In this document: in pieces, positions 1 through 64,000 of the stretch | Numbering within the stretch: position 1 is the stretch's first letter | Layout: each line of letters opens with the position of its first letter | Assembly (NCBI RefSeq): GCF_004349055.1 | Contig: NZ_SMKX01000037.1 | Location: 1 to 64,000, forward strand | DNA length: 64,000 bases | Source of the DNA: Kribbella antibiotica | GTDB taxonomy: Bacteria; Actinomycetota; Actinomycetes; Propionibacteriales; Kribbellaceae | Reading direction: 5' to 3' | Position numbers and translations under genes: made by a program | The notes under the pieces: model-generated | What the model saw: the letters and a program-made list of their open reading frames with translations, nothing else | The model's database searches: none | Told to the model about the DNA's origin: nothing

Positions 1-79
1 CCGAACCTGGAAGTTAAGCCCTTCAGCGCCGATGGTACTGCGACCGGGAGGTCGTGGGAGAGTAGGACGCCGCCGGACA
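1..79 (+). rRNA. rrf: 5S ribosomal RNA, 3' part (5' end outside window)
   Basis: The first 79 bases read as the 3' two thirds of an actinobacterial 5S rRNA: CCGAACCTGGAAGTTAAGCC near the start, GGTACTGCGACCGGGAGG in the middle, and GGGAGAGTAGGACGCCGCCG at the end. The gene enters from the left edge, so the 5' part and presumably the 16S and 23S genes lie upstream. A strong terminator follows about ten bases later. The exact 3' nucleotide is estimated to within one or two bases. Confidence 0.95.
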
Positions 80-87
80 TTCACACT

Positions 88-120
88 GTTAAGGGCCACC
101 CCACTGGGGTGGCCCTTAAC
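88..120 (+). terminator. rho-independent terminator of the rRNA operon
   Basis: A perfect 15-bp stem (GTTAAGGGCCACCCC paired with GGGGTGGCCCTTAAC) closes a 3-base loop and is followed by ATTTGT. It sits directly behind the 5S gene and is the natural end of the rRNA transcript. Confidence 0.9.
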
Positions 121-140
121 ATTTGTCCAGACACAAAATT

Positions 141-163
141 GCCCAGACACAAGGTGTCTGGGC
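141..163. terminator. second hairpin, probably a bidirectional terminator
   Basis: GCCCAGACAC and GTGTCTGGGC form a perfect 10-bp stem around AAG. On the plus strand TTTCGCTATTT follows it; on the minus strand AATTTTGT follows it. It therefore could back up the rRNA terminator and also end the minus-strand gene whose stop codon lies about 34 bases away. Confidence 0.7.
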
Positions 164-196
164 TTTCGCTATTTCTGAGGACTTCTGAGCGGCAGG

Positions 197-847
197 TCAG
201 GCTTCCGGAGCGATGCCCACCAGGGCCGCCGCGGCGCAGATATGCACCGGCGTGAGCTCTGCAGGCGAGACCGGCGCCTGAAGCAACGTGCCGCGTTCGA
301 ATGGCGTGAGCTGGATATCGATGCCGTGTGCGCCGGCCACCATGCCACGGACGTACGTGAGCCACCCCATCATCGGAATGCCACGCCGGAACACCCCCGC
401 AGCGGCCGCGAGCTCCGTATTGGCGATGCTGGCCCACTCAGGCTCCCAAATGGACACGACTGCCCGTAGGACCTGAGCAAAGCGATCGGACTGCACAAGC
501 GCCTCATCGTCGCTCCAGTGCAGCGTGACCTGGTCCGACACCGTTGTGAGCGTTCCGCCCATCGACAGATCGAACAGCCACGGCAGGTCGCCAGTGCTCT
601 GGAGATGCAGCCGAGTTGTGCTGGAGCCGTTGGCGAGGACCTTCGTGGTCGCCTCGACCATCTCCTCCAGCGGAACCGAGCCATCCGCTTCCAGGACGTG
701 GTATCCCCAGCGTTCGTCCTGAGTCCAGGCATGGACGTCGGGAAATGCCACAGCGACCGCGGTCAGCGTGCGATCAACCCGTAGCGCGCGCTGCTCCACG
801 GTTTCGTCACGGTGAGCCCACTGAGCGCGCAGCAGCCATGATGCCAT
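197..847 (-). CDS. hypothetical protein, Imm52-like
   Basis: This 216-residue cytoplasmic protein has no signal peptide. The order of conserved bits (W..R near the start, a WEPEW motif near residue 138, GWLTYV near residue 165) resembles the Imm52 family of polymorphic-toxin immunity proteins, but that is pattern resemblance only. I chose the ATG at 847 over the GTG one codon earlier because GGAGGG then lies five bases upstream. No toxin gene is visible nearby, so if it is an immunity protein it is an orphan. It runs towards the rRNA operon and ends at the shared hairpin. Confidence 0.6.
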   Translation of the reverse strand: MASWLLRAQWAHRDETVEQRALRVDRTLTAVAVAFPDVHAWTQDERWGYHVLEADGSVPLEEMVEATTKVLANGSSTTRLHLQSTGDLPWLFDLSMGGTLTTVSDQVTLHWSDDEALVQSDRFAQVLRAVVSIWEPEWASIANTELAAAAGVFRRGIPMMGWLTYVRGMVAGAHGIDIQLTPFERGTLLQAPVSPAELTPVHICAAAALVGIAPEA

Positions 848-986
848 CACGCCCTCCGATCGTGAGCCGGCCGATCCTGCGCAGCAGACGGTACGCCGAT
901 GGTCGGATGGTTGGCCAGAGTTCCGGCTACTCGGCGTGAAGCGCCGGTGCGGTTCCCTGGAAGTTCCACCCGACCAGTCTGCGGCA

Positions 987-1011
987 CCGGTGGGTCGAGG
1001 GTGCCCACCGG
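987..1011 (-). terminator. hairpin after the GH2-GH76 operon
   Basis: CCGGTGGG and CCCACCGG form an 8-bp stem with a 9-base loop, 35 bases beyond the stop of the GH76 gene. There is no clear T run, so termination is inferred from position and stem strength. Confidence 0.45.
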
Positions 1012-1045
1012 GGTCCGGTTTTGGTAAATAAGCGTCCGAAGTACC

Positions 1046-2881
1046 TCAGCTTTTCGGCGTCGCTGCCAGCAGTCCGCCGAGCCCACTCGCCTGGGTCCGC
1101 CAATCCCGGACACCGCCGGCGGCCCACCGCTGCCCGAGCCGGTTGAGCGAGTCCCGGTCGTTCTGCCAGATCGAGTCCGCCTGCCGCTGCGCATAAGTCT
1201 TGTACGCAGCGTCGCCGGTGCTGTCGGCCAGATCCATCCAGTAGCGCATGAAGATGCCCTTGAACTGCTTCTGGTTGTCATCACAGTTGCCTGCGGCATC
1301 GCATGACTCGGTGAGAATCCCGCTCGGACTCAGCACCGTCGACGACATTGCCGCATCGCCCAGCTGCCGAGCCTTTGCCAGTACGGCGCTGTCTCCGGTC
1401 GCACGCCACAGTTCGAGCGCACCCCCGATCGCCAGGCCTTGGTTGTACGTCCAGACCGTCTGCCCGTTGTTCGTACAGGACCCAGTCAGACCGTCGTTCA
1501 CCAGACCGGCCGAGTTGATCATCCCGCTGTTCGTGAACCAGTTCCAGCTGGTGGTCGCACGCTGTAGCCAGATCGAGTCGCCAGGCAGTCGATTGTGCAG
1601 GGCAGCGGTCATCCGGACATACAGCCCGATCGTGACTGCGTTCTTGTAGGTCCGCTCGCGGTCCCACCACACGCCGCCTCCACACGAACCGGTGTCCCAG
1701 TAGCCGTGGACGTAGTTCGCGATGGTGACTGCCATGTCCAGGTACTTCCGGTCGCCGGTCAGGTCGTACGCCTGGATCCACGCGATCGCCCACCACTCGG
1801 TGTCGTCGATCGCCCGGCTGATGAAGTTGCCCTCGAGCGCATCGCCGCTCTTCACACCGGCCGGGAAGACGCCCTTGTTCTTGTCGAACATCTCGTTCAC
1901 GATCCAGCGCTGATCAGTACGATGGGTCCGCTGCTGGTAGTCCATCACCGTGGTCAGCGCGACCGCCGAGTTCCACCAGCTCGACAGCCACCAGGCGGTA
2001 TAGGGCTGGTACGAATACATCAGCGCGTCGGCCGCGGCGGCGGTTCGATCTGACGCCGGCCGCGCCCACGCCGTACAGGCTCCGTTTTGGCCTTCGGTGG
2101 CTCGGCCGCAGGCGCGGACGACGCCGCCGGACAGCTTGGAGCGTGGATCGGTGGTGGCGAAGAGTTTCGTCTTCGCTGTGGTGGTGCCCGAGCCGGCGGC
2201 AACGCGGCCGAGTGAAGAGCCGCCGGGCCAGGAGGCGCCTTCGCTCCAGGAGCGGTCGAGCCAGACCTCGTCGCCGGCGCGGCCGGTGTCGATCGTGCCC
2301 CATGCCATCCCGCGGTTGTCGAAATGCACCTTGATACTGCGCCCGGACAGCGTCGCGGACGGTACCGGCTGGTTGTCACCGGACGGGCCGTCGCTGCCGT
2401 CACAGGCTGCAGCGCAGACAGACGAGTAGGCCCAAGCGGTGCAATCGACCCCAGCCGCGTCGCCGCAGGCGCGGATCATCCCGCGGCGGTGACCGCCTGG
2501 ATCGGCCAGGTTGTACATGAGCGTCCGGGTGCCGGTCCAGCCTCCGGGGACCGACGCCTTGCCGAGCAGCCCCTCCCAGGTCGCCCCGCCGTCCCAGCTC
2601 CGATCGAGCCAGACGGCGTCGTTGGTGACGCCGTTGTCGATGCTGCCCCAAGCCATCGAGTCCTTGTCTGACACGTGCAGTACGACGCGACGCCCGTTGA
2701 TCACCTTCTCCGGTACCGGGAAGGTCTCCTGCTGAGCTCGCGACGGATCGAGTGTGTCGCAGGCGACCGCGCAGACCTGCGCCAGCGGGGCTTGAGCCAG
2801 TGGGACCGGCGCAGCCTGAGCAGACACCGGTACGGCGAGCGTCGTACTCAGCAGCGCGAATGCGATGAGCAGTGAGCGCAT
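1046..2881 (-). CDS. secreted GH76 alpha-1,6-mannanase-type glycosidase with two N-terminal repeat domains
   Basis: The protein has 611 residues. It opens with a signal peptide ending near SAQA (about residue 22). Next come two tandem copies, about 110 residues each, of a Cys-rich domain: each begins VCA.AC, has a conserved AWG.ID and VWLDRSW core, and ends IRACG or VRACG followed by CTAWA. The last 350 residues match GH76 endo-alpha-1,6-mannanases, with the catalytic Asp pair in AIDDTEWWAIAW and the substrate motifs GGVWWDR and WTYNQGL. The start is the ATG one base after the upstream GH2 stop, with GGGAGG as ribosome site; the open frame continues further upstream but only opposite or inside the GH2 gene. 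It probably attacks alpha-mannan from fungi or actinobacterial glycans outside the cell. The repeat domains may bind carbohydrate (inference). Confidence 0.88.
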   Translation of the reverse strand: MRSLLIAFALLSTTLAVPVSAQAAPVPLAQAPLAQVCAVACDTLDPSRAQQETFPVPEKVINGRRVVLHVSDKDSMAWGSIDNGVTNDAVWLDRSWDGGATWEGLLGKASVPGGWTGTRTLMYNLADPGGHRRGMIRACGDAAGVDCTAWAYSSVCAAACDGSDGPSGDNQPVPSATLSGRSIKVHFDNRGMAWGTIDTGRAGDEVWLDRSWSEGASWPGGSSLGRVAAGSGTTTAKTKLFATTDPRSKLSGGVVRACGRATEGQNGACTAWARPASDRTAAAADALMYSYQPYTAWWLSSWWNSAVALTTVMDYQQRTHRTDQRWIVNEMFDKNKGVFPAGVKSGDALEGNFISRAIDDTEWWAIAWIQAYDLTGDRKYLDMAVTIANYVHGYWDTGSCGGGVWWDRERTYKNAVTIGLYVRMTAALHNRLPGDSIWLQRATTSWNWFTNSGMINSAGLVNDGLTGSCTNNGQTVWTYNQGLAIGGALELWRATGDSAVLAKARQLGDAAMSSTVLSPSGILTESCDAAGNCDDNQKQFKGIFMRYWMDLADSTGDAAYKTYAQRQADSIWQNDRDSLNRLGQRWAAGGVRDWRTQASGLGGLLAATPKS

Positions 2882-2882
2882 C

Positions 2883-5624
2883 TCAGCCTCCCAGTCCGGA
2901 CTGGTTCGTCCAGGTCGCGTCGGCGTTGTAGCTGCCACCACCGTCCCAAGCGTTCGCCCCACTGGCCGTTGCGATATACACCAGCTCACTGGAGTGCCGC
3001 ACGTAGTAGCTGGGGTAGTTGATCGACTGCAGCGACACGTTCCCCGCACCACCAGCCAGTGGCGGCTGTGCACAGAACGTCGCATCCCGTCGGAACGTAT
3101 CGCTACCGTCGCTGGTCGCCTTCTGCAGCCGGTAGTTGCTGTGCCGCAGGTACTGACCAGGGAAGTTCACAGACTCGAGCGAGTAACAGGTGCTCTCCGC
3201 CAACCCAGCCCGTACGACGAATGTGGAGTCCTGGCGGTCAGCCAGCGCAGAGCCCGCGTCCACCACATCAGTTTGCGCCAGGCTCTCGCGGTGTCGCAGT
3301 ACTCGGTTGGTATAGCCGGCGGTGGTCACGCGGAACGTACGAGCCTGACCGACCCCTAGATCCGCACCGCTCTTCCACCATGCCGGTATGAGGTTCCACG
3401 TCGAGTCATCGCGGAAGGAGCCGCCAGTGTCGCCGTCGATCCACACTTCGGAGTTCCGGTGCCGCAGGTACTGGCCGGGTCGCGCTGCCGATTCCAGCGA
3501 CGTACCGCCACCGCTGAGACCAGGGCGAGTGCAGAAGGTCGCATCGGCCGCGAAGGTGCCGCCGGTGTTGGCCTCCTTATAGACCCGCTGATCGCGCTGG
3601 CGCAGGTACTGGCCCGGGAAGTTCCGCGACTCGAAGGAGAAGCAACTGCTGTTCGACAACCCGGAGCGGACCCAGAAGGAGGCGTCCTGCTTCAGGCTTT
3701 GGCTGCTACCGGAGTCGACCACCTCAGTGTTCGCGACTCCACCGGTGTGGCGCAGGTAGCGGTTGGTGTAGTTCGGCGTGGTGACGCGGAAAGACACCAG
3801 CTTCCCGGTCGGTAGCGCCGTACCGTTCGCGGCCGCGAGGACCTGTTGATGGACGGCACGCACTCGGGCGAAGTCCATCTTCTGCACTTGGCGGTCATAG
3901 GTGAAGAAGCCGTTGATCTCGTCTTCCACGTCGGTCGGCTCGGTGTAGACCGATCCCGACAGCCCGGAGCCGTTGATCAGATCCGGTAGCTGGCTGGTGA
4001 TCTGGACATACCGGTTCGTCAGGGCATCACTGGTCGGCAGCATCTCGTAGGCGAAGCTGTTCCCGCTCGGCCACTCGTGACCGGGGACGTGCAGGCCGAG
4101 CCCGCCGTACTCGCCGAGCTGCAGCACCCGGGTACTCGATGGAGCCCGGGCGATCCCAGGACCGACGTACATATGGTCGTCGATGACGTCGCCGTTGCCG
4201 GGGTCGGGATCGGAGTCGCAGCAGTTCGACCCGGAGTTGTGGTTGACGAGTCGGGTCGGGTCGAGGCTCTTGACCAGGTCGGCGATCCGGCCGGCCTGGA
4301 ACTCACCCCAGCCCTCGTTGAACGGAATCCACTGCACGATCGAGGTGATCTGCTTGTGGTTGTCGATCATCCGGCGCAGCTCAGTCTCGTACCGCGCTTC
4401 ACCAGTCGCGGATGCATTGCGTCCAGCGACCAGTGACGGCATGTCCTGCCACACCATCAGACCGAGCTTGTCGGCCCAGTAGAACCAGCGGGCCGACTCG
4501 ACCTTGATGTGTTTGCGGACCATGTTGAAGCCGAGTGACTTCTGCTGTTCGAGATCGAAGCGCAGCGCGGCATCGGTCGGCGCGGTGTAGAGGCCGTCCG
4601 GCCAGTAGCCCTGATCGAGAGTGCCGAGCTGGAAAACGAACTTGCCGTTCAGCGTCGGCCGCATGAAGCCGCCGATCATCGCCTTGCCGACCGACCGCAT
4701 CCCGAAGTACCCGCCGACCGCATCGCTGCCGAGCGTGACCTTGAGGTCGTAGAGGAATGGATCGTCGGGGGACCAGAGCCGAGCGTTCGGGACCGGGACG
4801 CGGAATGACGTACCGCTGACACCGGTTGCTTCGCCGACGACCTGACCGCCGGACAACACCTGCGCGCGGACCGATTGTCCGGCGGACGACGCTTGGACGT
4901 TCAGGTCGAGTCCGCCGGCGGCGACGTTCGGGGTGGTGTCGAGGCGGGTGATCCAGGTGGCCTGCGTCGGCTCGAGCCAGACGGTCTGCCAGATGCCGGA
5001 CGACGGGGTGTACCAAATACCGCCGCGGTTCAGCCGTTGCTTGCCGGAGGGAATGTCTTCGGCGTCGACCGGCGCCCAGACGCCGACGATGATCTCGTTG
5101 TTTCCCGCGCGCAGGGCCGAGGTGACGTCGTACGAGAAGGCGTCATACCCGCCTTCGTGGGTGCCGAGCAGTACGCCGTTCACCCAGACCTTCGACTGCC
5201 ACATGACCGCGCCGAAGTTCAGCTGCACGTGTCGCCCGGACCAGCCGGCCGGGACGGTGAAGTTCCGCTTGTAGTACATGCGGTTCTCGTGGCGCATGAT
5301 GCCGGACAACGCGGACTCGATCGGGTACGGGACCAGCACCTCCTCGGCGAGCGTGCCGCCGATCGGCGGGTTGTTGAGGTTGCTGGTCGGCGCGAACTGC
5401 CAGGTGCCGTTGAGGCTCTGCCACTCGGTCCGGGTCAGCTGCGGCCGCGGATACTCCGGGAGTGGATTGGTGACCGAGACCTGATTGGTCCACGGCGTGG
5501 TCAACGGTGGTGGCTTCGGGGCGAAGGCCTCGGCAGGCGCCGAGACCAGCGCACTGCTGAGGATCGCGAGAACGATCAGCAGAGTGAGCCGAACGGAGGC
5601 ATGACGAAGCAGGCCGGAGGTCAT
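2883..5624 (-). CDS. secreted GH2 family glycosidase with two C-terminal AbfB (CBM42-like) domains
   Basis: This protein has 913 residues. The signal peptide (residues 1 to about 33) ends SAPAEA. The GH2 sugar-binding jelly roll (WQSLNGTWQF, YYKRNF, VWVNGVLLG) is followed by an Ig-like domain and a TIM barrel containing the acid/base motif PFNEGWGEF and a LGEYGG segment that may hold the nucleophile. From about residue 590 to the end are two beta-trefoil AbfB domains with repeated PGQYLRH signatures, typical of arabinose-binding modules. Substrate cannot be read; beta-galactosidase, glucuronidase or mannosidase are all possible. I chose ATG 5624 because GGAG lies eight bases upstream. The ATG at 5663 would place the operator inside the coding sequence. 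It is the first gene of a two-gene operon with GH76. Confidence 0.88.
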   Translation of the reverse strand: MTSGLLRHASVRLTLLIVLAILSSALVSAPAEAFAPKPPPLTTPWTNQVSVTNPLPEYPRPQLTRTEWQSLNGTWQFAPTSNLNNPPIGGTLAEEVLVPYPIESALSGIMRHENRMYYKRNFTVPAGWSGRHVQLNFGAVMWQSKVWVNGVLLGTHEGGYDAFSYDVTSALRAGNNEIIVGVWAPVDAEDIPSGKQRLNRGGIWYTPSSGIWQTVWLEPTQATWITRLDTTPNVAAGGLDLNVQASSAGQSVRAQVLSGGQVVGEATGVSGTSFRVPVPNARLWSPDDPFLYDLKVTLGSDAVGGYFGMRSVGKAMIGGFMRPTLNGKFVFQLGTLDQGYWPDGLYTAPTDAALRFDLEQQKSLGFNMVRKHIKVESARWFYWADKLGLMVWQDMPSLVAGRNASATGEARYETELRRMIDNHKQITSIVQWIPFNEGWGEFQAGRIADLVKSLDPTRLVNHNSGSNCCDSDPDPGNGDVIDDHMYVGPGIARAPSSTRVLQLGEYGGLGLHVPGHEWPSGNSFAYEMLPTSDALTNRYVQITSQLPDLINGSGLSGSVYTEPTDVEDEINGFFTYDRQVQKMDFARVRAVHQQVLAAANGTALPTGKLVSFRVTTPNYTNRYLRHTGGVANTEVVDSGSSQSLKQDASFWVRSGLSNSSCFSFESRNFPGQYLRQRDQRVYKEANTGGTFAADATFCTRPGLSGGGTSLESAARPGQYLRHRNSEVWIDGDTGGSFRDDSTWNLIPAWWKSGADLGVGQARTFRVTTAGYTNRVLRHRESLAQTDVVDAGSALADRQDSTFVVRAGLAESTCYSLESVNFPGQYLRHSNYRLQKATSDGSDTFRRDATFCAQPPLAGGAGNVSLQSINYPSYYVRHSSELVYIATASGANAWDGGGSYNADATWTNQSGLGG

Positions 5625-5649
5625 CTGTGGTCTCCTCGGGGCGGTAGGA

Positions 5650-5661
5650 GAGAGCGCTCTC
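5650..5661. promoter_or_regulatory. LacI-type operator GAGAGCGCTCTC
   Basis: A perfect 12-bp palindrome with the central CG of LacI-family operators. It lies about eight bases downstream of the predicted -10 box and 26 bases before the GH2 start codon, where a bound repressor would block transcription. No LacI gene is in the window, so the regulator is encoded elsewhere. The same 12-mer recurs inside genes between 31 and 37 kb. Confidence 0.75.
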
Positions 5662-5668
5662 ACCCGTC

Positions 5669-5696
5669 AGTATGAAGGCTCAAGCGACTTAATCAA
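5669..5696 (-). promoter_or_regulatory. predicted promoter of the GH2-GH76 operon
   Basis: On the minus strand TTGATT (5696-5691) and CATACT (5674-5669) are separated by 16 bases and point into the GH2 gene. The predicted transcription start falls at or just before the palindromic operator. Confidence 0.5.
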
Positions 5697-5732
5697 GAGT
5701 GTGGATGATTGTTTCTGTCGGAAAGCGTTTGT

Positions 5733-8700
5733 CTACGTGAGGGTAGGTGAAGCCATCTCGAGCGTCGGGGTCTTGCCTCGGTAGGACTCGAGCCACGAGC
5801 GCAGCAGCTCCACCCGGGCGGAGTACTCCTCGTTGCCCTTGACCACCGGCGCCTGGTTGTAGGCCATGGTGTCCGAGCTGCGGCGCAGCTTCACATACAG
5901 CCGCGATGAAGCGAGGGCATACCGCTCCATGTCGTCCTGCAGCGCGCCGATGACCGTGATGTTGCGGTCGCGACCGATCTGCTCGAACAGCGCCACGGCC
6001 TCCCGGCGGTGCTGCGACCCGAGGTTGCGGCCGAGCTCGTCGAGGATCAGCAGCAGCGGCCGGTCGGATCCGCCGGCCAGCGCCGCGGCGCAGACCAGCT
6101 TGACGGCCTTCTCGTCCATCTGCGCGGTGTTGCCCTTGACGTTGAACGCCGAGAACGGTCCGCCCTCGGAACGGCGCCACTTCGGCGTGACCGTCCAGCG
6201 CCACGGCTTGTCCGGCTCGGAGGGCGGGTCGGGCTCGGGGAATTCGAGCTTCGCACCGTATCCGCCGTACTGCTGGTCGAGGCGGTCGAACTCCTGCGAC
6301 ACCAGCCGCAGCCGCGCCTTGATGCCGTCAGCCAGGGACGCGCGGTGGGCGCGAGCCGTGCTCTCGGCCTCGCCGAGACCCTCGCGGGCCCGCTCCAACG
6401 CGGCGTTGCGCTCGGCGCGCTGGTTGGCGATCTGCTGTTGCTGCAGGCTGTCGAAGGTTTCGTGCTGCGCGAGGTGACTGCTGAGCGTCCGCTGCAGCGC
6501 CGGCACCAGGCCGACCCGGGTGCTGAGCGTGCCGTTCGACCAGCCCTCCGAACCGTTGAGGATCTCCCAGAGCTCGGCCGGGATCTCCTCGCGGGAACGG
6601 GCGTTCGGGAAACAGCGGCGGATCACGTCGTCGAGCTGCGTGCAGGCCAGGTGATTCCAGTCGGCCGTGGTCCGGCGCTGGGCGTCGTCGGCGAGTCCTA
6701 GCAGGAATTCCTCGGCCTCGGCCGGCGTCGTGCCCCAGGCTGTGATTCGGCTGGTCAGGTCGAGCCCGGTCTGCTCCTCGAGCAGCCGCAACCGGCGGCC
6801 AGCGAGGTCGTCGAGGACGCGATCATGATCGCGCCGGGTCGACTCGAGGTTCTTGAGCCGCTCGTCGCGCACCAACTGCTGGCCGGCCGCGGCCTCCGCG
6901 GATTCCTTGGCTGCTTGGAGTTGTGGGGCGAGCGAGTCACGATCGGTCTCGTGGCGGTCGATCGTTTCGCGGAGCGCGAGCATCTGCTCCTGCACCGACT
7001 CGGCATCGGCGAGAGCGCGGGCGGCCGCCGTACGGCGCTCTGCTTGGTCGACGCGTGCGCGCGCCTGATCGAGTGCCGCCGATGCTGCGCCGCGCGCTTC
7101 GGCTGCGGCCTCGACGCGGCGGCGCGCTGCCTCGATGCGCGCGGTCCGCCCGGTCAGTGGCTCGTCGAACTGGCCGACCGCCACGACACCGGCGGCGTCG
7201 TCGATGTTCTCCTTCGTGGCACGCTCGGCGAGCGTGGTGAAGAAGGCGTCCAGAGTGAAGCGCTTGTCGGCCGAGGTCGGAACACCCTTGGCCGGTTTGG
7301 CTCCGGGCCGATTCGCCAGCACCAGCAGGAATCCGGCGTACCCGGCGTCAGCCAGCGCAGCCGAAGCAACGGCCGCGTCACCGGCGTCGATGACCACAGC
7401 CTCCCGGTACGGCGCCAGTCGCGGCTCCCACTCGGAACGAGCCGCTGCTGGCAGGTCGGTGATGTCGGTGAGCGCGCCGCACTCGAGCCCGGCGTTCTCC
7501 AGGACTTGCTGCTGAGCGGCGGAAACGGTCTGCCCGCTCTCAGCCTCACGCAGCTCGGCACTCGCGACATCGACTGCGGATCGAGCCGCATGGTCGCGCC
7601 CGATGTGCTCTTCCAGCGACTCGCGCGCTTCGGCCTGCTCTTCACCAGCGGCCACCAGGTCGCGACCGTCCGCGGAGCGCCCCGCGTCCAGCAACTTGCG
7701 ATGCTCTTGACCGAGCCGCTCCAACTGCTCGCGCACTGAGCGCTGCGCCAGATCGAGATCGCGGTCGCGGGCATCCAGCTTGTCTCGCTCCTGGCGGGTC
7801 AGCTGGACATCGCGGAGCAACACCTCTTCGTTGCCGAAGGCATCGATCGCGGCATCGACCGCCTCCCGGCGGGCCTCCTGCTCGGCGACCTTCAGCTCGA
7901 GCTCACCGAGCTCGTGCTGGATCTCGCCGTTGCGAGCATCACCATCGATCAGGTGCCGCGCGTTGCGGGCCTGCCAGGACTCCTTCGCTGCGGAGAGCGC
8001 CTCGCGCGCCGCACCACGCTGCAGGATTCCGGCCTCGACCGCGGCCATCTCCTGCTCCCAACGCTGCAGGTCGGCCGCTGCTTGTTTGGTCGCCTCGCGC
8101 TGGGTGTGCTCGGCCGATCGGTGCGCCTGCTCCTGCTCGAGCTCATGATCGAGGCCGGTCAGGGTGGCGATCGCGTTGAAGATCCGGGCCGGGCCGAGCT
8201 CGTTGAGCGGCTCGGCGAGCAGGTTCGCTGTCGGGCTCGAGCGGACCGAGGTCGACAAGAACGAGACGCAGCGGACCTGGCCGCCGTACAGGACTGAGGA
8301 GAGTTTGTTGGCGTGGAAGTCGGTGCGGCCGTTGGAGTGCGGAAGCGCGGCCCACAAGGCGTCCGCTCCGGCAGCACGCTCGGCCTCGGTCACGCCGTAC
8401 GGGACGTGGAGGCCGCTCTTCCAGCGCAGGTCGAGATACGACGCCTTGCGGTTGATGCGGATCCAGACGGTGATCGCGGCCGCCTCGATCTCGTCGAGCT
8501 CGGTCAGGTCGGGGTCGGAGAAGACACCGACGATGTAGCCGCGGTCGACGTTCGACCAGTTGCCTTCCTGGCCGGCCGCTTCGGCGGTGAACAGGAGCTC
8601 GGCCGCGCCCGGGGCGCCGCTGGTGAGCCGCCACTGGTCATCCGCGTGCAGCAGGCTGAGGGCTGCGATCCACGACGACTTGCCGGCGCCGTTCGAGTCG

Positions 8701-8849
8701 GTCGGGCCTTGGCCGGCCACCGTGACGAGCCCCTGGCCGACCATCGGGATCGGGTGCGTGGAGAGCCGGGACAGGTCGACGACCTGGACACCGAGCAGCA
8801 CCTTCGACCCGAGGATGTCGAACGGACCGTCCTCCACCGTGCTGCTCAT
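5733..8849 (-). CDS. SMC/MukB-like coiled-coil ATPase
   Basis: A 1038-residue protein laid out like an SMC ATPase. The N-terminal head has a Walker A motif (DSNGAGKSS, Lys near residue 57). Long charged coiled coils follow, a globular hinge-like segment sits in the middle (about 450-560), then a second coiled-coil series. The C-terminal head carries a signature-like region (KGNTAQMDEK) and Walker B (LLLILDELG, about residue 935). It is shorter than MukB or the JetC proteins of Wadjet. AAGGAG lies four bases before the ATG. It is the last gene of a four-gene operon whose members overlap by 4, 8 and 4 bases, as expected for a stoichiometric complex. Likely role: DNA loop extrusion in chromosome organisation or plasmid/phage defence (inference). 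Confidence 0.8.
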   Translation of the reverse strand: MSSTVEDGPFDILGSKVLLGVQVVDLSRLSTHPIPMVGQGLVTVAGQGPTDSNGAGKSSWIAALSLLHADDQWRLTSGAPGAAELLFTAEAAGQEGNWSNVDRGYIVGVFSDPDLTELDEIEAAAITVWIRINRKASYLDLRWKSGLHVPYGVTEAERAAGADALWAALPHSNGRTDFHANKLSSVLYGGQVRCVSFLSTSVRSSPTANLLAEPLNELGPARIFNAIATLTGLDHELEQEQAHRSAEHTQREATKQAAADLQRWEQEMAAVEAGILQRGAAREALSAAKESWQARNARHLIDGDARNGEIQHELGELELKVAEQEARREAVDAAIDAFGNEEVLLRDVQLTRQERDKLDARDRDLDLAQRSVREQLERLGQEHRKLLDAGRSADGRDLVAAGEEQAEARESLEEHIGRDHAARSAVDVASAELREAESGQTVSAAQQQVLENAGLECGALTDITDLPAAARSEWEPRLAPYREAVVIDAGDAAVASAALADAGYAGFLLVLANRPGAKPAKGVPTSADKRFTLDAFFTTLAERATKENIDDAAGVVAVGQFDEPLTGRTARIEAARRRVEAAAEARGAASAALDQARARVDQAERRTAAARALADAESVQEQMLALRETIDRHETDRDSLAPQLQAAKESAEAAAGQQLVRDERLKNLESTRRDHDRVLDDLAGRRLRLLEEQTGLDLTSRITAWGTTPAEAEEFLLGLADDAQRRTTADWNHLACTQLDDVIRRCFPNARSREEIPAELWEILNGSEGWSNGTLSTRVGLVPALQRTLSSHLAQHETFDSLQQQQIANQRAERNAALERAREGLGEAESTARAHRASLADGIKARLRLVSQEFDRLDQQYGGYGAKLEFPEPDPPSEPDKPWRWTVTPKWRRSEGGPFSAFNVKGNTAQMDEKAVKLVCAAALAGGSDRPLLLILDELGRNLGSQHRREAVALFEQIGRDRNITVIGALQDDMERYALASSRLYVKLRRSSDTMAYNQAPVVKGNEEYSARVELLRSWLESYRGKTPTLEMASPTLT

Positions 8850-9550
8850 GCCACTCCTTCTTCTTGCTCGGCCCTGCTGTGTTCTGCACTGCTCGATGCG
8901 TCGTCCAGCGGGGTCGCCGTCCCGTTGCGGGCCCGGATGGCTTCGGCGATCGGACTGGCTGGGGCTGCGGCCAGGATGAGTTGGTCCTGCAGCCGGCGCC
9001 GCGCGGCGGGAGTCAGCCGTTGCAGTTGCGGGCCGGGGATGTAGCTCGGGCCGCCGGAGTGGTCGCCGGACAGCTGGATCAGCCCGGCGGCGCGCAGCCG
9101 TTGCAATGCGAGCCGACGCTCTTCACCGCTGATCTTGGTGGTCCGCAGCTCGTCCACTGTCGTTGGCCGGGCCGACTTCCAGCTGTCGCCGGTGAGGATG
9201 CCTTCGCTGCGGGGGATTGCGACGGAGTGGATCAGCACGAGAACCAGTACGGCGCGGTCGACGACCGACAACGGCTGCCAGCCCTGCGCGGTGAGCGCTG
9301 CGGCGATGTCGTCGGCATACCCGGACGTCCAGTGCGTGCCCTCCACCTGCACGAGCACGCGCCCGATCAGCTTCAGCATCTTCTGCACCTGCCGCCGCAG
9401 CGTCACATCCCGCAGCCCGGCCAGCTGCACCTCAGCCACCGGATGCGCCGCATACTGCACCGCACTGAACGCAGCCAGCACCTCGTCGCGCGCCCGGTCG
9501 CTCAGATCCTGCAACAACGGATCAAACAACGCATGCTGCAGCTCACTCAT
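8846..9550 (-). CDS. winged-helix (MukE/KITE-like) subunit of the SMC complex
   Basis: A 234-residue protein of unknown family. The region around residues 135-200 (LALQRLRAAGLIQL, then YIPGPQLQRLTP) reads as a winged helix, the fold used by KITE subunits that dimerise on the kleisin. The C-terminal 30 residues are polar and probably disordered. AGGAGG lies six bases before the ATG. Its start overlaps the stop of the preceding gene and its stop overlaps the SMC start. The KITE role is inferred from fold and operon position only. Confidence 0.6.
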   Translation of the reverse strand: MSELQHALFDPLLQDLSDRARDEVLAAFSAVQYAAHPVAEVQLAGLRDVTLRRQVQKMLKLIGRVLVQVEGTHWTSGYADDIAAALTAQGWQPLSVVDRAVLVLVLIHSVAIPRSEGILTGDSWKSARPTTVDELRTTKISGEERRLALQRLRAAGLIQLSGDHSGGPSYIPGPQLQRLTPAARRRLQDQLILAAAPASPIAEAIRARNGTATPLDDASSSAEHSRAEQEEGVA

Positions 9551-10175
9551 CCCCAGCCTCCTGTCCGTCGTCGGAGGCAGGAAGCGGCTCGGCTTCCGAC
9601 TCGTCGGCTGCTGTGGTGAGGACGGCTGCTGGTGGGTCGGGGAGGTGGCGGCAGAGGTCTCGGAGAGTGGCTTGGTCGGCGGCGGTCCAGTTGATGACGC
9701 GGGGACCGAGGCGGACTTCGCCGGCCTTCTCGTTCCAGCGGATCCAGTGGGTCGCGTGCAACCGACGCAGGCTGCCGATGATGAGGGTCAGGTCGCTCGA
9801 CTGCTCGGCCCGGCCGCGCATTCCGGCGTACACGGCTCTGACCTGCGTCAACGTGCCGATCGCACCCGGCCAGGCGGTACCACTGCGGTCGGTCCAGCAG
9901 CAGGCCACGACGATCGACAGCACACGGGCAGTTTCGTTCGGCTGCTCGACAGCGACCGGGGGAGTCCCAAGCTCATCCAGTACGGCGTGGCCTGCGCCCG
10001 AGGGCATGGTCGGCACGAGCCAGACCGTGGAACCGTCCGGCTCAGCCGCGCGAGTCAGACCAGCAACCGCAGGCGTATCCGACTCGACCGCGAGTGGACC
10101 GGCAGACTGCACCTTGGCCCACCACAGCGCGTTGTAGAGCCGCCGCTCGACAGCCTCCGACGGTTGCGTGCTCAT
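9543..10175 (-). CDS. second winged-helix accessory protein of the SMC operon
   Basis: A 210-residue protein. Residues about 130-170 (LTLIIGSLRRLHATHWIRW followed by GEVRLGP) form a winged-helix pattern much like that in the neighbouring 234-residue protein, although the two are not obvious duplicates. The last 35 residues are acidic. It overlaps the upstream gene by ATGA and the downstream gene by eight bases. Two different winged-helix partners with one kleisin and one SMC is not the usual MukBEF set, which uses a MukE homodimer. Confidence 0.55.
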   Translation of the reverse strand: MSTQPSEAVERRLYNALWWAKVQSAGPLAVESDTPAVAGLTRAAEPDGSTVWLVPTMPSGAGHAVLDELGTPPVAVEQPNETARVLSIVVACCWTDRSGTAWPGAIGTLTQVRAVYAGMRGRAEQSSDLTLIIGSLRRLHATHWIRWNEKAGEVRLGPRVINWTAADQATLRDLCRHLPDPPAAVLTTAADESEAEPLPASDDGQEAGDE

Positions 10176-11362
10176 CGGCTCACCTTCCGGAAGACGCCTT
10201 CAGTCGCCCAGGGCGTCCCGGCCGACGGGTCGATCCGCATGCCGTCCGACCACACCAGCTCGTAGTCCAGCTCGTCATGCAGATGCGCAGCCGTCAGCTC
10301 CGCCAGCACTCGGCGTGCGGTCACCCAGTCGCCCGCATCGTCCACGACCTCGACGATCTCCACCGACGGCCGCCCGGCGAGCACCCGCTCAGCCTCGGCC
10401 CGAAGCTCCTCACGATCAGTCGCTGCGGCTGACTCCGGCGCCTCCACGTCCGAAGTCGGCCGGGGCGGCGCCATCCGCGCCGTACCGGATCGGCGGCCGG
10501 TCTCGACCGCCTCGACCATGGTCTGCGGTGAAAAGTCCGGCGAGGCTGCGTCGAACAGCAGCCCGTCCAGCACTGCGGCCAGCACATCCGGCTCACTGCC
10601 TCGCGTGAACGTCACCCAGGTCTCGCTCGGCAGCAGCCCGAGCGCACGCGTCGTACCGGCTCGCTCCACGAGCCGACCCGCGGCCAGCTGGACAGCATCG
10701 GCGTACGCCGCGAGTGACATCCGCAGCGACGTGCACGCTCGGTGCAGCGTCGGCCAGCGGTCGAGAACGATCCGGTGGACCTTCTCAGCCTGCTCGATCA
10801 GCCGCTCGTTACCCCAGGCGAGCTGTGCGTTCTCCCGGAGCTGAGCGGTCGTGCTCGTCGACACCAGGATGGCCAACTCGTTTCCGAGCAGCCGGAACAC
10901 CTTCGTCAGCCGTTGGAGCGACGCAAGCCCCTGGTCCTCGGTCGCCTTCGGGTCGCTGACGCTGTGTGCCTCCAGCGTCAGCAACTGGTGCAGTTCACCC
11001 TGACCGCCCTGCACCGACATCCGGCGCAGGAACATCAACATCACGTACGGCGCGAACGCGGCCCGGTGGCGCAACTCGTTCGGACGGTCGACCAGCTTGG
11101 TGATGGCGCCGTACTGCCGGAGGACCTCGAAGCGGCGGACGATCACGTCGTGCGGGTAGGAGCGGCAGGCGAGCGTCGCCTGCTCGACGGTCAAGCCGTC
11201 GCTCCCGGCCTCCGCGAAGGCGTCCAGGATCGCCTGATCGGCGTCCAGCAGCTCCGGATCGACGATCATCGCCCCGGCCTCGCGGGCGAGCACGGCGAAC
11301 ACCTGCCGGTAGACGCGCAGCACGGCCGCTTCGGCCTCGGCGTCCAGCAATGTCGCGTCCAT
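10172..11362 (-). CDS. kleisin-like (MukF/JetA-like) protein, first gene of the SMC operon
   Basis: This 396-residue, mainly helical protein has an N-terminal winged-helix segment (about 70-110: LTVEQATLACRSYP, IVRRFEVLRQYGAI). A long helical middle follows, then a proline-rich linker near residue 310 and a compact C-terminal segment. This order resembles MukF and JetA kleisins, whose ends bind the SMC heads. The ATG at 11362 has GGGAGGAG upstream; longer open frame upstream lacks a ribosome site. I recognise no named family, so the kleisin role is inference from position and architecture. Confidence 0.6.
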   Translation of the reverse strand: MDATLLDAEAEAAVLRVYRQVFAVLAREAGAMIVDPELLDADQAILDAFAEAGSDGLTVEQATLACRSYPHDVIVRRFEVLRQYGAITKLVDRPNELRHRAAFAPYVMLMFLRRMSVQGGQGELHQLLTLEAHSVSDPKATEDQGLASLQRLTKVFRLLGNELAILVSTSTTAQLRENAQLAWGNERLIEQAEKVHRIVLDRWPTLHRACTSLRMSLAAYADAVQLAAGRLVERAGTTRALGLLPSETWVTFTRGSEPDVLAAVLDGLLFDAASPDFSPQTMVEAVETGRRSGTARMAPPRPTSDVEAPESAAATDREELRAEAERVLAGRPSVEIVEVVDDAGDWVTARRVLAELTAAHLHDELDYELVWSDGMRIDPSAGTPWATEGVFRKVSR

Positions 11363-11500
11363 GCGTACTCCTCCCGTGTGGCGCCGCCCCCGCGAGCGAG
11401 CAGCAACCAGAAAAAGGACTCTAGCCATCCACCCCGACAGACCAAAACCGGGCCCGCCGAGCCTGTGGAAAACCTGATGACGACCGTGGCCGGAGCTGCC

Positions 11501-11506
11501 TACGAT
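11501..11506 (+). promoter_or_regulatory. -10 box TACGAT of a leaderless promoter
   Basis: TACGAT matches the actinobacterial TANNNT -10 element and ends seven bases before the ATG of a 7-codon ORF. That is the spacing at which the A of the ATG is also the transcription start. A weak TGATGA near 11475 could be the -35 element. Confidence 0.6.
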
Positions 11507-11513
11507 CGCGAAC

Positions 11514-11537
11514 ATGAAGCAGCATCACCTTGGCTGA
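11514..11537 (+). CDS. leader peptide MKQHHLG (upstream ORF)
   Basis: ATG AAG CAG CAT CAC CTT GGC TGA encodes seven residues. It is probably translated from a leaderless mRNA because TACGAT lies exactly seven bases upstream. Its last codon and stop lie within the 5' arm of the first leader hairpin, so a terminating or stalled ribosome would prevent that hairpin from forming. This is the classic arrangement of ribosome-mediated attenuation. Translation is not proven by the sequence. Confidence 0.5.
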   Translation: MKQHHLG

Positions 11538-11650
11538 CGCGGTCCAGGTAGACCGCGTCAGGACCACAACGCCGGAATAGCGGCGTTCACACACCGGTGC
11601 GCGACCCACGACAGGGTCCCCGGTGCGCTGCTCAGTTCTCCAGTACGGAG
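11534..11650 (+). promoter_or_regulatory. structured leader, candidate attenuator of the rRNA methyltransferase gene
   Basis: Three consecutive hairpins fill this leader. The first pairs 11534-11544 with 11551-11561 (perfect 11 bp). The second pairs AACGCC at 11568 with GGCGTT at 11582. The third pairs CACCGG and GACCC with GGGTC and CCGGTG (11592-11625). CTCC at 11638 can also pair with the GGAG ribosome site at 11647. No T run follows, so control may act through translation or a different terminator type. Confidence 0.5.
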
Positions 11651-11658
11651 TCCCGCAC

Positions 11659-12456
11659 ATGACTGTGCATCCCGCTGCGTCGGCTATTGGCGCTCAGCAC
11701 CCCGCCGTCCGTGACCTGCTCACCGTCCGCAAGGACGCCGCTCCAGGCCGCATCCTCATCGAAGGCGCGTGGGAACACGACCGACTACTCGCCACTGACA
11801 CCCAGCTAGAGGCGTTCTTCTGGTGCCCCGAAGCCGGTACGACGTATCCGGTCGACCGGATCGCCGCCCGAGCCACCGACGTCTACCGGATCTCGCCCAA
11901 GCTGCTCGACCGCCTGTCCCGCAGGACACGCTCCGACGGTCTGCTCTCGATCGCGCGCCTCCCAGTCTGGGAACCAGACGAACTCCACCTCACCGAGCAG
12001 TCACTGGTCCTAGTCGCAGACGGCGTCGAGTACGCCGGCAATCTCGGCACTCTGATCCGGACTGTCGACGCCGCCGACGCGGACTGCTTGGTTCTGACCA
12101 GCCGGCGAGCCAGACCGAGCCATCCGGCGGTCTACTCGGCCAGTCGGGGCACCGTTCTGTCCACTCCGGTCGTGGAGTTCGAGGAGATCGCCACTGCGGC
12201 GGGCTGGTTGCGCCAGCACGGCTTCAGCGTGCATCTGGCCGATCCGGCGGCACAGGGGAGCTACCGCGAGCCCCAGTACGACGGACCGACGGCGTTCGTG
12301 GTCGGGTCGGAGGGCTCGGGGCTGTCGGCTGAGTGGCACGCCCAGGGCTTTGGCGGGGTGTCGATCCCCATGCTCGGCCAGGCCGACTCTCTGAACGTCG
12401 CACTGTCCGCCGGGATCCTCCTGTTCGAGGCGCGGGCCTATAAGAACGGGTGGTGA
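11659..12456 (+). CDS. TrmH/SpoU-family RNA 2'-O-methyltransferase, TsnR-like
   Basis: A 265-residue protein with an N-terminal L30e-like substrate-binding domain and a C-terminal SPOUT knot. The three SPOUT motifs are present: GNLGTLIRTVDAAD, VVGSEGSGLS and SIPMLGQADSLNVALS. These resemble the thiostrepton-resistance 23S rRNA methyltransferase TsnR and 23S G2251 enzymes of the SpoU class; the exact target nucleotide cannot be read. GGAG precedes the chosen ATG; an earlier in-frame GTG would overlap the leader hairpins. The gene follows a leader peptide and hairpins, an arrangement typical of ribosome-targeting-drug inducible genes, which favours a 23S target (inference). Confidence 0.82.
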   Translation: MTVHPAASAIGAQHPAVRDLLTVRKDAAPGRILIEGAWEHDRLLATDTQLEAFFWCPEAGTTYPVDRIAARATDVYRISPKLLDRLSRRTRSDGLLSIARLPVWEPDELHLTEQSLVLVADGVEYAGNLGTLIRTVDAADADCLVLTSRRARPSHPAVYSASRGTVLSTPVVEFEEIATAAGWLRQHGFSVHLADPAAQGSYREPQYDGPTAFVVGSEGSGLSAEWHAQGFGGVSIPMLGQADSLNVALSAGILLFEARAYKNGW

Positions 12457-12495
12457 AAGAATGGCGGCCGCAACCGACTAGCAAGGAGTGCAGAC

Positions 12496-13476
12496 GTGCC
12501 GTTCGAGCCGGGTGAAGTTGTAGCTCCGTCAGACCCGCGGATCGTGCTGGAGGGCCAGTGGGGTCACCAGCCGGGTGTCGCGATCACCGTGAACTCCGGG
12601 TCGCGGATCTCGTTCTCCTTCGCGGGGGAGTGGGTGCAGCTGCTCTTCGACACGACTGGTCTGACGGTCGCACCGCACCTGTGGATCACACTGGACGACG
12701 GCGAACCGACTCTGTACCTGGTGGAGGACGCGGTGATCGACCTGTCCGCACCGACTGGTCGCCACAGCGTTGAGGTGGTCGTGAAGGACGTCAACGAGCA
12801 CGCCAACCGCTGGAACCCGCCGTTCGAGAGCGCAGTGGTCTTCGCCGGTCTGGTGCTCGACGTGAACTCCCGGTTGCGACTCAGCGGCCGCCCGGGCGGA
12901 CCGCGGCTGGAGTTCTACGGCGACTCGATCACCCAGGGCGTGCGCGCGATCGGCCCGGAGATCGAGTCGGAGGGTGCGGACGGTGCGGTGTCGTACGCGT
13001 ACCTGACCGCCCGCGCCTTCGGAGCGACGTCGTACCAGGTCGGTTTCGGCCGCCAGGGCATCGTGAGGCCGGGGAACGGCGAGGTGCCGTCGGGCCTGGA
13101 GTCCTTCGGCTGGAACTTCGCCGGCTCGCCCGCTGAGCGCGTCGAGGCGCCCGACGTGGTGGTCGTCAACCTCGGGGTCAACGACGAGACGCTGACACCG
13201 GAGCAGTACGCCGAGTACGTCGGTCGGGTGCGAACGGCGTACCCGTCGACGACGGTGGTTGCGCTCACCCCGTTCAACGGTAAGCACGCCGACGTGATCG
13301 GCTCGGCGGTGAAGTCGCTCGACGACGAGAACGTCGTACTGATCGACTCCACCGGTTGGATCACCGAGGACGATTGCACCGACACCGTCCACCCCTCAGT
13401 CGCCGGCCACGCCAAAATCGCTGACCACCTGGTGCCCGCCTTGGAAGCTGGTACGTCGCTGCGCCGCCGCGCGTGA
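12496..13476 (+). CDS. SGNH/GDSL esterase with N-terminal CE2-like beta-sandwich
   Basis: A 326-residue enzyme without signal peptide. The first 125 residues form a beta-rich domain like that of CE2 carbohydrate esterases. The SGNH domain follows, with block I FYGDSITQG (nucleophile Ser), an Asn block in VVVNLGVND, and the catalytic DTVHPSVAGH near the C-terminus. It probably removes acyl groups from sugars. AAGGAG lies a few bases before the GTG start. Its TGA overlaps the GTG of the next gene by four bases, so the two are translationally coupled. Confidence 0.85.
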   Translation: MPFEPGEVVAPSDPRIVLEGQWGHQPGVAITVNSGSRISFSFAGEWVQLLFDTTGLTVAPHLWITLDDGEPTLYLVEDAVIDLSAPTGRHSVEVVVKDVNEHANRWNPPFESAVVFAGLVLDVNSRLRLSGRPGGPRLEFYGDSITQGVRAIGPEIESEGADGAVSYAYLTARAFGATSYQVGFGRQGIVRPGNGEVPSGLESFGWNFAGSPAERVEAPDVVVVNLGVNDETLTPEQYAEYVGRVRTAYPSTTVVALTPFNGKHADVIGSAVKSLDDENVVLIDSTGWITEDDCTDTVHPSVAGHAKIADHLVPALEAGTSLRRRA

Positions 13477-14111
13477 TCACGGCCGACGACCTCGACACCG
13501 CAGTCACCTGCGTCGTCGACGCTCTACGCTCCACCATCGACCAGGACTGGTCAGCCTCCGCCGGCTCCCTCGACTGGAGCTGCCGCACCACCGCGGAGCA
13601 CGTCGGCCAAGCCCACCTGCACTGGGCAACCCAACTAGCAGTCGCTGCTCCAACGCAGTACGTCCGCTGGTCAGCCACCGCCCAAGAGCTGGCCCCACCC
13701 GCCGGTGTCCTCGACTTCCTCGAAGCCGCCGGCCGCATCCTCGCCCTAGTCGTCCGCTCCACCCCACCGACAGTCCGCGCCTACCACCCCTGGGGCATCG
13801 GCGACCCCGAAGGCTTCACCGCCATGGCCTGTGTCGAGTCGCTCCTACACGGCCACGACCTCACATCGACCCTCGGCGAACCCCTCGTCCCGCCTGCCGA
13901 CCTCTGCGCCCGCCTCCTAGAACGAGCCTTCCCCCACGAGCCCCACCCCACCAACGACCCCTGGCTGAACCTCCGCTGGCTCACCGGCCGCACCCAGATC
14001 CCCGGCTCTCCCACACCAGACACTTGGCGCTGGCGCCCAACCCCGTTGGACGAGCACTGGGACCGCTCACCCCAACCAGCCCCCATGCCGTTCACTCCGC
14101 TGACCTCGTAG
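13473..14111 (+). CDS. DinB / mycothiol-dependent maleylpyruvate isomerase-like protein
   Basis: This 212-residue helical protein has the N-terminal pattern of the MDMPI/DinB superfamily: a long first helix, then SLDWSCRTTAEHVGQAHLHW where the metal-ligand His of such proteins lies, and a second His pair in ESLLHGHDL. Members act as mycothiol-dependent transferases or isomerases in actinomycetes. The start GTG overlaps the stop of the esterase gene. The substrate is unknown. Confidence 0.65.
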   Translation: MITADDLDTAVTCVVDALRSTIDQDWSASAGSLDWSCRTTAEHVGQAHLHWATQLAVAAPTQYVRWSATAQELAPPAGVLDFLEAAGRILALVVRSTPPTVRAYHPWGIGDPEGFTAMACVESLLHGHDLTSTLGEPLVPPADLCARLLERAFPHEPHPTNDPWLNLRWLTGRTQIPGSPTPDTWRWRPTPLDEHWDRSPQPAPMPFTPLTS

Positions 14112-14173
14112 CCCCCTGCGTCGAACTGCGGCGGGTGGGTACCGGTGCGAACCGATCCGAAGGAGGCGACCCC

Positions 14174-14371
14174 ATGGGCGCCGCACTGGCCGTCCCACTC
14201 CTGGTAGTCGTCGTACTCGCTGTCGTCTATGTCCTCTGGTCGCTGCTCGCCGCAGCCCGCGGCGCAGCCTCAGTAGCCAAAGACGAGACCACTGGCGAGA
14301 CCGCCGCTCACCACAATCCCGGCGACCCGGACCACGTCAGCACCACCCCGCCCGACCTCGACCAGAACTAA
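14174..14371 (+). CDS. small single-span membrane protein
   Basis: The protein has 65 residues: a short start, one hydrophobic helix (LLVVVVLAVVYVLWSLLAA), and an acidic polar tail of about 35 residues. A strong AAGGAGG sits eight bases before the ATG, which rules out longer starts. The stop overlaps the stop of the convergent lipoprotein gene by four bases. Function unknown. Confidence 0.6.
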   Translation: MGAALAVPLLVVVVLAVVYVLWSLLAAARGAASVAKDETTGETAAHHNPGDPDHVSTTPPDLDQN

Positions 14372-15276
14372 CGCCGGTACGACGGGGTCATCGCCCGCCC
14401 CAGCTCGACAAGTGCCGGTCCGCTGTTCTTCCTGGTGGTGTAGCCGGCGACATAGGCGTTCCCGACCCGGAAGGCGAGGTAGATGCCGTCGGTCTGCAGC
14501 CAGCCTTCGTCGCCGACCTTCACGGCCCTCGCGGAGGAATTCGGATAGTCCGCGAAGGTGAAGGCCTGATCGGATCCTTGGCCACCGCCCCGAACCAAGA
14601 TGGTGTCGGTGACCGAGCCCCACTGGCAGTAGAGGTAGCCATCCATCGTTCCGCCGCGGCGGATGACGGCCTTGGCGCCGAGAATCTTCGCTGCTGCAGC
14701 GGCGCCGGGTGCGCAGCCCGGCTCGTCGATGGCAGCTGGGTCCGTCGGTAGGCCGTTGGGAAGTTCGGTGATGACCTTGGCCATCTCTTGAAGCTCCGCG
14801 AGGGTCGAGCGGTCGCTGCGGTAGGAGGCGCCGTACTCGGTGTCTCCGCGAAGCAGGACCAGACGGTCACCAGTCCGGAAGCCGAGCTGGGGCGCAGCCG
14901 CCACAGGATCGAGCGTCCAGGAGCCTTCGCCGAGGTCGCCGTCCATCAGCTTGGTGGCGACGTGGTCACGGCGGTTGTCAGCCTCCTCCTGCTTCCGCAG
15001 CCGGACGGCGTCCGCGGCGCTTACTGGCAAGACCGAGAGCGATACGCGGATCATGTGCTGCGGCGCTTCGGTGTCGATCAGTCGGCAACTGTCCGTCAGC
15101 GGCACTGCCCCGGACGGCCCCGCTGGTGCGACCTTCCACTGGCCCGCGAGCTTGGGCAGCATGCGTTCGCAGAGGTTGCCGGTGGCTACTACTGGTGTGG
15201 GCTCGGGCTTCTTCTCCGCCTGGCACGCGGTCAGGAGCAGTACGAGCGTGCACACCGCTGTGAGAGTTCGACGCAT
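14368..15276 (-). CDS. secreted lipoprotein of unknown function
   Basis: A 302-residue protein starting with a lipoprotein signal, lipobox LLTAC with the acylated Cys near residue 18. The mature part holds several Cys residues and two similar halves, one around LCERMLPKLAGQW and one around GCAPGAAAAAKILGAK; DUF3558-like lipoproteins of actinomycetes have a comparable look, but I cannot assign it. Its ATG shares one base with the stop of the SWIM gene, so it is the last gene of the SNF2-SWIM-lipoprotein run. Confidence 0.7.
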   Translation of the reverse strand: MRRTLTAVCTLVLLLTACQAEKKPEPTPVVATGNLCERMLPKLAGQWKVAPAGPSGAVPLTDSCRLIDTEAPQHMIRVSLSVLPVSAADAVRLRKQEEADNRRDHVATKLMDGDLGEGSWTLDPVAAAPQLGFRTGDRLVLLRGDTEYGASYRSDRSTLAELQEMAKVITELPNGLPTDPAAIDEPGCAPGAAAAAKILGAKAVIRRGGTMDGYLYCQWGSVTDTILVRGGGQGSDQAFTFADYPNSSARAVKVGDEGWLQTDGIYLAFRVGNAYVAGYTTRKNSGPALVELGRAMTPSYRR

Positions 15277-16490
15277 CAGGATTCCAGGAGTTCTTGTGGG
15301 TTCGGCGAGGGTGGGCGGCTGAGGGTCCAGTCGCCGAAGTGTTGGTCGAAGCGGTACCAGAGGTTGTCGGGGCCGAGGCGGAGTTGGCGTTTGCCGGCGG
15401 TGACTCGGTTGGCTTCGATCGTGGCTTGAGGGAGTAGAGCGGCTGCTTCGGCTAGGGCTTCGGGGTCTGGGGTGGTGGGGGAGTCGGTGGCTGCGGCTAG
15501 GCCGCCGGGGCCGGCTTGGCGCCAGGCGGCGGCCCAGCTGGTGAGTTGACGAGCCGGTACGCCGGATCGGTGCGCGAGCTCGGCCAGGTCCGCCGTACTG
15601 AGGGTTGCGGCTCGGCGGGCCAGGTCTTGGTCGAAGGTGAGCTCGGGCATGCCGTCGCCGGAGGCTAGCTCCCAGGCGCGTTGGGCGGCGTCGGTTGCTA
15701 AGGCGACCAGATCGCCTACGTCGATCTCCGATGAGCGAGGTGGGTCCAGCGCCTGCACTGCCGCCGGTAGTCGCGCGGATCGCAACGGCCGTGGCACGAC
15801 TGGCAGTGCGCCAACCCGAGCGGCGTACGCAGCACGGGCCGGGATGCCTGGGGGAGCGGCCTTGACCACTGGCGCTGCTGACGACGTGCCGCGGCGGGCG
15901 CGGAGCGCGGCTAGCAGATCGTCTTTGGACCGGCCGCGAAGCAGCAGCAACGCAAACGGATCACTGTCGAGCGCGTCGGTGATCACGTAGCAAACAGCTG
16001 CCGAGTGCTTGCACGGTACGGCGAAGTCGGGGCAGTTGCAGTGTGTCTTGATCTCGCCCGCACCGGGCAGCAGATCCAGGCCGGTGGCGCGGACGTCGTC
16101 GACCACCTCCGGCGGCAGTTCGCCGTCCAGCAGCGCGGCGACTCGCCCGATCTGCGCCGACACGACATCGAGCACGGCATCCCACTCCGCACTTGAGAAC
16201 GCCTGGATCCGCACGGCCACCTGGTACGGCGTCGTGCGGCTGCCCTGCACGACAGCGTCGACCTCGCCCGGTGTGACCGTCAGCTCCAGCACGCTGCCGC
16301 GTCGCGCGTAGGAGCGCCCGCGTGCCAGCCGGTTCGGATCCAGCCGCGCCCGTTGCTCCAACGCCTCCAACCAGGCGCGTCCCCACCACGTCGCACCGAA
16401 CGGCCGTCGACTACCCGGCCCGCGGGCTGCAGGTAGCCCGGCGTCCTCGCCCTTGTCCCGCCAGCCTCGCCATGGTGTGCGCTCATTCAC
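15276..16490 (-). CDS. SWIM zinc-finger protein partner of the SNF2 helicase
   Basis: A 404-residue protein. The SWIM motif C-x-C-x6-C-x-H lies at residues 151-162 (CNCPDFAVPCKH), following an N-terminal domain with a WWGRAW signature common to this family. SWIM domains bind DNA or protein. In actinomycetes and other bacteria such proteins are routinely encoded next to a SNF2 helicase, as here, where the two genes overlap by GTGA. GGGAGGG lies upstream of the GTG start. The C-terminal half is helical and unassigned. Confidence 0.85.
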   Translation of the reverse strand: MNERTPWRGWRDKGEDAGLPAARGPGSRRPFGATWWGRAWLEALEQRARLDPNRLARGRSYARRGSVLELTVTPGEVDAVVQGSRTTPYQVAVRIQAFSSAEWDAVLDVVSAQIGRVAALLDGELPPEVVDDVRATGLDLLPGAGEIKTHCNCPDFAVPCKHSAAVCYVITDALDSDPFALLLLRGRSKDDLLAALRARRGTSSAAPVVKAAPPGIPARAAYAARVGALPVVPRPLRSARLPAAVQALDPPRSSEIDVGDLVALATDAAQRAWELASGDGMPELTFDQDLARRAATLSTADLAELAHRSGVPARQLTSWAAAWRQAGPGGLAAATDSPTTPDPEALAEAAALLPQATIEANRVTAGKRQLRLGPDNLWYRFDQHFGDWTLSRPPSPNPQELLES

Positions 16491-19279
16491 GGCCGTGCCC
16501 TCCCAACAGCAGAAGGGTTGTAGCCACTGGCAGAGCCCGAGCGCGCCGGCCCGGTCGACAATTCGACAAGCTCGGACAGTTCCGCGTTGGAGAGCTCACT
16601 CAGCCAAGCTTCGCCCGAGCCAACCACCGCATCGGCCAGCTCACGCTTCGCCGCGATGACCGCGGAGATCCGATCCTCCAACGTGTTCTCCGTGACGAGC
16701 CGATGCACCTGGACCGGCCGATCCTGCCCGATCCGGTACGCCCGGTCGGTCGCCTGATCCTCGACTGCCGGATTCCACCAGCGGTCGTAGTGCACGACAT
16801 GTGTCGCCTGCGTCAAGGTCAGCCCGACACCGCCCGCCTTGAGCGAGAGCAGGAACACCGGCGACTCACCTGCCTGGAACTGCTCGACCATCTGCTCGCG
16901 CTTGCGCACCCCGATCCCACCGTGCAGGAACAGCGGCTGCACACCACGCGTCGCCAGATGCGCTTCGATCAGCCGGCACATCTCGACGTACTGGCTGAAG
17001 ATCAGGACCGACTCGCCTTCGGCCAGGATGACGTCGAGGAGCTCGTCGAGCGCAGCCAGCTTGCCGGACCGCCGCTCCAGCGGACCAGGCTGATGCAGGA
17101 ACTGCGCCGGATGGTTGCAGATCTGCTTGAGCTGCGTGAGCAGACTGAGCACCAGCCCGCGCCGCTCGATCCCCTCCGAGGACTCGATCTTGGCCAGCGT
17201 CTCGGTAGCCACCGCCTGATAGAGCGTCGCTTGCTCAACCGTCAGCGGTACGACGACGTCCTGCTCGGTCTTCGGCGGCAACTCCGGCGCGATCCCGGGG
17301 TCGATCTTGCGCCGCCGCAACAGGAACGGCCGCGTGACCCGCGCCAGCCGGGACGTCGCCTCTTCGTCGTGATACCGCTCCACCGGTACGGCGATGTCCT
17401 GCCGGAACCGCTCGAGGGTTCCGAGCAACCCCGGCGCTGCCCAGTCCAGAATCGACCAGAGTTCCGACAACCGGTTCTCCACCGGCGTCCCGGTCAGCGC
17501 GATTCTGGTTGCCGACGGCAACGTTCGCAGTGCGCGAGCTGTCCGAGACAACGGGTTCTTGGCGTGCTGCGCCTCATCCGCGACGGCCAGCCCCCACTGA
17601 ACCTCGCCAAGAACGTGATGATCCTGCCGCACCACGCCGTACGTGGTCAGCACCACCTCGTCCGGAGCGAGATCACTCAACGACCGCCCGGCACCATGGA
17701 ACCGCCGAGTCGGCACATCCGGCGCGAACTTGGCGAACTCGCGCTCCCACGTGCCCAGCAGCGTCGACGGACACACCACCAACGTCGGCCCATGCCCACG
17801 ACCACGCCGTACTAGATGCAGCGCGATGACCTGAATCGTCTTGCCAAGCCCCATATCGTCGGCAAGGCAACCACCGAGGCCGAGGTCGGTCAGTTGCGCC
17901 ATCCACGCCACCCCGCGGCGCTGGTAGTCCCGCAGCGTCGCCTGCAGCCCCATCGGTTCTTCGAACGGCGCAGTGTCGTCACCCGAGCGGAGCCGGCTCA
18001 GCATGTCGGCCAGCGAACCGACGGCGTCAAAGGCGACCAGCTCACCGCCGACCACGATCGTCCCGGTCAGTGCGGCGCCGAGCGCCTCGGCACCGGTCAG
18101 CTTGTGCGTGCCGCCGCGGCGCAGCTTGCGCACGAGGTCGTGATCGACGCGCACCCAGCGCCCGCGCATCCGGATCATCGGCCGCTTCGCCTCGGCGAGC
18201 GCAGCGACCTCTTCTTCGGTCAGCTCCTCCCCATCCAGCATCGGCCGCCAGCGGAACGCGACCAGCTCGGTCAAGCTGAAGTCAGGCCCAGTCACAGCTC
18301 CCGGTGTGGGGGTCGCGACCGTCCCGCGCACACTCAGCCCACTCGTGAACAGCTCAGCCGGCCAGAGCACCTCAATACCCGCGCCCTCCAACGCAGTGCT
18401 GCCCTCAGCCAACTCCTCCAGTGCGTCATCATCAACATCAACCGCTGCGGGTGCAGCGTCTCGCAAGGCTGCTGACAGCGGCGGCCACACCCGAGCCCCG
18501 CGCCGCAGTGCCAACAGCAGGTCAGTCTCAGCTCGCTCGCCGAGTGCGGCGAGCACTGCGGCCGGTGCGGTCCACACCTCGGCCACATCGACCAGCAGAC
18601 TGGGATCCAGCTCGCTGCGAAGCTGCAACACAGCCTGGAAGTCAGAGAGTTCCTCGGCCGGCGGCTCGATCCGCAGGACCAGCCGAGCACCGGCGTCCTC
18701 GCTCTGTGCCGTTTCGGCCAGCCACTCAGTCGGTCCGGCGACCTCTAGCGGCTCCACGGCCGCAAACGCCGCTGCACCCGGCCGAGCTGCGACAGCAGCA
18801 GCGGGCGTCCGCACCAGCGTGTCCGCGATCGCATCCCAGAACGCTCGCACCAACTGCTCTGGATCGACCAACCGCACCGGCCGCGATCCCTCAAGCGGCA
18901 ACGCATGCCCGTACGGCGGCATCGCGGCAACCAGCTGTTTCAGCCACCCGCGATCCGGCGGATCCAGTGGGGCTACCCGCCAGCCGCCGTACCCATTGGG
19001 GGTGAGGTCGGGCACGAGTCGGCCGCGCGCGATCAGCCCGAGCCCGGCCAATGCAGCCGCTCGCCAGGCCTCCCAACTCGCGGCGCCCGGCACCGGCGAC
19101 GAGGCCAGCTCGAGCGCCTCTGGAATGGTCAGCAGCCGCGCCCGGACCGTCGTCCGCCGAACCTGCGATCCCTGTGGGAGCACGAGAGTGACGCTTTCGT
19201 CGGCACCCTCGACTTCGCCGTACAACGCCAATCGGCCCGCGCGTGGCGGGTCGGCTGGCACGAAGACGGCGTTGAACAT
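16487..19279 (-). CDS. SNF2-family DEAD-like helicase
   Basis: A 930-residue protein. The first 440 residues contain a SNF2-associated N-terminal domain rich in Ala and acidic residues. The helicase core follows with Walker A DDMGLGKT, DEAQ box (LAVADEAQH), TGTPVENR and the C-terminal motifs SLKAGGVGLTLT and DRAYRIGQDRPVQV. Such proteins remodel or translocate on DNA and may act in repair or defence with the SWIM partner. I chose the ATG beginning MFNAVF; an upstream TTG adds ten residues without a better ribosome site. Confidence 0.9.
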   Translation of the reverse strand: MFNAVFVPADPPRAGRLALYGEVEGADESVTLVLPQGSQVRRTTVRARLLTIPEALELASSPVPGAASWEAWRAAALAGLGLIARGRLVPDLTPNGYGGWRVAPLDPPDRGWLKQLVAAMPPYGHALPLEGSRPVRLVDPEQLVRAFWDAIADTLVRTPAAAVAARPGAAAFAAVEPLEVAGPTEWLAETAQSEDAGARLVLRIEPPAEELSDFQAVLQLRSELDPSLLVDVAEVWTAPAAVLAALGERAETDLLLALRRGARVWPPLSAALRDAAPAAVDVDDDALEELAEGSTALEGAGIEVLWPAELFTSGLSVRGTVATPTPGAVTGPDFSLTELVAFRWRPMLDGEELTEEEVAALAEAKRPMIRMRGRWVRVDHDLVRKLRRGGTHKLTGAEALGAALTGTIVVGGELVAFDAVGSLADMLSRLRSGDDTAPFEEPMGLQATLRDYQRRGVAWMAQLTDLGLGGCLADDMGLGKTIQVIALHLVRRGRGHGPTLVVCPSTLLGTWEREFAKFAPDVPTRRFHGAGRSLSDLAPDEVVLTTYGVVRQDHHVLGEVQWGLAVADEAQHAKNPLSRTARALRTLPSATRIALTGTPVENRLSELWSILDWAAPGLLGTLERFRQDIAVPVERYHDEEATSRLARVTRPFLLRRRKIDPGIAPELPPKTEQDVVVPLTVEQATLYQAVATETLAKIESSEGIERRGLVLSLLTQLKQICNHPAQFLHQPGPLERRSGKLAALDELLDVILAEGESVLIFSQYVEMCRLIEAHLATRGVQPLFLHGGIGVRKREQMVEQFQAGESPVFLLSLKAGGVGLTLTQATHVVHYDRWWNPAVEDQATDRAYRIGQDRPVQVHRLVTENTLEDRISAVIAAKRELADAVVGSGEAWLSELSNAELSELVELSTGPARSGSASGYNPSAVGRARP

Positions 19280-19412
19280 GCCCAGCACAGTACGCCGGAC
19301 GACCGACAACTTTCATGTCGCCGAAGCAAGCCTGTGGACAACTCGGATCGGCTTGACCTCAACCGAGGTTCAGGGACGAGGCTGGGGCCACTCGACGATG
19401 AAGGAGCAGGAC

Positions 19413-20402
19413 ATGCGTGCAGCAGTGGTGACCGAGTTCGGCGAACCCTCGGTGATCCGGATCCAGGAGTGGCCCGACCCGGTTCCGGCGGAAGGACAGG
19501 TCCTGGTCGAGGTCGAGGTGGCCGACATGATCTTCGTGGATGCAGCGATTCGCCGTGGCCACCATGGCGGCTACTTCGACGTCACACCGCCGTTCGTGCC
19601 CGGCAGTCGCTTCGGTGGCCGCGTCCGGGCGACAGGCCCCGGGGTATCCGACACGTGGATCGGAAAGACCGTTGTCGGGCGCAGCGTGGACTTCGCCGCC
19701 CACGCGGAGCTGGTTGTGGCGGCATCCGACTCACTGACTGAGACCGATCTGAATCTTGAGACCGCGGTCGCTGTGACCGGGGACGGCTTCACGACGCTAC
19801 TGCTCGAACAGCTGGCCCCAGACCTGCAGGGCAAGGACGTACTGATCACTGCGTCGGCAGGCGGCATGGGACTGCTGCTGATCCAGCTAGCGCATCGCGC
19901 CGGCGCACGTGTCATCGCTGCCGCGCGCGGTCAGGCCAAGCTCGACCTCAGCCAGGCACAGGGCGCCGACGTGGTGATCGACTACTCGCAGCCGGGCTGG
20001 GAGAAGTCGGTGCTGGAGGCAACCGGTGGCCGCGGCGCCGACGTGGTCTTCGAAGGTGCCGGTGGCGAGCTGGGCACGACAGCCTTCGGTGTGGTCAAGG
20101 ACGGTGGCTGGTTCTCGGCGCATGGTGCGCCGAGCGGGACCTTTGCCACCTACGACCCGGCTGAGGCCGACCGTCGAGGCATCACGGTGAAGGGGATCGA
20201 AGACCTCCGCGTCGACCTCGTCGCCACGACGGTTACCGATGCGGCGGTGCTGCAACGAGCCGCGGCCGGCGACCTGGTCCCGGTGGTCGACCGCGTGTTC
20301 GACCTGGATCACGTGGCCGAGGCCCACACAGCCCTCGAGCAGCGCGTACTGCTCGGCAAAGCTCTGATCAGGGTTCGACCGGCTGGTCTGCGTGGTCAGT
20401 AA
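19413..20402 (+). CDS. zinc-independent quinone oxidoreductase / MDR-family alcohol dehydrogenase
   Basis: This 329-residue MDR-superfamily oxidoreductase has an N-terminal GroES-like domain and a Rossmann domain with the NADPH motif SAGGMGLLLIQLA. The structural zinc cysteines are absent, which fits quinone oxidoreductases (zeta-crystallin type). AAGGAG precedes the ATG by seven bases. Its 3' end overlaps that of the convergent GGDEF gene by 35 bases. Open frame extending far upstream is antisense to the SNF2 gene and is not coding. Confidence 0.85.
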   Translation: MRAAVVTEFGEPSVIRIQEWPDPVPAEGQVLVEVEVADMIFVDAAIRRGHHGGYFDVTPPFVPGSRFGGRVRATGPGVSDTWIGKTVVGRSVDFAAHAELVVAASDSLTETDLNLETAVAVTGDGFTTLLLEQLAPDLQGKDVLITASAGGMGLLLIQLAHRAGARVIAAARGQAKLDLSQAQGADVVIDYSQPGWEKSVLEATGGRGADVVFEGAGGELGTTAFGVVKDGGWFSAHGAPSGTFATYDPAEADRRGITVKGIEDLRVDLVATTVTDAAVLQRAAAGDLVPVVDRVFDLDHVAEAHTALEQRVLLGKALIRVRPAGLRGQ

Positions 20403-21702
20403 CAGCAGGTGGATTCGGCCGGGCCGCGACAATGCGGTTCCGGCCGTCCTGCTTTGCAGTGAGCAAGGCGTTGTCAGCGGCGAGCACTAGCTGGTCCATG
20501 GTGTTCGCAACGTCCGGATACACCGCCACACCGATGGAGGCCGGCACACCGGTGATCACCGCGGTCCGATCGGCCGCAGTGTCGACCGACACGTTCAGTG
20601 CGCTCAGGCGGTCCCGGATTCGCTCCGCGACCTCGAGTACCTCGGTCTCGGAAGCGCCAGGCAGCAGGACTGCCAGCTCGTCGCCACCGACCCGTGCGAC
20701 CAGATCGCCCTGCCTGACCTCTGCCCGAACGCTCTGCCCGACAGCTTTCAGCGCTTGATCGCCGGCCGGGTGACCATAGGTGTCGTTGATCTCCTTGAAC
20801 CTGTCCAGGTCCAGCATCAACAGACCGACCGTGCTGCGCAGCGTCTCCGCCCGCGCCAACTCCACCGGTACGGCGTTCGCCCAGTACGCCGGTGTGGCCA
20901 GCCCGGTCTTCACGTCCGTCCCAGCAGCACGCTGGAACTGCGGTAGCAGCAGATCGCGATGCAGCGTCAGCACCGTCACCATCAGGATCGGCACCACCCA
21001 CGGGTACGACGCCTGCAGCGCACCGACCGCCACACCAAGCCCCAGCCCCGCGACCACCACCAGTTGATCGGAGAGGTCGCCGAGGGCGCTACGAGCCGTG
21101 GCGTCCGGGGACGACAGCAGAATCGCGCCGATCACCAGGGCGAAGTTCACCAGCCACCAGGTAGTCGCAGTGCCCAGCACAACAAGCAGTGAGAACGGGC
21201 CGGTCGGCACCCGCGGCTCAGCGATCAGCCCGCCACCACGCAGTACGGCGGCAGCCGCGGCGCTGGCCAGGATGAACGTGCTCGCGGAGAACACCTTCCG
21301 GTGCGCGATCGTCCGGCCGTAGACGCGAATCCAGGAGTACCCGTACGAGACGACGATCAGTGCGATCACCAGGCTCAGCGGGAGCAGCAGCAGACCGGCG
21401 AAGACCCAGAGGCTCTTCAGGTTCGTGTAGGGCGAACTGTTAGCCGCCATCTCGCGTCGCCGTTCGATTCCGCGGGCAGACTCCAGATGCAGGACCGAGG
21501 CGGCCGTCAGTACGGCGAAGGCGACCCACTCCGACGGCCTGACGCCGGCTCGGGCGCCGGAGATCGTCGAGGCCAGAGCCAAGGCGGTGATCGCGATCGC
21601 GACAGCATCGACACCGAGCACATAGCTCAGCGCCGGGCGTGGCAACGACCAGAGCTTCCATTGGCGGGGTGGCACCCACTTGCTCCGACCGATCAGAATC
21701 AT
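20368..21702 (-). CDS. membrane-bound diguanylate cyclase (GGDEF family)
   Basis: A 444-residue protein with six or more hydrophobic helices in the first 260 residues and a C-terminal GGDEF domain. The active site reads RVGGDELAVLLPG (GGDEL, a common active variant) after DLDRFKEINDTYGHPAGD. It should make cyclic di-GMP from GTP at the membrane in answer to an unknown signal. No clear RxxD inhibitory site was seen. GAGG precedes the ATG. It is divergent from the GNEW-repeat peptide gene, with 120 bases between the two starts. Confidence 0.88.
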   Translation of the reverse strand: MILIGRSKWVPPRQWKLWSLPRPALSYVLGVDAVAIAITALALASTISGARAGVRPSEWVAFAVLTAASVLHLESARGIERRREMAANSSPYTNLKSLWVFAGLLLLPLSLVIALIVVSYGYSWIRVYGRTIAHRKVFSASTFILASAAAAAVLRGGGLIAEPRVPTGPFSLLVVLGTATTWWLVNFALVIGAILLSSPDATARSALGDLSDQLVVVAGLGLGVAVGALQASYPWVVPILMVTVLTLHRDLLLPQFQRAAGTDVKTGLATPAYWANAVPVELARAETLRSTVGLLMLDLDRFKEINDTYGHPAGDQALKAVGQSVRAEVRQGDLVARVGGDELAVLLPGASETEVLEVAERIRDRLSALNVSVDTAADRTAVITGVPASIGVAVYPDVANTMDQLVLAADNALLTAKQDGRNRIVAARPNPPAVTDHADQPVEP

Positions 21703-21822
21703 GGTGGCCTCACACGGATAGACCTGAGCGGTTATTCCTGAATAGTAACTGCCTGTTCACGCGAGGTCATCCCGGACCGCGCGTTATTCCATCTGGCGGA
21801 TGGCGAAGGAAGGATCCCCACC

Positions 21823-22020
21823 ATGTCCAAGATCAGCACCGGCAACGAGTGGTTCCACGGCTCAAACAAGCGTTCGGCAGGCGCCGGAAACGAGTGGCTG
21901 CACGGCGGGAACGAGTGGTTCCACGGCGGGAACGAGTGGTTCACGCAGAGTGGCAACGAGTGGCTGCACCGGCCCGCCGGGGGCGGCAACGAATGGTTCA
22001 CCAACGGTAACGAGTGGTGA
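21823..22020 (+). CDS. GNEW-repeat peptide, 65 residues
   Basis: The short protein is almost wholly made of seven GNEW repeats. After each, Phe or Leu usually follows, then His-Gly or Thr, and the last repeat ends exactly at the C-terminus. Seven of its 65 residues are Trp. A good AGGA ribosome site lies eight bases before the ATG. The repeats differ at synonymous positions (GGC, GGA, GGG, GGT for Gly; GAG and GAA for Glu), so the peptide rather than the DNA has been conserved. There is no signal peptide or membrane span. I do not recognise the family. It could be a modified peptide precursor, a metal or ligand binder, or an interaction repeat. No maturation enzyme is adjacent. Confidence 0.7.
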   Translation: MSKISTGNEWFHGSNKRSAGAGNEWLHGGNEWFHGGNEWFTQSGNEWLHRPAGGGNEWFTNGNEW

Positions 22021-22106
22021 TCCACCGAACCTCCCGGCAATTTCTTTACGAATACTTTACCAAGAGCCTTCCGGGGGTAATTCCCTGAATCCCCGGCCGG
22101 CTCGTG

Positions 22107-22128
22107 AAATACGGCGTACGCCGTATTT
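22107..22128. terminator. 22-bp perfect palindrome between convergent genes
   Basis: The arm AAATACGGCGT is followed directly by its exact reverse complement. It lies 87 bases after the GNEW gene and 10 bases after the stop of the convergent MFS gene. A- and T-rich ends on both sides fit a bidirectional terminator. The lack of a spacer would equally fit a TetR-type operator, but no promoter is evident here. Confidence 0.5.
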
Positions 22129-22138
22129 GTGCAGGAAA

Positions 22139-23383
22139 TCAGGCAAGGACCGTTGCGGCGGCTTCCGGCCCGGGGCGGCGGGCTCGCGACCAGGCGGTGC
22201 CCGCCGCCGCGGCGGCAATCAGACCGACAGTGCCCATCACCCCCAGGGCGAACGACGGTGTCGAGCCTTGCGCGATGAGACCGGCCAGCAGGATGCCGAG
22301 GCCCTGACTGCTTCTGAGTGCTGTGCTGGCGACTCCGAACGCCTGACCGCGCTGTGAGTCCGGCACGGCCTGAACGAACGCCGCACTGGTCGGCAGGTGG
22401 TACGCAGACGCCATCCCTGACATGCCCCACAGCAGCACTGTCGGCAGCAGGCCAGGGGTGAGGAAGCTCAGTGCCAAGGGGACGCAGGCGAGGGCGGCCA
22501 GTGGCCCAAGCAGCCGCATGCGACGTTCTGGAGGCCAGAGGGTGATCAGCCACATCCCGAGAACTGCACCGGCCGGGCTGGCGGCCAGGAGGAGCCCCGC
22601 TGCGGTTGGTCCCTGACCGATCTCATGGGCATAGGGGACCGCGAGGCCCTCCACGGTGACGTAGAAGCCGGCGATGGTCGCCAGGAGGACCAGCGTCCGC
22701 AGCTTCGGCGTACGGGCGACCAGTGAGAGGCCTGCGGACAGGTCTTGGAAGTAGCCCCGGCGTGGCGCATCAGTGCCACTTGTCGGAGCTGGCCGGCTAC
22801 GCACTCCGACGGCAATGAGTCCGGCGGAGAGCAAGAAGGTTGCAGAGTCGAGCAGGAGGCCGCCGGATGTGCCGACAGCCACCACGATCGCGCCACCGGC
22901 ACCGAAGCCGAGCACCTGACTGAACTGCACAACCATGTCGTTGGCGGCCTTGCCGAGCACGTAATGATCCCCGGGCAGTACGGCGGGCAGGGTCGCTGCA
23001 CGCGCTGCGTTGAACGGCGCCCCGAAGGCCTGCAGTCCGAGCAGAAGCAGGATCACGACCAGTAGTGGTAGCGCCTGAATCGCCATAGCAGCAACGAGAA
23101 TCGCCCTCGCCAGGTCGGTGATGATCAGCACCGCACGGCGCGGATAGCGGTCCGCGAAGCCCGCGAGCAGCGGACCGAAGAGCAGATCAGGGATGTAGGT
23201 CAGCGCATACGTCAGTGCGGTCAGTCCGGCCGACTTCGTCCGGTCGAAAACCAGTACTGACAGCGCCACCCGTGCGAGCTGGTCACCGGCGACGGAGAGC
23301 ACTCCGGCCAGGAACAACGCCCGGAACTCGGCATGCCCGAAGACATCCCGCCAGCGCGCGCGCCCGACCACCTCGCCCTCCAT
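22139..23383 (-). CDS. MFS efflux transporter (MFS_3 / enterobactin-exporter-like)
   Basis: A 414-residue membrane protein with about 12 hydrophobic segments. The loop between helices 2 and 3 carries GFADRYPRRAVLIITD, the MFS signature. Early motifs (FRALFLAGVLSVAGDQLARVALSVLVF) resemble MFS_3 exporters of drugs and siderophores. The gene is alone, convergent with the GNEW peptide gene, with no adjacent regulator, so the substrate cannot be guessed. Confidence 0.85.
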   Translation of the reverse strand: MEGEVVGRARWRDVFGHAEFRALFLAGVLSVAGDQLARVALSVLVFDRTKSAGLTALTYALTYIPDLLFGPLLAGFADRYPRRAVLIITDLARAILVAAMAIQALPLLVVILLLLGLQAFGAPFNAARAATLPAVLPGDHYVLGKAANDMVVQFSQVLGFGAGGAIVVAVGTSGGLLLDSATFLLSAGLIAVGVRSRPAPTSGTDAPRRGYFQDLSAGLSLVARTPKLRTLVLLATIAGFYVTVEGLAVPYAHEIGQGPTAAGLLLAASPAGAVLGMWLITLWPPERRMRLLGPLAALACVPLALSFLTPGLLPTVLLWGMSGMASAYHLPTSAAFVQAVPDSQRGQAFGVASTALRSSQGLGILLAGLIAQGSTPSFALGVMGTVGLIAAAAAGTAWSRARRPGPEAAATVLA

Positions 23384-23686
23384 GGTCGGATCATCACCAC
23401 TATCCGTAGCCCCACACCTTCTGCGCGTGATCAGAAGGGTTTTCCCGCACGAAACAGGCGTGGTTCAAAGGTTTGCTCGCGGCGCATCAGTGCCACTTTC
23501 TGCCCAAAACGGCTACCCAGTGGCGTGAGGTTTGATCAAAGGTTCTATTCTGTAGTTGTTCCGATGCTGGGGTCTGGGCGGGGCGGCCCCGACCCTGGCA
23601 TCGGACTCTTCTTTGTCCGGGCGGAACCGACAGAAACTGTCGGTGGAGCCCGGTAGCGTTCTTCTTGCCAGGGGCGGCTCCTGGAC
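23384..23686. other. intergenic region between divergent MFS and RING genes
   Basis: No gene is seen in these 303 bases. It contains TCAAAGGTT twice (about 23464 and 23536), an AT-richer stretch TATTCTGTAGTTG near 23548 that may be a promoter, and the 18-mer GGCGCATCAGTGCCACTT at 23481, which also occurs inside the MFS gene at 22764. Confidence 0.5.
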
Positions 23687-26356
23687 GTGCTTCCTTCTCC
23701 TCACTCCAGGCAAGTAGCGCGTCCGCTCTCCGCCCCTGGCGCCTATGTCTATGACGCCGCCATCCATGACGCAGTGGCTGCGGCGTCCTGCGGGGAGGAC
23801 GCGATGCAGGAAGTTGCTGCCGTGCTGTTGCGGCGCCGCCGGTTGGTCGATGCAACAACGCTGACCCCGCCCGTGCGCCGGTCGGCCTGGCAATGGGTGC
23901 GGCGCCCGCTGACGATCCAGGCGGGCCTGTCCGCGTTGCAGGCCGACCTCATCCAGCGCGGGTTTCTGCTGTCGGTGGGCCTCTACCGGCACTGTGCCGG
24001 GTTGTCGGCTCCCGCACTGGCCGGTCTGGGCAACGCACTGCTCGACCTGCTGGACGCTGAGTCCGGTCACGACACCGAGCACGTCCCACTGTTCCGTGGC
24101 TTCCCGGACACGGTCCCGGCCGATACCGAAGCCTTCTACATCAACCGCGTCTTCGCCCGGCTGCTCCAGGAGCCGCAGCAGCCCTGTGTGCTGTGCGGGG
24201 ACACCAAGTCGGTGCATCCGGTCTCGCCCTGCGCGCATCTGGTCTGCCGCCAGTGTTGGGACGGCGAAGACCTCAGCGCCTGCCCGCTGTGCCTGCAGCA
24301 GATCGATCCGAGCGACCCGTTCCTGCAGCCGGGGTTCGACGGAGTGCCGCAAGAGCAGGTTCGTTCCGATCGGCTTCGCCTGCTGTCGCTGGCCGGTCCG
24401 GACGCGGTGCGCGCCACAGTCGACTCACTGCTGCTCCGCCGGACGCCGCCATCGGCCATGGATCGTTTCGACCTGCAGGTGCTGTTGCCCCTGGCCGAGC
24501 TGTCCTGGCTGCCGAATGACATCCCGGTCCGCGAGATCCGAGCTGTGGTGCTCGCACACTTCCTCGCAGAAGAGCCAGCCGTGATCGACCGGGCAACTAC
24601 GGCGACCGACGTACTGCGGCTGCTCTACGCGCTCATGAACGCCGATCCTGGCCTGCGGACACCACCTGTCCGCCGGACGTCGCTGCCCCGCGCCACACGG
24701 CGGCTGGTGCTGGCGCGACTAGACCGGCTGCCGGCCGAGACGCTGATCGAGGACATGCTGCGACACGAGCGCGCGTGGAAGCGCATGGGCGAGGTGCTGC
24801 ACCCGTTCGAGTTCGCGACGAGGCATCCGCGGGCGGCCCTCGCCTTCGCCGTACTGCGCCGTACCGATCTCGAGGCGGGTACGGCGGCCGGTCGGGCGGT
24901 GCTGGGCGAGGCGGCACAGCATCCGTTCGTGCGGTTGGAGGGCGGCCGGCTGGTCATGCGCACGTTCGCGACGCGCGTCGAGGGCGCGTTCGTGGAGGGT
25001 CGTCCCGGGCTCGCCCTCGATCTGCTGCGGCAGCGGCCGGGAGAGCTGCTCCGGAGGCTGGTGCAACTCGCCCGCGAGCTACCGGCCGATCAGCACGGCG
25101 ATCTGCTCGCAGCAGTCGCCGTCGCTATCTCGGATGTGTCGCCGGTGGTCATCACTGCGGCGCTTGGGCAGGTGCGGACGCCACCCGGTGACCTGCGGCT
25201 GTTCTTCCCCCGTGGCGGCAGCACCCGGGTCTGGACCACGGTCGACCACAGGGAGCCGCTGCCGTCCCAGCTTGCCGCCGCGCTGTCCGGCGTACTGGTT
25301 GGTGAGATGTTGCGGCGGGCCAGTGATCTGCCGCGGTGGCGTCGGGCCTTCCTGGACGAGAACCTTGTCAGGCTGGCTGCTCCGGGCTCGGAGCGCGGTT
25401 CGTCTGGCTCACTGCGCCGGATGACGCGGGGGAGCGCCGTGGCGATCCCGCCGGAGGAGTCGCTGCGGTTGTTCCTGCACTGGGTCGAGCCGGAGGGGCA
25501 GCGGGTCGACCTGGACCTGTCGGTCGCCGTGTTCGGCGAGGAGTGGGACTTCGTTGGGCTCTGTGACTACACCCGTCTGCGCTTCGACCAGGAGGCGCTG
25601 GTGCACTCGGGAGATCTGACGTCCGCTCCGGGGCCTGGCGGCTCAACGGAGTTCGTCGATCTCGACCTGCGTCAGCTCCGCCGCGTCGGCGGGCGGTATG
25701 TGCTGCCGGTGGTGTTCAGCTACAACGACGTCCCGTTCGACCGGCTGGAGCGCGGTTTCGTCGGAGTGATGCGGCAGCCCGTCGGACTGTTCGACCCGGC
25801 CGCGGTCGAGGAGCGGTTCGACCTGTCCGGCGCGGAGAAGATCCTGATGCCGTTCGGCATCGACCTGCACACCAAGGAACTGCGCTGGTACGACATCAAC
25901 CTCAGCGCCGCCGGCTACGCGCACGACATCGCGCGGTACGGCGGTCACCTGGCGCTGATGTCGGCCGCCCTTGAGGACGTGTACGGCTCGGGTGATCGGG
26001 TCAGCCTCTGGGAGATCTGCTGCTGGCACGCCGCTGCCCGCGCGGACGAGATCGCGGTCAGGTGTGACGACGGATCGGTCGTCGGCTATCTGCGTGATCC
26101 CGCCGAGGACGTGACGACGTTCGCCAAGCGACTTATCGCCCGCCTGGAGCCGGACCGGGTGTGGGACGAGGATGCGGCATCGCGAGCAGATTTCGTCGGG
26201 GTGCTCAATGGAGACCTCACGCCACGCCCCGGCACGGAGGTCTTCGCGCTGCATCCACGCCTGCTCGACGCCACCACCCTCGCGCTGGTGGACGCGTCGT
26301 GGCTGCTGAGTTCGCTGGCTCCGGACAGTCGGGCGCACGCTCCGGTCAACCTGTGA
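23687..26356 (+). CDS. RING-finger protein with TerD-like C-terminal domain (MXAN_6230/SCO0854 type)
   Basis: An 889-residue cytoplasmic protein. A C3HC4 RING finger is complete at Cys167, 170, 182, His184, Cys187, 190, 199 and 202. Long helical regions follow, and from about residue 600 to 800 is a TerD-like beta sandwich (VDLDLSVAVFG, LVHSGDLTSAPGPGGSTEF, FVDLDLRQL), the calcium-binding fold of tellurite-resistance proteins. The order matches the family known from Myxococcus and Streptomyces as MXAN_6230/SCO0854 RING-domain proteins. A bacterial RING suggests a ubiquitin-like or protein-scaffold role, and TerD links it to stress or phage response (inference). The GTG start has only a weak ribosome site, so the N-terminus is uncertain. 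Confidence 0.75.
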   Translation: MLPSPHSRQVARPLSAPGAYVYDAAIHDAVAAASCGEDAMQEVAAVLLRRRRLVDATTLTPPVRRSAWQWVRRPLTIQAGLSALQADLIQRGFLLSVGLYRHCAGLSAPALAGLGNALLDLLDAESGHDTEHVPLFRGFPDTVPADTEAFYINRVFARLLQEPQQPCVLCGDTKSVHPVSPCAHLVCRQCWDGEDLSACPLCLQQIDPSDPFLQPGFDGVPQEQVRSDRLRLLSLAGPDAVRATVDSLLLRRTPPSAMDRFDLQVLLPLAELSWLPNDIPVREIRAVVLAHFLAEEPAVIDRATTATDVLRLLYALMNADPGLRTPPVRRTSLPRATRRLVLARLDRLPAETLIEDMLRHERAWKRMGEVLHPFEFATRHPRAALAFAVLRRTDLEAGTAAGRAVLGEAAQHPFVRLEGGRLVMRTFATRVEGAFVEGRPGLALDLLRQRPGELLRRLVQLARELPADQHGDLLAAVAVAISDVSPVVITAALGQVRTPPGDLRLFFPRGGSTRVWTTVDHREPLPSQLAAALSGVLVGEMLRRASDLPRWRRAFLDENLVRLAAPGSERGSSGSLRRMTRGSAVAIPPEESLRLFLHWVEPEGQRVDLDLSVAVFGEEWDFVGLCDYTRLRFDQEALVHSGDLTSAPGPGGSTEFVDLDLRQLRRVGGRYVLPVVFSYNDVPFDRLERGFVGVMRQPVGLFDPAAVEERFDLSGAEKILMPFGIDLHTKELRWYDINLSAAGYAHDIARYGGHLALMSAALEDVYGSGDRVSLWEICCWHAAARADEIAVRCDDGSVVGYLRDPAEDVTTFAKRLIARLEPDRVWDEDAASRADFVGVLNGDLTPRPGTEVFALHPRLLDATTLALVDASWLLSSLAPDSRAHAPVNL

Positions 26357-26461
26357 GGTTCCTGAGAGCAGTTTGATAATTCCGTGACGACGGCGCGCCA
26401 GATACTACGGACTGGTCGCCAGCAGGAGTACAACAGAAAGTGACTGCGAAGGGAGCCACGA

Positions 26462-26965
26462 ATGACCTACGACGTGGTGGTGCTCATCGAGCGAGAGATG
26501 AGTGAGGGCGACGCGCGCCGCGTTGCCGCCCTGCACGCAAGGCACGAAGAAGCCGTCAACTATCACCTACTGGTCTCCAGTCATCCGGAGCGCGGTTTCG
26601 GTGGTCCGATGGCCCTACTGGGTACGACGTTCGCCGATGTGGCCGGTATGACCGGTCCACCGGGGAGCGCCCCTGCGGGAACGGCTCTGGCCACCCTCGC
26701 CGATCCGGACCTCGACATGGCCTCGGTCATCGAACACAGCGCACGCCAGCTCCGCGGAGCCAGCCGCTATCCAGTGCACGTCTCTATCACCCACGGCGAG
26801 GTGCTGCTCGCCCTGAAAACGCTGGTGATGCGCAGCGGCGGTCAAGAGGTCGTGGTGGTCGCCTGGCCAGAGACCGCGGCCAGCTTCCTCTGCTCCGACT
26901 GGGCCGCCAAGGCCCGCAAAATTCTCAAGGTACCGAGAGTTCGCATCCTCGAACACGACAGCTAG
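26462..26965 (+). CDS. hypothetical protein with possible UspA-like fold
   Basis: A 167-residue protein whose alternation of beta strands (YDVVVLIE, VHVSITHG, EVVVVAWP) and helices suggests an alpha/beta sandwich like universal stress proteins, but no UspA nucleotide loop is seen. GAAGGGAG lies six to seven bases before the ATG. Its stop overlaps that of the convergent GntR gene. Confidence 0.6.
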   Translation: MTYDVVVLIEREMSEGDARRVAALHARHEEAVNYHLLVSSHPERGFGGPMALLGTTFADVAGMTGPPGSAPAGTALATLADPDLDMASVIEHSARQLRGASRYPVHVSITHGEVLLALKTLVMRSGGQEVVVVAWPETAASFLCSDWAAKARKILKVPRVRILEHDS

Positions 26966-27717
26966 TCGGTGAGTGCCCGGAGCGCGTCACGTTCGCCTTC
27001 GGGCACATAGCCTGCGTAGTAGTCGTACATGTTCTGGCGGGCGATCCGGGCGGCGGCATGTCCGTCGCCGGCGCGGATGGCTTCGACGACCTCGGCGTGG
27101 TGCTGCAGCGACTCCAGCATCAGTGCGCGGCTGTTCGGTGCGTGCGCGATCTTGTCGGAGATCAGGCTGAGAACGACGCCGCGCACGACCTCGTTGCACG
27201 TCTCAATGAGTGAGTTCCGCGCGATCCGCGCGATCACGTCGTGGAAGGTCAGGTCGGCCTCGCTGAAGGCGGCGAAGTCGACGTCGATCGCGTTCTGCAT
27301 CGCGACCAGCGTGCCCTCGAGCTCGGCGAGCTGCTCCGGCGTGCGCAGCCGCGACGCGACCTGGATCGCGGCGCCGTCCATGATCATCCGGAAGCTGATC
27401 AACTCGGCCAGCGTCAGTTGGTCCACCCGCGCGAGCCGAACCACCTGCTTGCGCAACGCAACCGACGAGAACGGCAGGATCTCGGGCCCATTCGGGTCGC
27501 CGGGCCGTGACCGTACGACGCCGTTGCTCTCCAGCACGCGGAGTGCCTCGCGGACTGTCGACCGGCTGACCGCGAACTGTGTGACGAGCTCCCGCTCACT
27601 CGGCAGCCGCTGACCGGGCGTGAGATCGCCCCGGGCAAGCGCTTCCTCGACCTGCTCGACGATCCGCTGGTAGGCGCGCACGGGCTGAACCGGCTGGAAC
27701 CGCGGACCTTCAACCAT
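26962..27717 (-). CDS. GntR-family (FadR/FCD) transcriptional regulator
   Basis: A 251-residue protein. The winged helix covers residues 15-80 with the GntR signature LPSERELVTQFAVSRSTVREALRVLE. The FCD effector domain follows, with acidic and His positions (TFHDVIARIA, HHAEVVEAIRAGD) that bind metal or carboxylates in this group. The ATG at 27717 has GGGAGGAGG upstream; the ATG five codons earlier overlaps that site. It is divergent from the ABC transporter operon, and a perfect FadR-type inverted repeat lies between them, so it probably represses that operon until a catabolic intermediate binds. Confidence 0.88.
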   Translation of the reverse strand: MVEGPRFQPVQPVRAYQRIVEQVEEALARGDLTPGQRLPSERELVTQFAVSRSTVREALRVLESNGVVRSRPGDPNGPEILPFSSVALRKQVVRLARVDQLTLAELISFRMIMDGAAIQVASRLRTPEQLAELEGTLVAMQNAIDVDFAAFSEADLTFHDVIARIARNSLIETCNEVVRGVVLSLISDKIAHAPNSRALMLESLQHHAEVVEAIRAGDGHAAARIARQNMYDYYAGYVPEGERDALRALTD

Positions 27718-27803
27718 CCGGCCTCCTCCCATCGACAGAGCCCATTTCGCCTTGACAGACCCTTGCGTAGCGACAAACCTAGTGGCCGACCGATACCTAG
27801 TCC

Positions 27804-27818
27804 ACTGGTCAGACCAGT
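27804..27818. promoter_or_regulatory. FadR-type GntR operator ACTGGTCAGACCAGT
   Basis: A perfect 6-3-6 inverted repeat with the TGGTC-N-GACCA core used by FadR-subfamily regulators. It lies between the divergent GntR gene and the importer operon, 104 bases before the operon's first codon. Confidence 0.7.
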
Positions 27819-27921
27819 CACAGCTGAACGGCGAAGCCCGCCGTACAGCGTGCCCGGGTCCGGCCGGCGCGGGCCGGGTCGGCAGAATGCGGCGAGAGTC
27901 CGGTGATCTGGAGGAGTTCGC

Positions 27922-29433
27922 GTGAAGTCGTACACCACTCGAGCGGTCGCGTTCGTCGCCTCCGCCGCCCTGCTGGCCCTGACCGCCTGTTCGGCCGGTT
28001 CGAGTACGTCGGGTGGTCCGTCCGCCGGCGGTGATCAGTCGCTGTCGCTCGGCCTGGTCGCGGAGCCGGCCAGCCTCGACTTCACCACGACCGACGGTGC
28101 GGCGATCCCGCAGGCGCTGCTCGGCAACGTCTACGAGAGCCTGGTCAAGCAGGACGAATCCGGCAAGATCGTGCCGGCGCTGGCGAAGTCGTGGACGGTC
28201 TCGCCGGACCGCAAGACCTACACGTTCGACCTGGTCGACAACGCGAAGTTCAGCAACGACAAGCCGTTCACCGCGGCCGATGCGGTCTTCAGCATCAACC
28301 GGGTGAAGACGGCGTGGACGACCTCGCTGAAGGCCGCGATGGACGTCGTCCAGGAGGCCAAGGCGCTGTCGCCCACGCAGCTGCAGGTGACGCTGACCAA
28401 GCCGAGCAACGGCTGGCTGTTCCGGATGACGACCCGGATCGGTGCGATGTTCTCCGAGACCGGGGTGAGCGCGCTGGCCACGGAGCCGATCGGCACCGGG
28501 CCGTACAAGTTCTCGAAGTGGAACCGCGGCGACTCGATCGTGCTGCAGCGCAACGACGCCTACTGGGGGACCAAGCCGTACTTCCAGCAGATCACGCTGA
28601 AGTACTTCAAGGACCCGACCGCGCTGAACAACGCGCTGCTCACCGGCACGATCAATGTGATCACCACGGTGCAGGCGCCCGAGGCGCTCACGCAGTTCAC
28701 CAGCAACGAGAAGTATCAGGTGATCGAGGGGACGACGAACGGCGAGGTGCTGCTGTCGTTCAACAACTCCAAGCCGGTCTTCCGTGACATCCGCACCCGG
28801 CAGGCGATCCGGCAGGCGATCGACCACAAGGCCTTGCTGGACACGTGTTTCGCGGGTCGCGGCAAGCTGATCGGGTCCATGGTTCCGCCGACCGATCCGT
28901 GGTACGAGGACCTGACCGGCGTCGCGCCGTACGACCTGGCCAAGGCGAAGTCGTTGCTGCAGGCATCTGGCGCGGCCGGCGCCACACTGCGGTTGCGGCT
29001 GCCCACTCTGCCGTATGCGACCTCATGTGGTCAGGTGGTGAAGAGCCAGCTGGAGCAGGCCGGGCTGAAGGTGCAGATCGACCAGCTCGAGTTCCCGGCG
29101 GCGTGGCTGACCACAGTCCTCAAGAACGCCGACTACGACATGTCGATCATCGCGCACGTTGAGCCGCGCGACCTCGGGTCCGTCTTCAGCCCGACGTACT
29201 ACACGCGCTACAACGACCCGGAGCTGCAGCAACTGCTGGCCGCAGCCGATGCGGGCGACGAGAAGGCGCAGCTCGACAACATGCGCAAGGCGGGCCGGCG
29301 GCTGTCCGAGCAGGCGGCGAGTGACTGGCTGTTCCTGCTGCCGAACCTGATCGTCGCGGACAAGAACCTGACCGGTCTGCCGCAGAACGCGATCACCGAG
29401 AACTTCGACCTGTCCCGTCTGGCCCGGTCGTGA
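27922..29433 (+). CDS. ABC transporter substrate-binding lipoprotein, peptide/nickel type (SBP_bac_5)
   Basis: A 503-residue lipoprotein with lipobox LLALTACSA. The mature protein has the family pattern: EPASLDF near the start, WTVSPDRKTYTFDLVDNAKFSNDKPFTAADAVFS, IGTGPYKFSKWNRGD, and RQAIRQAIDHKAL. It should capture a peptide- or amide-like solute outside the membrane. GGAGGAG precedes the GTG start. First gene of an operon of at least eight genes whose transporter members overlap or nearly touch. Confidence 0.9.
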   Translation: MKSYTTRAVAFVASAALLALTACSAGSSTSGGPSAGGDQSLSLGLVAEPASLDFTTTDGAAIPQALLGNVYESLVKQDESGKIVPALAKSWTVSPDRKTYTFDLVDNAKFSNDKPFTAADAVFSINRVKTAWTTSLKAAMDVVQEAKALSPTQLQVTLTKPSNGWLFRMTTRIGAMFSETGVSALATEPIGTGPYKFSKWNRGDSIVLQRNDAYWGTKPYFQQITLKYFKDPTALNNALLTGTINVITTVQAPEALTQFTSNEKYQVIEGTTNGEVLLSFNNSKPVFRDIRTRQAIRQAIDHKALLDTCFAGRGKLIGSMVPPTDPWYEDLTGVAPYDLAKAKSLLQASGAAGATLRLRLPTLPYATSCGQVVKSQLEQAGLKVQIDQLEFPAAWLTTVLKNADYDMSIIAHVEPRDLGSVFSPTYYTRYNDPELQQLLAAADAGDEKAQLDNMRKAGRRLSEQAASDWLFLLPNLIVADKNLTGLPQNAITENFDLSRLARS

Positions 29434-29437
29434 CACC

Positions 29438-30388
29438 GTGATTCTTCGCCTGGTCGAGCGCACTGCTGTGCTCTTGGTCAGTCTTGGAGTCAGCTCGGTG
29501 CTGGTGTTCGGCTTCCTGGCTGTGCTGCCAGGTGACCCAGCACGGGTCGCTCTGGGCGTGAACGCGTCAGATGAGGCAGTGGCCGAGCTGCGGCGCCAGT
29601 TCGGCCTCGACCGGTCCCTACCTGTGCAGTACGTCGACTGGCTCGGCGGACTGCTCCGGGGAGACCTCGGTACGTCGTATGTGTCCAAGGCGGCGATCGG
29701 ACCCCAGGTGTTCGACCGCCTCCAGGTCACGCTCATCCTGGTCGTGGCCGCGATGGCCATCGCGCTAGTGCTCGCCGTACCGGCTGGGACTGTGATGGCT
29801 GCGCGGCATCGGCGGTTGTCTGGGGTGGCGCTCTCTGCGCTGTCGCAGGTGGGTGTCGCTGTACCTGCGTTCCTGGCGGGCATTCTGCTGATCATGGTGT
29901 TCGCGGTGAAGCTTGGCTGGCTCCCCGCGAACGGGTGGACTCCACCGGCTCAGGACCCGGCTATGTTCCTGCGACAGCTCGTGCTGCCGGCCCTGTCGCT
30001 CGGGCTGGTGCAAGGCGCCGTACTGACTCGGTACGTGCGCAGTGCGGTGTTGGACGTCTTGCGAGAGGACTACCTCCGTACGGCGCGCGCCAAGGGGCTG
30101 CGGCCGTTTCCGGCACTGTGGCGACACGGTCTGCGTAACGCCGCCGTACCGGTGGTGACTGTGCTCGGTCTGCAGCTCGCAACACTGCTCATCGGCGCAG
30201 TGGTCGTGGAACGCGTTTTCGTCATCCCCGGGCTTGGCAGCCTGCTCCTGGATGGGGTGTCGCAGCGGGACCTGATTCTGGTGCAGGACGTCGTCATGGT
30301 GCTGGTTGTCGCCGTACTGCTGGTCAACTTCCTCGTAGACCTCCTGTACGTCGCTCTGGACCCCCGACTGCGGACGGGGACGCGATGA
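29438..30388 (+). CDS. ABC transporter permease, DppB-like
   Basis: This 316-residue inner-membrane protein has six hydrophobic helices, the DppB start (LSVGVSSVLVFGFLAVLPGDPA pattern) and the EAA loop RTARAKGLRPFPALWRHGLRN that docks on the ATPase. GTG start four bases after the binding-protein stop. Its stop overlaps the next permease by ATGA. Confidence 0.9.
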   Translation: MILRLVERTAVLLVSLGVSSVLVFGFLAVLPGDPARVALGVNASDEAVAELRRQFGLDRSLPVQYVDWLGGLLRGDLGTSYVSKAAIGPQVFDRLQVTLILVVAAMAIALVLAVPAGTVMAARHRRLSGVALSALSQVGVAVPAFLAGILLIMVFAVKLGWLPANGWTPPAQDPAMFLRQLVLPALSLGLVQGAVLTRYVRSAVLDVLREDYLRTARAKGLRPFPALWRHGLRNAAVPVVTVLGLQLATLLIGAVVVERVFVIPGLGSLLLDGVSQRDLILVQDVVMVLVVAVLLVNFLVDLLYVALDPRLRTGTR

Positions 30389-31203
30389 GGCGGCTGAACC
30401 CGAGTCTGGTTGCAGGTGGCGTGATCGTCGGCGTGATCGTCGCTACGGCGCTCCTGTCCTTCGTCTGGACCCCGTACGACGCCACGTTCGTCGACCCGTC
30501 GGTGCGGTTGGCGACACCGTCCTGGGCGCACTGGTTCGGGACGGACAAGTTCGGACGGGATGTGCTCAGCCAGATCATGGTCGGGTCGCGGACCACTCTG
30601 TTCGTCGGTGTGGTCGCAGTGGGCGTGGCCGCGGTGATCGGCGTACCGCTGGGCGTGCTGGCTGCTATGACTCCACGCTGGCCGAGTGAGCTGATCATGC
30701 GGACCAACGACTTGCTGCTGGCGTTTCCGGCGCTGTTGCTGGCCATCATGTTCGGTGCGGTGTTCGGGGCGAGCACGCTGACGGCAATGGTTGCCATCGG
30801 TATCGCCTCGGTGCCGAGTTTTGCGCGGGTGATCCGGAGCGGTGCTTTGCAGGTGATGCGGACCGAGTACGTGCTGGCCGCGCGAGCTGCCGGCCGCAAG
30901 CCCTTCCCGATCGCGCTGCGGCACGTGCTGCCGAATGTGACCAGCCTGGTGACGGTGCAGGCCTCGGTGTCGTTCGCGATCGCCGTTCTCGCCGAGGCAG
31001 CGCTCTCTTTCCTCGGCTACGGCACTCCGCCGCCGACGCCGTCATGGGGGCGGATGCTTCAGGAGAGCCAGGAGTTCCTGTTCAGTGCGCCTCGACTGGC
31101 GGTCTTCCCTGGCATCGCCATCGCCCTTGCTGTGCTGGGTTTCAACCTTCTCGGTGACGGTCTGCGCGACCGCTTCGACCCGAAGCTCGAGGACCGCCGA
31201 TGA
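30385..31203 (+). CDS. ABC transporter permease, DppC-like
   Basis: A 272-residue permease with the DppC hallmarks HWFGTDKFGRDVLSQIMVGSR near residue 50, the EAA loop AARAAGRKPFPIALRHVLPN, and ALSFLGYGTPPPTPSWGRML near the C-terminus. It pairs with the DppB-like permease to form the channel. Overlaps both neighbours by four bases. Confidence 0.9.
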   Translation: MRRLNPSLVAGGVIVGVIVATALLSFVWTPYDATFVDPSVRLATPSWAHWFGTDKFGRDVLSQIMVGSRTTLFVGVVAVGVAAVIGVPLGVLAAMTPRWPSELIMRTNDLLLAFPALLLAIMFGAVFGASTLTAMVAIGIASVPSFARVIRSGALQVMRTEYVLAARAAGRKPFPIALRHVLPNVTSLVTVQASVSFAIAVLAEAALSFLGYGTPPPTPSWGRMLQESQEFLFSAPRLAVFPGIAIALAVLGFNLLGDGLRDRFDPKLEDRR

Positions 31204-32153
31204 ACGTACTCGAAGTCGCCGGCCTCAACGTGTCCGTCCGCGACACCACCCTGGTCTCCGACGTCGACCTGACGGTCGGGCCGGGGGAGCGGGTCGGCCT
31301 GATCGGCGAGTCTGGCTCCGGGAAGTCGCTGACCGCGTTGAGCATTCTTGGTCTGCTTCCCGAAGACGTCGTACCGTCCGGGTCGGTTCGGTTGAGCGGT
31401 GTCGACCACGATCTGATCGGCGCTGACGAGAGAGCGCTATCTCGGATCCGCGGTCGCGATCTCGCCATGGTCTTCCAGGAACCGATGACCGCGCTCAACC
31501 CGACCATGCGCATCGGCGACCAGATCGCCGAGACGATGCTGATTCACCACACCCATCCCACTCGGAGCGCGGCCCGCGCTGCCGCTGCCGACCTGCTCGA
31601 CCGCGTGCAACTCCCGGCGGATCTCCTGCGCGCCTACCCGCATCAGCTCTCCGGCGGGCAACGTCAACGCGTCGTCCTCGCGATCGCGCTCTCCAACGAT
31701 CCCGCGCTGCTGATCTGCGACGAGCCCACCACCGCCCTGGACGTCACCGTCCAAGCGCTGGTCCTCGATCTGATCGTCCAAGGCGTGGTCGCCCGTTCGT
31801 CGGCACTGCTCTTCATCACCCACGACTTGGCGGTCGTTGCGACCGTCTGCGAACGGGTCCTGGTCATGTACGGCGGCCGCGTCGTCGAGTCCGGCCCGGT
31901 CCACGAAGTCTTCACCAACCCTCGGCACCGCTACACCCAAGGCCTCCTAGCCGCGTCAAACCTAGAAGCGGCAGGTAGTCGCCTCACCACTATCCCGGGC
32001 ACCGTTCCGGCGGCCGGCCACTTCCCCTCCGGCTGCGTCTTCCGCAACCGCTGTGCCCACGCCACCGACCTCTGCGCCACCACCCCCGCTTGGTCCGGCA
32101 CCTCCACCACCGGCTACGCCTGCCACCACCCCGCCGGAGCCCCGCATGCCTAA
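31200..32153 (+). CDS. ABC transporter ATPase, DppD-like
   Basis: A 317-residue ATPase with Walker A GESGSGKS, signature LSGGQRQRV, Walker B LLICDEPTTALD and the oligopeptide-transporter C-terminal extension with a Cys-rich iron-sulfur-like tail (CVFRNRCAHATDLC). One copy of the GAGAGCGCTCTC-like palindrome (11 of 12) lies within it at 31430, using the rare Arg codon AGA. Confidence 0.9.
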   Translation: MNVLEVAGLNVSVRDTTLVSDVDLTVGPGERVGLIGESGSGKSLTALSILGLLPEDVVPSGSVRLSGVDHDLIGADERALSRIRGRDLAMVFQEPMTALNPTMRIGDQIAETMLIHHTHPTRSAARAAAADLLDRVQLPADLLRAYPHQLSGGQRQRVVLAIALSNDPALLICDEPTTALDVTVQALVLDLIVQGVVARSSALLFITHDLAVVATVCERVLVMYGGRVVESGPVHEVFTNPRHRYTQGLLAASNLEAAGSRLTTIPGTVPAAGHFPSGCVFRNRCAHATDLCATTPAWSGTSTTGYACHHPAGAPHA

Positions 32154-33003
32154 CGAACCCGCGCCCAATCACCCCGCCGTCCAGGTGATCGACGTGGTGC
32201 GCGACTACCCACGCCCCCGTACGTCGCTCCTCGGCCCGACGCCCGTGGTCCACGCGCTCCGTGGTGTCAGCCTGGAGGTCAAGCAGGGCGAGCGCTTCGG
32301 CATCGTCGGCGAATCCGGCTGTGGCAAGTCGACTCTGCTCCGACTCATCGCCGCCCTCGACCGCCCCACCGCGGGGCAAGTAGTTGTCGAAGGCACCGAC
32401 ATCACGACGCTCCCCGAACGTCGCCTGCGCTTCCTCCGAGAGAATCTCCAGCTCGTCTTCCAGGACCCGATGAGCTCCCTCGACCCCCGCATGCGCGTCC
32501 GCGACATCATCGCCGAACCCCTCGTCGTACAAGGTCATCCGGCCTCGGGAGAGCGCGTTCGCGAATTGCTGGAAGCGGTCGGTCTGTCCGCCGACGCAGG
32601 AGACCGCTACCCGCACCAGTTCTCCGGCGGCCAGCGTCAGCGCATCTCCATCGCCCGCGCCTTGGCTCCGCGCCCCCGCATCCTGATCGCCGACGAACCA
32701 GTGAGCGCTCTCGACGTTTCTGTCCGCGCTCAGGTTCTCAACCTGATCTCCGACCTCGTCGACGAACTCAACCTCACCCTGATCTTCGTCTCCCACGACC
32801 TCTCCGTGGTCAAACACGTCTGCGACCGCGTCGCCGTCATGAACGCCGGCCAGATCGTCGAAACCGGCCCCACCGCCGACGTGTACGCCGCTCCCCAGCA
32901 CCCGTACACCCAGCGCCTGGTCTCCGCCATTCCCACCCTGGAAAGAGCGCTCTCCGGCGCTACGACGACCGACCTCCTGCCCTCGAAGGGAGAGACCGCG
33001 TGA
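32146..33003 (+). CDS. ABC transporter ATPase, DppF-like
   Basis: A 285-residue ATPase: Walker A GESGCGKS, signature FSGGQRQRIS, Walker B ILIADEPVSALD. The ATG lies inside the end of the preceding gene (8-base overlap), and upstream in-frame codons belong to the proline-rich antisense-looking extension, not to the protein. Palindrome copies occur at 32701 and 32943; the latter again uses AGA for Arg. The stop overlaps the GTG of the dehydrogenase gene. Confidence 0.88.
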   Translation: MPNEPAPNHPAVQVIDVVRDYPRPRTSLLGPTPVVHALRGVSLEVKQGERFGIVGESGCGKSTLLRLIAALDRPTAGQVVVEGTDITTLPERRLRFLRENLQLVFQDPMSSLDPRMRVRDIIAEPLVVQGHPASGERVRELLEAVGLSADAGDRYPHQFSGGQRQRISIARALAPRPRILIADEPVSALDVSVRAQVLNLISDLVDELNLTLIFVSHDLSVVKHVCDRVAVMNAGQIVETGPTADVYAAPQHPYTQRLVSAIPTLERALSGATTTDLLPSKGETA

Positions 33004-34433
33004 AGTTCCCGTCCGGCCTGCCGATCGGCGACTCCTGGATCGAAACCCCGACAACCGCCCCGGTGACCTTCCCGTACGACGGTTCCACCGTCGCGGAAGG
33101 CCCAGTCGGCACCACCGACCTCGCTCGCCAGGCCCTCGACCACGCCGTCGCCGTCCGCGAATCAGTCGGCCGCCTCCCGTCGCACATCCGCCGAAACGTC
33201 TTACAGGCAACACATTCCGCAGTCCGCGCCGAACGCGATGCCTTCATCGATCTACTCGTCCTGGAGACCGGCAAACCCCTCGTCGATTGTCGCGTCGAGA
33301 TCGACCGCACCCTGCTCACGCTGGAAACTGCGGCGGAAGAAGTGGCCCGTCTTCACGGCGAAACCGTCCCGCTGGATCTTCTGCCCAGCGGCGAAGGACT
33401 GCTCGGCTTCTGGGTCCGCAAACCGATCGGCGTCGTTGTCGGCATCACCGGCTTCAACTATCCGCTGCTCCTCGCCGCCCACAAGATCGCCCCAGCCTTC
33501 GCCGCCGGCTGCCCGATCATCGTGAAGCCCGCGCCCCAGACACCGCTCGCAACGCTCTGGCTCGTCCATCTCATGCGCACCGCGCTGAACGCCGCGGGAG
33601 CACCAGAGAGCGCTCTCCAGTTACTCACCGGCGGCGCCGACGTCGGCGCAACGCTCACCACCGACAGCCGCATTGGAGCCGTCTCCTTCACCGGCTCGGC
33701 CACCGTCGGCCACCAGATCGCCCGCGACGCAGCTCCCACCAAAGTCCTCCTCGAACTAGGCTCGAACTCGGCTCTCGTCGTAGCCGAAGACGCAGACCTC
33801 GACGCGGCCGCCGACGCCATCATCCGCGGCGGGTACTACGCCTCCGGCCAGGCCTGCATCTCGGTCCAGCGTGTCCTCGCCGTCGAGTCGATTCGCCAAC
33901 CCCTGCTAGAGAAACTCGGCGACCGCCTCCCGACGATTGTCGTCGGCGACCCTCGCGATCCGGCGACCCGAGTATCTGCGCTCATCGACCCGCGCTCGAC
34001 CGCTCGCGTCCGCGACTGGGTCGACGACGCGGTCCACGCCGGCGCGACGATCGCCTACGCCGCCGAGGGCGACATCCTCGGTCCGATCGTGCTGACCGAC
34101 GTACCGGATGGTCAGCAGGCATGGGACGAGGAGATTTTCGGCCCAGTCATCGCCGTGCGATCCGTTCCCGATCTAGAGAGCGCTTTCGCGACCGTGAACG
34201 CCTCGCGCTACGGCCTGCATGCCAGCGTCTTCACCGCCGCCCTCGACACGGCCTTCACCGCCATCGACCAGCTCGACGTCGGGGGAGTGGTGATCAACGA
34301 GGTCCCCGGCTTCCGCTCCGACGTGATGCCGTACGGCGGCGTCAAGGATTCCGGCATCGGTCGCGAGGGCCCACGCTTCGCGATCGAGGAATTAACCACC
34401 ACCCGAATGGCGATCATCCGCCCCCGTCCCTGA
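33000..34433 (+). CDS. NAD(P)-dependent aldehyde dehydrogenase
   Basis: A 477-residue ALDH. The glutamate of LLELGSNSALVV and the nucleophile Cys of GQACISVQR are present, together with the cofactor motif FTGSATVG and the C-terminal motif PYGGVKDSGIGREG. It converts an aldehyde to a carboxylic acid. Its GTG overlaps the transporter stop, so uptake and oxidation are translationally coupled. Two palindrome copies lie within it (33606 perfect, 34176 with one mismatch). Confidence 0.9.
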   Translation: MKFPSGLPIGDSWIETPTTAPVTFPYDGSTVAEGPVGTTDLARQALDHAVAVRESVGRLPSHIRRNVLQATHSAVRAERDAFIDLLVLETGKPLVDCRVEIDRTLLTLETAAEEVARLHGETVPLDLLPSGEGLLGFWVRKPIGVVVGITGFNYPLLLAAHKIAPAFAAGCPIIVKPAPQTPLATLWLVHLMRTALNAAGAPESALQLLTGGADVGATLTTDSRIGAVSFTGSATVGHQIARDAAPTKVLLELGSNSALVVAEDADLDAAADAIIRGGYYASGQACISVQRVLAVESIRQPLLEKLGDRLPTIVVGDPRDPATRVSALIDPRSTARVRDWVDDAVHAGATIAYAAEGDILGPIVLTDVPDGQQAWDEEIFGPVIAVRSVPDLESAFATVNASRYGLHASVFTAALDTAFTAIDQLDVGGVVINEVPGFRSDVMPYGGVKDSGIGREGPRFAIEELTTTRMAIIRPRP

Positions 34434-34447
34434 GAGGTGAACCGGCT

Positions 34448-35248
34448 GTGACGGACTATGCGAAGCTCTTCCGCCTCGACGGCAAGCACGCGCTGGTGAT
34501 CGGCGCTGGCAGCGGCATCGGCCGAGAAAGCGCTCTAGCCCTCTCTGCGCATGGCGCCCAAGTCACCTGCGCAGACCGCGATCTCGCCGCGGCCGAATCC
34601 ACCGCCTCGACCCGAGACCTCACGATCGCCGGCGAACTCGGTGCTCCGGACATCTCGGCGTACCAGCTGGATATCCTCGACGACGACGCGATCATCCGCG
34701 CAGCCGCCGAACTCGACCCCGTCGATGTGCTCGTCTTCACCGCGGCGACGAACGTGCGCAAGCGCATCCTCGACTACACGAACGACGAGTTCGACCGCGT
34801 CGTGTCACTCAATCTGCGGGCGTCGTTCCAGCTGATCCGTGCCTTCGGCAAGCAGATGGCGGAGCGGGGGAGTGGCAGCATCATCGGCTTCAGCTCGATC
34901 CGCGGTACGACGGTCGAGCCCGGGCAATCGGTCTACGCCGCCACCAAGGCCGGTCTCGTCCAACTTCTCCGGACAGCTGCTGCCGAGCTAGGCCCCTCCG
35001 GCGTCCGCGCGAACGCGATCGCCCCCGGCGTGGTCGAGACCCCGCTCACCGCACAGATCAAGGCAAACCCCGCCTGGTACGACGCCTATGCGCAGAAGGG
35101 AGCGCTCTCTCGCTGGGCGCAACCGAGCGAACTCGCCGGTGCTGTCGTGTACCTAGCCTCGGACGCGTCCAGCTTCGTCACCGGCAGCGTCCTCGCGGTC
35201 GACGGCGGCTGGACCGCAGTCGACGGCCGCTTCGACCCGCCCAACTGA
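34448..35248 (+). CDS. short-chain dehydrogenase/reductase
   Basis: A 266-residue classical SDR: NAD motif GAGSGIGRE, catalytic Ser in GFSSIRG, YAATK (Tyr-x-x-x-Lys) and the C-terminal PSELAGAVVYLASDASSFVTGSVLAVDGG. It probably interconverts an alcohol and a carbonyl upstream of the aldehyde dehydrogenase. GAGAGGTGA serves as ribosome site for the GTG, which follows the previous stop by 14 bases. Open frame upstream of this GTG is an out-of-frame shadow of the ALDH gene. Confidence 0.88.
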   Translation: MTDYAKLFRLDGKHALVIGAGSGIGRESALALSAHGAQVTCADRDLAAAESTASTRDLTIAGELGAPDISAYQLDILDDDAIIRAAAELDPVDVLVFTAATNVRKRILDYTNDEFDRVVSLNLRASFQLIRAFGKQMAERGSGSIIGFSSIRGTTVEPGQSVYAATKAGLVQLLRTAAAELGPSGVRANAIAPGVVETPLTAQIKANPAWYDAYAQKGALSRWAQPSELAGAVVYLASDASSFVTGSVLAVDGGWTAVDGRFDPPN

Positions 35249-35299
35249 TCCCACCGAGCTAACCCCCGCCGAGCTGATCCCCGAGTGCCAGGAGCGTCC

Positions 35300-36688
35300 A
35301 TGAGTCTCGCCGACCTGACAGCGACCGAGCTGCTGATCCGCTTCCGAGAGCGCTCTCTGTCGCCGGTCGAAGTAATCGAGGACGTCCTCACCCGAGTCGA
35401 CGAGCTCGAACCCCACCTCCGCGCCACCTACGCCCTCGACCCCGCGGCGGCCCGCATCGCAGCCCGCGAGTCCGAGGCCCGCTGGCGCGATGGCACGGCC
35501 GGCGCACTGGACGGCGTACCGGTCACGATCAAAGAGAACATCGCGACCCGCGGAACCCCAGTCCCACAAGGCACTGCGGCCACTGAACTGATCCCCGCCA
35601 CCGAAGATGCACCGGCGGCCGCTCGCCTACGCGAGGCCGGCGCGGTCATCTTCAGCAAGACGACCATGCCGGAGTACGGGATGCTCTCGTCCGGTGTCTC
35701 GACCTTCCACCACCTGACCCGCAATCCTTGGGACGTCTCGAAGACCGCAGGCGGTTCGAGCGCCGGAGCTGCGGCCGCTGCGGCGGCTGGGTATGGCCCG
35801 ATCCACCTCGGTACCGACATCGGCGGCTCGATCCGTCTGCCCGCCGGATGGTGCGGTCTCGTCGGACTGAAGCCCACCCATGGCCGCATCGCGGTCGGAA
35901 ATCCCTACCCAGGAAGGGCAATCGGCCCGCTCACCCGCACCGCCGCCGACGCCGCGCTCGCCCTGTCGGTCATGTCCGGCTACGACCCCCGCGACCACAC
36001 GTCGTACCCGCCGGCGCCCGATAACGCGGTGAGAACACTAGAGAGCGCTCTCCGTCCCGGTCTCCGCGTTGCTCTCCTCCTGGACGCCGGATTCGGCCTT
36101 CCCGTCGACCCGGAGGTCAGCGCCGCCGTCTCCGCAGTTGCCGCTCTCCTCGAGAAGGAAGGCGCAATCGTCGAACCGATCGCCCCGATCATCACCCGCG
36201 AGATGCTCGACGGTCTCGACCGGTTCTGGCGGATCCGCTCCGCCACCGACATCGCGGCCCTGCCCGAAGAACGCCGGGCCAAGGTTCTCCCGCAGATCCG
36301 CGATTGGGTCGCCACCGCCGGCGAACTCACCGGCTCCGACGTCTTCCACGGCTACACCCAGATGGGTGCGATGGCCGCCGCCGTCACCAAGGTCTTCACC
36401 TCGTACGACGTCATCCTGTCGCCCGTCGCACCGATTACCGCGTTCCCGGCCGAGCTCGCCTATCCCACCGACGATCCGGCCAAGCCCTTCGAGCACATCG
36501 CCTTCACGGTCCCGTACAACATGTCCGCCCACCCGGCGACCACCTTCAACGCCGGTTGGTCGCCGATCGGACTCCCAATCGGCGCCCAGATCGCCGTACC
36601 GCATCACCAGGACATGACCGCCCTGGCCTTGGCCGAGAGACTAGATAGCGCTCTCCCCGCCCACCGCCCCTGGCCGACCTCGTTCTAG
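35300..36688 (+). CDS. amidase signature family hydrolase
   Basis: A 462-residue amidase. The Ser-cisSer-Lys triad is visible: Lys in VTIKEN, cis-Ser in GGSSAG and nucleophile Ser in DIGGSIRLP. It hydrolyses an amide bond. AGGAG precedes the ATG. It is the last gene of the importer operon, so the imported solute probably contains an amide whose product is then oxidised by the SDR and ALDH (inference). Three palindrome copies lie inside: 35346 and 36041 perfect, 36644 with one mismatch. Confidence 0.88.
   Translation: MSLADLTATELLIRFRERSLSPVEVIEDVLTRVDELEPHLRATYALDPAAARIAARESEARWRDGTAGALDGVPVTIKENIATRGTPVPQGTAATELIPATEDAPAAARLREAGAVIFSKTTMPEYGMLSSGVSTFHHLTRNPWDVSKTAGGSSAGAAAAAAAGYGPIHLGTDIGGSIRLPAGWCGLVGLKPTHGRIAVGNPYPGRAIGPLTRTAADAALALSVMSGYDPRDHTSYPPAPDNAVRTLESALRPGLRVALLLDAGFGLPVDPEVSAAVSAVAALLEKEGAIVEPIAPIITREMLDGLDRFWRIRSATDIAALPEERRAKVLPQIRDWVATAGELTGSDVFHGYTQMGAMAAAVTKVFTSYDVILSPVAPITAFPAELAYPTDDPAKPFEHIAFTVPYNMSAHPATTFNAGWSPIGLPIGAQIAVPHHQDMTALALAERLDSALPAHRPWPTSF
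36641..36670. repeat. 30-bp imperfect repeat, copy 1 (copy 2 at 39899-39928)
   Basis: This block at the 3' end of the amidase gene matches 39899-39928 at 26 of 30 positions, beginning CTNGATAGCGCTCTCCC. The similarity runs beyond the palindrome core. The second copy supplies the stop codon of the beta-propeller gene and in another frame would read LDSALPAHRP, like the amidase C-terminus. Confidence 0.6.
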
Positions 36689-37569
36689 CGCGGGCTGCGG
36701 ATGCCGTCGATGATCCGCGTCCAGTTGTCGCCGCCGTGGCCGTCCTCGATCGCCCGGAGGTAGTGCGCCTGCACCGCACGCGGTAGCGCGAGGTCGATTC
36801 CGGCCGCCTCGCTCGCGCCGACGATGTGATCAGCGGTCGCGCCCATCATGGTGATCGTGCTCAGGTCCCCAGGATGCTTGCCGGCATCGATGTCCGCGCC
36901 GGGGTTCTCGGCGCCTGCCTCCAGCATCGCCGGGATCCCTCGGACCGATCCGAGCAGCTCCGGCAAGGCCTCGGCCGCGGTCACGCCCGCCGTACCGAGG
37001 AGTGCGGTTGCGTGCATCAGCGACGACAGCGTGGTCAGGAAGACGTCGAGCTGAGCCTGGTACATCAGCTGCGCGAGACCCGGGTCCGCGCCGAGGAAAC
37101 GCGGCGTACCGATCAGAGAGAGCGCGCTCCGATGCTGCTCGAAGACCGCAGGAGCGCCGCTGTAGTAGACGTAGGCCTCGTCGGTGCCGACCATCGGGGC
37201 GGGGACCATCACCCCGCCGGTCAGAAACGTCGCGCCGTGCTCGGCAGCCCACTCCGCCGCCGAGCGAGTGCGGTCGGGGGTGTCGGAGCTGAGGTTGACG
37301 ACGGTGCGACCCGCCAACGAACCGACGGCCGGCCCCAGCACGTCGTACATGGCCTGGTAGTCAGTGAGGCTCAGGATGACGAGCCCGCCGGCCTCGATGG
37401 CGGCCGCCGGGCTCGCCGCGAGTACGGCGCCGTCGGCCACGACGCCGGTGGCGCGGGCAGGGGTCCGGTTCCAGACAGTCACCGGGTTCCCGGCCGCGAG
37501 CAAGGTGCGGGTCATCGCTTGTCCCATCGGGCCAAGGCCGATGATCGTGACGGAGGTGCGGTCGGGCAT
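36685..37569 (-). CDS. imine reductase-like NADPH dehydrogenase
   Basis: A 294-residue protein of the 6-phosphogluconate/3-hydroxyisobutyrate dehydrogenase superfamily. The Rossmann motif GLGPMGQAMTRTLLAAG is followed by VWNRTP (an NADPH-type Arg). The inter-domain helix and GLAQLMYQAQLDVFLTTLSSL resemble bacterial imine reductases, which lack the catalytic Lys of true hydroxyacid enzymes. It is convergent with the amidase gene (stops overlap) and divergent from the HxlR gene, which probably regulates it. Confidence 0.8.
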   Translation of the reverse strand: MPDRTSVTIIGLGPMGQAMTRTLLAAGNPVTVWNRTPARATGVVADGAVLAASPAAAIEAGGLVILSLTDYQAMYDVLGPAVGSLAGRTVVNLSSDTPDRTRSAAEWAAEHGATFLTGGVMVPAPMVGTDEAYVYYSGAPAVFEQHRSALSLIGTPRFLGADPGLAQLMYQAQLDVFLTTLSSLMHATALLGTAGVTAAEALPELLGSVRGIPAMLEAGAENPGADIDAGKHPGDLSTITMMGATADHIVGASEAAGIDLALPRAVQAHYLRAIEDGHGGDNWTRIIDGIRSPR

Positions 37570-37630
37570 GAGGCTCCTTGTTTCGTTCGGGTGGTCGCCT
37601 CCATGCTCTGCTGTCGCCTAAGCTTCCGGG

Positions 37631-37657
37631 AAGTACGCACTATTTACTGGGGTACTT
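37631..37657. promoter_or_regulatory. candidate HxlR operator
   Basis: AAGTAC and GTACTT form an inverted repeat with a 15-base spacer in the divergent region between the reductase and HxlR genes. HxlR regulators usually bind such spaced repeats near their own promoter. The assignment is positional. Confidence 0.4.
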
Positions 37658-37680
37658 ACCTTTAGGTTAGTGGGGTTCGG

Positions 37681-38061
37681 ATGACGAAGTCGGCGCGGCA
37701 AGGCCCGTACATCTGCGGTATCGACGCGGCACTCGACGTCGTGAGCGGCAAGTGGAAGGGCCTGATCCTCTGGGAGCTCGACGAGCACGGTATCCGCCGG
37801 TTCGCTGAGCTGCGGCGCGGGCTGCCCGGCGTGAGCGAGAAGATGCTGACCCAGCACCTGCGCGAGATGGAGCACGACGGCCTCGTCGTACGGACCGTGT
37901 ACGCCGAAGTCCCGCCCCGCGTGGAGTATTCGCTCACCGACGAGGGCCGCGCGCTGAACGCCGCCCTCGCGCCGCTCGGCCAATGGGGATCATCGCGGAT
38001 CCGCCGCCAGCAGATCCAGATGGTTGATCACCAGGACGCCGCAGCAATGCCCCGGCCCTGA
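37681..38061 (+). CDS. HxlR-family transcriptional regulator
   Basis: A 126-residue MarR/HxlR-type winged helix. Typical motifs are Cys near residue 12 in YICGIDAALDVVSGKWKGLIL, RFAELRRGLPGVSEKMLTQHLREME and the wing VEYSLTDEGRAL. The Cys suggests response to aldehydes or oxidants, as for other HxlR proteins. It is divergent from the imine reductase-like gene and is followed after six bases by the beta-propeller gene. Confidence 0.88.
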   Translation: MTKSARQGPYICGIDAALDVVSGKWKGLILWELDEHGIRRFAELRRGLPGVSEKMLTQHLREMEHDGLVVRTVYAEVPPRVEYSLTDEGRALNAALAPLGQWGSSRIRRQQIQMVDHQDAAAMPRP

Positions 38062-38067
38062 CGCAGG

Positions 38068-39906
38068 ATGGACCTCTATCGTTTCGAGCCGGCCGGCGGC
38101 ATCATCACGCCGCTCGGACCAGCCGTCACCGGCACTCCACTCACCGGCGCGGCGAACGACGGCCCCGCCCTGGGCTACGTGGTCACCCGTGGCCTCGCAC
38201 CATGCTCCGTGGCGGAGGTCGAGCTGCAGGGTGAGCCCCGCGTACGGCGGCGAGTGAGCCTGCCGAGCGGCCATGGCGGCTGGGGGATCGCGGCGTCCGG
38301 CTCGGCGGTGTTCGTGGGGACTTATCCGACGGCGTCCGTGCATCGCTGGGATCTGCGCTCCGGTGCCGTCACCACCTTCGGCCGACTCGGCGCGGAGGAC
38401 TTCGTCTTCACGCTGGCCTTGGGTTCCGGCCCCCGCCTCTACGCGGGAACCTATCCCGGTGGAAAGGTGTACGAGCTCGACGACGAGACCGGGATGATCC
38501 GCGACCTGGGCTCTCCGTTGCCTTCAGCAACCTATGTCCGCGCGCTCGCGGCCGACGGGGAGCTGATCCACGTCGGGACCGGCTGCCCGGCACGCCTTCT
38601 GACGCTGACGCCGGCCACAGGGGAGACGCAGGAAGTACCGATCCCCGAACTGTCCGCCGAGGATTTCGTCTACTCGCTCGCGATCACCGGCGATACCGTT
38701 GCCCTGGGCACTGAACCCGGCGGTCTACTGATAGTCCTCGACCGCGGATCGTCGTACCGGGTGATCGAAACCCACGAACGGACGATCGACACGATCGCCA
38801 TCGACGGTCCCGTGGTCTGGTGCACCGGCAGGCCGAGCGGTTCCCTCTTCCGTTACGACACCACGACTGGGCAGCTCGATCGGGTCTGGACACCGCTGCC
38901 GGGGCAAGAGACCCGGAGCCTGGCGGTAACCGCCGACGGCGTGTCCGGAATCTCCGGCGGCGGACAGGCCTGGCGATGGACGGGCCACAGCGCGACAGTC
39001 GTCGACCTAGGTCGGCAAGGACTCCCCGCCCATGTCGAGCCGCCGCAATCCCTGTGCACACTGGGGGATGAGGTCCTGGTCGGCGGCAACTTCGGGCTCT
39101 GCGTCCATCGGCCGGCCGAGCAGAGCATGCGCCGGTACGTCGTCGATGGCGAACCCAAGGCCATGGTGTCGACCGGTGACGCTGCCTACCTCGCGCTGTA
39201 TCCCGGTGCCGCAATCTGTCGCTACGACCCCGAGGCCCAGCAGATCAGTCACGTCGGCAAGATCGGTGGCCTCTCGAACCGGCCCCGCGACATCGCCTGG
39301 TCACCCGCCCACGACGTCGTACTGGTCGTCACCCGGAACCAGTACGGCCATCGTGGCGGAGCGCTGGCCGTCGTCACGCCGGCGACCGGCGCGATCGAAC
39401 GGTACGACGACCTCCTCGGCGATCACGCTCTCGCCTGTCTCGCCCTTCGTGATGGCGTCAGCACTGTGATCGTCGGAAGCGAGACGATTGCGGACGGGCT
39501 GGACGAGGGGAGCGGGAACGCGCTGATCGCAGGATTCGACCTGGTCGAGCGACGCCTCCTCTGGACCTGGCGCCCACTCGACGACGTAACGCAGTACACA
39601 AGTCTCGCCTGGCACCGAGACCTCCTGTACGGCGTAACCCGCGACGGGCGACTGTTCGCGGCCGCACCGGAAGCGCAGCACCTCGTTGCCGTCGGACACG
39701 TCGATGCGTCCGAGCCGGGCCGCCTGCTATCGGTCGACGGTCAGCTGTATCTGGCGACGGAGGACGCAGTCCTGCAGATCGAAGCGGACCTGTCGACCTC
39801 GACGATCCTTACTGGCCTGGCCAGCGAGTGGCACAACGCACCGCAAATCGCCGCGAACCCAAGCACCGGAGATCTTTACACCTGCGGTCGGTCCGGATCT
39901 GGATAG
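38068..39906 (+). CDS. beta-propeller (PQQ/YVTN-like) protein
   Basis: A 612-residue soluble protein without signal peptide. Repeated strands such as VFVGTYPTASVHRWD, LYAGTYPGGKVYELD, IHVGTGCPARLLTL and VWCTGRPSGSLFRYD mark a seven-bladed or double propeller. No catalytic motif is apparent. It follows the HxlR gene closely. The frame ends at a TAG created within the second copy of the 30-bp repeat, and the adjacent frame stays open for a while, so a late frameshift or altered C-terminus is possible. Confidence 0.7.
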   Translation: MDLYRFEPAGGIITPLGPAVTGTPLTGAANDGPALGYVVTRGLAPCSVAEVELQGEPRVRRRVSLPSGHGGWGIAASGSAVFVGTYPTASVHRWDLRSGAVTTFGRLGAEDFVFTLALGSGPRLYAGTYPGGKVYELDDETGMIRDLGSPLPSATYVRALAADGELIHVGTGCPARLLTLTPATGETQEVPIPELSAEDFVYSLAITGDTVALGTEPGGLLIVLDRGSSYRVIETHERTIDTIAIDGPVVWCTGRPSGSLFRYDTTTGQLDRVWTPLPGQETRSLAVTADGVSGISGGGQAWRWTGHSATVVDLGRQGLPAHVEPPQSLCTLGDEVLVGGNFGLCVHRPAEQSMRRYVVDGEPKAMVSTGDAAYLALYPGAAICRYDPEAQQISHVGKIGGLSNRPRDIAWSPAHDVVLVVTRNQYGHRGGALAVVTPATGAIERYDDLLGDHALACLALRDGVSTVIVGSETIADGLDEGSGNALIAGFDLVERRLLWTWRPLDDVTQYTSLAWHRDLLYGVTRDGRLFAAAPEAQHLVAVGHVDASEPGRLLSVDGQLYLATEDAVLQIEADLSTSTILTGLASEWHNAPQIAANPSTGDLYTCGRSGSG

Positions 39907-39983
39907 CGCTCTCCCAGCGCACCGACCCACAGCTAATTGCCATCGGCATCGATCAACCCTGGTCAGTACTGGCTTTCGTCTGA

Positions 39984-39998
39984 TAGGAAGCTTTCCTA
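39984..39998. promoter_or_regulatory. chitosanase operator-like repeat
   Basis: TAGGAA-GCT-TTCCTA is a perfect 6-3-6 inverted repeat 36 bases before the chitosanase start. Streptomyces chitosanase promoters are known to carry similar AGGAAA/TTTCCT palindromes bound by the ROK-family repressor CsnR; equivalence here is inference. Confidence 0.6.
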
Positions 39999-40033
39999 AC
40001 AGATGATGTAACCGCTCTCAGAGGGAGACTCCA

Positions 40034-40876
40034 GTGCGTACCCGCCCCGTATCTGCAGCCTTGGCTGCTGTCGCTCTACTGGCCACCGGCCTGACCGCCT
40101 CCGATGTCTTCACACCGGCCGCGCCCAGTGCGCCGGCCTCACCGACTTCGGTGAACGGCGCCGCTGCCCTGGCCGGGCTGGACGACCCAGCCAAGAAGGA
40201 CATCGCTATGCAGTTGGTGTCCAGCGCGGAGAACTCCTCGCTGGACTGGCGAGCGCAGTACAAGTACATCGAGGACATCCATGACGGCCGGGGTTACACG
40301 GGCGGCATCATCGGCTTCACCTCAGGCACCGGCGACATGCTGGAACTGGTCCAGCTCTACACGAACCGCAAGCCCAACAACCCCTTGGCCGGCTATCTGC
40401 CCGCGCTGCGCGCAGTGAACGGCAGCGACTCGCTTGAGGGTCTCGATGGGTTCCCGCAGGCGTGGGAAGAGGCGGCGCAGGACCAGGCCTTCCAGCAAGC
40501 ACAGAACGACGAGCGCGACCGGGGCTACTTCAACCCGGCAGTGCAGGCCGGAAACTCGGACGGCGTCGGCACGCTCGGGCAGTTCATCTACTACGACGCC
40601 CTCGTGGTGCACGGCGACGGCAGCGACCCGACCACGTTCAGCTCGATCCGCAACCGCGCCCGCGCCCGGGCCGCGACACCTGCTGATGGTGGGGACGAAA
40701 CGACGTACCTGCATGCGTTCCTGGACGAGCGGGTGTGGGCGATGAAGCAGGAGCCGGCGCATGAGGACACCAGCCGCATCGACACCGCGCAGCGTGTCTT
40801 CCTCAACAACGGCAACTTGAACCTGAACACGCCGCTCGACTGGCACGTCTACGGATCGCCGTACCACATTTCCTGA
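40034..40876 (+). CDS. secreted GH46 chitosanase
   Basis: A 280-residue protein. A signal peptide ends near residue 30-40 and the mature GH46 domain follows. The catalytic residues are Glu66 (SSAENSSLDW) and Asp84 (IEDIHDGRGYTGG), with the same 18-residue spacing as Glu22 and Asp40 of the Streptomyces sp. N174 enzyme. It hydrolyses chitosan outside the cell. AGAGGGAGA precedes the GTG start. It is a single-gene unit behind its own operator. Confidence 0.93.
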   Translation: MRTRPVSAALAAVALLATGLTASDVFTPAAPSAPASPTSVNGAAALAGLDDPAKKDIAMQLVSSAENSSLDWRAQYKYIEDIHDGRGYTGGIIGFTSGTGDMLELVQLYTNRKPNNPLAGYLPALRAVNGSDSLEGLDGFPQAWEEAAQDQAFQQAQNDERDRGYFNPAVQAGNSDGVGTLGQFIYYDALVVHGDGSDPTTFSSIRNRARARAATPADGGDETTYLHAFLDERVWAMKQEPAHEDTSRIDTAQRVFLNNGNLNLNTPLDWHVYGSPYHIS

Positions 40877-40882
40877 CTGAAA

Positions 40883-40901
40883 TAAGGGCAGGCTAACCTT
40901 G
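40883..40901. promoter_or_regulatory. iron box (IdeR/DmdR/DtxR type)
   Basis: This 19-base site matches TTAGGTTAGGCTAACCTAA at 14 positions and keeps the core AGGCTAACCT. It lies immediately before the start of the siderophore-binding protein gene, where it would repress in iron-replete cells. Confidence 0.8.
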
Positions 40902-40905
40902 CCTC

Positions 40906-41883
40906 ATGCGTAATCTTCGGCCTCAGGGTCTGATTGGTACGGCGGTTGTTCTCGCGCTGGCGGTGGTCGGGCTGGCGGGCTGTGGCGGAGGCGACAAGGA
41001 TGGCGTCTCCGGCGCGGCATTCTCGAAGGTCGACACCAAGTTCGGCGAGGTGACGATCCCGAGCGAGCCGAAGCGCGTTGTCGCGCTGGGTTGGGGCGAT
41101 GCCGAGACTGCCTTGGCGCTCGGCGTGCAGCCGGTGGGTGCCAGCGACTGGCTCGCGTTCGGTGGCGAGGGCCTCGGGCCGTGGGTGACCGTGAAATACC
41201 AGCAGGCGCCGCAGAAGATCGGGACGCTGGAGCCGGAGTTCGAGAAGATCGCTGCGTTGAAGCCGGACCTCATCCTGGACACGAAGTCGAGTGGCGACCA
41301 GGAGCGGTACGACACGTTGAAGGCGATCGCCCCGACTGTCGGCGTACCGACTGGTGGGGACGCCTACAAGGTGTCGTGGGAGAAGCAGACTGAGATGGTC
41401 GCCGCGGCGCTGGGTCGGGTGGATCAGGGCAAGCAGCTGATCGCCGACACCAAGACGCGGTTCGCCAAGACTGTTGCCGAGCACCCCGAGTTCAAGGGCA
41501 AGACGATCACCCTCGGCTCGCGGACCAGCGATGGGTACGGCGCGTACACCGCCGGGACCGGTCGGGTCGACTTCGTTCAGCGGCTGGGATTCACGAACAA
41601 CCCGAAGGTGGAGGCCAAGGCCACCGAGGGGTTCTCGATCAAGGTGTCGCAGGAGCAGCTCGATCTGCTGGACGCCGATCTCACCGTGATGGCGCCGATC
41701 GGCGTCGATGCCAGCAAAATCACCGATGACCCGCTGTTTCAGAAGGTCCCGTCGGTGAAGGCCGGCCACGTCGTCGTCTTCAACGACAAGACCCTGAGCA
41801 GCGCCTTCGCGACCGACTCGATCCTGTCGATCGGCTACGCGCTGGACAAGGTCGTTCCGCTGTTCGCGGCCGCCCTGCGCTAG
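40906..41883 (+). CDS. iron-siderophore ABC transporter substrate-binding lipoprotein
   Basis: A 325-residue FecB/PeriplasBP_2-type protein. Lipobox VGLAGCGGG; then EPKRVVALGWGDAETALALGVQPVG, which is the family signature, and IAALKPDLILDT. It binds ferric siderophores for uptake. Only five bases separate the ATG from the iron box. No permease or ATPase lies beside it; the gene is followed by a convergent TetR gene, so it must use a transporter encoded elsewhere. Confidence 0.88.
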   Translation: MRNLRPQGLIGTAVVLALAVVGLAGCGGGDKDGVSGAAFSKVDTKFGEVTIPSEPKRVVALGWGDAETALALGVQPVGASDWLAFGGEGLGPWVTVKYQQAPQKIGTLEPEFEKIAALKPDLILDTKSSGDQERYDTLKAIAPTVGVPTGGDAYKVSWEKQTEMVAAALGRVDQGKQLIADTKTRFAKTVAEHPEFKGKTITLGSRTSDGYGAYTAGTGRVDFVQRLGFTNNPKVEAKATEGFSIKVSQEQLDLLDADLTVMAPIGVDASKITDDPLFQKVPSVKAGHVVVFNDKTLSSAFATDSILSIGYALDKVVPLFAAALR

Positions 41884-42500
41884 CCTCGCGCCGCCTCGTC
41901 CTGCAGGCCGAGTGCGGTGCTAAGTGTGTTGGCCCACCAGGTTCGCTGGGGGCCAGGTCGCTTTGCTGCGGCCTCGCTGACTCCTGCGCTGCGGCGGAAG
42001 GCAGCGCCGTACGTGGCGTCGAGTGCGAGTGCCTGGTGGAGTGCGGCCACGGCCAGGCGGGTGTCACTCAGTGGTGCCGGCCGGCCGGCCCGAGTCCGGG
42101 CAGCGTGCAGGATCTGGACGACCGGCTCCAGGAATCCGACGCCCGGGTCTTCCCAGCCGGCTGCGTGGAGTGCGACGGCGAGTTCGGCGTAACCCTGGTC
42201 GTAGACGCGGGCGATGGTCCGGATCAGGTCGTTGATGTCGGCCTGGCCGTCTGCCCAGCTGGCAACCGCCTGTTCGACTGCATCGCGGATCCGGCGACCG
42301 CCATGGCGTAGGAGTGCGACGAGCAGGTCCTGGCGGCTGCCGAAATGGTGCGCGACGCCGGCGTCGGTCATGCCGATCCGCTTGCCGACGGCGCGGACGC
42401 TGACGGCCTCGAGCCCGCCGTCGATGAGGAGTTCCTCGGCTGCTTGCAGGATTGCCCGGCGTGACTCCTCCGGGGCTCTGCGAATTCGAGTGGACGCCAT
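41880..42500 (-). CDS. TetR-family transcriptional regulator
   Basis: A 206-residue protein with an N-terminal helix-turn-helix (LEAVSVRAVGKRIGMTDAGVAHHFGSRQDLL) and an unassigned helical ligand domain. Its stop overlaps that of the siderophore-binding gene. No divergent partner is present, so the target is not evident from context. Confidence 0.85.
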   Translation of the reverse strand: MASTRIRRAPEESRRAILQAAEELLIDGGLEAVSVRAVGKRIGMTDAGVAHHFGSRQDLLVALLRHGGRRIRDAVEQAVASWADGQADINDLIRTIARVYDQGYAELAVALHAAGWEDPGVGFLEPVVQILHAARTRAGRPAPLSDTRLAVAALHQALALDATYGAAFRRSAGVSEAAAKRPGPQRTWWANTLSTALGLQDEAARG

Positions 42501-42591
42501 AGACCAGAGATCCTAGTTGCTGTGTCTGGGCTTGCCCGCTAGTCCTTGCGGCCGGTGCCGGCGAGGCCCAGACCAAGTCCGATCACGGCTG

Positions 42592-43452
42592 TCAGCTGTA
42601 TTCGTACTTGCCGTACACGGAGACCGTCGTACCGATCGGGGTGTCGGCGAAGATCTGGTTGATCTGGGGTCGCAGGACGCGCACGCAGCGGTGACTTGCC
42701 GGGTACGGCTTGATCAGCGAGTTGACGCGCGATCCGTGCAGCGCGATCCCCGGACGATCCTTGAGGAAGTAGATCGAGTCGTACATGTAGGCGTCGTCGT
42801 ACAGGCTGCTCTCGTGCGCACCGGCCCACTTGCGCCAGACCTTGCCGGTGCGGTTCGGGGTGTCGTACCCGGGAGCGCCGGTCGAGATCCAGACGATCCG
42901 CTTGTACTGCTTGTTGACGATTTGGTACAGGATCTGGCAGGTCTTGTTGACGTAGATCCCGTCCGCGCGGGTCGGTGTCGGCTTCGCGGTCGCGTTGATG
43001 ACCGAGTAGGCCTCGTCCAGCGTCAGACCCTTGCGGGTGATCGGCATGCCGTTCGTCTCGCGCCAAGCACACAACGCCTGCCGGGCTCGCACGGTTATGT
43101 CGCCGTCGGGATCGCCGACCGGGTAGCCGAGCTTGTCCAGCTTCTGCTCCACCTTCAACGCGTAGTACTGCGCGTTGTGCGGATTCGTCGGCCTGGTCGT
43201 GGGCTTCGTCGTGGGCTTGGCGGTAGGTGTCGTCGTCGGCTTGATCGTTGGCGGCGCGGTCGGTTGCGCGGTCGGCTTGGAGGTTGCTGACGGAGTGCCG
43301 GCCGGGGGAGTGCTGGTGCTCGGCGTGCTGGGAGTGGTGCTGGTCGTCGGCGTCCCCGACGGGCTCGACTCGCTGGCCGCCACATCGGAACACCCGGCAA
43401 CCAGCAGCGACACCACAACGGCAGCAGCCACGACACCATGTCGACGAGACAT
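42592..43452 (-). CDS. L,D-transpeptidase lipoprotein (YkuD domain)
   Basis: A 286-residue lipoprotein. Lipobox LLVAGCSD, a long Thr/Pro-rich linker (about residues 30-90), a peptidoglycan-binding-like segment (KVEQKLDKLGYPVGDPDG), then the YkuD domain with LHGS and the catalytic Cys in SHRCVRVL. The usual SHGCVR has Arg in place of Gly, so activity should be checked. It cross-links peptidoglycan 3-3. ATG 43452 has GGGAGAGGGG upstream. Confidence 0.85.
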   Translation of the reverse strand: MSRRHGVVAAAVVVSLLVAGCSDVAASESSPSGTPTTSTTPSTPSTSTPPAGTPSATSKPTAQPTAPPTIKPTTTPTAKPTTKPTTRPTNPHNAQYYALKVEQKLDKLGYPVGDPDGDITVRARQALCAWRETNGMPITRKGLTLDEAYSVINATAKPTPTRADGIYVNKTCQILYQIVNKQYKRIVWISTGAPGYDTPNRTGKVWRKWAGAHESSLYDDAYMYDSIYFLKDRPGIALHGSRVNSLIKPYPASHRCVRVLRPQINQIFADTPIGTTVSVYGKYEYS

Positions 43453-43591
43453 GATTCCCCTCTCCCTCGAGCACCTCAACGGTCGCAGAGACACGCCCAG
43501 TGAGCGCGCAGCGACCCGCCGAGACTAAGGCTGCGGGGGAGTCAACCTCATACCCTGACCGGTCCCGTCACCGAACCGTTGTCAAGCGCCG

Positions 43592-44005
43592 TCAGAGACC
43601 GAGGTCGCGCAGAAACTCCGGCTTGTAGGCCTGCAGGACGACGTACCGGGGGTCCGGCACCTCCATGCCCGCGTTCTTCGCCTCGTCACTGGCCTCGTCG
43701 TGCGCACCCACCGGCACGCTCGGATCCGTCCACTCCTGCTCGGAGGCATTCCACCGAGTCACCGTGTACGTCGCCGTCAGATTGTCCCCGGCAACAAGCT
43801 CCTTGGCGGTCCGCTCAGCCTCCTGCGCATCCGCAAGCGTCTGCGTGTACAGCAGCATCCGGTTCCCGTCGCGCGTCACCGTGACCTGGCTCCCGAGCCG
43901 CTTGCGCGCATCGTCATCCAGATCCAGCGCCCGCACCCGATCCCAGAACGTCAACCCGTGCTCGTCATTGCCCAGCACGACCTCAACCCGAAACTCATCC
44001 GCCAT
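43592..44005 (-). CDS. hypothetical protein
   Basis: A 137-residue acidic soluble protein of unknown family, with two alpha/beta segments (VTRDGNRMLLYTQTLADAQEAERTAKEL) that look like a small ferredoxin-like fold. The ATG was chosen because AGGG lies seven bases upstream; a GTG two codons earlier is possible. Its start overlaps the 3' end of the SEC-C gene. Confidence 0.6.
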   Translation of the reverse strand: MADEFRVEVVLGNDEHGLTFWDRVRALDLDDDARKRLGSQVTVTRDGNRMLLYTQTLADAQEAERTAKELVAGDNLTATYTVTRWNASEQEWTDPSVPVGAHDEASDEAKNAGMEVPDPRYVVLQAYKPEFLRDLGL

Positions 44006-44007
44006 GC

Positions 44008-44712
44008 TCACACCCTACAGACAGCCAGCTCTGCTCCTTCCCGCAACCGGGCAGGCCCCCAAGCCAAACTGCCCTCCGCCAACACCTCCCCACCACAACA
44101 CCGCTTGTATCGCACGCCTGAGTCACACCAGCACCCCTGATTACGGGCAGGCGGCCAAGCAACCGTCGTCGCGCCGCCGTCCGTGCACTCCAAAGTCCGC
44201 TGCACGACGGCGACGCCGCCGCCCCCGCACGTGCGCAAAGCGCGCTCCACCTCTCGGTAGTAGTCGGCGATGCTGTCGGAGGTGATGCGCTGAGGCCATC
44301 GTTCCAGCGCGAGCAGCAGTTCCGACCGGCTCCAAACCTCAACCTGTCCTTCTTCCACCTTCGGGGCTCGCAACGCATCGAGAACATCGAAGTACCGATC
44401 GACTCGCTCGACCGCCCCGGCCACCGCCAACCGGTCGGTGCTGTCCAACGCGATCCCCAGCGCCCACCTTGCCCGGCGCCGACCGCTCACGAGCACCGAT
44501 CCCCAGAACGAACAGATCTCCTCCGGGCTCAGCCCGTCGAGCGCACGGGTGTACGAGATCAGTGCCCCCATGTGGTCGCCGCGCTCCTCATGTCGCACGG
44601 AAGGTCGCCACCGATCAAGCGCAGGCTCCAAGGCAAGCATCCGCTGGAACGTGCGCAGTTCCTCATCCTCGTCGTAGCAGTCGAAGTCGTCGTCTGTCTG
44701 TAAGTCATCCAT
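44008..44712 (-). CDS. SEC-C motif protein
   Basis: A 234-residue protein. The C-terminal zinc-binding SEC-C motif reads NQGCWCDSGVRYKRCCG (C-x-C-x8-C-C). The rest is helical and unassigned, with a strongly acidic N-terminus. SEC-C modules occur in SecA and in many small proteins of unknown role. It precedes the 137-residue gene with overlapping ends. Confidence 0.7.
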   Translation of the reverse strand: MDDLQTDDDFDCYDEDEELRTFQRMLALEPALDRWRPSVRHEERGDHMGALISYTRALDGLSPEEICSFWGSVLVSGRRRARWALGIALDSTDRLAVAGAVERVDRYFDVLDALRAPKVEEGQVEVWSRSELLLALERWPQRITSDSIADYYREVERALRTCGGGGVAVVQRTLECTDGGATTVAWPPARNQGCWCDSGVRYKRCCGGEVLAEGSLAWGPARLREGAELAVCRV

Positions 44713-44830
44713 GCCTGGAACATATGGAGATCACCACCCCGTCCAGCCGATGAGTTTGAACCTGTGGATAACTCCAGCGACAATCTGCACAGGAGAATCT
44801 GCTTGTATCGATCGACTAGAGTTCTTAGTC

Positions 44831-45718
44831 ATGGAGCTCAGGCACTTGGAACACTTCGTGGCCGTCGCCGAGCAGAAGCACTTCACGCGGGCGGCTGAGG
44901 CGATGTCCATCTCGCAGTCGGGCCTGTCCGCGTCGATCCGGGCGCTCGAGCGTGAGCTCCGGGCCTCCCTCTTCGTTCGCAACACCCGCAGCGTCGAGCT
45001 CACCGAGGCGGGACGCGCGCTCCTGTGCGAAGGCCGCCGTACCCTCGCTGCCGCCGAAGCCGCTCGTGACGCGGTCGCCGCCGTACAGGGTCTGCTCCGC
45101 GGCCACCTCAGCGTCGGGCTCGAACAGTGCCTCGGCGTCGTCGACGTACCCGCCGTACTGGCGAAGTTCCGCTCCGCCTACCCGGGCGTCGAGATCGAGG
45201 TCCGTCAAGGCGGCTCAACCCCCATGCTCGACGAGCTAGCCTCCGGCCGCCTCGACCTGGCCTTCGTCGCCACCTCCGGCGACCCCGTCGACGGCCTGGA
45301 CCTCCGCCCGCTCTCCCGCGAGCCCATGGTCGTCGTCTGTGCCCCGGATCACCGCCTGGCCAACGGCAAGCCGGTCTCCCTGGACGATCTGGCAGGCGAA
45401 TCCTTCGTCGACTTCGACCCGACCTGGGGCGCCCGCACCATCTCCGACCGAGCCTTCGCGGCCGCCGGCGTCGCTCATCCGGTCACGATCGAGGTGAACG
45501 ACGTACACACCCTCTTGGCACTGGTCGCCCACAACCTGGGCGTAGCGCTGGTCCCCGAGCGCATTGCGGCCAAGCGCGGCGACCATGTCACGGTCCCGCT
45601 CACCCCAGGCAGCGCCGCCGACTGGCAGGTCTCGGTAGCCGTCCCCACCGGCACCGCCGCCTCCCTGGCCGCCGACGCCCTCCTCGGCATGCTCCCCACC
45701 ACTGCAGTCCACGCCTGA
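44831..45718 (+). CDS. LysR-family transcriptional regulator
   Basis: A 295-residue LysR protein: helix-turn-helix FTRAAEAMSISQSGLSASIRALERELRASLFVRNTRSVELTEAG, then a periplasmic-binding-protein-like effector domain. The ATG beginning MELRHLEHFVAVAE was chosen because all LysR proteins start so; upstream in-frame codons are not conserved in kind. Target unknown. Confidence 0.9.
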   Translation: MELRHLEHFVAVAEQKHFTRAAEAMSISQSGLSASIRALERELRASLFVRNTRSVELTEAGRALLCEGRRTLAAAEAARDAVAAVQGLLRGHLSVGLEQCLGVVDVPAVLAKFRSAYPGVEIEVRQGGSTPMLDELASGRLDLAFVATSGDPVDGLDLRPLSREPMVVVCAPDHRLANGKPVSLDDLAGESFVDFDPTWGARTISDRAFAAAGVAHPVTIEVNDVHTLLALVAHNLGVALVPERIAAKRGDHVTVPLTPGSAADWQVSVAVPTGTAASLAADALLGMLPTTAVHA

Positions 45719-45741
45719 ACGGTCGGCGCTAGGGTTTCAGG

Positions 45742-47196
45742 GTGGCATCCAACCCTGATCCTCGGCCGGTGTCGGCCATCCCGACTGCTCTGATGGACGA
45801 GTTCATGGGCCGTGAGGAGCCACCCCCGTCCCGGCGCGGCCCACGCCGCGACGACGCGGTCACTTATCAGGTGCGGGTTGAGCTCGACGAGACTGAGCCG
45901 CTGTTGTGGCGGCGGCTGGAGCTCGCCTCCGACCTCTACTTGAACGAGATCCACGACATCATCCAGACCGCGTTCGGCTGGACCGACAGTCATCTGCACG
46001 AGTTCGCCTCAGGTGCGGCTTACTACGATCGGACGAGCGAGCACTACCTGTGCCCGTTCCAGGTCGAGGAAGGCGAGACCGGCGTACCGGAGAACGAGGT
46101 GCGCCTCGACGAGGTCCTGGCTCAGCCGGGCGACGAACTCTTCTACCTGTACGACTTCGGCGACGACTGGTTGCACAACCTCAAGCTCGAGTCCGTTCAG
46201 CCGCGGGATGAGTCCGCTCCGCGGGCTATTTGCGTCGGCGGCGAGCTTCCGGGGCCGGGCGAGGATTGCGGCGGGGTAGGCGGCTACGAGCTAATCCGTG
46301 CTGCCATCGATCCGGATCACCCAGATCACGTTGCGGCGGTCGCCGAGTACGTCAGCAGGTACGGCGATGATGCCGATCCGCGCCCCTACGCCCCGACTCC
46401 GTTCGATGCCAAGAGCATCAATCGACAGCTGGTTGCACTCAGCAACAAAGCGGATCTCCCCGGACCGCTCGAAGCCTTCGTCGAAGCGATCCGGCCGCCT
46501 TCCAGCCAACGCGAGTTCGAGCAGTTGCTCGCGGGCGCCGAACTGCACGCACCGATCGAGATCGATGATGAAACGGCAACCCGGATGGTCGCGCCGTACA
46601 CGTGGCTGTTGAACCGCGTCGGTGTGGAGGGTCTCAAGCTGACCAGCGCCGGCTATCTGCAGCCTGAACATGTGAAAGCAGCTATGGCCGAGCTCCATCT
46701 GGGAGACGAGTGGATCGGCATGGGCAACCGTGAGGCCCGGACCCCACCGGTCCTGACGCTGCGGGAGACTGCGCAGGCGATGGGATTGCTGCGCAAACAC
46801 AAGGGTTCGCTCGTCCTCACGCCGCGAGGCCGTGTGCTCCGCCAAGACCCCGTCGCTCTGTGGTGGCACCTGGCCGAGCACATGCCAGTGACATCCAAAG
46901 ACGCCTATGACGTCCAGGCCGGGCTGATTGCCCTGACTGCGGTCGCCGCGCAATCAACCGGCGACCTGGATCAGATCGTCGCGGACTTGCTCAACGCGAT
47001 TGGCTGGCGAGCCGAAGATCTGACTCCGGTCACTGTGTCGATGGCGCGAGCGAGCCTCTGGGACACTCTGGCTGTGCTTCGCCGCACCGGAACTCTGGTC
47101 CACAAGGGCCGACTCCTCAGCGGGCCTGAAGTGCTGACACCGCAAGGCGTCACGTTCGCAAGAGCCGCGCTGCGCACCTGGCCGCGCGCGACCTGA
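45742..47196 (+). CDS. pRiA4b ORF-3-like domain protein
   Basis: A 484-residue protein. Residues about 40-215 match the plasmid pRiA4b ORF-3 family (YQVRVELDETEPLLWRRLEL, HDIIQTAFGWTDSHLHEF, FYLYDFGDDWLHNLKLE, GGYELIRAAI). The C-terminal half (about 240-484) is a separate helical region without recognised domain. The pRiA4b family is common in actinomycete accessory DNA and its biochemical role is not established. Confidence 0.85.
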   Translation: MASNPDPRPVSAIPTALMDEFMGREEPPPSRRGPRRDDAVTYQVRVELDETEPLLWRRLELASDLYLNEIHDIIQTAFGWTDSHLHEFASGAAYYDRTSEHYLCPFQVEEGETGVPENEVRLDEVLAQPGDELFYLYDFGDDWLHNLKLESVQPRDESAPRAICVGGELPGPGEDCGGVGGYELIRAAIDPDHPDHVAAVAEYVSRYGDDADPRPYAPTPFDAKSINRQLVALSNKADLPGPLEAFVEAIRPPSSQREFEQLLAGAELHAPIEIDDETATRMVAPYTWLLNRVGVEGLKLTSAGYLQPEHVKAAMAELHLGDEWIGMGNREARTPPVLTLRETAQAMGLLRKHKGSLVLTPRGRVLRQDPVALWWHLAEHMPVTSKDAYDVQAGLIALTAVAAQSTGDLDQIVADLLNAIGWRAEDLTPVTVSMARASLWDTLAVLRRTGTLVHKGRLLSGPEVLTPQGVTFARAALRTWPRAT

Positions 47197-47203
47197 TACG
47201 AAC

Positions 47204-47234
47204 CGCCGGTACGCCGACTGTCGGCGTACCGGCG
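47204..47234. terminator. bidirectional terminator between convergent genes
   Basis: CGCCGGTACGCCGA and TCGGCGTACCGGCG form a perfect 14-bp stem with loop CTG, lying 7 bases after the plus-strand stop and 7 bases from the minus-strand stop. Confidence 0.75.
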
Positions 47235-47241
47235 AGGGGCT

Positions 47242-48216
47242 TCACCAGGCGTAGTCCTCGGGCGCCGTCTTGTAGCCCGGGAAGATCTCGTCGAGCCGCG
47301 CCAGCGCCTTCTCGTCGAGCTTCACATCAACAGCCCGTACGGCGGACTCCAGCTGCTCCATCGTTCGCGGCCCCACGATCGGTCCGGTCACGGCCGGCTG
47401 GTGCAGCAGCCACGCGAGCGCGACATCGCCCGGCTCATGCCCGAGCTCATCCGCAAACGCCTCGTACTGCTCGATCTGCGGCCGCAGCTTCTCGAGCGCC
47501 TCTTTCGAGCGCCCCTCGAGCCGCCGTACCCCCTGGTTTTCCTTGCGCACAACGCCACCCAGCAGTCCACCCTGCAACGGCGACCACGGAATCACGCCAA
47601 TCCCATACTCCTGCGCCGCCGGCAAAACCTCACGCTCGACATCGCGCGTGATCAGGTTGTAGATCGACTGCTCGCTGACCAGCCCGATGTAGTTCCGCTT
47701 GGCCGCGGCCGCCTGCGCCTGCGCGATGTGCCAACCAGCGAAGTTGCTGCTCCCGGCGTACAGGATCTTGCCCTGCTGTACGGCGACCTCGATCGCCTGC
47801 CAGATCTCTTCCCACGGCGTCGCCCGGTCGATGTGGTGGAACTGGTACAGGTCGACATAGTCGGTCTGCAACCGCTTCAGACTCGCGTCCAGCGAGCGTC
47901 GAATATTGAGCGCCGACAACCGACTCGTGTTCGGCCAGTCCGACTCCATGTCGCCGTACACCTTCGTCGCGAGCACCGTCTTCTCACGGTTCTGCGGGTC
48001 CTTCGCAAACCACTCGCCGACGATTTCTTCAGTCCGCCCCGGGTAGATCGACCGCCCGTACCCGTTCGCAGTGTCGAAGAAGTTGATGCCCTTGTCGTGC
48101 GCGGCATCCATGATCGCGTGCGAGTCCTCCACGCTCGTGTGCGGCCCGAAGTTCATCGTCCCCAATACGATCCGGCTGACCTTCAGTCCCGTCCGTCCAA
48201 GCTGAGTAAAGTCCAT
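47242..48216 (-). CDS. aldo/keto reductase
   Basis: A 324-residue TIM-barrel reductase of the YghZ/YajO-like group. Visible are the catalytic Asp and Tyr (FFDTANGYG), Lys in LATKVYG, His in YQFHHIDRATPWEE and the C-terminal NADPH motif. GAGGAGGTTGGAGG lies upstream of the chosen ATG, and an ORF start twelve codons earlier lacks such a site. Single gene. Confidence 0.9.
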   Translation of the reverse strand: MDFTQLGRTGLKVSRIVLGTMNFGPHTSVEDSHAIMDAAHDKGINFFDTANGYGRSIYPGRTEEIVGEWFAKDPQNREKTVLATKVYGDMESDWPNTSRLSALNIRRSLDASLKRLQTDYVDLYQFHHIDRATPWEEIWQAIEVAVQQGKILYAGSSNFAGWHIAQAQAAAAKRNYIGLVSEQSIYNLITRDVEREVLPAAQEYGIGVIPWSPLQGGLLGGVVRKENQGVRRLEGRSKEALEKLRPQIEQYEAFADELGHEPGDVALAWLLHQPAVTGPIVGPRTMEQLESAVRAVDVKLDEKALARLDEIFPGYKTAPEDYAW

Positions 48217-48295
48217 ACCTCCAACCTCCTCCTCGTTGGCTGACCTGTCCAACAGGAGAATGCACTCAGTTCGATCACCACACGTTCTAAGTGCG

Positions 48296-48733
48296 CTACT
48301 TCCCCGGGGCGAAGACGGGGTGCTTGTCCGTGCTCGCCGTCAACTCATCGTCCGGTACGCCGATGTTCTGGGCGGCCGTCAGCAGCCACTTGCCGTCCTC
48401 CTTGGCCAGGATCCACAACGGCGAGCCCACGTCCGGCCCGTCGGGCGTTTGGTAGATCTGACGCAACTTGACGGCGGCAACGTCAGGGCGGATGAACATC
48501 AGGTGCTCGAGCTCGAACCTGACCGTCGTGTCCTTCATCGCCCCTGGCAGCACCTGGCGGGTGAAGTCCGAGATCGCGTCGCGGCCGTACAGGCGCTTCC
48601 CCCCGCCTGTCGTCCAGATCGCGTCAGACCGGAACAGGTTGAGGAACTCCTCGGGAAGCTCGTTGTTCTGGGCGTGCTCGACCGTGTCGATCACCTGCAT
48701 GATCGCTTCGATTTCTGTCTCTGTTGTGCTCAC
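48296..48733 (-). CDS. SgcJ/EcaC-type SnoaL-like protein
   Basis: A 145-residue cone-fold (NTF2-like) protein. The pattern EAIMQVIDTVEHAQNNELPEEFLNLF, then ATWTTGGGKRLYGRDAI-like and WLLTAAQNIGV near the end fits the SgcJ/EcaC family found in natural-product clusters and as stand-alone proteins. AAGGTGGG precedes the GTG. Function unknown. Confidence 0.75.
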   Translation of the reverse strand: MSTTETEIEAIMQVIDTVEHAQNNELPEEFLNLFRSDAIWTTGGGKRLYGRDAISDFTRQVLPGAMKDTTVRFELEHLMFIRPDVAAVKLRQIYQTPDGPDVGSPLWILAKEDGKWLLTAAQNIGVPDDELTASTDKHPVFAPGK

Positions 48734-48806
48734 CAGCCCACCTTCGTACCTCAACCACGCTTGAGATCAAGAGAGCGCAGTGACCGCCGCGGCTAGGCTC
48801 GTCGCC

Positions 48807-49592
48807 ATGGCGATCACCAGGTTCGACGTCGGCGGCTACAAGCTCGCAGCTGAGATCTCGGGGGAGGGCTCGCCAACGGTCGTCTTCATCTCCGGGGCCG
48901 GCGGTGGCAAAGACTCCTGGACCGCAGCCATCGCGGCCCTTCAGTCTTCGACAACTCTTCTGACCTACGACCGCGCCGGAATCGGCGACAGCGAAACCCC
49001 GGCCGACTCCGCGACGCGCAAACTCGGCGCCTCAGCAGACGAGCTCCACCGCCTACTCGCGGCCACCAACCTCACCGGCCCGTTCATCCTGGTCGGCCAC
49101 TCGTTCGGCGGACTGATCGCCCTGATCTACGCCGCCCAGCGGCCAGAGAACATCGCCGGCCTGATCCTCGTCGATGCCTCCGACGTCCACCTGAGCCTCG
49201 ACATGGACGAACCCCACCTCACCGCCGCCGACGGTGACCGCGAAGACCACCTCACGTACGACGTAGTCGCCAGCGTGGACGAAGTCGACAGGAGCAGACG
49301 CACCCTCGTCGTACCAACTGTCGTCATCGCCAGCCGCGTAGACCGCTGGCTCGAAGAAGACATCGACCTAGACCGCTGGAAACCCTTCGCCCTCACCGAA
49401 CTCGACGCCCGCTGGCAACGCCACCACGAATCCCTAGCCACCGACCTCGGCGCCACCCACAAAGTCGCCCGCCAAGGCGGCCACAACATCCAAGCCGACG
49501 ATCCCACCATCGTCGCTGAATCCATCGACGACGTCATCGCCGCCGCCCGGCTAGTCCATCAAACCGCGCCGCTTGCTCCAGGCAACGACTAG
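48807..49592 (+). CDS. alpha/beta hydrolase, paralogue 1
   Basis: A 261-residue hydrolase: oxyanion region FISGAGGGKDSW, nucleophile elbow GHSFGG and C-terminal GGHNIQ with the catalytic His. It is a clear paralogue of the hydrolase at 53540: both begin with a VGGYKLAAEI segment and share DRAGIGDS or ARAGIGDS, ELHRLLAA and DGDR(E/D)DH. Substrate unknown. Confidence 0.85.
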   Translation: MAITRFDVGGYKLAAEISGEGSPTVVFISGAGGGKDSWTAAIAALQSSTTLLTYDRAGIGDSETPADSATRKLGASADELHRLLAATNLTGPFILVGHSFGGLIALIYAAQRPENIAGLILVDASDVHLSLDMDEPHLTAADGDREDHLTYDVVASVDEVDRSRRTLVVPTVVIASRVDRWLEEDIDLDRWKPFALTELDARWQRHHESLATDLGATHKVARQGGHNIQADDPTIVAESIDDVIAAARLVHQTAPLAPGND

Positions 49593-49787
49593 AAGCGGTA
49601 CCTGCGTAACGCCGTACAGCATGTGAAAAACATAGTGCCGCAACGTTTGCTCCGGGTCGAACGGCAGGAACGGCACACTCACGATCTCTCCACCGATCAG
49701 ATTCAGCTCGCCCCAGAGCAACGTTGCCCAACAGCCAATCGTCGGTCGGGACCCGCCCTCAGCGTCCTTGGCTGGCCGAGTTGCCAT
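49551..49787 (-). pseudogene. possible remnant of a membrane protein gene
   Basis: This frame encodes 78 residues ending in a hydrophobic segment (LLWGELNLIGG, YGVTQVPLLVVAWSKRR), as in the C-terminal end of a larger membrane protein. It overlaps the 3' end of the hydrolase gene and has no ribosome site. It may be the tail of a lost gene or not coding at all. Confidence 0.3.
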
Positions 49788-49824
49788 GGCGCGTGGGAAC
49801 CGATGAGCGCCTAGGGTCGAGGCT

Positions 49825-50454
49825 GTGAACACGAACTGGTCGAAGTGGCACGACGCCTATGCCAACCCGGGCTCAGGACTGGGAGACCGACTCGCCGCTG
49901 TCCGAGCTCAGATTGACCGCCGTCTAGACGAGACCGCCCCGAATCCCGTGCGCGTGGTCAGCGCTTGCGCCGGCGACGGGCGCGACCTGCTCGGTGTTTT
50001 GGCCGGGCGCTCGGATGCCGACCGGGTCACCGCCCTCCTGGTCGAGTACGACGCCGAACTGGCCGCCTGCGCCCGAGAGGATGCCAAGGCATCGCCTGCG
50101 CGGATCGACGTCCGACAGGCCGATGCGGCGCAGAGCGAGGTTTACTCGGACGCCGGCCAGGCCGATCTCGTACTGCTGTGCGGCATCTTCGGCAACGTGA
50201 GCGACGTCGACATCCAGGCGACCGTCGAGGCAGCACCACAGCTCTGCGCGCCAGGGGCCGAAGTCGTCTGGACCCGCCACCGCAACGATCCCGACCTCAC
50301 CCCTTCCATTCGTGGCTGGTTCGCTGACGCCGGCTTCGAGGAGGTCGCCTTCGTCGCGCCGGACGAGGACCAGTGGTCGGTGGGCGTCCACCGCCTCGCC
50401 GCCGCCCCCCGTCCCCTTGAGCTCGGCCGGCACTGGTTCACCTTTATTCGATGA
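49825..50454 (+). CDS. class I SAM-dependent methyltransferase
   Basis: A 209-residue protein. Motif I is the divergent VSACAGDGRD, followed by the acidic VEYDAEL and an LLCGIFGNVSD motif IV. The group includes enzymes acting on small molecules; the methyl acceptor is not known. The GTG overlaps the start of the possible remnant on the other strand. Confidence 0.7.
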   Translation: MNTNWSKWHDAYANPGSGLGDRLAAVRAQIDRRLDETAPNPVRVVSACAGDGRDLLGVLAGRSDADRVTALLVEYDAELAACAREDAKASPARIDVRQADAAQSEVYSDAGQADLVLLCGIFGNVSDVDIQATVEAAPQLCAPGAEVVWTRHRNDPDLTPSIRGWFADAGFEEVAFVAPDEDQWSVGVHRLAAAPRPLELGRHWFTFIR

Positions 50455-50507
50455 CCGCCACTTGTGTTCTTAGTGCAGGGCAACTGACCGATCCGATCGC
50501 CGCCCGA

Positions 50508-50551
50508 AAGTGGAGCTATTTCTCATGGACAAGTGGAGCTGGTTCTCACGG
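50508..50551. repeat. tandem duplication at the start of the DUF218 gene
   Basis: Two 21-base copies, starting at 50508 and 50531, match at 18 of 21 positions (both begin AAGTGGAGCT). The first copy contains the probable ribosome site and ATG of the next gene. Confidence 0.6.
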
Positions 50552-51178
50552 CTAAAACCAGACGCCCAACTGATCTGGGACTACCACCAGATGCATCACG
50601 AGCTGCGTCCCACGGATGTGGGAATCGGCCTCGGCAGCCACGACCTAGGCGTCGCAACATTCGCCGCCCACCTCTACAAACAGCGCCTCTTTCCGACCCT
50701 GGTCTTCACCGGAGCCAACAGCCGAACGACCCTCACGCGCTTTCCCCGCGGCGAGGCAATCCACTACCGCGAGCACGCAATCACCCTCGGCGTACCCGAG
50801 TCCGACGTACTGATTGAGCCCCGCGCAACGAACACAGGCCAGAACATCGCCTTCACTCGCGAGTTGCTAGCCGCAGAGCCCATCGAATCAGTGCTACTGA
50901 TCTCCAAGCCCTACATGGAACGCCGAGCCTTCGCCACCTGCCAGAAGCTATGGCCAGATGTCGAGGTGACCTGCGCCTCGGAACCCATTGAGCTCGCCGA
51001 CTACATCGCCAACATCGGCGACCCGAAACTAGTTCTCGACATGCTCGTCGGCGACCTGCAACGAATCATCGAGTACCCCGCACTCGGCTTCGCTATCGAG
51101 CAGGAGGTGCCGGACGAAGTACACGTCGCCTACGAACGCCTGATCCAGGCCGGCTACACCAGCCGCCTGACAATCTGA
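50525..51178 (+). CDS. YdcF-like (DUF218) protein
   Basis: A 217-residue protein of the DUF218/YdcF family, without the transmembrane segments seen in some members. Conserved pieces are VGIGLGSHDLGVA, FTGANSR, EPRATNTGQNI and LLISKPYMERRA. GGAG lies nine bases before the chosen ATG. Members bind S-adenosylmethionine in some cases but function is not settled. Confidence 0.8.
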   Translation: MDKWSWFSRLKPDAQLIWDYHQMHHELRPTDVGIGLGSHDLGVATFAAHLYKQRLFPTLVFTGANSRTTLTRFPRGEAIHYREHAITLGVPESDVLIEPRATNTGQNIAFTRELLAAEPIESVLLISKPYMERRAFATCQKLWPDVEVTCASEPIELADYIANIGDPKLVLDMLVGDLQRIIEYPALGFAIEQEVPDEVHVAYERLIQAGYTSRLTI

Positions 51179-51221
51179 CCGCTGAAAGTTTCACGGCCGT
51201 TCGAAGGGAACCTCGGTAGTC

Positions 51222-51935
51222 ATGGCGAATCCTCACGAAGAGGCGGCAATGCGTCGGGCCGTTGCGTTGTCAGCCTTGGGGCTCGGCTCAACGAGTCCCA
51301 ATCCGCCGGTCGGCTGTGTCGTGCTTGATGTCGACGGCAACGTGGTCGGTGAGGGTTACCACCGCCGAAAGGGCGAGGCTCACGCAGAGGTGAATGCGCT
51401 GGCAGCGGCGGGGGAGCAGGCACGCGGTGGTACGGCGGTCGTCACCTTGGAGCCATGCAATCACCAGGGACGAACCCCGCCCTGTCGACAAGCACTCATC
51501 GACGCCGGCATCGCCCGTGTAGCCATCTCGCTGATCGACCCGACATCGCGTGAAGAGGGCGGAGCGGCGCGGCTCAGAGCGGCGGGGGTAGATGTCGAGC
51601 TTGACGTCCTGAGTGACGAAGCCCGCCTGGTCATCGGGCCATGGCTCGAAGCGCTTGCTTCTGGAGTCCCGCACGTCCACTGGGCATACGTGGTCGACAG
51701 CGAGGCGCGCGCTGTCGGAGAGACCATCGCGGAAGTGGCAACGTTGCGGGCCGAGTTCGACGCAGTTCTGACTTCTGCCGGTCGGCTTGAGGAGGGAGTC
51801 CCTGGCGCGCATTCGCCGAACGAATTCCGGGACGCCGTCCAGCCCGCTGGATATAATTCAGCCACGTCGACGACGAACGTGAGGCGGGTACGGCGCTCAA
51901 CCGGCGCCGCCTCGCGCAGCGGCGCGAAGGCTTGA
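51222..51935 (+). CDS. RibD-like deaminase with short C-terminal region
   Basis: A 237-residue protein. The cytidine/deoxycytidylate deaminase fold of RibD is complete, with zinc motif HAEVNAL and EPCNHQGRTPPC. The second domain starts like the RibD reductase (HVHWAYVVDSEARAVGETIAEVATLRAEFDAVL in shortened form) but ends after about 80 residues, where full RibD has 200 more. The tail is basic and low in structure. It may be truncated, and is not in a riboflavin operon. Confidence 0.75.
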   Translation: MANPHEEAAMRRAVALSALGLGSTSPNPPVGCVVLDVDGNVVGEGYHRRKGEAHAEVNALAAAGEQARGGTAVVTLEPCNHQGRTPPCRQALIDAGIARVAISLIDPTSREEGGAARLRAAGVDVELDVLSDEARLVIGPWLEALASGVPHVHWAYVVDSEARAVGETIAEVATLRAEFDAVLTSAGRLEEGVPGAHSPNEFRDAVQPAGYNSATSTTNVRRVRRSTGAASRSGAKA

Positions 51936-51944
51936 AGTCCGCTC

Positions 51945-52325
51945 ATGACTACAAGGAGCATCACGTTGCCGAACGAGCAGGGCCAAGTCTTCCGCGAAGC
52001 GTGGATCGCTGGCGTCAAGAAGTACTACCCCGGTGAGCCCAAGCCTGGCTACATCACCCCATGGGACGAAACCCCGGACTGGGAACGCGCCAGCGCTGCC
52101 GCCGTCCATGACCAGGTCCGCGCCTTCGTCGTCGCCTCAGACGGCCGCACCAGCAAGCTCACCCGAGCCCAGAAGGGCCGCTTCGTAGCCCTCTGCTGGA
52201 TCGGCCAGATCTACAAGCACATCCCAGACCCCAAGCCTGCCTACGTAGCCGACTGGGATGACCTCCCCGACTGGCAGCAACAAACCGACGCCGACATCTT
52301 CGAGCACATCGAGAGCCTGCGCTAA
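51945..52325 (+). CDS. hypothetical protein with internal duplication
   Basis: A 126-residue protein made of two related halves. The first carries YPGEPKPGYITPWDETPDWERAS, the second IPDPKPAYVADWDDLPDWQQQTDADIFEHI in broken alignment, so the motif P-K-P-x-Y-x-x-x-WD-x-x-PDW occurs twice. The pattern is faintly like RyR-type repeats (P...eLp...k..d). Function unknown. Confidence 0.6.
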   Translation: MTTRSITLPNEQGQVFREAWIAGVKKYYPGEPKPGYITPWDETPDWERASAAAVHDQVRAFVVASDGRTSKLTRAQKGRFVALCWIGQIYKHIPDPKPAYVADWDDLPDWQQQTDADIFEHIESLR

Positions 52326-52328
52326 GGA

Positions 52329-52790
52329 TCAGAGCACGCTCAAGTTGCCGGTGAAATAGTCGCGTAAGCGCAACTGCTGCGTCGGGTGCAGCGACAGTTT
52401 CTCGATCTCGGCTGGGAAGAAGTACTCGACGGATGTGGATTCTGAGTCGCCAACCCTGGCCTCGCCGGCGGTTCGGCGTGCGGTGAGGCAGACGTTGAAC
52501 TGCTGCCGAACCTCACCGTCGGAGTACTGGATGACGTGATTGGGGTCGCTGTAGATGCCCACAATGCCGGTGACCTCCACCGCGATCCCGGTCTCCTCCA
52601 GGACCTCCCTACGTACACATGCCGCCAGTGATTCACCAAGCTCCATCTGCCCGCCCGGAAGCGCCCAGTTCCCCGAGTCCAAACGGCGAACCATGAGAAC
52701 TTTCCCCGACTCCTCGACAACAGCAGATGCGGCCACGACCAGCGAGTTCGGCGTCGGGGCGTCCGGGTCGTTGTAGAAGTCTGTTCTCAT
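52329..52790 (-). CDS. Nudix hydrolase
   Basis: A 153-residue protein with a complete Nudix box: GGQMELGESLAACVRREVLEETGI (shortened here to its key residues G-E-REVLEETG). It should hydrolyse a nucleoside diphosphate-linked compound. Ends three bases from the stop of the convergent gene. Confidence 0.88.
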   Translation of the reverse strand: MRTDFYNDPDAPTPNSLVVAASAVVEESGKVLMVRRLDSGNWALPGGQMELGESLAACVRREVLEETGIAVEVTGIVGIYSDPNHVIQYSDGEVRQQFNVCLTARRTAGEARVGDSESTSVEYFFPAEIEKLSLHPTQQLRLRDYFTGNLSVL

Positions 52791-52886
52791 GCTTCCTTCA
52801 CTGCCTTTCTAGGCGCCCCAGCGGTATAGCCACTAGGACGTCGCCGTGGTCGGCGCGCTGGTCGATATCGGGACCTCACCCGTCGA

Positions 52887-53447
52887 TCAGGTAGTTCGGT
52901 ATGCGATGACGTGTAGCAGACCGACAAGGGATGCGGCGCCGACAATCTCACCGTCGCTGATGCGCCGACGAATCGAGTCGAGTCCGATCCACTCGACTCG
53001 CTGCGCCTCGTTGATGTCCTCGGGATCGCCGATGTGGTCGGCGCCATGCGAGACGAACAGCAAGTTCTCGGCGTCCGTCGTACCCACAGATGGTTGGAGT
53101 GAGACTAGAGGCTCGACGTTCCTCGGACGCCAACCCGTCTCTTCCTCCACCTCGCGCGCAGCCGTGATGGCCGGGTCTTCATCAGGGTCGACATAGCCGC
53201 CTGGCAACTCCCAAACCCAACGGTCAATGATGAAGCGATGCCGCCACAACATGAGCACGTTCTCTTGCTTGTCATCGAGCACGACCATCATCGCGGCCTT
53301 AGGCATCCGCAGCACGTACTGCTCGAACTGCACGCCATCAGGCAGCTCAACCGACGCGATGCTCAGCCGCAGGCGGCGGGTCTCGTCGACCACGCGCTCG
53401 CCGTGAATCGTCCACTGCGTCGCCTGCTTCTCGCCCTCGGATGTCAC
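52887..53447 (-). CDS. Nudix hydrolase, intact copy of a duplicated gene
   Basis: A 186-residue protein with Nudix box GGYVDPDEDP...REVEEETGW. The core IDRWVWELPGGYVDPDED is typical of ADP-ribose pyrophosphatase-like members. It has a damaged second copy at 57803-58293 that keeps the N-terminal RLRLSIASVELPDGVQFEQ unchanged, showing recent duplication. Confidence 0.85.
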   Translation of the reverse strand: MTSEGEKQATQWTIHGERVVDETRRLRLSIASVELPDGVQFEQYVLRMPKAAMMVVLDDKQENVLMLWRHRFIIDRWVWELPGGYVDPDEDPAITAAREVEEETGWRPRNVEPLVSLQPSVGTTDAENLLFVSHGADHIGDPEDINEAQRVEWIGLDSIRRRISDGEIVGAASLVGLLHVIAYRTT

Positions 53448-53539
53448 GGCAAGACACTACCGATGCACGAGTACTGCCTTCGACTTCCACTCGCGTGAGC
53501 CTCTGCAGGGCACTCGGTGTCTGCCGTACGATTGGCGCC

Positions 53540-54295
53540 ATGTCGGCCACCCAAATCGACGTCGGCGGCTACAAGCTGGCAGCAGAGATCACTGGCGATG
53601 GCGCACCAACTGTGGTGTTCAGCTCTGGGCTGGGCGACGCGGGTGAAGCCTGGGAAGCGACCATCGCGGCACTGAAATCCTCCGTTCAACTCGTGACATA
53701 TGCGCGTGCTGGCATCGGCGACAGCGACTCGCTGGCGGATTCGACGCCACGGTCGTTCGGAGCGGTCGCCGAAGAGCTGCATCGGCTGCTGGCGGCAGCA
53801 GATATCACGGGTCCCTATGTAGTTGTCGGTCACTCGATTGGTGCCGCGATCGCACAGGTCTTCGCCGCCCAGTGGCCGCAGGAGGTTGCCGGGCTGGTGC
53901 TTGTCGATCCGAGCGATGTCCAGTTGTACCTGGACATCGAGAAGCCAAAACTTGTTATGCCTGATGGCGACCGCGACGACCATGCCTCGTTCGATGTGAA
54001 GCTCGGCGCTGAAGACGCCGCGGCCAGCAGGCGCTCGCTCAACATGCCGAGTGTCGTTGTCACGAGTCGTGTCGGTCGTTGGCTGGAGTCGAAGACCCCG
54101 GATCTCTGGCGACCGTTCAGCCTGGATGCTGTGGACAAGCGCTGGCAAAGCGGGCACCAGGCTCTCGCCGCCGATCTGGGCGCGATGCAGAAGGTGGCCG
54201 AGGTAGGCGGACACTACGTGCAGAACGATCAGCCGGAGCTCGTCGCGGCGGCGATCGATGAGGTTGTCCAGCTTGCTGCCAGGCCCAGCCTGTAG
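53540..54295 (+). CDS. alpha/beta hydrolase, paralogue 2
   Basis: A 251-residue hydrolase with GHSIGA nucleophile elbow and GGHYVQN for the catalytic His. It is a diverged duplicate of the hydrolase at 48807, about 4.7 kb away. Start ATG was chosen because the conserved protein begins there; no good ribosome site is visible, so a leaderless mRNA is possible. Divergent from the Nudix gene. Confidence 0.85.
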   Translation: MSATQIDVGGYKLAAEITGDGAPTVVFSSGLGDAGEAWEATIAALKSSVQLVTYARAGIGDSDSLADSTPRSFGAVAEELHRLLAAADITGPYVVVGHSIGAAIAQVFAAQWPQEVAGLVLVDPSDVQLYLDIEKPKLVMPDGDRDDHASFDVKLGAEDAAASRRSLNMPSVVVTSRVGRWLESKTPDLWRPFSLDAVDKRWQSGHQALAADLGAMQKVAEVGGHYVQNDQPELVAAAIDEVVQLAARPSL

Positions 54296-54326
54296 CGCGG
54301 CAGCAAGTGGGGGCACGGTCGAAAGC

Positions 54327-55538
54327 TCAGCACATGCTGACGACTAGGCGCGATGCAGTCTTCTCGATCACCTCATGACTCATTGCTGGGTCAAACGAGA
54401 TGGCCGATGTGGAGGCGTTGGATAAGTATGCCCGCACGGTTGGCTTGGCGCTGCGGTCTTGATTCCAGGCCTCGATCGCCTCGCAGAGCTGTCCGGCGAG
54501 ATGTCCGCCGTACGGTCCATTTCCGATAGCGCCGAGCTCGAATCTGCCCTCTTGGATCTTTCTGAAAACGAGGTAGGCGAGGCTGCCGTCTTCGGCCAGC
54601 GCTGGGCTGCGGGCGGGGATCGCGGGAGTGCACAGGCCGGCGTCGACAGCGGCGCGGTCAGCGGAGATACGGCAGATGCGGCTGTCATGGGCAGTGAGCC
54701 GGAGCCAGATGCCGTCGAAGGGTTCCTGAGGCCCAACCAGCACCTCGGACCAGACGGCTTCTTTAGGCTGGTCGAGGACACCGCTCAGTTTTGCCGCGTC
54801 GATTGCCTGGTCGCCGTCCCAGTACAAGGTGACCAGACCATCGGCGTCGATGGCGCCGCTGCGCTCACCTTCTTGCCCGATCATGGGCACGAAGCCGCAA
54901 AGCTCCATCGAGTCCGATACGAGGGCGTCGCCATCTCGGACGAATGCCACGCTCCGGGTCTGGCCTCGCCAGCGCAGCGGCACAACCAGACGACCGTCGG
55001 GAGCCAACTGCTCCCAGAACGCCGGCGTCAGGTCCCAGGCGCCGACAGTGAAGATGATGCGGTCGTACGGCGCGTTCTCGGGCCCCCCGAGTGACCCGTT
55101 GCAGGTGATGACCTCGACGTGTTCGTTGCCGGTCGCGTCCAGTCCGCGACGCGCGCCAGCGGTGACCTCGGGATCGATGTCCACCGTCGTGACAGATCCG
55201 CCGGGGCCGGTCAGCTGAGCGAGAAGAGCGGCGTTGTAGCCGGTGCCCGCGCCGATTTCGAGGATGCGGTTGCCGGGCTTGACCTGGAGTTGGTCCAGCA
55301 TCATGGCGACGATGATGGGCGCGGAGGCGCAGCTCAGCGCCGAACCATCGCTAGCACTCTTGGTGATGACCGCGATGTCGGCGTACGCGTCGTCAATGCT
55401 GGCTTCGGGAACGAAGTCGTGCCGCGGAACAGTGCGCATGGCCCGTTCGACTGTTGGGTTCGTGGCATGGCCGGCTGCCTTGATGTGGTCGACCATGGCC
55501 GCGCGCAGGGCCTCCGGTGAGTTGGTGACGATGATCAT
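54327..55538 (-). CDS. PIMT-like methyltransferase, FxLD-system type
   Basis: A 403-residue protein with the protein L-isoaspartyl methyltransferase fold (SAM motif ILEIGAGTGYNAALL; TKSASDGSALSCASAPIIVAMMLDQL before it) and a long C-terminal extension. The pattern fits the methyltransferases associated with FxLD-type peptide maturation systems of actinomycetes. It lies 90 bases downstream of the second PIMT-like methyltransferase in the same direction. No FxLD precursor was seen. Confidence 0.75.
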   Translation of the reverse strand: MIIVTNSPEALRAAMVDHIKAAGHATNPTVERAMRTVPRHDFVPEASIDDAYADIAVITKSASDGSALSCASAPIIVAMMLDQLQVKPGNRILEIGAGTGYNAALLAQLTGPGGSVTTVDIDPEVTAGARRGLDATGNEHVEVITCNGSLGGPENAPYDRIIFTVGAWDLTPAFWEQLAPDGRLVVPLRWRGQTRSVAFVRDGDALVSDSMELCGFVPMIGQEGERSGAIDADGLVTLYWDGDQAIDAAKLSGVLDQPKEAVWSEVLVGPQEPFDGIWLRLTAHDSRICRISADRAAVDAGLCTPAIPARSPALAEDGSLAYLVFRKIQEGRFELGAIGNGPYGGHLAGQLCEAIEAWNQDRSAKPTVRAYLSNASTSAISFDPAMSHEVIEKTASRLVVSMC

Positions 55539-55628
55539 TGGTTCCTTTCGCGATACCCAGGCCTTCGTTGGGCGGCAGGCTGATCGTATTTGGGCGGACA
55601 GACAGTTTTCGGAGACAGCGATCAGCCG

Positions 55629-56756
55629 CTACTGCGGGAGATCTACTACTGTCCGGCCATCGGCCGTGACCATGACAATCCACTCCGACAGGTCCGGCTG
55701 CCCCGCGTTCAGCCATCGCTCGTGCGCCTGCTCCGCCTCGGCCCAAAGATCACGGGGGCCGATCATGCTCACCGTTCCGTCGTCGACCTGTGCCCAGGAC
55801 CCATCGGGAGCGTTGAGGTTGATGCTTTCGTCCTGGCTCCACCACCACACGTCGATGCTCTGCCGCCAGAAGTACAGGCGGAATGCCTCATCCTGAAAGA
55901 CGACAGGTGACAGGCCGGTTTCGCGATCCTCCATCAGGTCGGCTCGGGCTTGGTGCTCCTCAAGGGTCAGCTCGGGAAGCTGGTGCCCGATGTCCGCGAA
56001 GTCGGCCACCTTGCGAGCGCTCATGAAGTACCCGCGAGGCGGCATCAGCTTGCCGCTAGCGGTCGTCCCGTCCGCGTCTACGGTGAGCTTGACCCATGCG
56101 CCTAGCTCGCTGTTCGACGGTGGCCGCAGATCGGTGAGGATCACTGCGCCCGGCCTGCTCCAACGAATCCAGTCGTACGGCACGTGATCGACAGCGTGAG
56201 TCGCAAGTACCCGGTCATGGCGCCGACCGGCCGCGTTCGTCGCCGGGTGATACCCGAGGCTGTCCAGTCGCTCCAGCGCTTCTCGGAGCAGATCCGGGTC
56301 GATCTCGACGGTAGTCACCGCATCATCGCCCAGGAGGTGGCAGAGGATCGCAGCGTGGTAGCCAGTGCCGGTGCCGCTCTCCAAGATCGACATACCCGGC
56401 TGGACGTCCAGCTCCTCGATCATGTCGGCCATCACAGACGGCATCGAGGAGGACGAAGTCCACACATAGCTGTCCGGCTGGCCCTCAACCGGTTTCGTCT
56501 GGGTGATCAGCGGCTGATCGGTGTAGACAGCATCAAGGTAATCGGAATCGGTCCGATCCATTTTGCCGTCCATAACCGCGAATCCGTCGCTGTTCAGCTC
56601 GATCCGCAGAAAGTACGGCACGAAGACATGCCGAGGTACGTCGGCGAACGCGGCCTGGAGGCGCGGGTCTGACAGGTGTCCCTTTTCCTTGACCTCGGCA
56701 ACCATCTCGCGGACCTGACGTTGCCAGGCTTCCGGCTCTACCTCATTGGTTGTCAT
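55629..56756 (-). CDS. PIMT-like methyltransferase of an ATP-grasp peptide (graspetide) system
   Basis: A 375-residue PIMT-like methyltransferase. The motif SSSSMPSVMADMIEEL and ILESGTGTGYHAAIL match the methyltransferase that accompanies ATP-grasp peptide maturases, where it forms aspartimide or methyl ester on the ring-bearing peptide. Its ATG overlaps the stop of the ATP-grasp gene by ATGA, confirming the pairing. Confidence 0.8.
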   Translation of the reverse strand: MTTNEVEPEAWQRQVREMVAEVKEKGHLSDPRLQAAFADVPRHVFVPYFLRIELNSDGFAVMDGKMDRTDSDYLDAVYTDQPLITQTKPVEGQPDSYVWTSSSSMPSVMADMIEELDVQPGMSILESGTGTGYHAAILCHLLGDDAVTTVEIDPDLLREALERLDSLGYHPATNAAGRRHDRVLATHAVDHVPYDWIRWSRPGAVILTDLRPPSNSELGAWVKLTVDADGTTASGKLMPPRGYFMSARKVADFADIGHQLPELTLEEHQARADLMEDRETGLSPVVFQDEAFRLYFWRQSIDVWWWSQDESINLNAPDGSWAQVDDGTVSMIGPRDLWAEAEQAHERWLNAGQPDLSEWIVMVTADGRTVVDLPQ

Positions 56757-57391
56757 CTGATCTCCAGAAGGTCTGCCAGAGCCGCCGTCATCGGCAGCCC
56801 GGTCTCAAGTTCGAGCCAGTGCCACTGCCCGCCCGTGTTGCACTCATACCAAACCCACGAACCGTCGTGCGCGATGCCGAAGTCAAAGGCTCCGAACAGC
56901 AAGCCGAACCTACCGAGGTAACGGTGACAAGCCTCCACAACGTACGACGGCGTGTCGACCACCGCGTATGTCACCTGGTCGTAGTCCCGGCGCCAGTCCA
57001 GGTGAGGCGACTGGACCCGCACACTGAATACCTGGTCCCCGATGACGGTCGTTCGGACATCTGCCACCTTGTCTACTCGCGTCTGGAACAGGTGCAGGGC
57101 GAGCGAGACCGATTCGTCCAGCTCGACCGGCCGGACCTCATCAGCCCACACCATCAGGGCATTGCCATCGGGACTCGTCAGGTTCGTGTTCTGCAACGGC
57201 TTGTAGATGATCGGGTCGTGCTCCTTGGCGAACTGACGCGCCTCGTCCAGGCTGTTGGTGATGAGAGTTGCCGGTACGGAGAAGCCGACCTCGCTCGCTA
57301 CCGCGAGGTGGGTCGGTTTGAACTCCGCTTCGATGGCCCGCCAAAGGTGGTTGACCCACCGGCCTCGGATGTTCGCCAGGATTCCGCCCAT
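56753..57391 (-). pseudogene. ATP-grasp peptide maturase, 5'-truncated
   Basis: This frame of 212 residues begins inside the maturase: RGRWVNHLWRAIEAEFKPTH, LAVASEVGFSVPATLITN, then KPLQNTN and the metal-binding C-terminal FDFGIAHDGSWVWYECN. Complete graspetide maturases carry about 90-100 residues more at the N-terminus. Upstream codons stay open for only about two dozen more residues before a TAG, with no start or ribosome site. The precursor peptide normally upstream is missing. It may still be transcribed with the two methyltransferases but is probably inactive. Confidence 0.7.
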
Positions 57392-57416
57392 GCCGTGCTT
57401 GGCCTGCTCTTTGGTG

Positions 57417-57800
57417 ATGTACGGCTTCGCTGATTCACCCGAATCGCAGGCTGTCAGCGACTACGGCGAGCCTCGGGGCTTGCTTCTCGTGGGCTACAAG
57501 CCGAGTGGTGAGCCGGTGGGATGCGGCGGCTATCGAACCTACGATCGACAAGAGCGATTGGTCGAGGTACGGAAGATGTTCGTGTCGCCGGACAACCGTG
57601 GCCAAGGTCTCGGGCGGAGGATCCTGGATCACCTGGAACAGCACGCGGCTACTCACGGCGCTCGCGGGATCCTACTGGAGACTGGCTCGCTCAACCGAGC
57701 GGCCATCCGTCTCTACTCAGGTGCCGGCTACCAGCCCATTCCTTCCTACGTGCCGGGACGTTGCGAGCTCAATCGTGCGTTCGCCAAATCCCTGAACTAA
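57417..57800 (+). CDS. GNAT acetyltransferase, probably N-terminally short
   Basis: A 127-residue GNAT with the acetyl-CoA loop VSPDNRGQGLGRRIL and the beta-bulge motifs EPVGCGGYRTY and AAIRLYSGAGYQPIP. Related proteins have some 20-40 residues more before the first strand. The ATG has only a weak ribosome site. Its 5' end lies 26 bases from the truncated ATP-grasp gene on the other strand, so both genes may have been cut at one rearrangement point. Confidence 0.65.
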   Translation: MYGFADSPESQAVSDYGEPRGLLLVGYKPSGEPVGCGGYRTYDRQERLVEVRKMFVSPDNRGQGLGRRILDHLEQHAATHGARGILLETGSLNRAAIRLYSGAGYQPIPSYVPGRCELNRAFAKSLN

Positions 57801-57802
57801 GG

Positions 57803-58293
57803 TCAGGTCGTTCGGAACGCGAGCACATGCAGCAAGCCCACAAGAAACGCTGCGCCGGCGTCGATGCGGTCGCGGATCGAATCCAGACTGGTCCAGTCGA
57901 CGCGCTGGGCCTCGTTGATGTCTGCAGGTTCCCGATGTGGTCGGCGCGAGACCAGCGGCTTCACGTTCCGTGGGCGCCAGCCTGTTTCCTCCTCAACCTC
58001 ACGAGCTGCGTTGAGGACCGGGTCTTCGCTGGGATCGACGTAGTCACCCGGCAGTTCCCAGACTCAGCGATCAATGATGAAACGGTGCCTCCAGATCATC
58101 AGCACATGCTGTCGCCCGTCGTCGAGCACGGCACCATCGCGGCCTTGGATATCCGAAGAACGTACTGCTCGAACTGCACACCATCAGGGAGCTCGACCGA
58201 CGCGATGCTTAGCCGCAGACGCCGGGAGTCGTCGACCAGGCGCTCGCCGCGGATCTTCCATAAGGTGGATCCGTCGCCACCCTCAGTCGTCAC
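57803..58293 (-). pseudogene. Nudix hydrolase pseudogene
   Basis: The minus strand is a decayed copy of the Nudix gene at 52887. The first 50 codons remain in frame (RLRLSIASVELPDGVQFEQ). After that the frame shifts, the codon of IDRWVWEL has become TGA (IDR-stop-VWEL), and a stretch of about 70 bases corresponding to the NLLFVSHGADHIGD region is lost. The end still encodes GLLHVLAFRTT. It is two bases from the GNAT stop. Confidence 0.85.
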
Positions 58294-58576
58294 GCGATGA
58301 CGGTACCGAACGCCTGCTGACTGGTGGTGATCGGGTAGTTGTGAGGGTGGCGCTAGCTAGGGAGTGAAATTGCTCGGTGGCCAGAGAGGCCCCAGACGGT
58401 AGTCATCGACGAGCCTGTCGGACCAGGCGACTTGCAGCGGCTAAGCTCTGCCTGTTCGGTCCCCTGGCAGAGCGGATTCTTTCGGCATGACCTGCGCCGC
58501 GACGCATCAGTTGGACGCTTCCCCGCGATCTGATGCATGGCTGCCTTGCCCGAGCGTCTCTAGCTGTCAGCGCGAT

Positions 58577-58606
58577 TTGACCCTCAGTGAAGAAGGTCAC
58601 TACACT
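58577..58606 (+). promoter_or_regulatory. promoter of the DNA methyltransferase gene
   Basis: TTGACC and TACACT are separated by 18 bases. The -10 box ends where the LexA box begins, so LexA would cover the transcription start. Confidence 0.6.
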
Positions 58607-58621
58607 CGAACAAATGTTCGA
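58606..58621. promoter_or_regulatory. LexA (SOS) box TCGAACAAATGTTCGA
   Basis: A perfect TCGAAC-N4-GTTCGA palindrome, the actinobacterial SOS box, 17 bases before the GTG start. It places the DNA methyltransferase under DNA-damage control. Confidence 0.8.
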
Positions 58622-58637
58622 ATTGCGGGGAGGTCTC

Positions 58638-59879
58638 GTGAAACAATTGCGAGTAGTTGAGATTTGCGCGGGGGCCGGCGGCCAAGCCTTGGGCCTTGAG
58701 ATGGCAGGATTCGAGCACGCGCTTGCGGTCGAGCTCGATGCCACCGCAGCTGACACTCTCAGATTCAACCGCCCCGATTGGGATGTCCGAACAGGCGATG
58801 TCGCTGACGAAGCGGTCTGGAAGCCTGAGGACTTCGTCGGCGTCGACCTCCTTGCAGGTGGCGTGCCCTGCCCGCCGTTCTCCATTGCCGGCAAGCAGCT
58901 CGGAGCAAATGATGAGCGTGATCTCTTCGCATGGGCAGTTGAGCTATGCGGTGTCGTTCGTCCCCGAGCCCTGATGCTTGAGAATGTGCGAGGACTCTCT
59001 GCGCCCCGATTCTCGGCCTATCGGCAGCATGTTCTCGATCGCCTCAGCGAACTTGGCTACGTTGCGGACTGGAGATTGCTCCAAGCCTCAGATTTCGGTG
59101 TCGCGCAGCTGCGACCACGTTTCGTCCTAGTCGCGCTGCGCGAAGAGGACGCTCGCTACTTCAGCTGGCCCGAGGCTGCCTCGACTCAGCCGACGGTGGG
59201 CGAGGTCCTTCGTGACCTTATGGAAGCAAACGGCTGGAATGCGGATGCATGGACGCAGGCAGCCAACAAGGTTGGTCCCACCATCGTCGGCGGCTCGAAG
59301 AAGCATGGCGGCGCCGACCTAGGCCCAACCCGTGCAAAGCGGGCCTGGGCGGAGTTGGGCGTAGATGGCATGGGCGTCGCGAACGAAGCGCCGTCGGCCG
59401 AGAAAGATCCGGATTTCAAGCCCAAGCTCACCGTTGAAATGGTTGCGCGGCTCCAGGGCTGGGATGAGACGGAATGGACCTTCACCGGTAAGAAGACATC
59501 CCGTTATCGCCAAGTAGGCAACGCTTTTCCGCCGCCTGTAGCGAGGGCAATTGGCCTTCAGATTGTCGCGGCGCTCAACCACGACGGTGAGCCGCGGCTG
59601 ACGACCGAGTCTGTGACGCATGATGAGATCTATCGCGCGTTGCGCGCTGCCGATGAGCCGCTCACGATCGCAGAGATCCAGGGCCGCGTCGATGATGCGC
59701 TCACTGCCGACGAGATCAAGATCCGGGTGAAGAACCTGAAGCGTGACTTCGATGTGCACGAAGGTGAAGACGCCGCAGGCGAGACCACCTACAAGCTGGG
59801 AACCTTCAGAGCGTTTGTCGGTCAGGATGAGCACATCCGCCACGAGTACCTGGCGCAGATGCGCTCCAAGGTGAGCTAG
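58638..59879 (+). CDS. DNA (cytosine-5) methyltransferase with C-terminal winged-helix-like region
   Basis: A 413-residue enzyme. Motif I EICAGAGGQALG, catalytic Cys78 in PCPPFS, motif VI ENVRG and motif VIII QLRPRF are all present, with motif X near GNAFPPPVARAIG. The last 90 residues (EIYRALRAADEPLTIAEIQGRVDD and on) look like a winged helix. The GTG has GGGGAGG eight bases upstream, and an ATG at 58614 would lie inside the LexA box. It is expected to protect the GCCGGC-type sites cut by the neighbouring NaeI-family enzymes (inference). Its 3' end overlaps the convergent vsr gene by four bases. Confidence 0.9.
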   Translation: MKQLRVVEICAGAGGQALGLEMAGFEHALAVELDATAADTLRFNRPDWDVRTGDVADEAVWKPEDFVGVDLLAGGVPCPPFSIAGKQLGANDERDLFAWAVELCGVVRPRALMLENVRGLSAPRFSAYRQHVLDRLSELGYVADWRLLQASDFGVAQLRPRFVLVALREEDARYFSWPEAASTQPTVGEVLRDLMEANGWNADAWTQAANKVGPTIVGGSKKHGGADLGPTRAKRAWAELGVDGMGVANEAPSAEKDPDFKPKLTVEMVARLQGWDETEWTFTGKKTSRYRQVGNAFPPPVARAIGLQIVAALNHDGEPRLTTESVTHDEIYRALRAADEPLTIAEIQGRVDDALTADEIKIRVKNLKRDFDVHEGEDAAGETTYKLGTFRAFVGQDEHIRHEYLAQMRSKVS

Positions 59880-60352
59880 TCGCGGCCGCTCTCGCCCAGT
59901 GCGCGAATCACCGTGGCGAGAGCAGTACCGATCTCTTCGTGCTCCCAGACCCGCACGACGGTCCAGCCATCCTGTTGCAGCGCAGTGTCCGCGAGCCTGT
60001 CTCGCTCGACGTTGCGCTGCAGCTTTGGCGACCAATAACCCGAATTCACTGACGGCTTCCGTCCGTGTTCGGGACAGCAGTGCCAGAAGCATCCGTCGAC
60101 GAAGACCGCCACCTTGCGTGCTGTGAAGACGACATCGGGCCGGACCCTCCGTGTCGTTGTGTAGATGCTCAGGTCTTTCCGAAACCTGTAACCCTGCCGA
60201 TGCAGTGCTGACCTCAACTCGACCTCGGGCTTCGTGTTCGCGCGCCGGATCGCTCGCATGTTCCGTGACCGGCCCGGCGTTGTCGGCGTCTCGCCGTACG
60301 ACGGGATCGGCCGAGCCGCTGACGTTTGTGCCTGCGTGCGGCGAGGGTTCAT
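59876..60352 (-). CDS. vsr: very short patch repair (Vsr) DNA mismatch endonuclease
   Basis: A 158-residue Vsr: NTKPEVELRSALHRQGYRFR, the metal-binding Asp in RPDVVFTARKVAVFVDGCFWH, and the zinc Cys/His residues in CCPEHGRKP. It nicks T:G mismatches that arise when 5-methylcytosine deaminates at the sites of the linked methyltransferase. It overlaps the NaeI-like gene upstream by ATGA. Confidence 0.9.
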   Translation of the reverse strand: MNPRRTQAQTSAARPIPSYGETPTTPGRSRNMRAIRRANTKPEVELRSALHRQGYRFRKDLSIYTTTRRVRPDVVFTARKVAVFVDGCFWHCCPEHGRKPSVNSGYWSPKLQRNVERDRLADTALQQDGWTVVRVWEHEEIGTALATVIRALGESGRD

Positions 60353-61350
60353 ATCAGAAGGTCGCTCTCCGGCGGCGCAACCGTATCCGGCTTAGCCTTC
60401 TTGGTACTGGGTAACTTAGGTGCTGGCTCGCGGCACTCCTCGTCCTCGCGTGCGAGTCGCCAGTGCCTTCCGTCGAGCTCGGTCGTCCATGGGCTGGCTT
60501 CGTCAGCCGGCACCACACGCAGACTCACGACCTCGCCAGGCTCCGGGACCGATGCGCCAAGCTGACGGGCCACCTTCCTGTGCACTTCGTAGTCGCCGCC
60601 CGGGATGAGGTAGCCGAGCTTCCTGAGGGTCGACCGAGCACCATTGCCGTTGTCCCTGAGACGCGCCATGTAGTCGTCCTGCTGGGCGAGAGTGGCGATG
60701 GTGTTCCGTCCGATGCGCAGGTTGGTAACCCGCTGCAGGAGCTCGGTGACACGCTTCTGGCCGCTCTTCGGCGCAAGAACGGCCTCTACTGTGATCGGGT
60801 CGAGCCCCAGCAGGATGTTGGGCGGAAGACTGGCCTCAATGTGCAGCCAAGCGATCTGGGCACGGCCACGCATGCTCAAGCTAGCCTTGGCATCACGGTT
60901 CTGTCCCTTGTTGCGGTTCTCGTCGCTCGCTCGCACCACCCCGAGACTCCAGACGCCACGTGCGTCGTCCGCAGTCGCCACCAAGAGCAGCTGGCCGAAG
61001 CACTCAGGCGGCAGCATCCAGCCACCATTGCGCTGCGAATACTTGCAATCGACATCGTGCCCGCGAACCTTGTAGTCGAGCGGATCACCAGCCGCAGGCT
61101 CGTCGATGACATCGTCGAAAGCCCTCCGGATGTTGATCTCGACCAGCGTTCCGAAGTGGGTCTTCTCGGTCTTGAACAACTGATCCCACCGGTAGCGTCC
61201 AGTGTGCTGCCCGTCATACAGCTGATCAAACGTCGCCCGAAAGATTGCGGCTGCCCGCTTTCCGTCCGGGTCAGCCGTCCTGAACGCAGCCACGACATCA
61301 TCCCGCGCGGCATCCGGATCCGGTTCCTTGAACGGCATATCAGGCAGCAT
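60349..61350 (-). CDS. NaeI-family type IIE restriction endonuclease, copy 1
   Basis: A 333-residue homologue of NaeI (GCCGGC). The endonuclease domain has Glu71 (GTLVEIN), Asp92, Asp101 and Lys103 (VDCK), in the order of NaeI Glu70, Asp86, Asp95, Lys97. The Leu of DQLYDGQ, at the NaeI Leu43 position whose change to Lys gives a topoisomerase, is kept. The C-terminal CAP-like domain (IATLAQQDDYMARLRDNG) binds the activating second site. Start is uncertain: a GTG four codons earlier and an ATG four codons later are also possible. It overlaps vsr downstream. Confidence 0.9.
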   Translation of the reverse strand: MLPDMPFKEPDPDAARDDVVAAFRTADPDGKRAAAIFRATFDQLYDGQHTGRYRWDQLFKTEKTHFGTLVEINIRRAFDDVIDEPAAGDPLDYKVRGHDVDCKYSQRNGGWMLPPECFGQLLLVATADDARGVWSLGVVRASDENRNKGQNRDAKASLSMRGRAQIAWLHIEASLPPNILLGLDPITVEAVLAPKSGQKRVTELLQRVTNLRIGRNTIATLAQQDDYMARLRDNGNGARSTLRKLGYLIPGGDYEVHRKVARQLGASVPEPGEVVSLRVVPADEASPWTTELDGRHWRLAREDEECREPAPKLPSTKKAKPDTVAPPESDLLI

Positions 61351-61475
61351 CGAGTTGCTCACAGGGCATGACGATAGACGATGTAGAGGATCGCTTGCGG
61401 CGCGGAGACAGCTCGTGCTGCGTTGTCCGGAGATCCGTTGTGCGGGGGTAACCAAACGCGATCTGGGGCGGGTCG

Positions 61476-62507
61476 TCAGCTCTTGCCAGAGGTGGCATCC
61501 TGCGAGAGATCCGGAGCCGGTTCGGGAGGGTCGGAGTCCTTCGCGAGTGTCCACCACGCACCGTCGGCTTCGAATGCGTCCGGAAGGTGGGTCCGTGCCC
61601 GCTTCACTCGGACCGCAATCCATTCGCCTTTGATCGGTGCCGTCAAGCCCAATGCGCTTGCGATCATGGAGTGTTCCTTCTGATGGCCGAGCACGATGAC
61701 GCCTTCGTCCCGTAGCCGGAGGCGCGCATCGCGCGCTCGCTTGGGTGCGTCGTCCTGCTGGGCGACGGTCAGCACGGTTTGTCTTCCGACGATGCGTCCC
61801 TGGACCTCGCGGAAGAGTTGGTCCACTCGCTTCTGGCCAGACTTCGGGAACGCGAAGATCCGTGATCGTGCGTCGTCAGGAAGATTGCGAATGTGGTTTC
61901 TTGGCAGATCAGTTTGAAGGCCGCCCCACAGCCAGTGGATGCCACCGGCGTGGTCGGGATCGATCTTCCGCTTGTTGTCGCGGTTGTACGCGCGTGCTCG
62001 TACTTGGGGGCCTTTAGCGGGCTTCCAGCGGAGCCGTTCGTCCGAGATGGTGACGATGCCAGCAGCCCACTCACTAGCGTCGTCATTGAACCAAACCAGC
62101 AGTGCAGGGTGGTCGGCGATGCCTGACCGTTCGCCATGGTCTGCGCAGACGTACATCTCCATCGGAATTTCCCAGCCTCCTAGGTCCTTCGAGAACTTGC
62201 AGTCCACGTCCACGTTCGCGATACGCCAGTCGAGGTCGGTACCGTTCTCGATCTCGAACTCTTTGGTCAGGTTCACCTCAACTGCTGTACCGAGATAGGT
62301 CTTCTCGGTCTTCGTGAGGTGCTGATAGCACCACCGGCCCGTCCGCTGGCCATCCAGCAACTCATCGAGGGAGTCGCGCAGCGCCCATCGAAAGCGGTCC
62401 CGCGCGTCGACCTGTTTTTCGAACCAGGTAACTAGGGGTACAACCTCAGGCGGTATCGGCTGGGTTATATCGCTGGCCAGCTGCCATGCTTTCGCGGACT
62501 TCGACAT
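61476..62507 (-). CDS. NaeI-family restriction endonuclease, copy 2 (diverged)
   Basis: A 343-residue second NaeI homologue, upstream of and in the same direction as copy 1 with 125 bases between. The active site is intact: Glu77, Asp93, Asp102 and Lys104 (VDCKFS). It has DELLDGQR in place of DQLYDGQ. The C-terminal domain has VLTVAQQDDAPKRARDARLR and RVKRAR. The two copies are clearly paralogous but well diverged, which suggests different specificity or activity. The chosen ATG lacks a strong ribosome site; an upstream start adds a basic segment without family likeness. Confidence 0.85.
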   Translation of the reverse strand: MSKSAKAWQLASDITQPIPPEVVPLVTWFEKQVDARDRFRWALRDSLDELLDGQRTGRWCYQHLTKTEKTYLGTAVEVNLTKEFEIENGTDLDWRIANVDVDCKFSKDLGGWEIPMEMYVCADHGERSGIADHPALLVWFNDDASEWAAGIVTISDERLRWKPAKGPQVRARAYNRDNKRKIDPDHAGGIHWLWGGLQTDLPRNHIRNLPDDARSRIFAFPKSGQKRVDQLFREVQGRIVGRQTVLTVAQQDDAPKRARDARLRLRDEGVIVLGHQKEHSMIASALGLTAPIKGEWIAVRVKRARTHLPDAFEADGAWWTLAKDSDPPEPAPDLSQDATSGKS

Positions 62508-62782
62508 GGGCCCAGCTGGGGGTGAATAGGTACGGAAGATATTGCGTCGGCGACGAACCGCCCGACTCCGGCTGTCCTGCATGTTTTGGGTTGCACTATT
62601 TCCGGATGGAGGCTGAGCGCCGGTCTGGATACTCACCTGCGCAGTCTGTCAGCTGAGGTCTGGCCATGCTGCAACGCTGGTTGGTGTGTCTGAGTCTCCT
62701 GCCCCATTCGGCGGTAGACGTACAGTGGTTCAGTTGCAGGTGCCGCTCAGTCCTGTAGTCCCCCTCCGCCAGGTAGCCTGCG

Positions 62783-63997
62783 ATGGTGAGTATCGGCCCC
62801 ATCTTTTCGTTTGAGGATCTCAAGTCCGCGGACCTGATCGTCGATGCCGTCTACGCCGGTGGCACAGCCGGATCGGCGGCAGACGACGCACTCGCGCGGC
62901 TCCTGCCGGTTGGCAACCAGGGCGGCTTCAGGCCGAGGGGATCGGTGCGCTCAGAGTCGGTACGCCTCGTGGCGCTGTACACGTCTGGAACCGAAGCTGA
63001 CTGGCCAGATGTCCTGGATACTCAGACTGGTGTCTTTACCTACTTTGGTGACAACCGGCGGCCGGGACGTGAGCTTCACGAGACGCAGCGCGATGGGAAT
63101 CTTTTGCTCCGGGATGTCTTCGCGTTTGGTCACGGCACCTTTGTGGACCGGCGGAAAGTGCCCCCGTTTCTGCTCTTCCATAAGGCGATCCCCGGTCGGA
63201 GCGTTGCGTTCATTGGTCTGCTGGTCCCGGGTGCAGAGTCGCTGCCGAGTGACGATGATCTAGTCGCGGTCTGGCGCACGACAGGTGGGCGGCGCTTTCA
63301 GAACTACCGTGCACGATTCACGGTCCTGGACGTAGGCCGGGTGACCAGGGCTTGGATCAACGACGTGATCGCTGGCAACGGCTACGAGAGTGTGCACTGT
63401 CCTGCCGTGTGGAAGGCATGGGTGGACGAACGGGTATACACGCCGTTGGAGGCGCCGTCGACAACGATCGTGAGATCCAAAGCAGCGCAACTGCCGGAGG
63501 GTCCGGTCGAGCGGGAGATGCTGACGGTGATTCGCGATCACTTCCGCGGCCGGGAGCATGACTTCGAGCCGATAGCCGTCGATTTGTGGAGGCTCATTGC
63601 TCCTGCCACTGGACGTTGCGATGTCACGCGTCCGAGCCGCGACGGCGGCCGGGACGCGGTCGGTGAGTACAGCCTCGGTCCGCCGTCTGATCGGATAACC
63701 ATCGACTTCGCTCTTGAGGCGAAGTGCTACGCACCTACTACATCGGTGGGGGTTCGGGACATCGCCCGGCTGATATCCCGCATCCGGCATCGTGAGTTCG
63801 GCGTCTTTGTCACCACGTCGTACTTCGGCACGCAGGCCTACACGGAAGTCCGTACCGATGGCCATCCGATCGCGCTGATCTGCGGTCAAGACATCGTCGA
63901 CGCGTTAAAGGCGCATGGTCACACCAATGCTGCGAGCGTGCGCGCATGGCTCGCGGCGAAGTCGGTGCCCGAGGTTGAGCCCTCAGTTGGTCGCTAG
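62783..63997 (+). CDS. AspBHI-like modification-dependent restriction endonuclease (Mrr catalytic domain)
   Basis: A 404-residue protein. The N-terminal 200 residues match the AspBHI recognition domain: VDAVYAGG, GNQGGFR, LYTSGTEADWPD, FTYFGDNRRPG, PPFLLFHK, AVWRTTGGRRFQNYRA. The C-terminal Mrr-like nuclease has DGGRDAVGEY and FALEAKCY (Asp...Glu-x-Lys). AspBHI cuts DNA containing 5-methylcytosine in YSCNS-type contexts. It lies divergent from the NaeI-like pair and would restrict foreign modified DNA, so its specificity must avoid the host methylation pattern. Confidence 0.85.
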   Translation: MVSIGPIFSFEDLKSADLIVDAVYAGGTAGSAADDALARLLPVGNQGGFRPRGSVRSESVRLVALYTSGTEADWPDVLDTQTGVFTYFGDNRRPGRELHETQRDGNLLLRDVFAFGHGTFVDRRKVPPFLLFHKAIPGRSVAFIGLLVPGAESLPSDDDLVAVWRTTGGRRFQNYRARFTVLDVGRVTRAWINDVIAGNGYESVHCPAVWKAWVDERVYTPLEAPSTTIVRSKAAQLPEGPVEREMLTVIRDHFRGREHDFEPIAVDLWRLIAPATGRCDVTRPSRDGGRDAVGEYSLGPPSDRITIDFALEAKCYAPTTSVGVRDIARLISRIRHREFGVFVTTSYFGTQAYTEVRTDGHPIALICGQDIVDALKAHGHTNAASVRAWLAAKSVPEVEPSVGR

Positions 63998-64000
63998 GCG

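Follow-up and report, generated by a model that had tools for sequence, protein, structure and literature searches.

What might be the function of a 65-codon open reading frame (ORF) that repeats the tetrapeptide Gly-Asn-Glu-Trp (GNEW) seven times and ends on the last copy? This question is raised by a locus of Kribbella antibiotica situated within a 64,000-nt stretch of DNA, which was analysed as a whole (referred to here as the window; its genome is designated G000). The ORF translates as MSKISTGNEWFHGSNKRSAGAGNEWLHGGNEWFHGGNEWFTQSGNEWLHRPAGGGNEWFTNGNEW, the seventh GNEW directly preceding the TGA stop codon, exactly as a preliminary description had stated. Among 200,000 residue shuffles of this 65-mer, two GNEW units appeared in 21 and more than two in none (seven observed). 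The gene is placed between a divergent gene of a membrane GGDEF protein (a diguanylate cyclase, DGC) and a convergent MFS gene (Table 1). A good ribosome-binding site, the divergent arrangement with the GGDEF gene and third-position changes between the copies (GGC/GGA/GGG/GGT and GAG/GAA) had all been described, and were found again. The reported alternation of Phe and Leu after Trp is not strict: the seven tryptophans are followed by F, L, F, F, L, F and the stop, i.e. by a mixture of both residues.

Table 1. Coordinates of the features of the window locus, and products of the minigenes at paralogous loci
Feature	Position	Strand	Remarks
Membrane diguanylate cyclase (GGDEF) gene	20368..21702	-	divergent partner; Pfam
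First codons of the GGDEF gene	21683..21702	-	codons 1-6 invariant, including synonymous sites, in 35/35 loci
TCACGCGAGGTCA	21757..21769	.	exact match to the BldD box TNAC(N5)GTNA; sequence match
Ribosome-binding site GGAAGGA	21808..21814	+	8 nt before the ATG; read from the sequence
N-E-W repeat peptide gene	21823..22020	+	65 codons, seven GNEW units, the last forming the C-terminus
Conserved element TCTTTAC-N6-YTTAC	22043..22060	+	just 3' of the stop codon
CCGGGG...CCCCGG inverted repeat, candidate terminator	22071..22096	+	read from the sequence; relatives by eye
MFS transporter gene	22139..23383	-	convergent; Pfam/NCBIfam profile
Minigene products		opposite to DGC	MQNNDW 9, MRNNDWH 4, MRNGEWH 3, MRNNDWP 2 (of 25)
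Single-occurrence minigene products		opposite to DGC	MNNDW, MRNNEW, MRNNNDWG, MRANDWF, MRTNDWP, MRNNDWT, MHNEWP (one each of 25)

A profile search of the 65-mer against Pfam and NCBIfam returned no family above its cut-off, which agrees with the initial statement that no described family with this repeat is known. The calcium-binding RTX nonapeptide repeat (PF00353) bears a Gly-Asn-Asp-x-Phe resemblance to the units; with an E-value of 0.56 and a score of 10.7 bits, where the family requires 23, the peptide is not a member of it, and it differs in its commonest period (7 instead of 9) and in the presence of Glu in 15 of 35 species. AlphaFold2 gave no structure (pLDDT 47.8), and the 65-mer is predicted to be disordered. 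Neither a signal peptide nor a processing protease was apparent, as judged without a dedicated tool.

When the loci were read directly, 36 of the 38 Kribbella genomes proved to carry an intact orthologue in the corresponding position (35 listed in the alignment, plus G011, whose last unit is GDDW), in keeping with the suggested synteny with the GGDEF gene. A tblastn search across the genus (E≤1) produced matches, some of them by chance, in 37 of the 38 genomes; the peptides of eight named Kribbella records are 66-91% identical to that of the window. G031 contains no peptide at the locus, though the orthologous DGC is present. Of the two outcomes that the preliminary description had named as refuting, a lack of homologues was not observed, and frameshifts within the repeats are confined to a single genome, G017 (locus L075), in which the peptide gene and the GGDEF gene are both broken and the alignments of eight genes nearby each stay in one frame. 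The paralogous MFS genes of G017 also have split frames or a stop, and assembly indels are therefore possible in this genome.

The orthologous peptides are 28-65 aa long and comprise 2-8 units, preceded by 3-19 residues and separated by glycine-rich spacers of varying length. Two units are found in G029 and G021, three in G016, G023 and G025, six in G024 and G009, and seven or eight in the others, with one additional unit lacking its Trp in G036. Asn is preceded by Gly in almost every species, but consistently by Ser in G009 and by Thr in G024. The acidic residue is uniform within each peptide: 15 of the 35 counted peptides contain only N-E-W (111 motifs) and 20 only N-D-W (116 motifs), without one case of mixing across 227 motifs, despite the fact that Asp and Glu are separated by a single third-position change. 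In the tree built from the adjacent GGDEF protein this division appears as one split (G017 counted as E); it reads as one event because the remaining units of G017, which had carried the D label by default, are N-E-W.

Codon position 3 is the least conserved (0.84-0.85 versus 0.905-0.93), and pN/pS amounts to 0.12-0.53 in 11 of 12 close pairs of our choosing (0.47 for all pairs summed), the exception being G016/G023 (35-aa peptides), with a value of 1.46 based on six differences. The codon-position pattern, the lack of D/E mixing and the pN/pS values therefore indicate selection on the peptide, as had been argued, against DNA slippage, from the third-position changes. Codon bias for Asn and Asp in the peptide also exceeds that of six genes nearby (Fisher P 0.015 and 0.003, respectively; Glu, P 0.31).

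Several trivial explanations were rejected. A chance ORF or slippage is ruled out by the orthologues, the pN/pS values, the D/E purity and the shuffles. Antisense coding was set aside because both the codon signature and a ribosome site are found on the sense strand, although one of the reverse frames lacks stops in 32 of the 35 species. An RNA element is not supported, since there is no Rfam match at E 1 and synonymous sites vary. As for a decoy of a host motif, the G-N-(D/E)-W-(F/L) DNA pattern occurs outside the gene only four times in G000 and once in G030, among five genomes.

Downstream of the gene, TCTTTAC-N6-YTTAC has one exact genomic copy each in G000 and the likewise peptide-bearing G030 and none in the peptide-less G031; the reversed pattern, used as a control, also matched once in G030. 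In several species of the Asp clade this element is part of a GGTAAA-TC-TTTACC palindrome (observed by eye). The inverted repeat that follows, a possible terminator, has a CCGGAG...CTCCGG counterpart in several relatives, as seen by eye in the alignment. A perfect 22-nt palindrome, AAATACGGCGTACGCCGTATTT (22107-22128), lies between the convergent peptide and MFS genes, and was not seen in the aligned relatives. Across the 35 Kribbella loci the synonymous invariance of the GGDEF gene is limited to codons 1-6, unlike the rest of the gene, and a DNA or RNA element possibly overlaps these codons.

The nature of the peptide became clearer from the paralogues of its neighbour. GGDEF genes paralogous to that of the window (25 reported at E≤1e-80, in 21 of 38 genomes) were inspected by reading the upstream regions of all 25, and each has a minigene on the opposite strand at the equivalent place. 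These minigenes consist of 5-8 codons, in which N or G is followed by D/E and then W, and are preceded in 25/25 cases by a GGAGG-type ribosome site 7-9 nt from the ATG. The same pattern was absent from 5000 dinucleotide-shuffled gaps and from the 25 opposite strands (0/5000 and 0/25), and the Arg at codon 2 varies synonymously (CGC, CGG, CGT, CGA). A degenerate DNA pattern of the minigene occurs at 20 sites in 18 of 38 Kribbella genomes, all within regions upstream of paralogous DGCs. Among 353 genomes of the order outside Kribbella it matched one, at the beginning of a longer, unrelated ORF. Since the pattern fixes some of the coding positions, it misses 5 of the 25 minigenes. The genome of the window itself carries a minigene, that of MRANDWF (contig C222, locus L164). 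Two remoter DGC paralogues (31% identity) have none.

Comparison of the two forms shows that the 65-mer is a repeat-expanded member of a minigene family whose core, Asn-(Asp/Glu)-Trp, either forms the C-terminus or directly adjoins it. The preliminary description thus holds as regards protein-level selection, the lack of a known family and GGDEF synteny; it missed the single-unit minigenes of paralogous MFS-DGC cassettes, because their detection needed other genomes. This family of very short Kribbella peptide genes (down to five amino acids) is apparently undescribed. The five-codon MNNDW minigene is among the shortest genes known to us, and genes of this size are expected to be missed by standard annotation.

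Outside Kribbella, the repeat form gave no credible match when the G030 peptide was compared with 255 other genomes of the order (best E 9.7e-4). A sample of 396 genomes of the phylum yielded only the genome of origin, and in a class sample of 394 the four other genomes matched contained unrelated tandem repeats (a reversed control pattern matched in five). None of 34 matching stretches in viral contigs is a relative. The phylum and class searches covered the repeat form and the search for single-unit minigenes covered the order; relatives may exist elsewhere than in the sampled genomes. Searches of the open-access literature turned up nothing on these peptide sequences, the best-ranked matches to the motif letters being due to chance as judged by titles and abstracts, and no paper on Kribbella with diguanylate cyclase.

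The minigenes and the repeat gene share more than the cyclase. Nine of ten searched genomes contain paralogues of the MFS gene (47-55% identity) whose end lies 210-254 nt (counted between match ends) before a GGDEF paralogue on the same strand; G030 lacks this arrangement. When eight paralogous 16-kb loci were compared (four serving as reference; ORFs of at least 110 aa, present in at least three loci), the MFS and DGC genes were the only common ORFs, overlapping frames aside. The neighbours of the peptide gene profiled in the window encode SWIM, SNF2, ADH, GGDEF, MFS, RING, GntR, GDSL and SBP proteins and one protein without a family. The flanking genes (SNF2, SWIM, ADH, RING, p167, GntR, SBP, GDSL) form a stable block of their own, and none of the eight paralogous loci holds any of them. 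The three genes therefore travel together. As a side observation, the 889-aa protein encoded at 23687-26353, with a prokaryotic RING finger (Prok-RING_4), adjoins the locus in all 18 Kribbella loci compared first.

An MFS sequence, whose window version has no solved relative at E 0.01, adjoins 24 of the 25 minigenes and is missing at locus L147. The MFS gene of the window locus is present in 30 of 38 genomes, all with 6-8 units; the eight loci without it comprise five with 2-3 units, the broken G017, the peptide-less G031 and G022 with seven units (Fisher P 6e-7, relatedness ignored). With relatedness considered, there are three MFS losses besides that in G031, two accompanied by peptide decay, on branches equal to 9% of the tree length. 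A link between MFS loss and peptide decay is therefore suggested, not proven. Export through this transporter is not obligatory, because the MFS gene is missing at L147 and at six loci with intact peptides. Nevertheless, a peptide gene, a transporter and a membrane signalling protein occur together at 24/25 paralogous loci and in 30/38 genomes, and from these comparisons we consider it almost certain that both the peptide family and the MFS-DGC cassette are real.

A DGC orthologue or paralogue adjoins every N-(D/E)-W peptide gene found, and all these cyclases belong to a single subfamily of membrane DGCs. The GGDEF domain of the window protein is well supported (PF00990, E 5.7e-39); the closest chains of known structure belong to diguanylate cyclases or GGDEF response regulators, and AlphaFold2 models this domain confidently and the membrane part poorly. 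The active-site motif reads GGDEL in the 17 window-locus DGCs and the G031 orthologue that were aligned, and GGEEF in four aligned paralogues; the DGC activity of the window protein is therefore not assured. Repeat loci encode a DGC with the N-terminal tail MILIGRSxWVPP, and minigene-linked DGCs have SIRH or IIRH tails, mostly Arg-rich (19 of 25 readable). The DGC orthologue of G031, which lacks the peptide, has neither tail. We consider it probable that the function of the peptide is tied to the DGC.

The promoter shared by the two divergent genes contains a further element. BldD of Streptomyces is a c-di-GMP-dependent repressor. Its box has the consensus TNAC(N5)GTNA, and its binding is enhanced by c-di-GMP (according to an extract of PMC4151990). 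A match to this box was found in 35 of 36 window-locus promoters and 18 of 25 paralogous ones, the other 7 being without an exact one; the control frequency was 118 in 6100 mononucleotide-shuffled regions. In most species the element, TCAC-N5-GTCA, which fits the consensus given in the same extract (PMC4151990), is found 65-69 nt ahead of the start codon, the largest distance being 85 nt. Unlike the Streptomyces regulon, the present case is one of sequence match, and BldD may act at the shared promoter.

Encoded, as a rule, between the genes of a transporter and a c-di-GMP-making enzyme, the peptide is therefore a candidate signal for c-di-GMP. We put at roughly 45% the probability that the genes constitute a peptide-exporter-DGC cassette whose N-(D/E)-W product acts through c-di-GMP. 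In this view the ligand of the membrane DGC would be the peptide itself or short pieces derived from it; the ligand would most likely be exported by the MFS protein, serving as an autocrine or paracrine signal that sets c-di-GMP, and c-di-GMP-loaded BldD would bind the box in the shared promoter, closing the loop. The repeats might raise the amount of signal made in each round of translation, or provide avidity. That the peptide is an exported signal acting on the DGC has, in our estimate, somewhat less than an even chance. The complete scheme is more tentative: a secreted peptide, made from a minigene or a multi-unit precursor, would be exported by its cognate MFS protein and sensed by its cognate DGC, with c-di-GMP-BldD feedback, at most three parallel channels per genome differing in the residues that flank the core. 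Two of the roles proposed in the preliminary description, a precursor with repeated cores and a signalling or interaction repeat, survive; nothing favours metal binding, the orthologue alignment containing no Cys and no fixed His.

Peptide quorum sensing in Gram-positive bacteria combines a signal, an exporter and a receptor, with output through a histidine kinase or regulator and an ABC or peptidase exporter. The Kribbella cassette resembles such systems in joining a small peptide gene, a transporter and a membrane signalling protein; it differs in its candidate c-di-GMP output via a DGC, in its MFS transporter and in the direct encoding of a 5-8-aa peptide. The other close parallel is microcin C, whose precursor gene mccA has 7 codons (product MRTGNAN) and whose peptide is exported by the MccC pump (extract of PMC6495379). 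By analogy, the cassette would work most like mccA-MccC or the peptide quorum-sensing cassettes.

The strongest competing explanation, though a rather unlikely one, is an intracellular regulator: unexported N-(D/E)-W units would interact directly with the DGC (or the MFS protein) from the cytoplasmic side, as an inhibitor or activator, the repeats providing avidity. It accords with the lack of an apparent secretion signal, the predicted disorder, the fact that the DGC is the most constant partner (25/25 paralogous genes) and the MFS gene sometimes missing, and the N-terminal tails special to peptide-linked DGCs and missing in the G031 orthologue. However, a length of 5-7 residues is little for a protein regulator in the cytoplasm, where peptidases could attack such peptides, and the joint travel of the MFS and DGC genes with the minigene is left unexplained. 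The secreted signal is favoured over this regulator, and over the natural product considered below, because a transporter is usually present in the cassette.

It is distinctly improbable that the units are the cores of a peptide natural product of the microcin C or multi-core RiPP type, exported by the MFS protein and controlled by c-di-GMP only in its production. The minigenes (5-8 codons), not the repeat form (28-65 aa), agree in size with the 7-codon mccA, and share with the microcin C genes, as described in the extract of PMC6495379, a frequent Met-Arg start, the lack of a leader and a pump gene in the set; the Kribbella loci differ in their diguanylate cyclase gene, the Trp-ending core and the repeat-expanded form. 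Multi-core RiPP and pheromone precursors carry several nearly identical units within a single short ORF, which ends with the last of them, and in Kribbella, too, the last unit terminates the ORF and all units of one peptide have the identical D/E residue. Here, however, the spacers are variable and the unit also occurs alone, in minigenes of 5-8 residues that leave no room for a leader. Moreover, no third gene, and hence no MccB-type adenylating enzyme, is common to the eight paralogous 16-kb loci (ORFs of at least 110 aa), and no RiPP modifying enzyme was detected there or among the profiled window neighbours (an unlinked one is possible); the MFS gene is absent in several species.

Even less likely is a translation-level device, in which a Trp-coding short ORF would stall the ribosome, or sense Trp-tRNA, on a transcript antisense to the 3' end of the MFS gene, the peptide itself being inert. 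The extreme shortness of the ORFs, their strong ribosome sites, the terminal or nearly terminal Trp and a transcript directed towards the MFS gene would suit this, but the next gene, MFS, is convergent, which precludes attenuation in cis, and the purifying selection on up to eight units (11/12 pairs), the purity of the 227 motifs and the synonymous variation at the minigene Arg codon 2 all speak against it. A local relic without function, kept by slippage and shared ancestry, is hardly credible, since the broken G017, the peptide-less G031 and five species reduced to 2-3 units are outweighed by genus-wide conservation, by the pattern of codon changes and by the recurrence of the core in the paralogous minigenes.

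Actinomycete development is controlled by c-di-GMP through BldD; to our knowledge, the signals that activate diguanylate cyclases in these bacteria are largely unknown. If the proposed reading is true, Kribbella would offer an example of protein-coding genes that are conserved although no longer than five to eight codons, and of their link to a repeat precursor. The minimal minigene-pump-DGC cassette, with its natural one-unit and eight-unit versions, would then make DGC activation testable with a few synthetic peptides.
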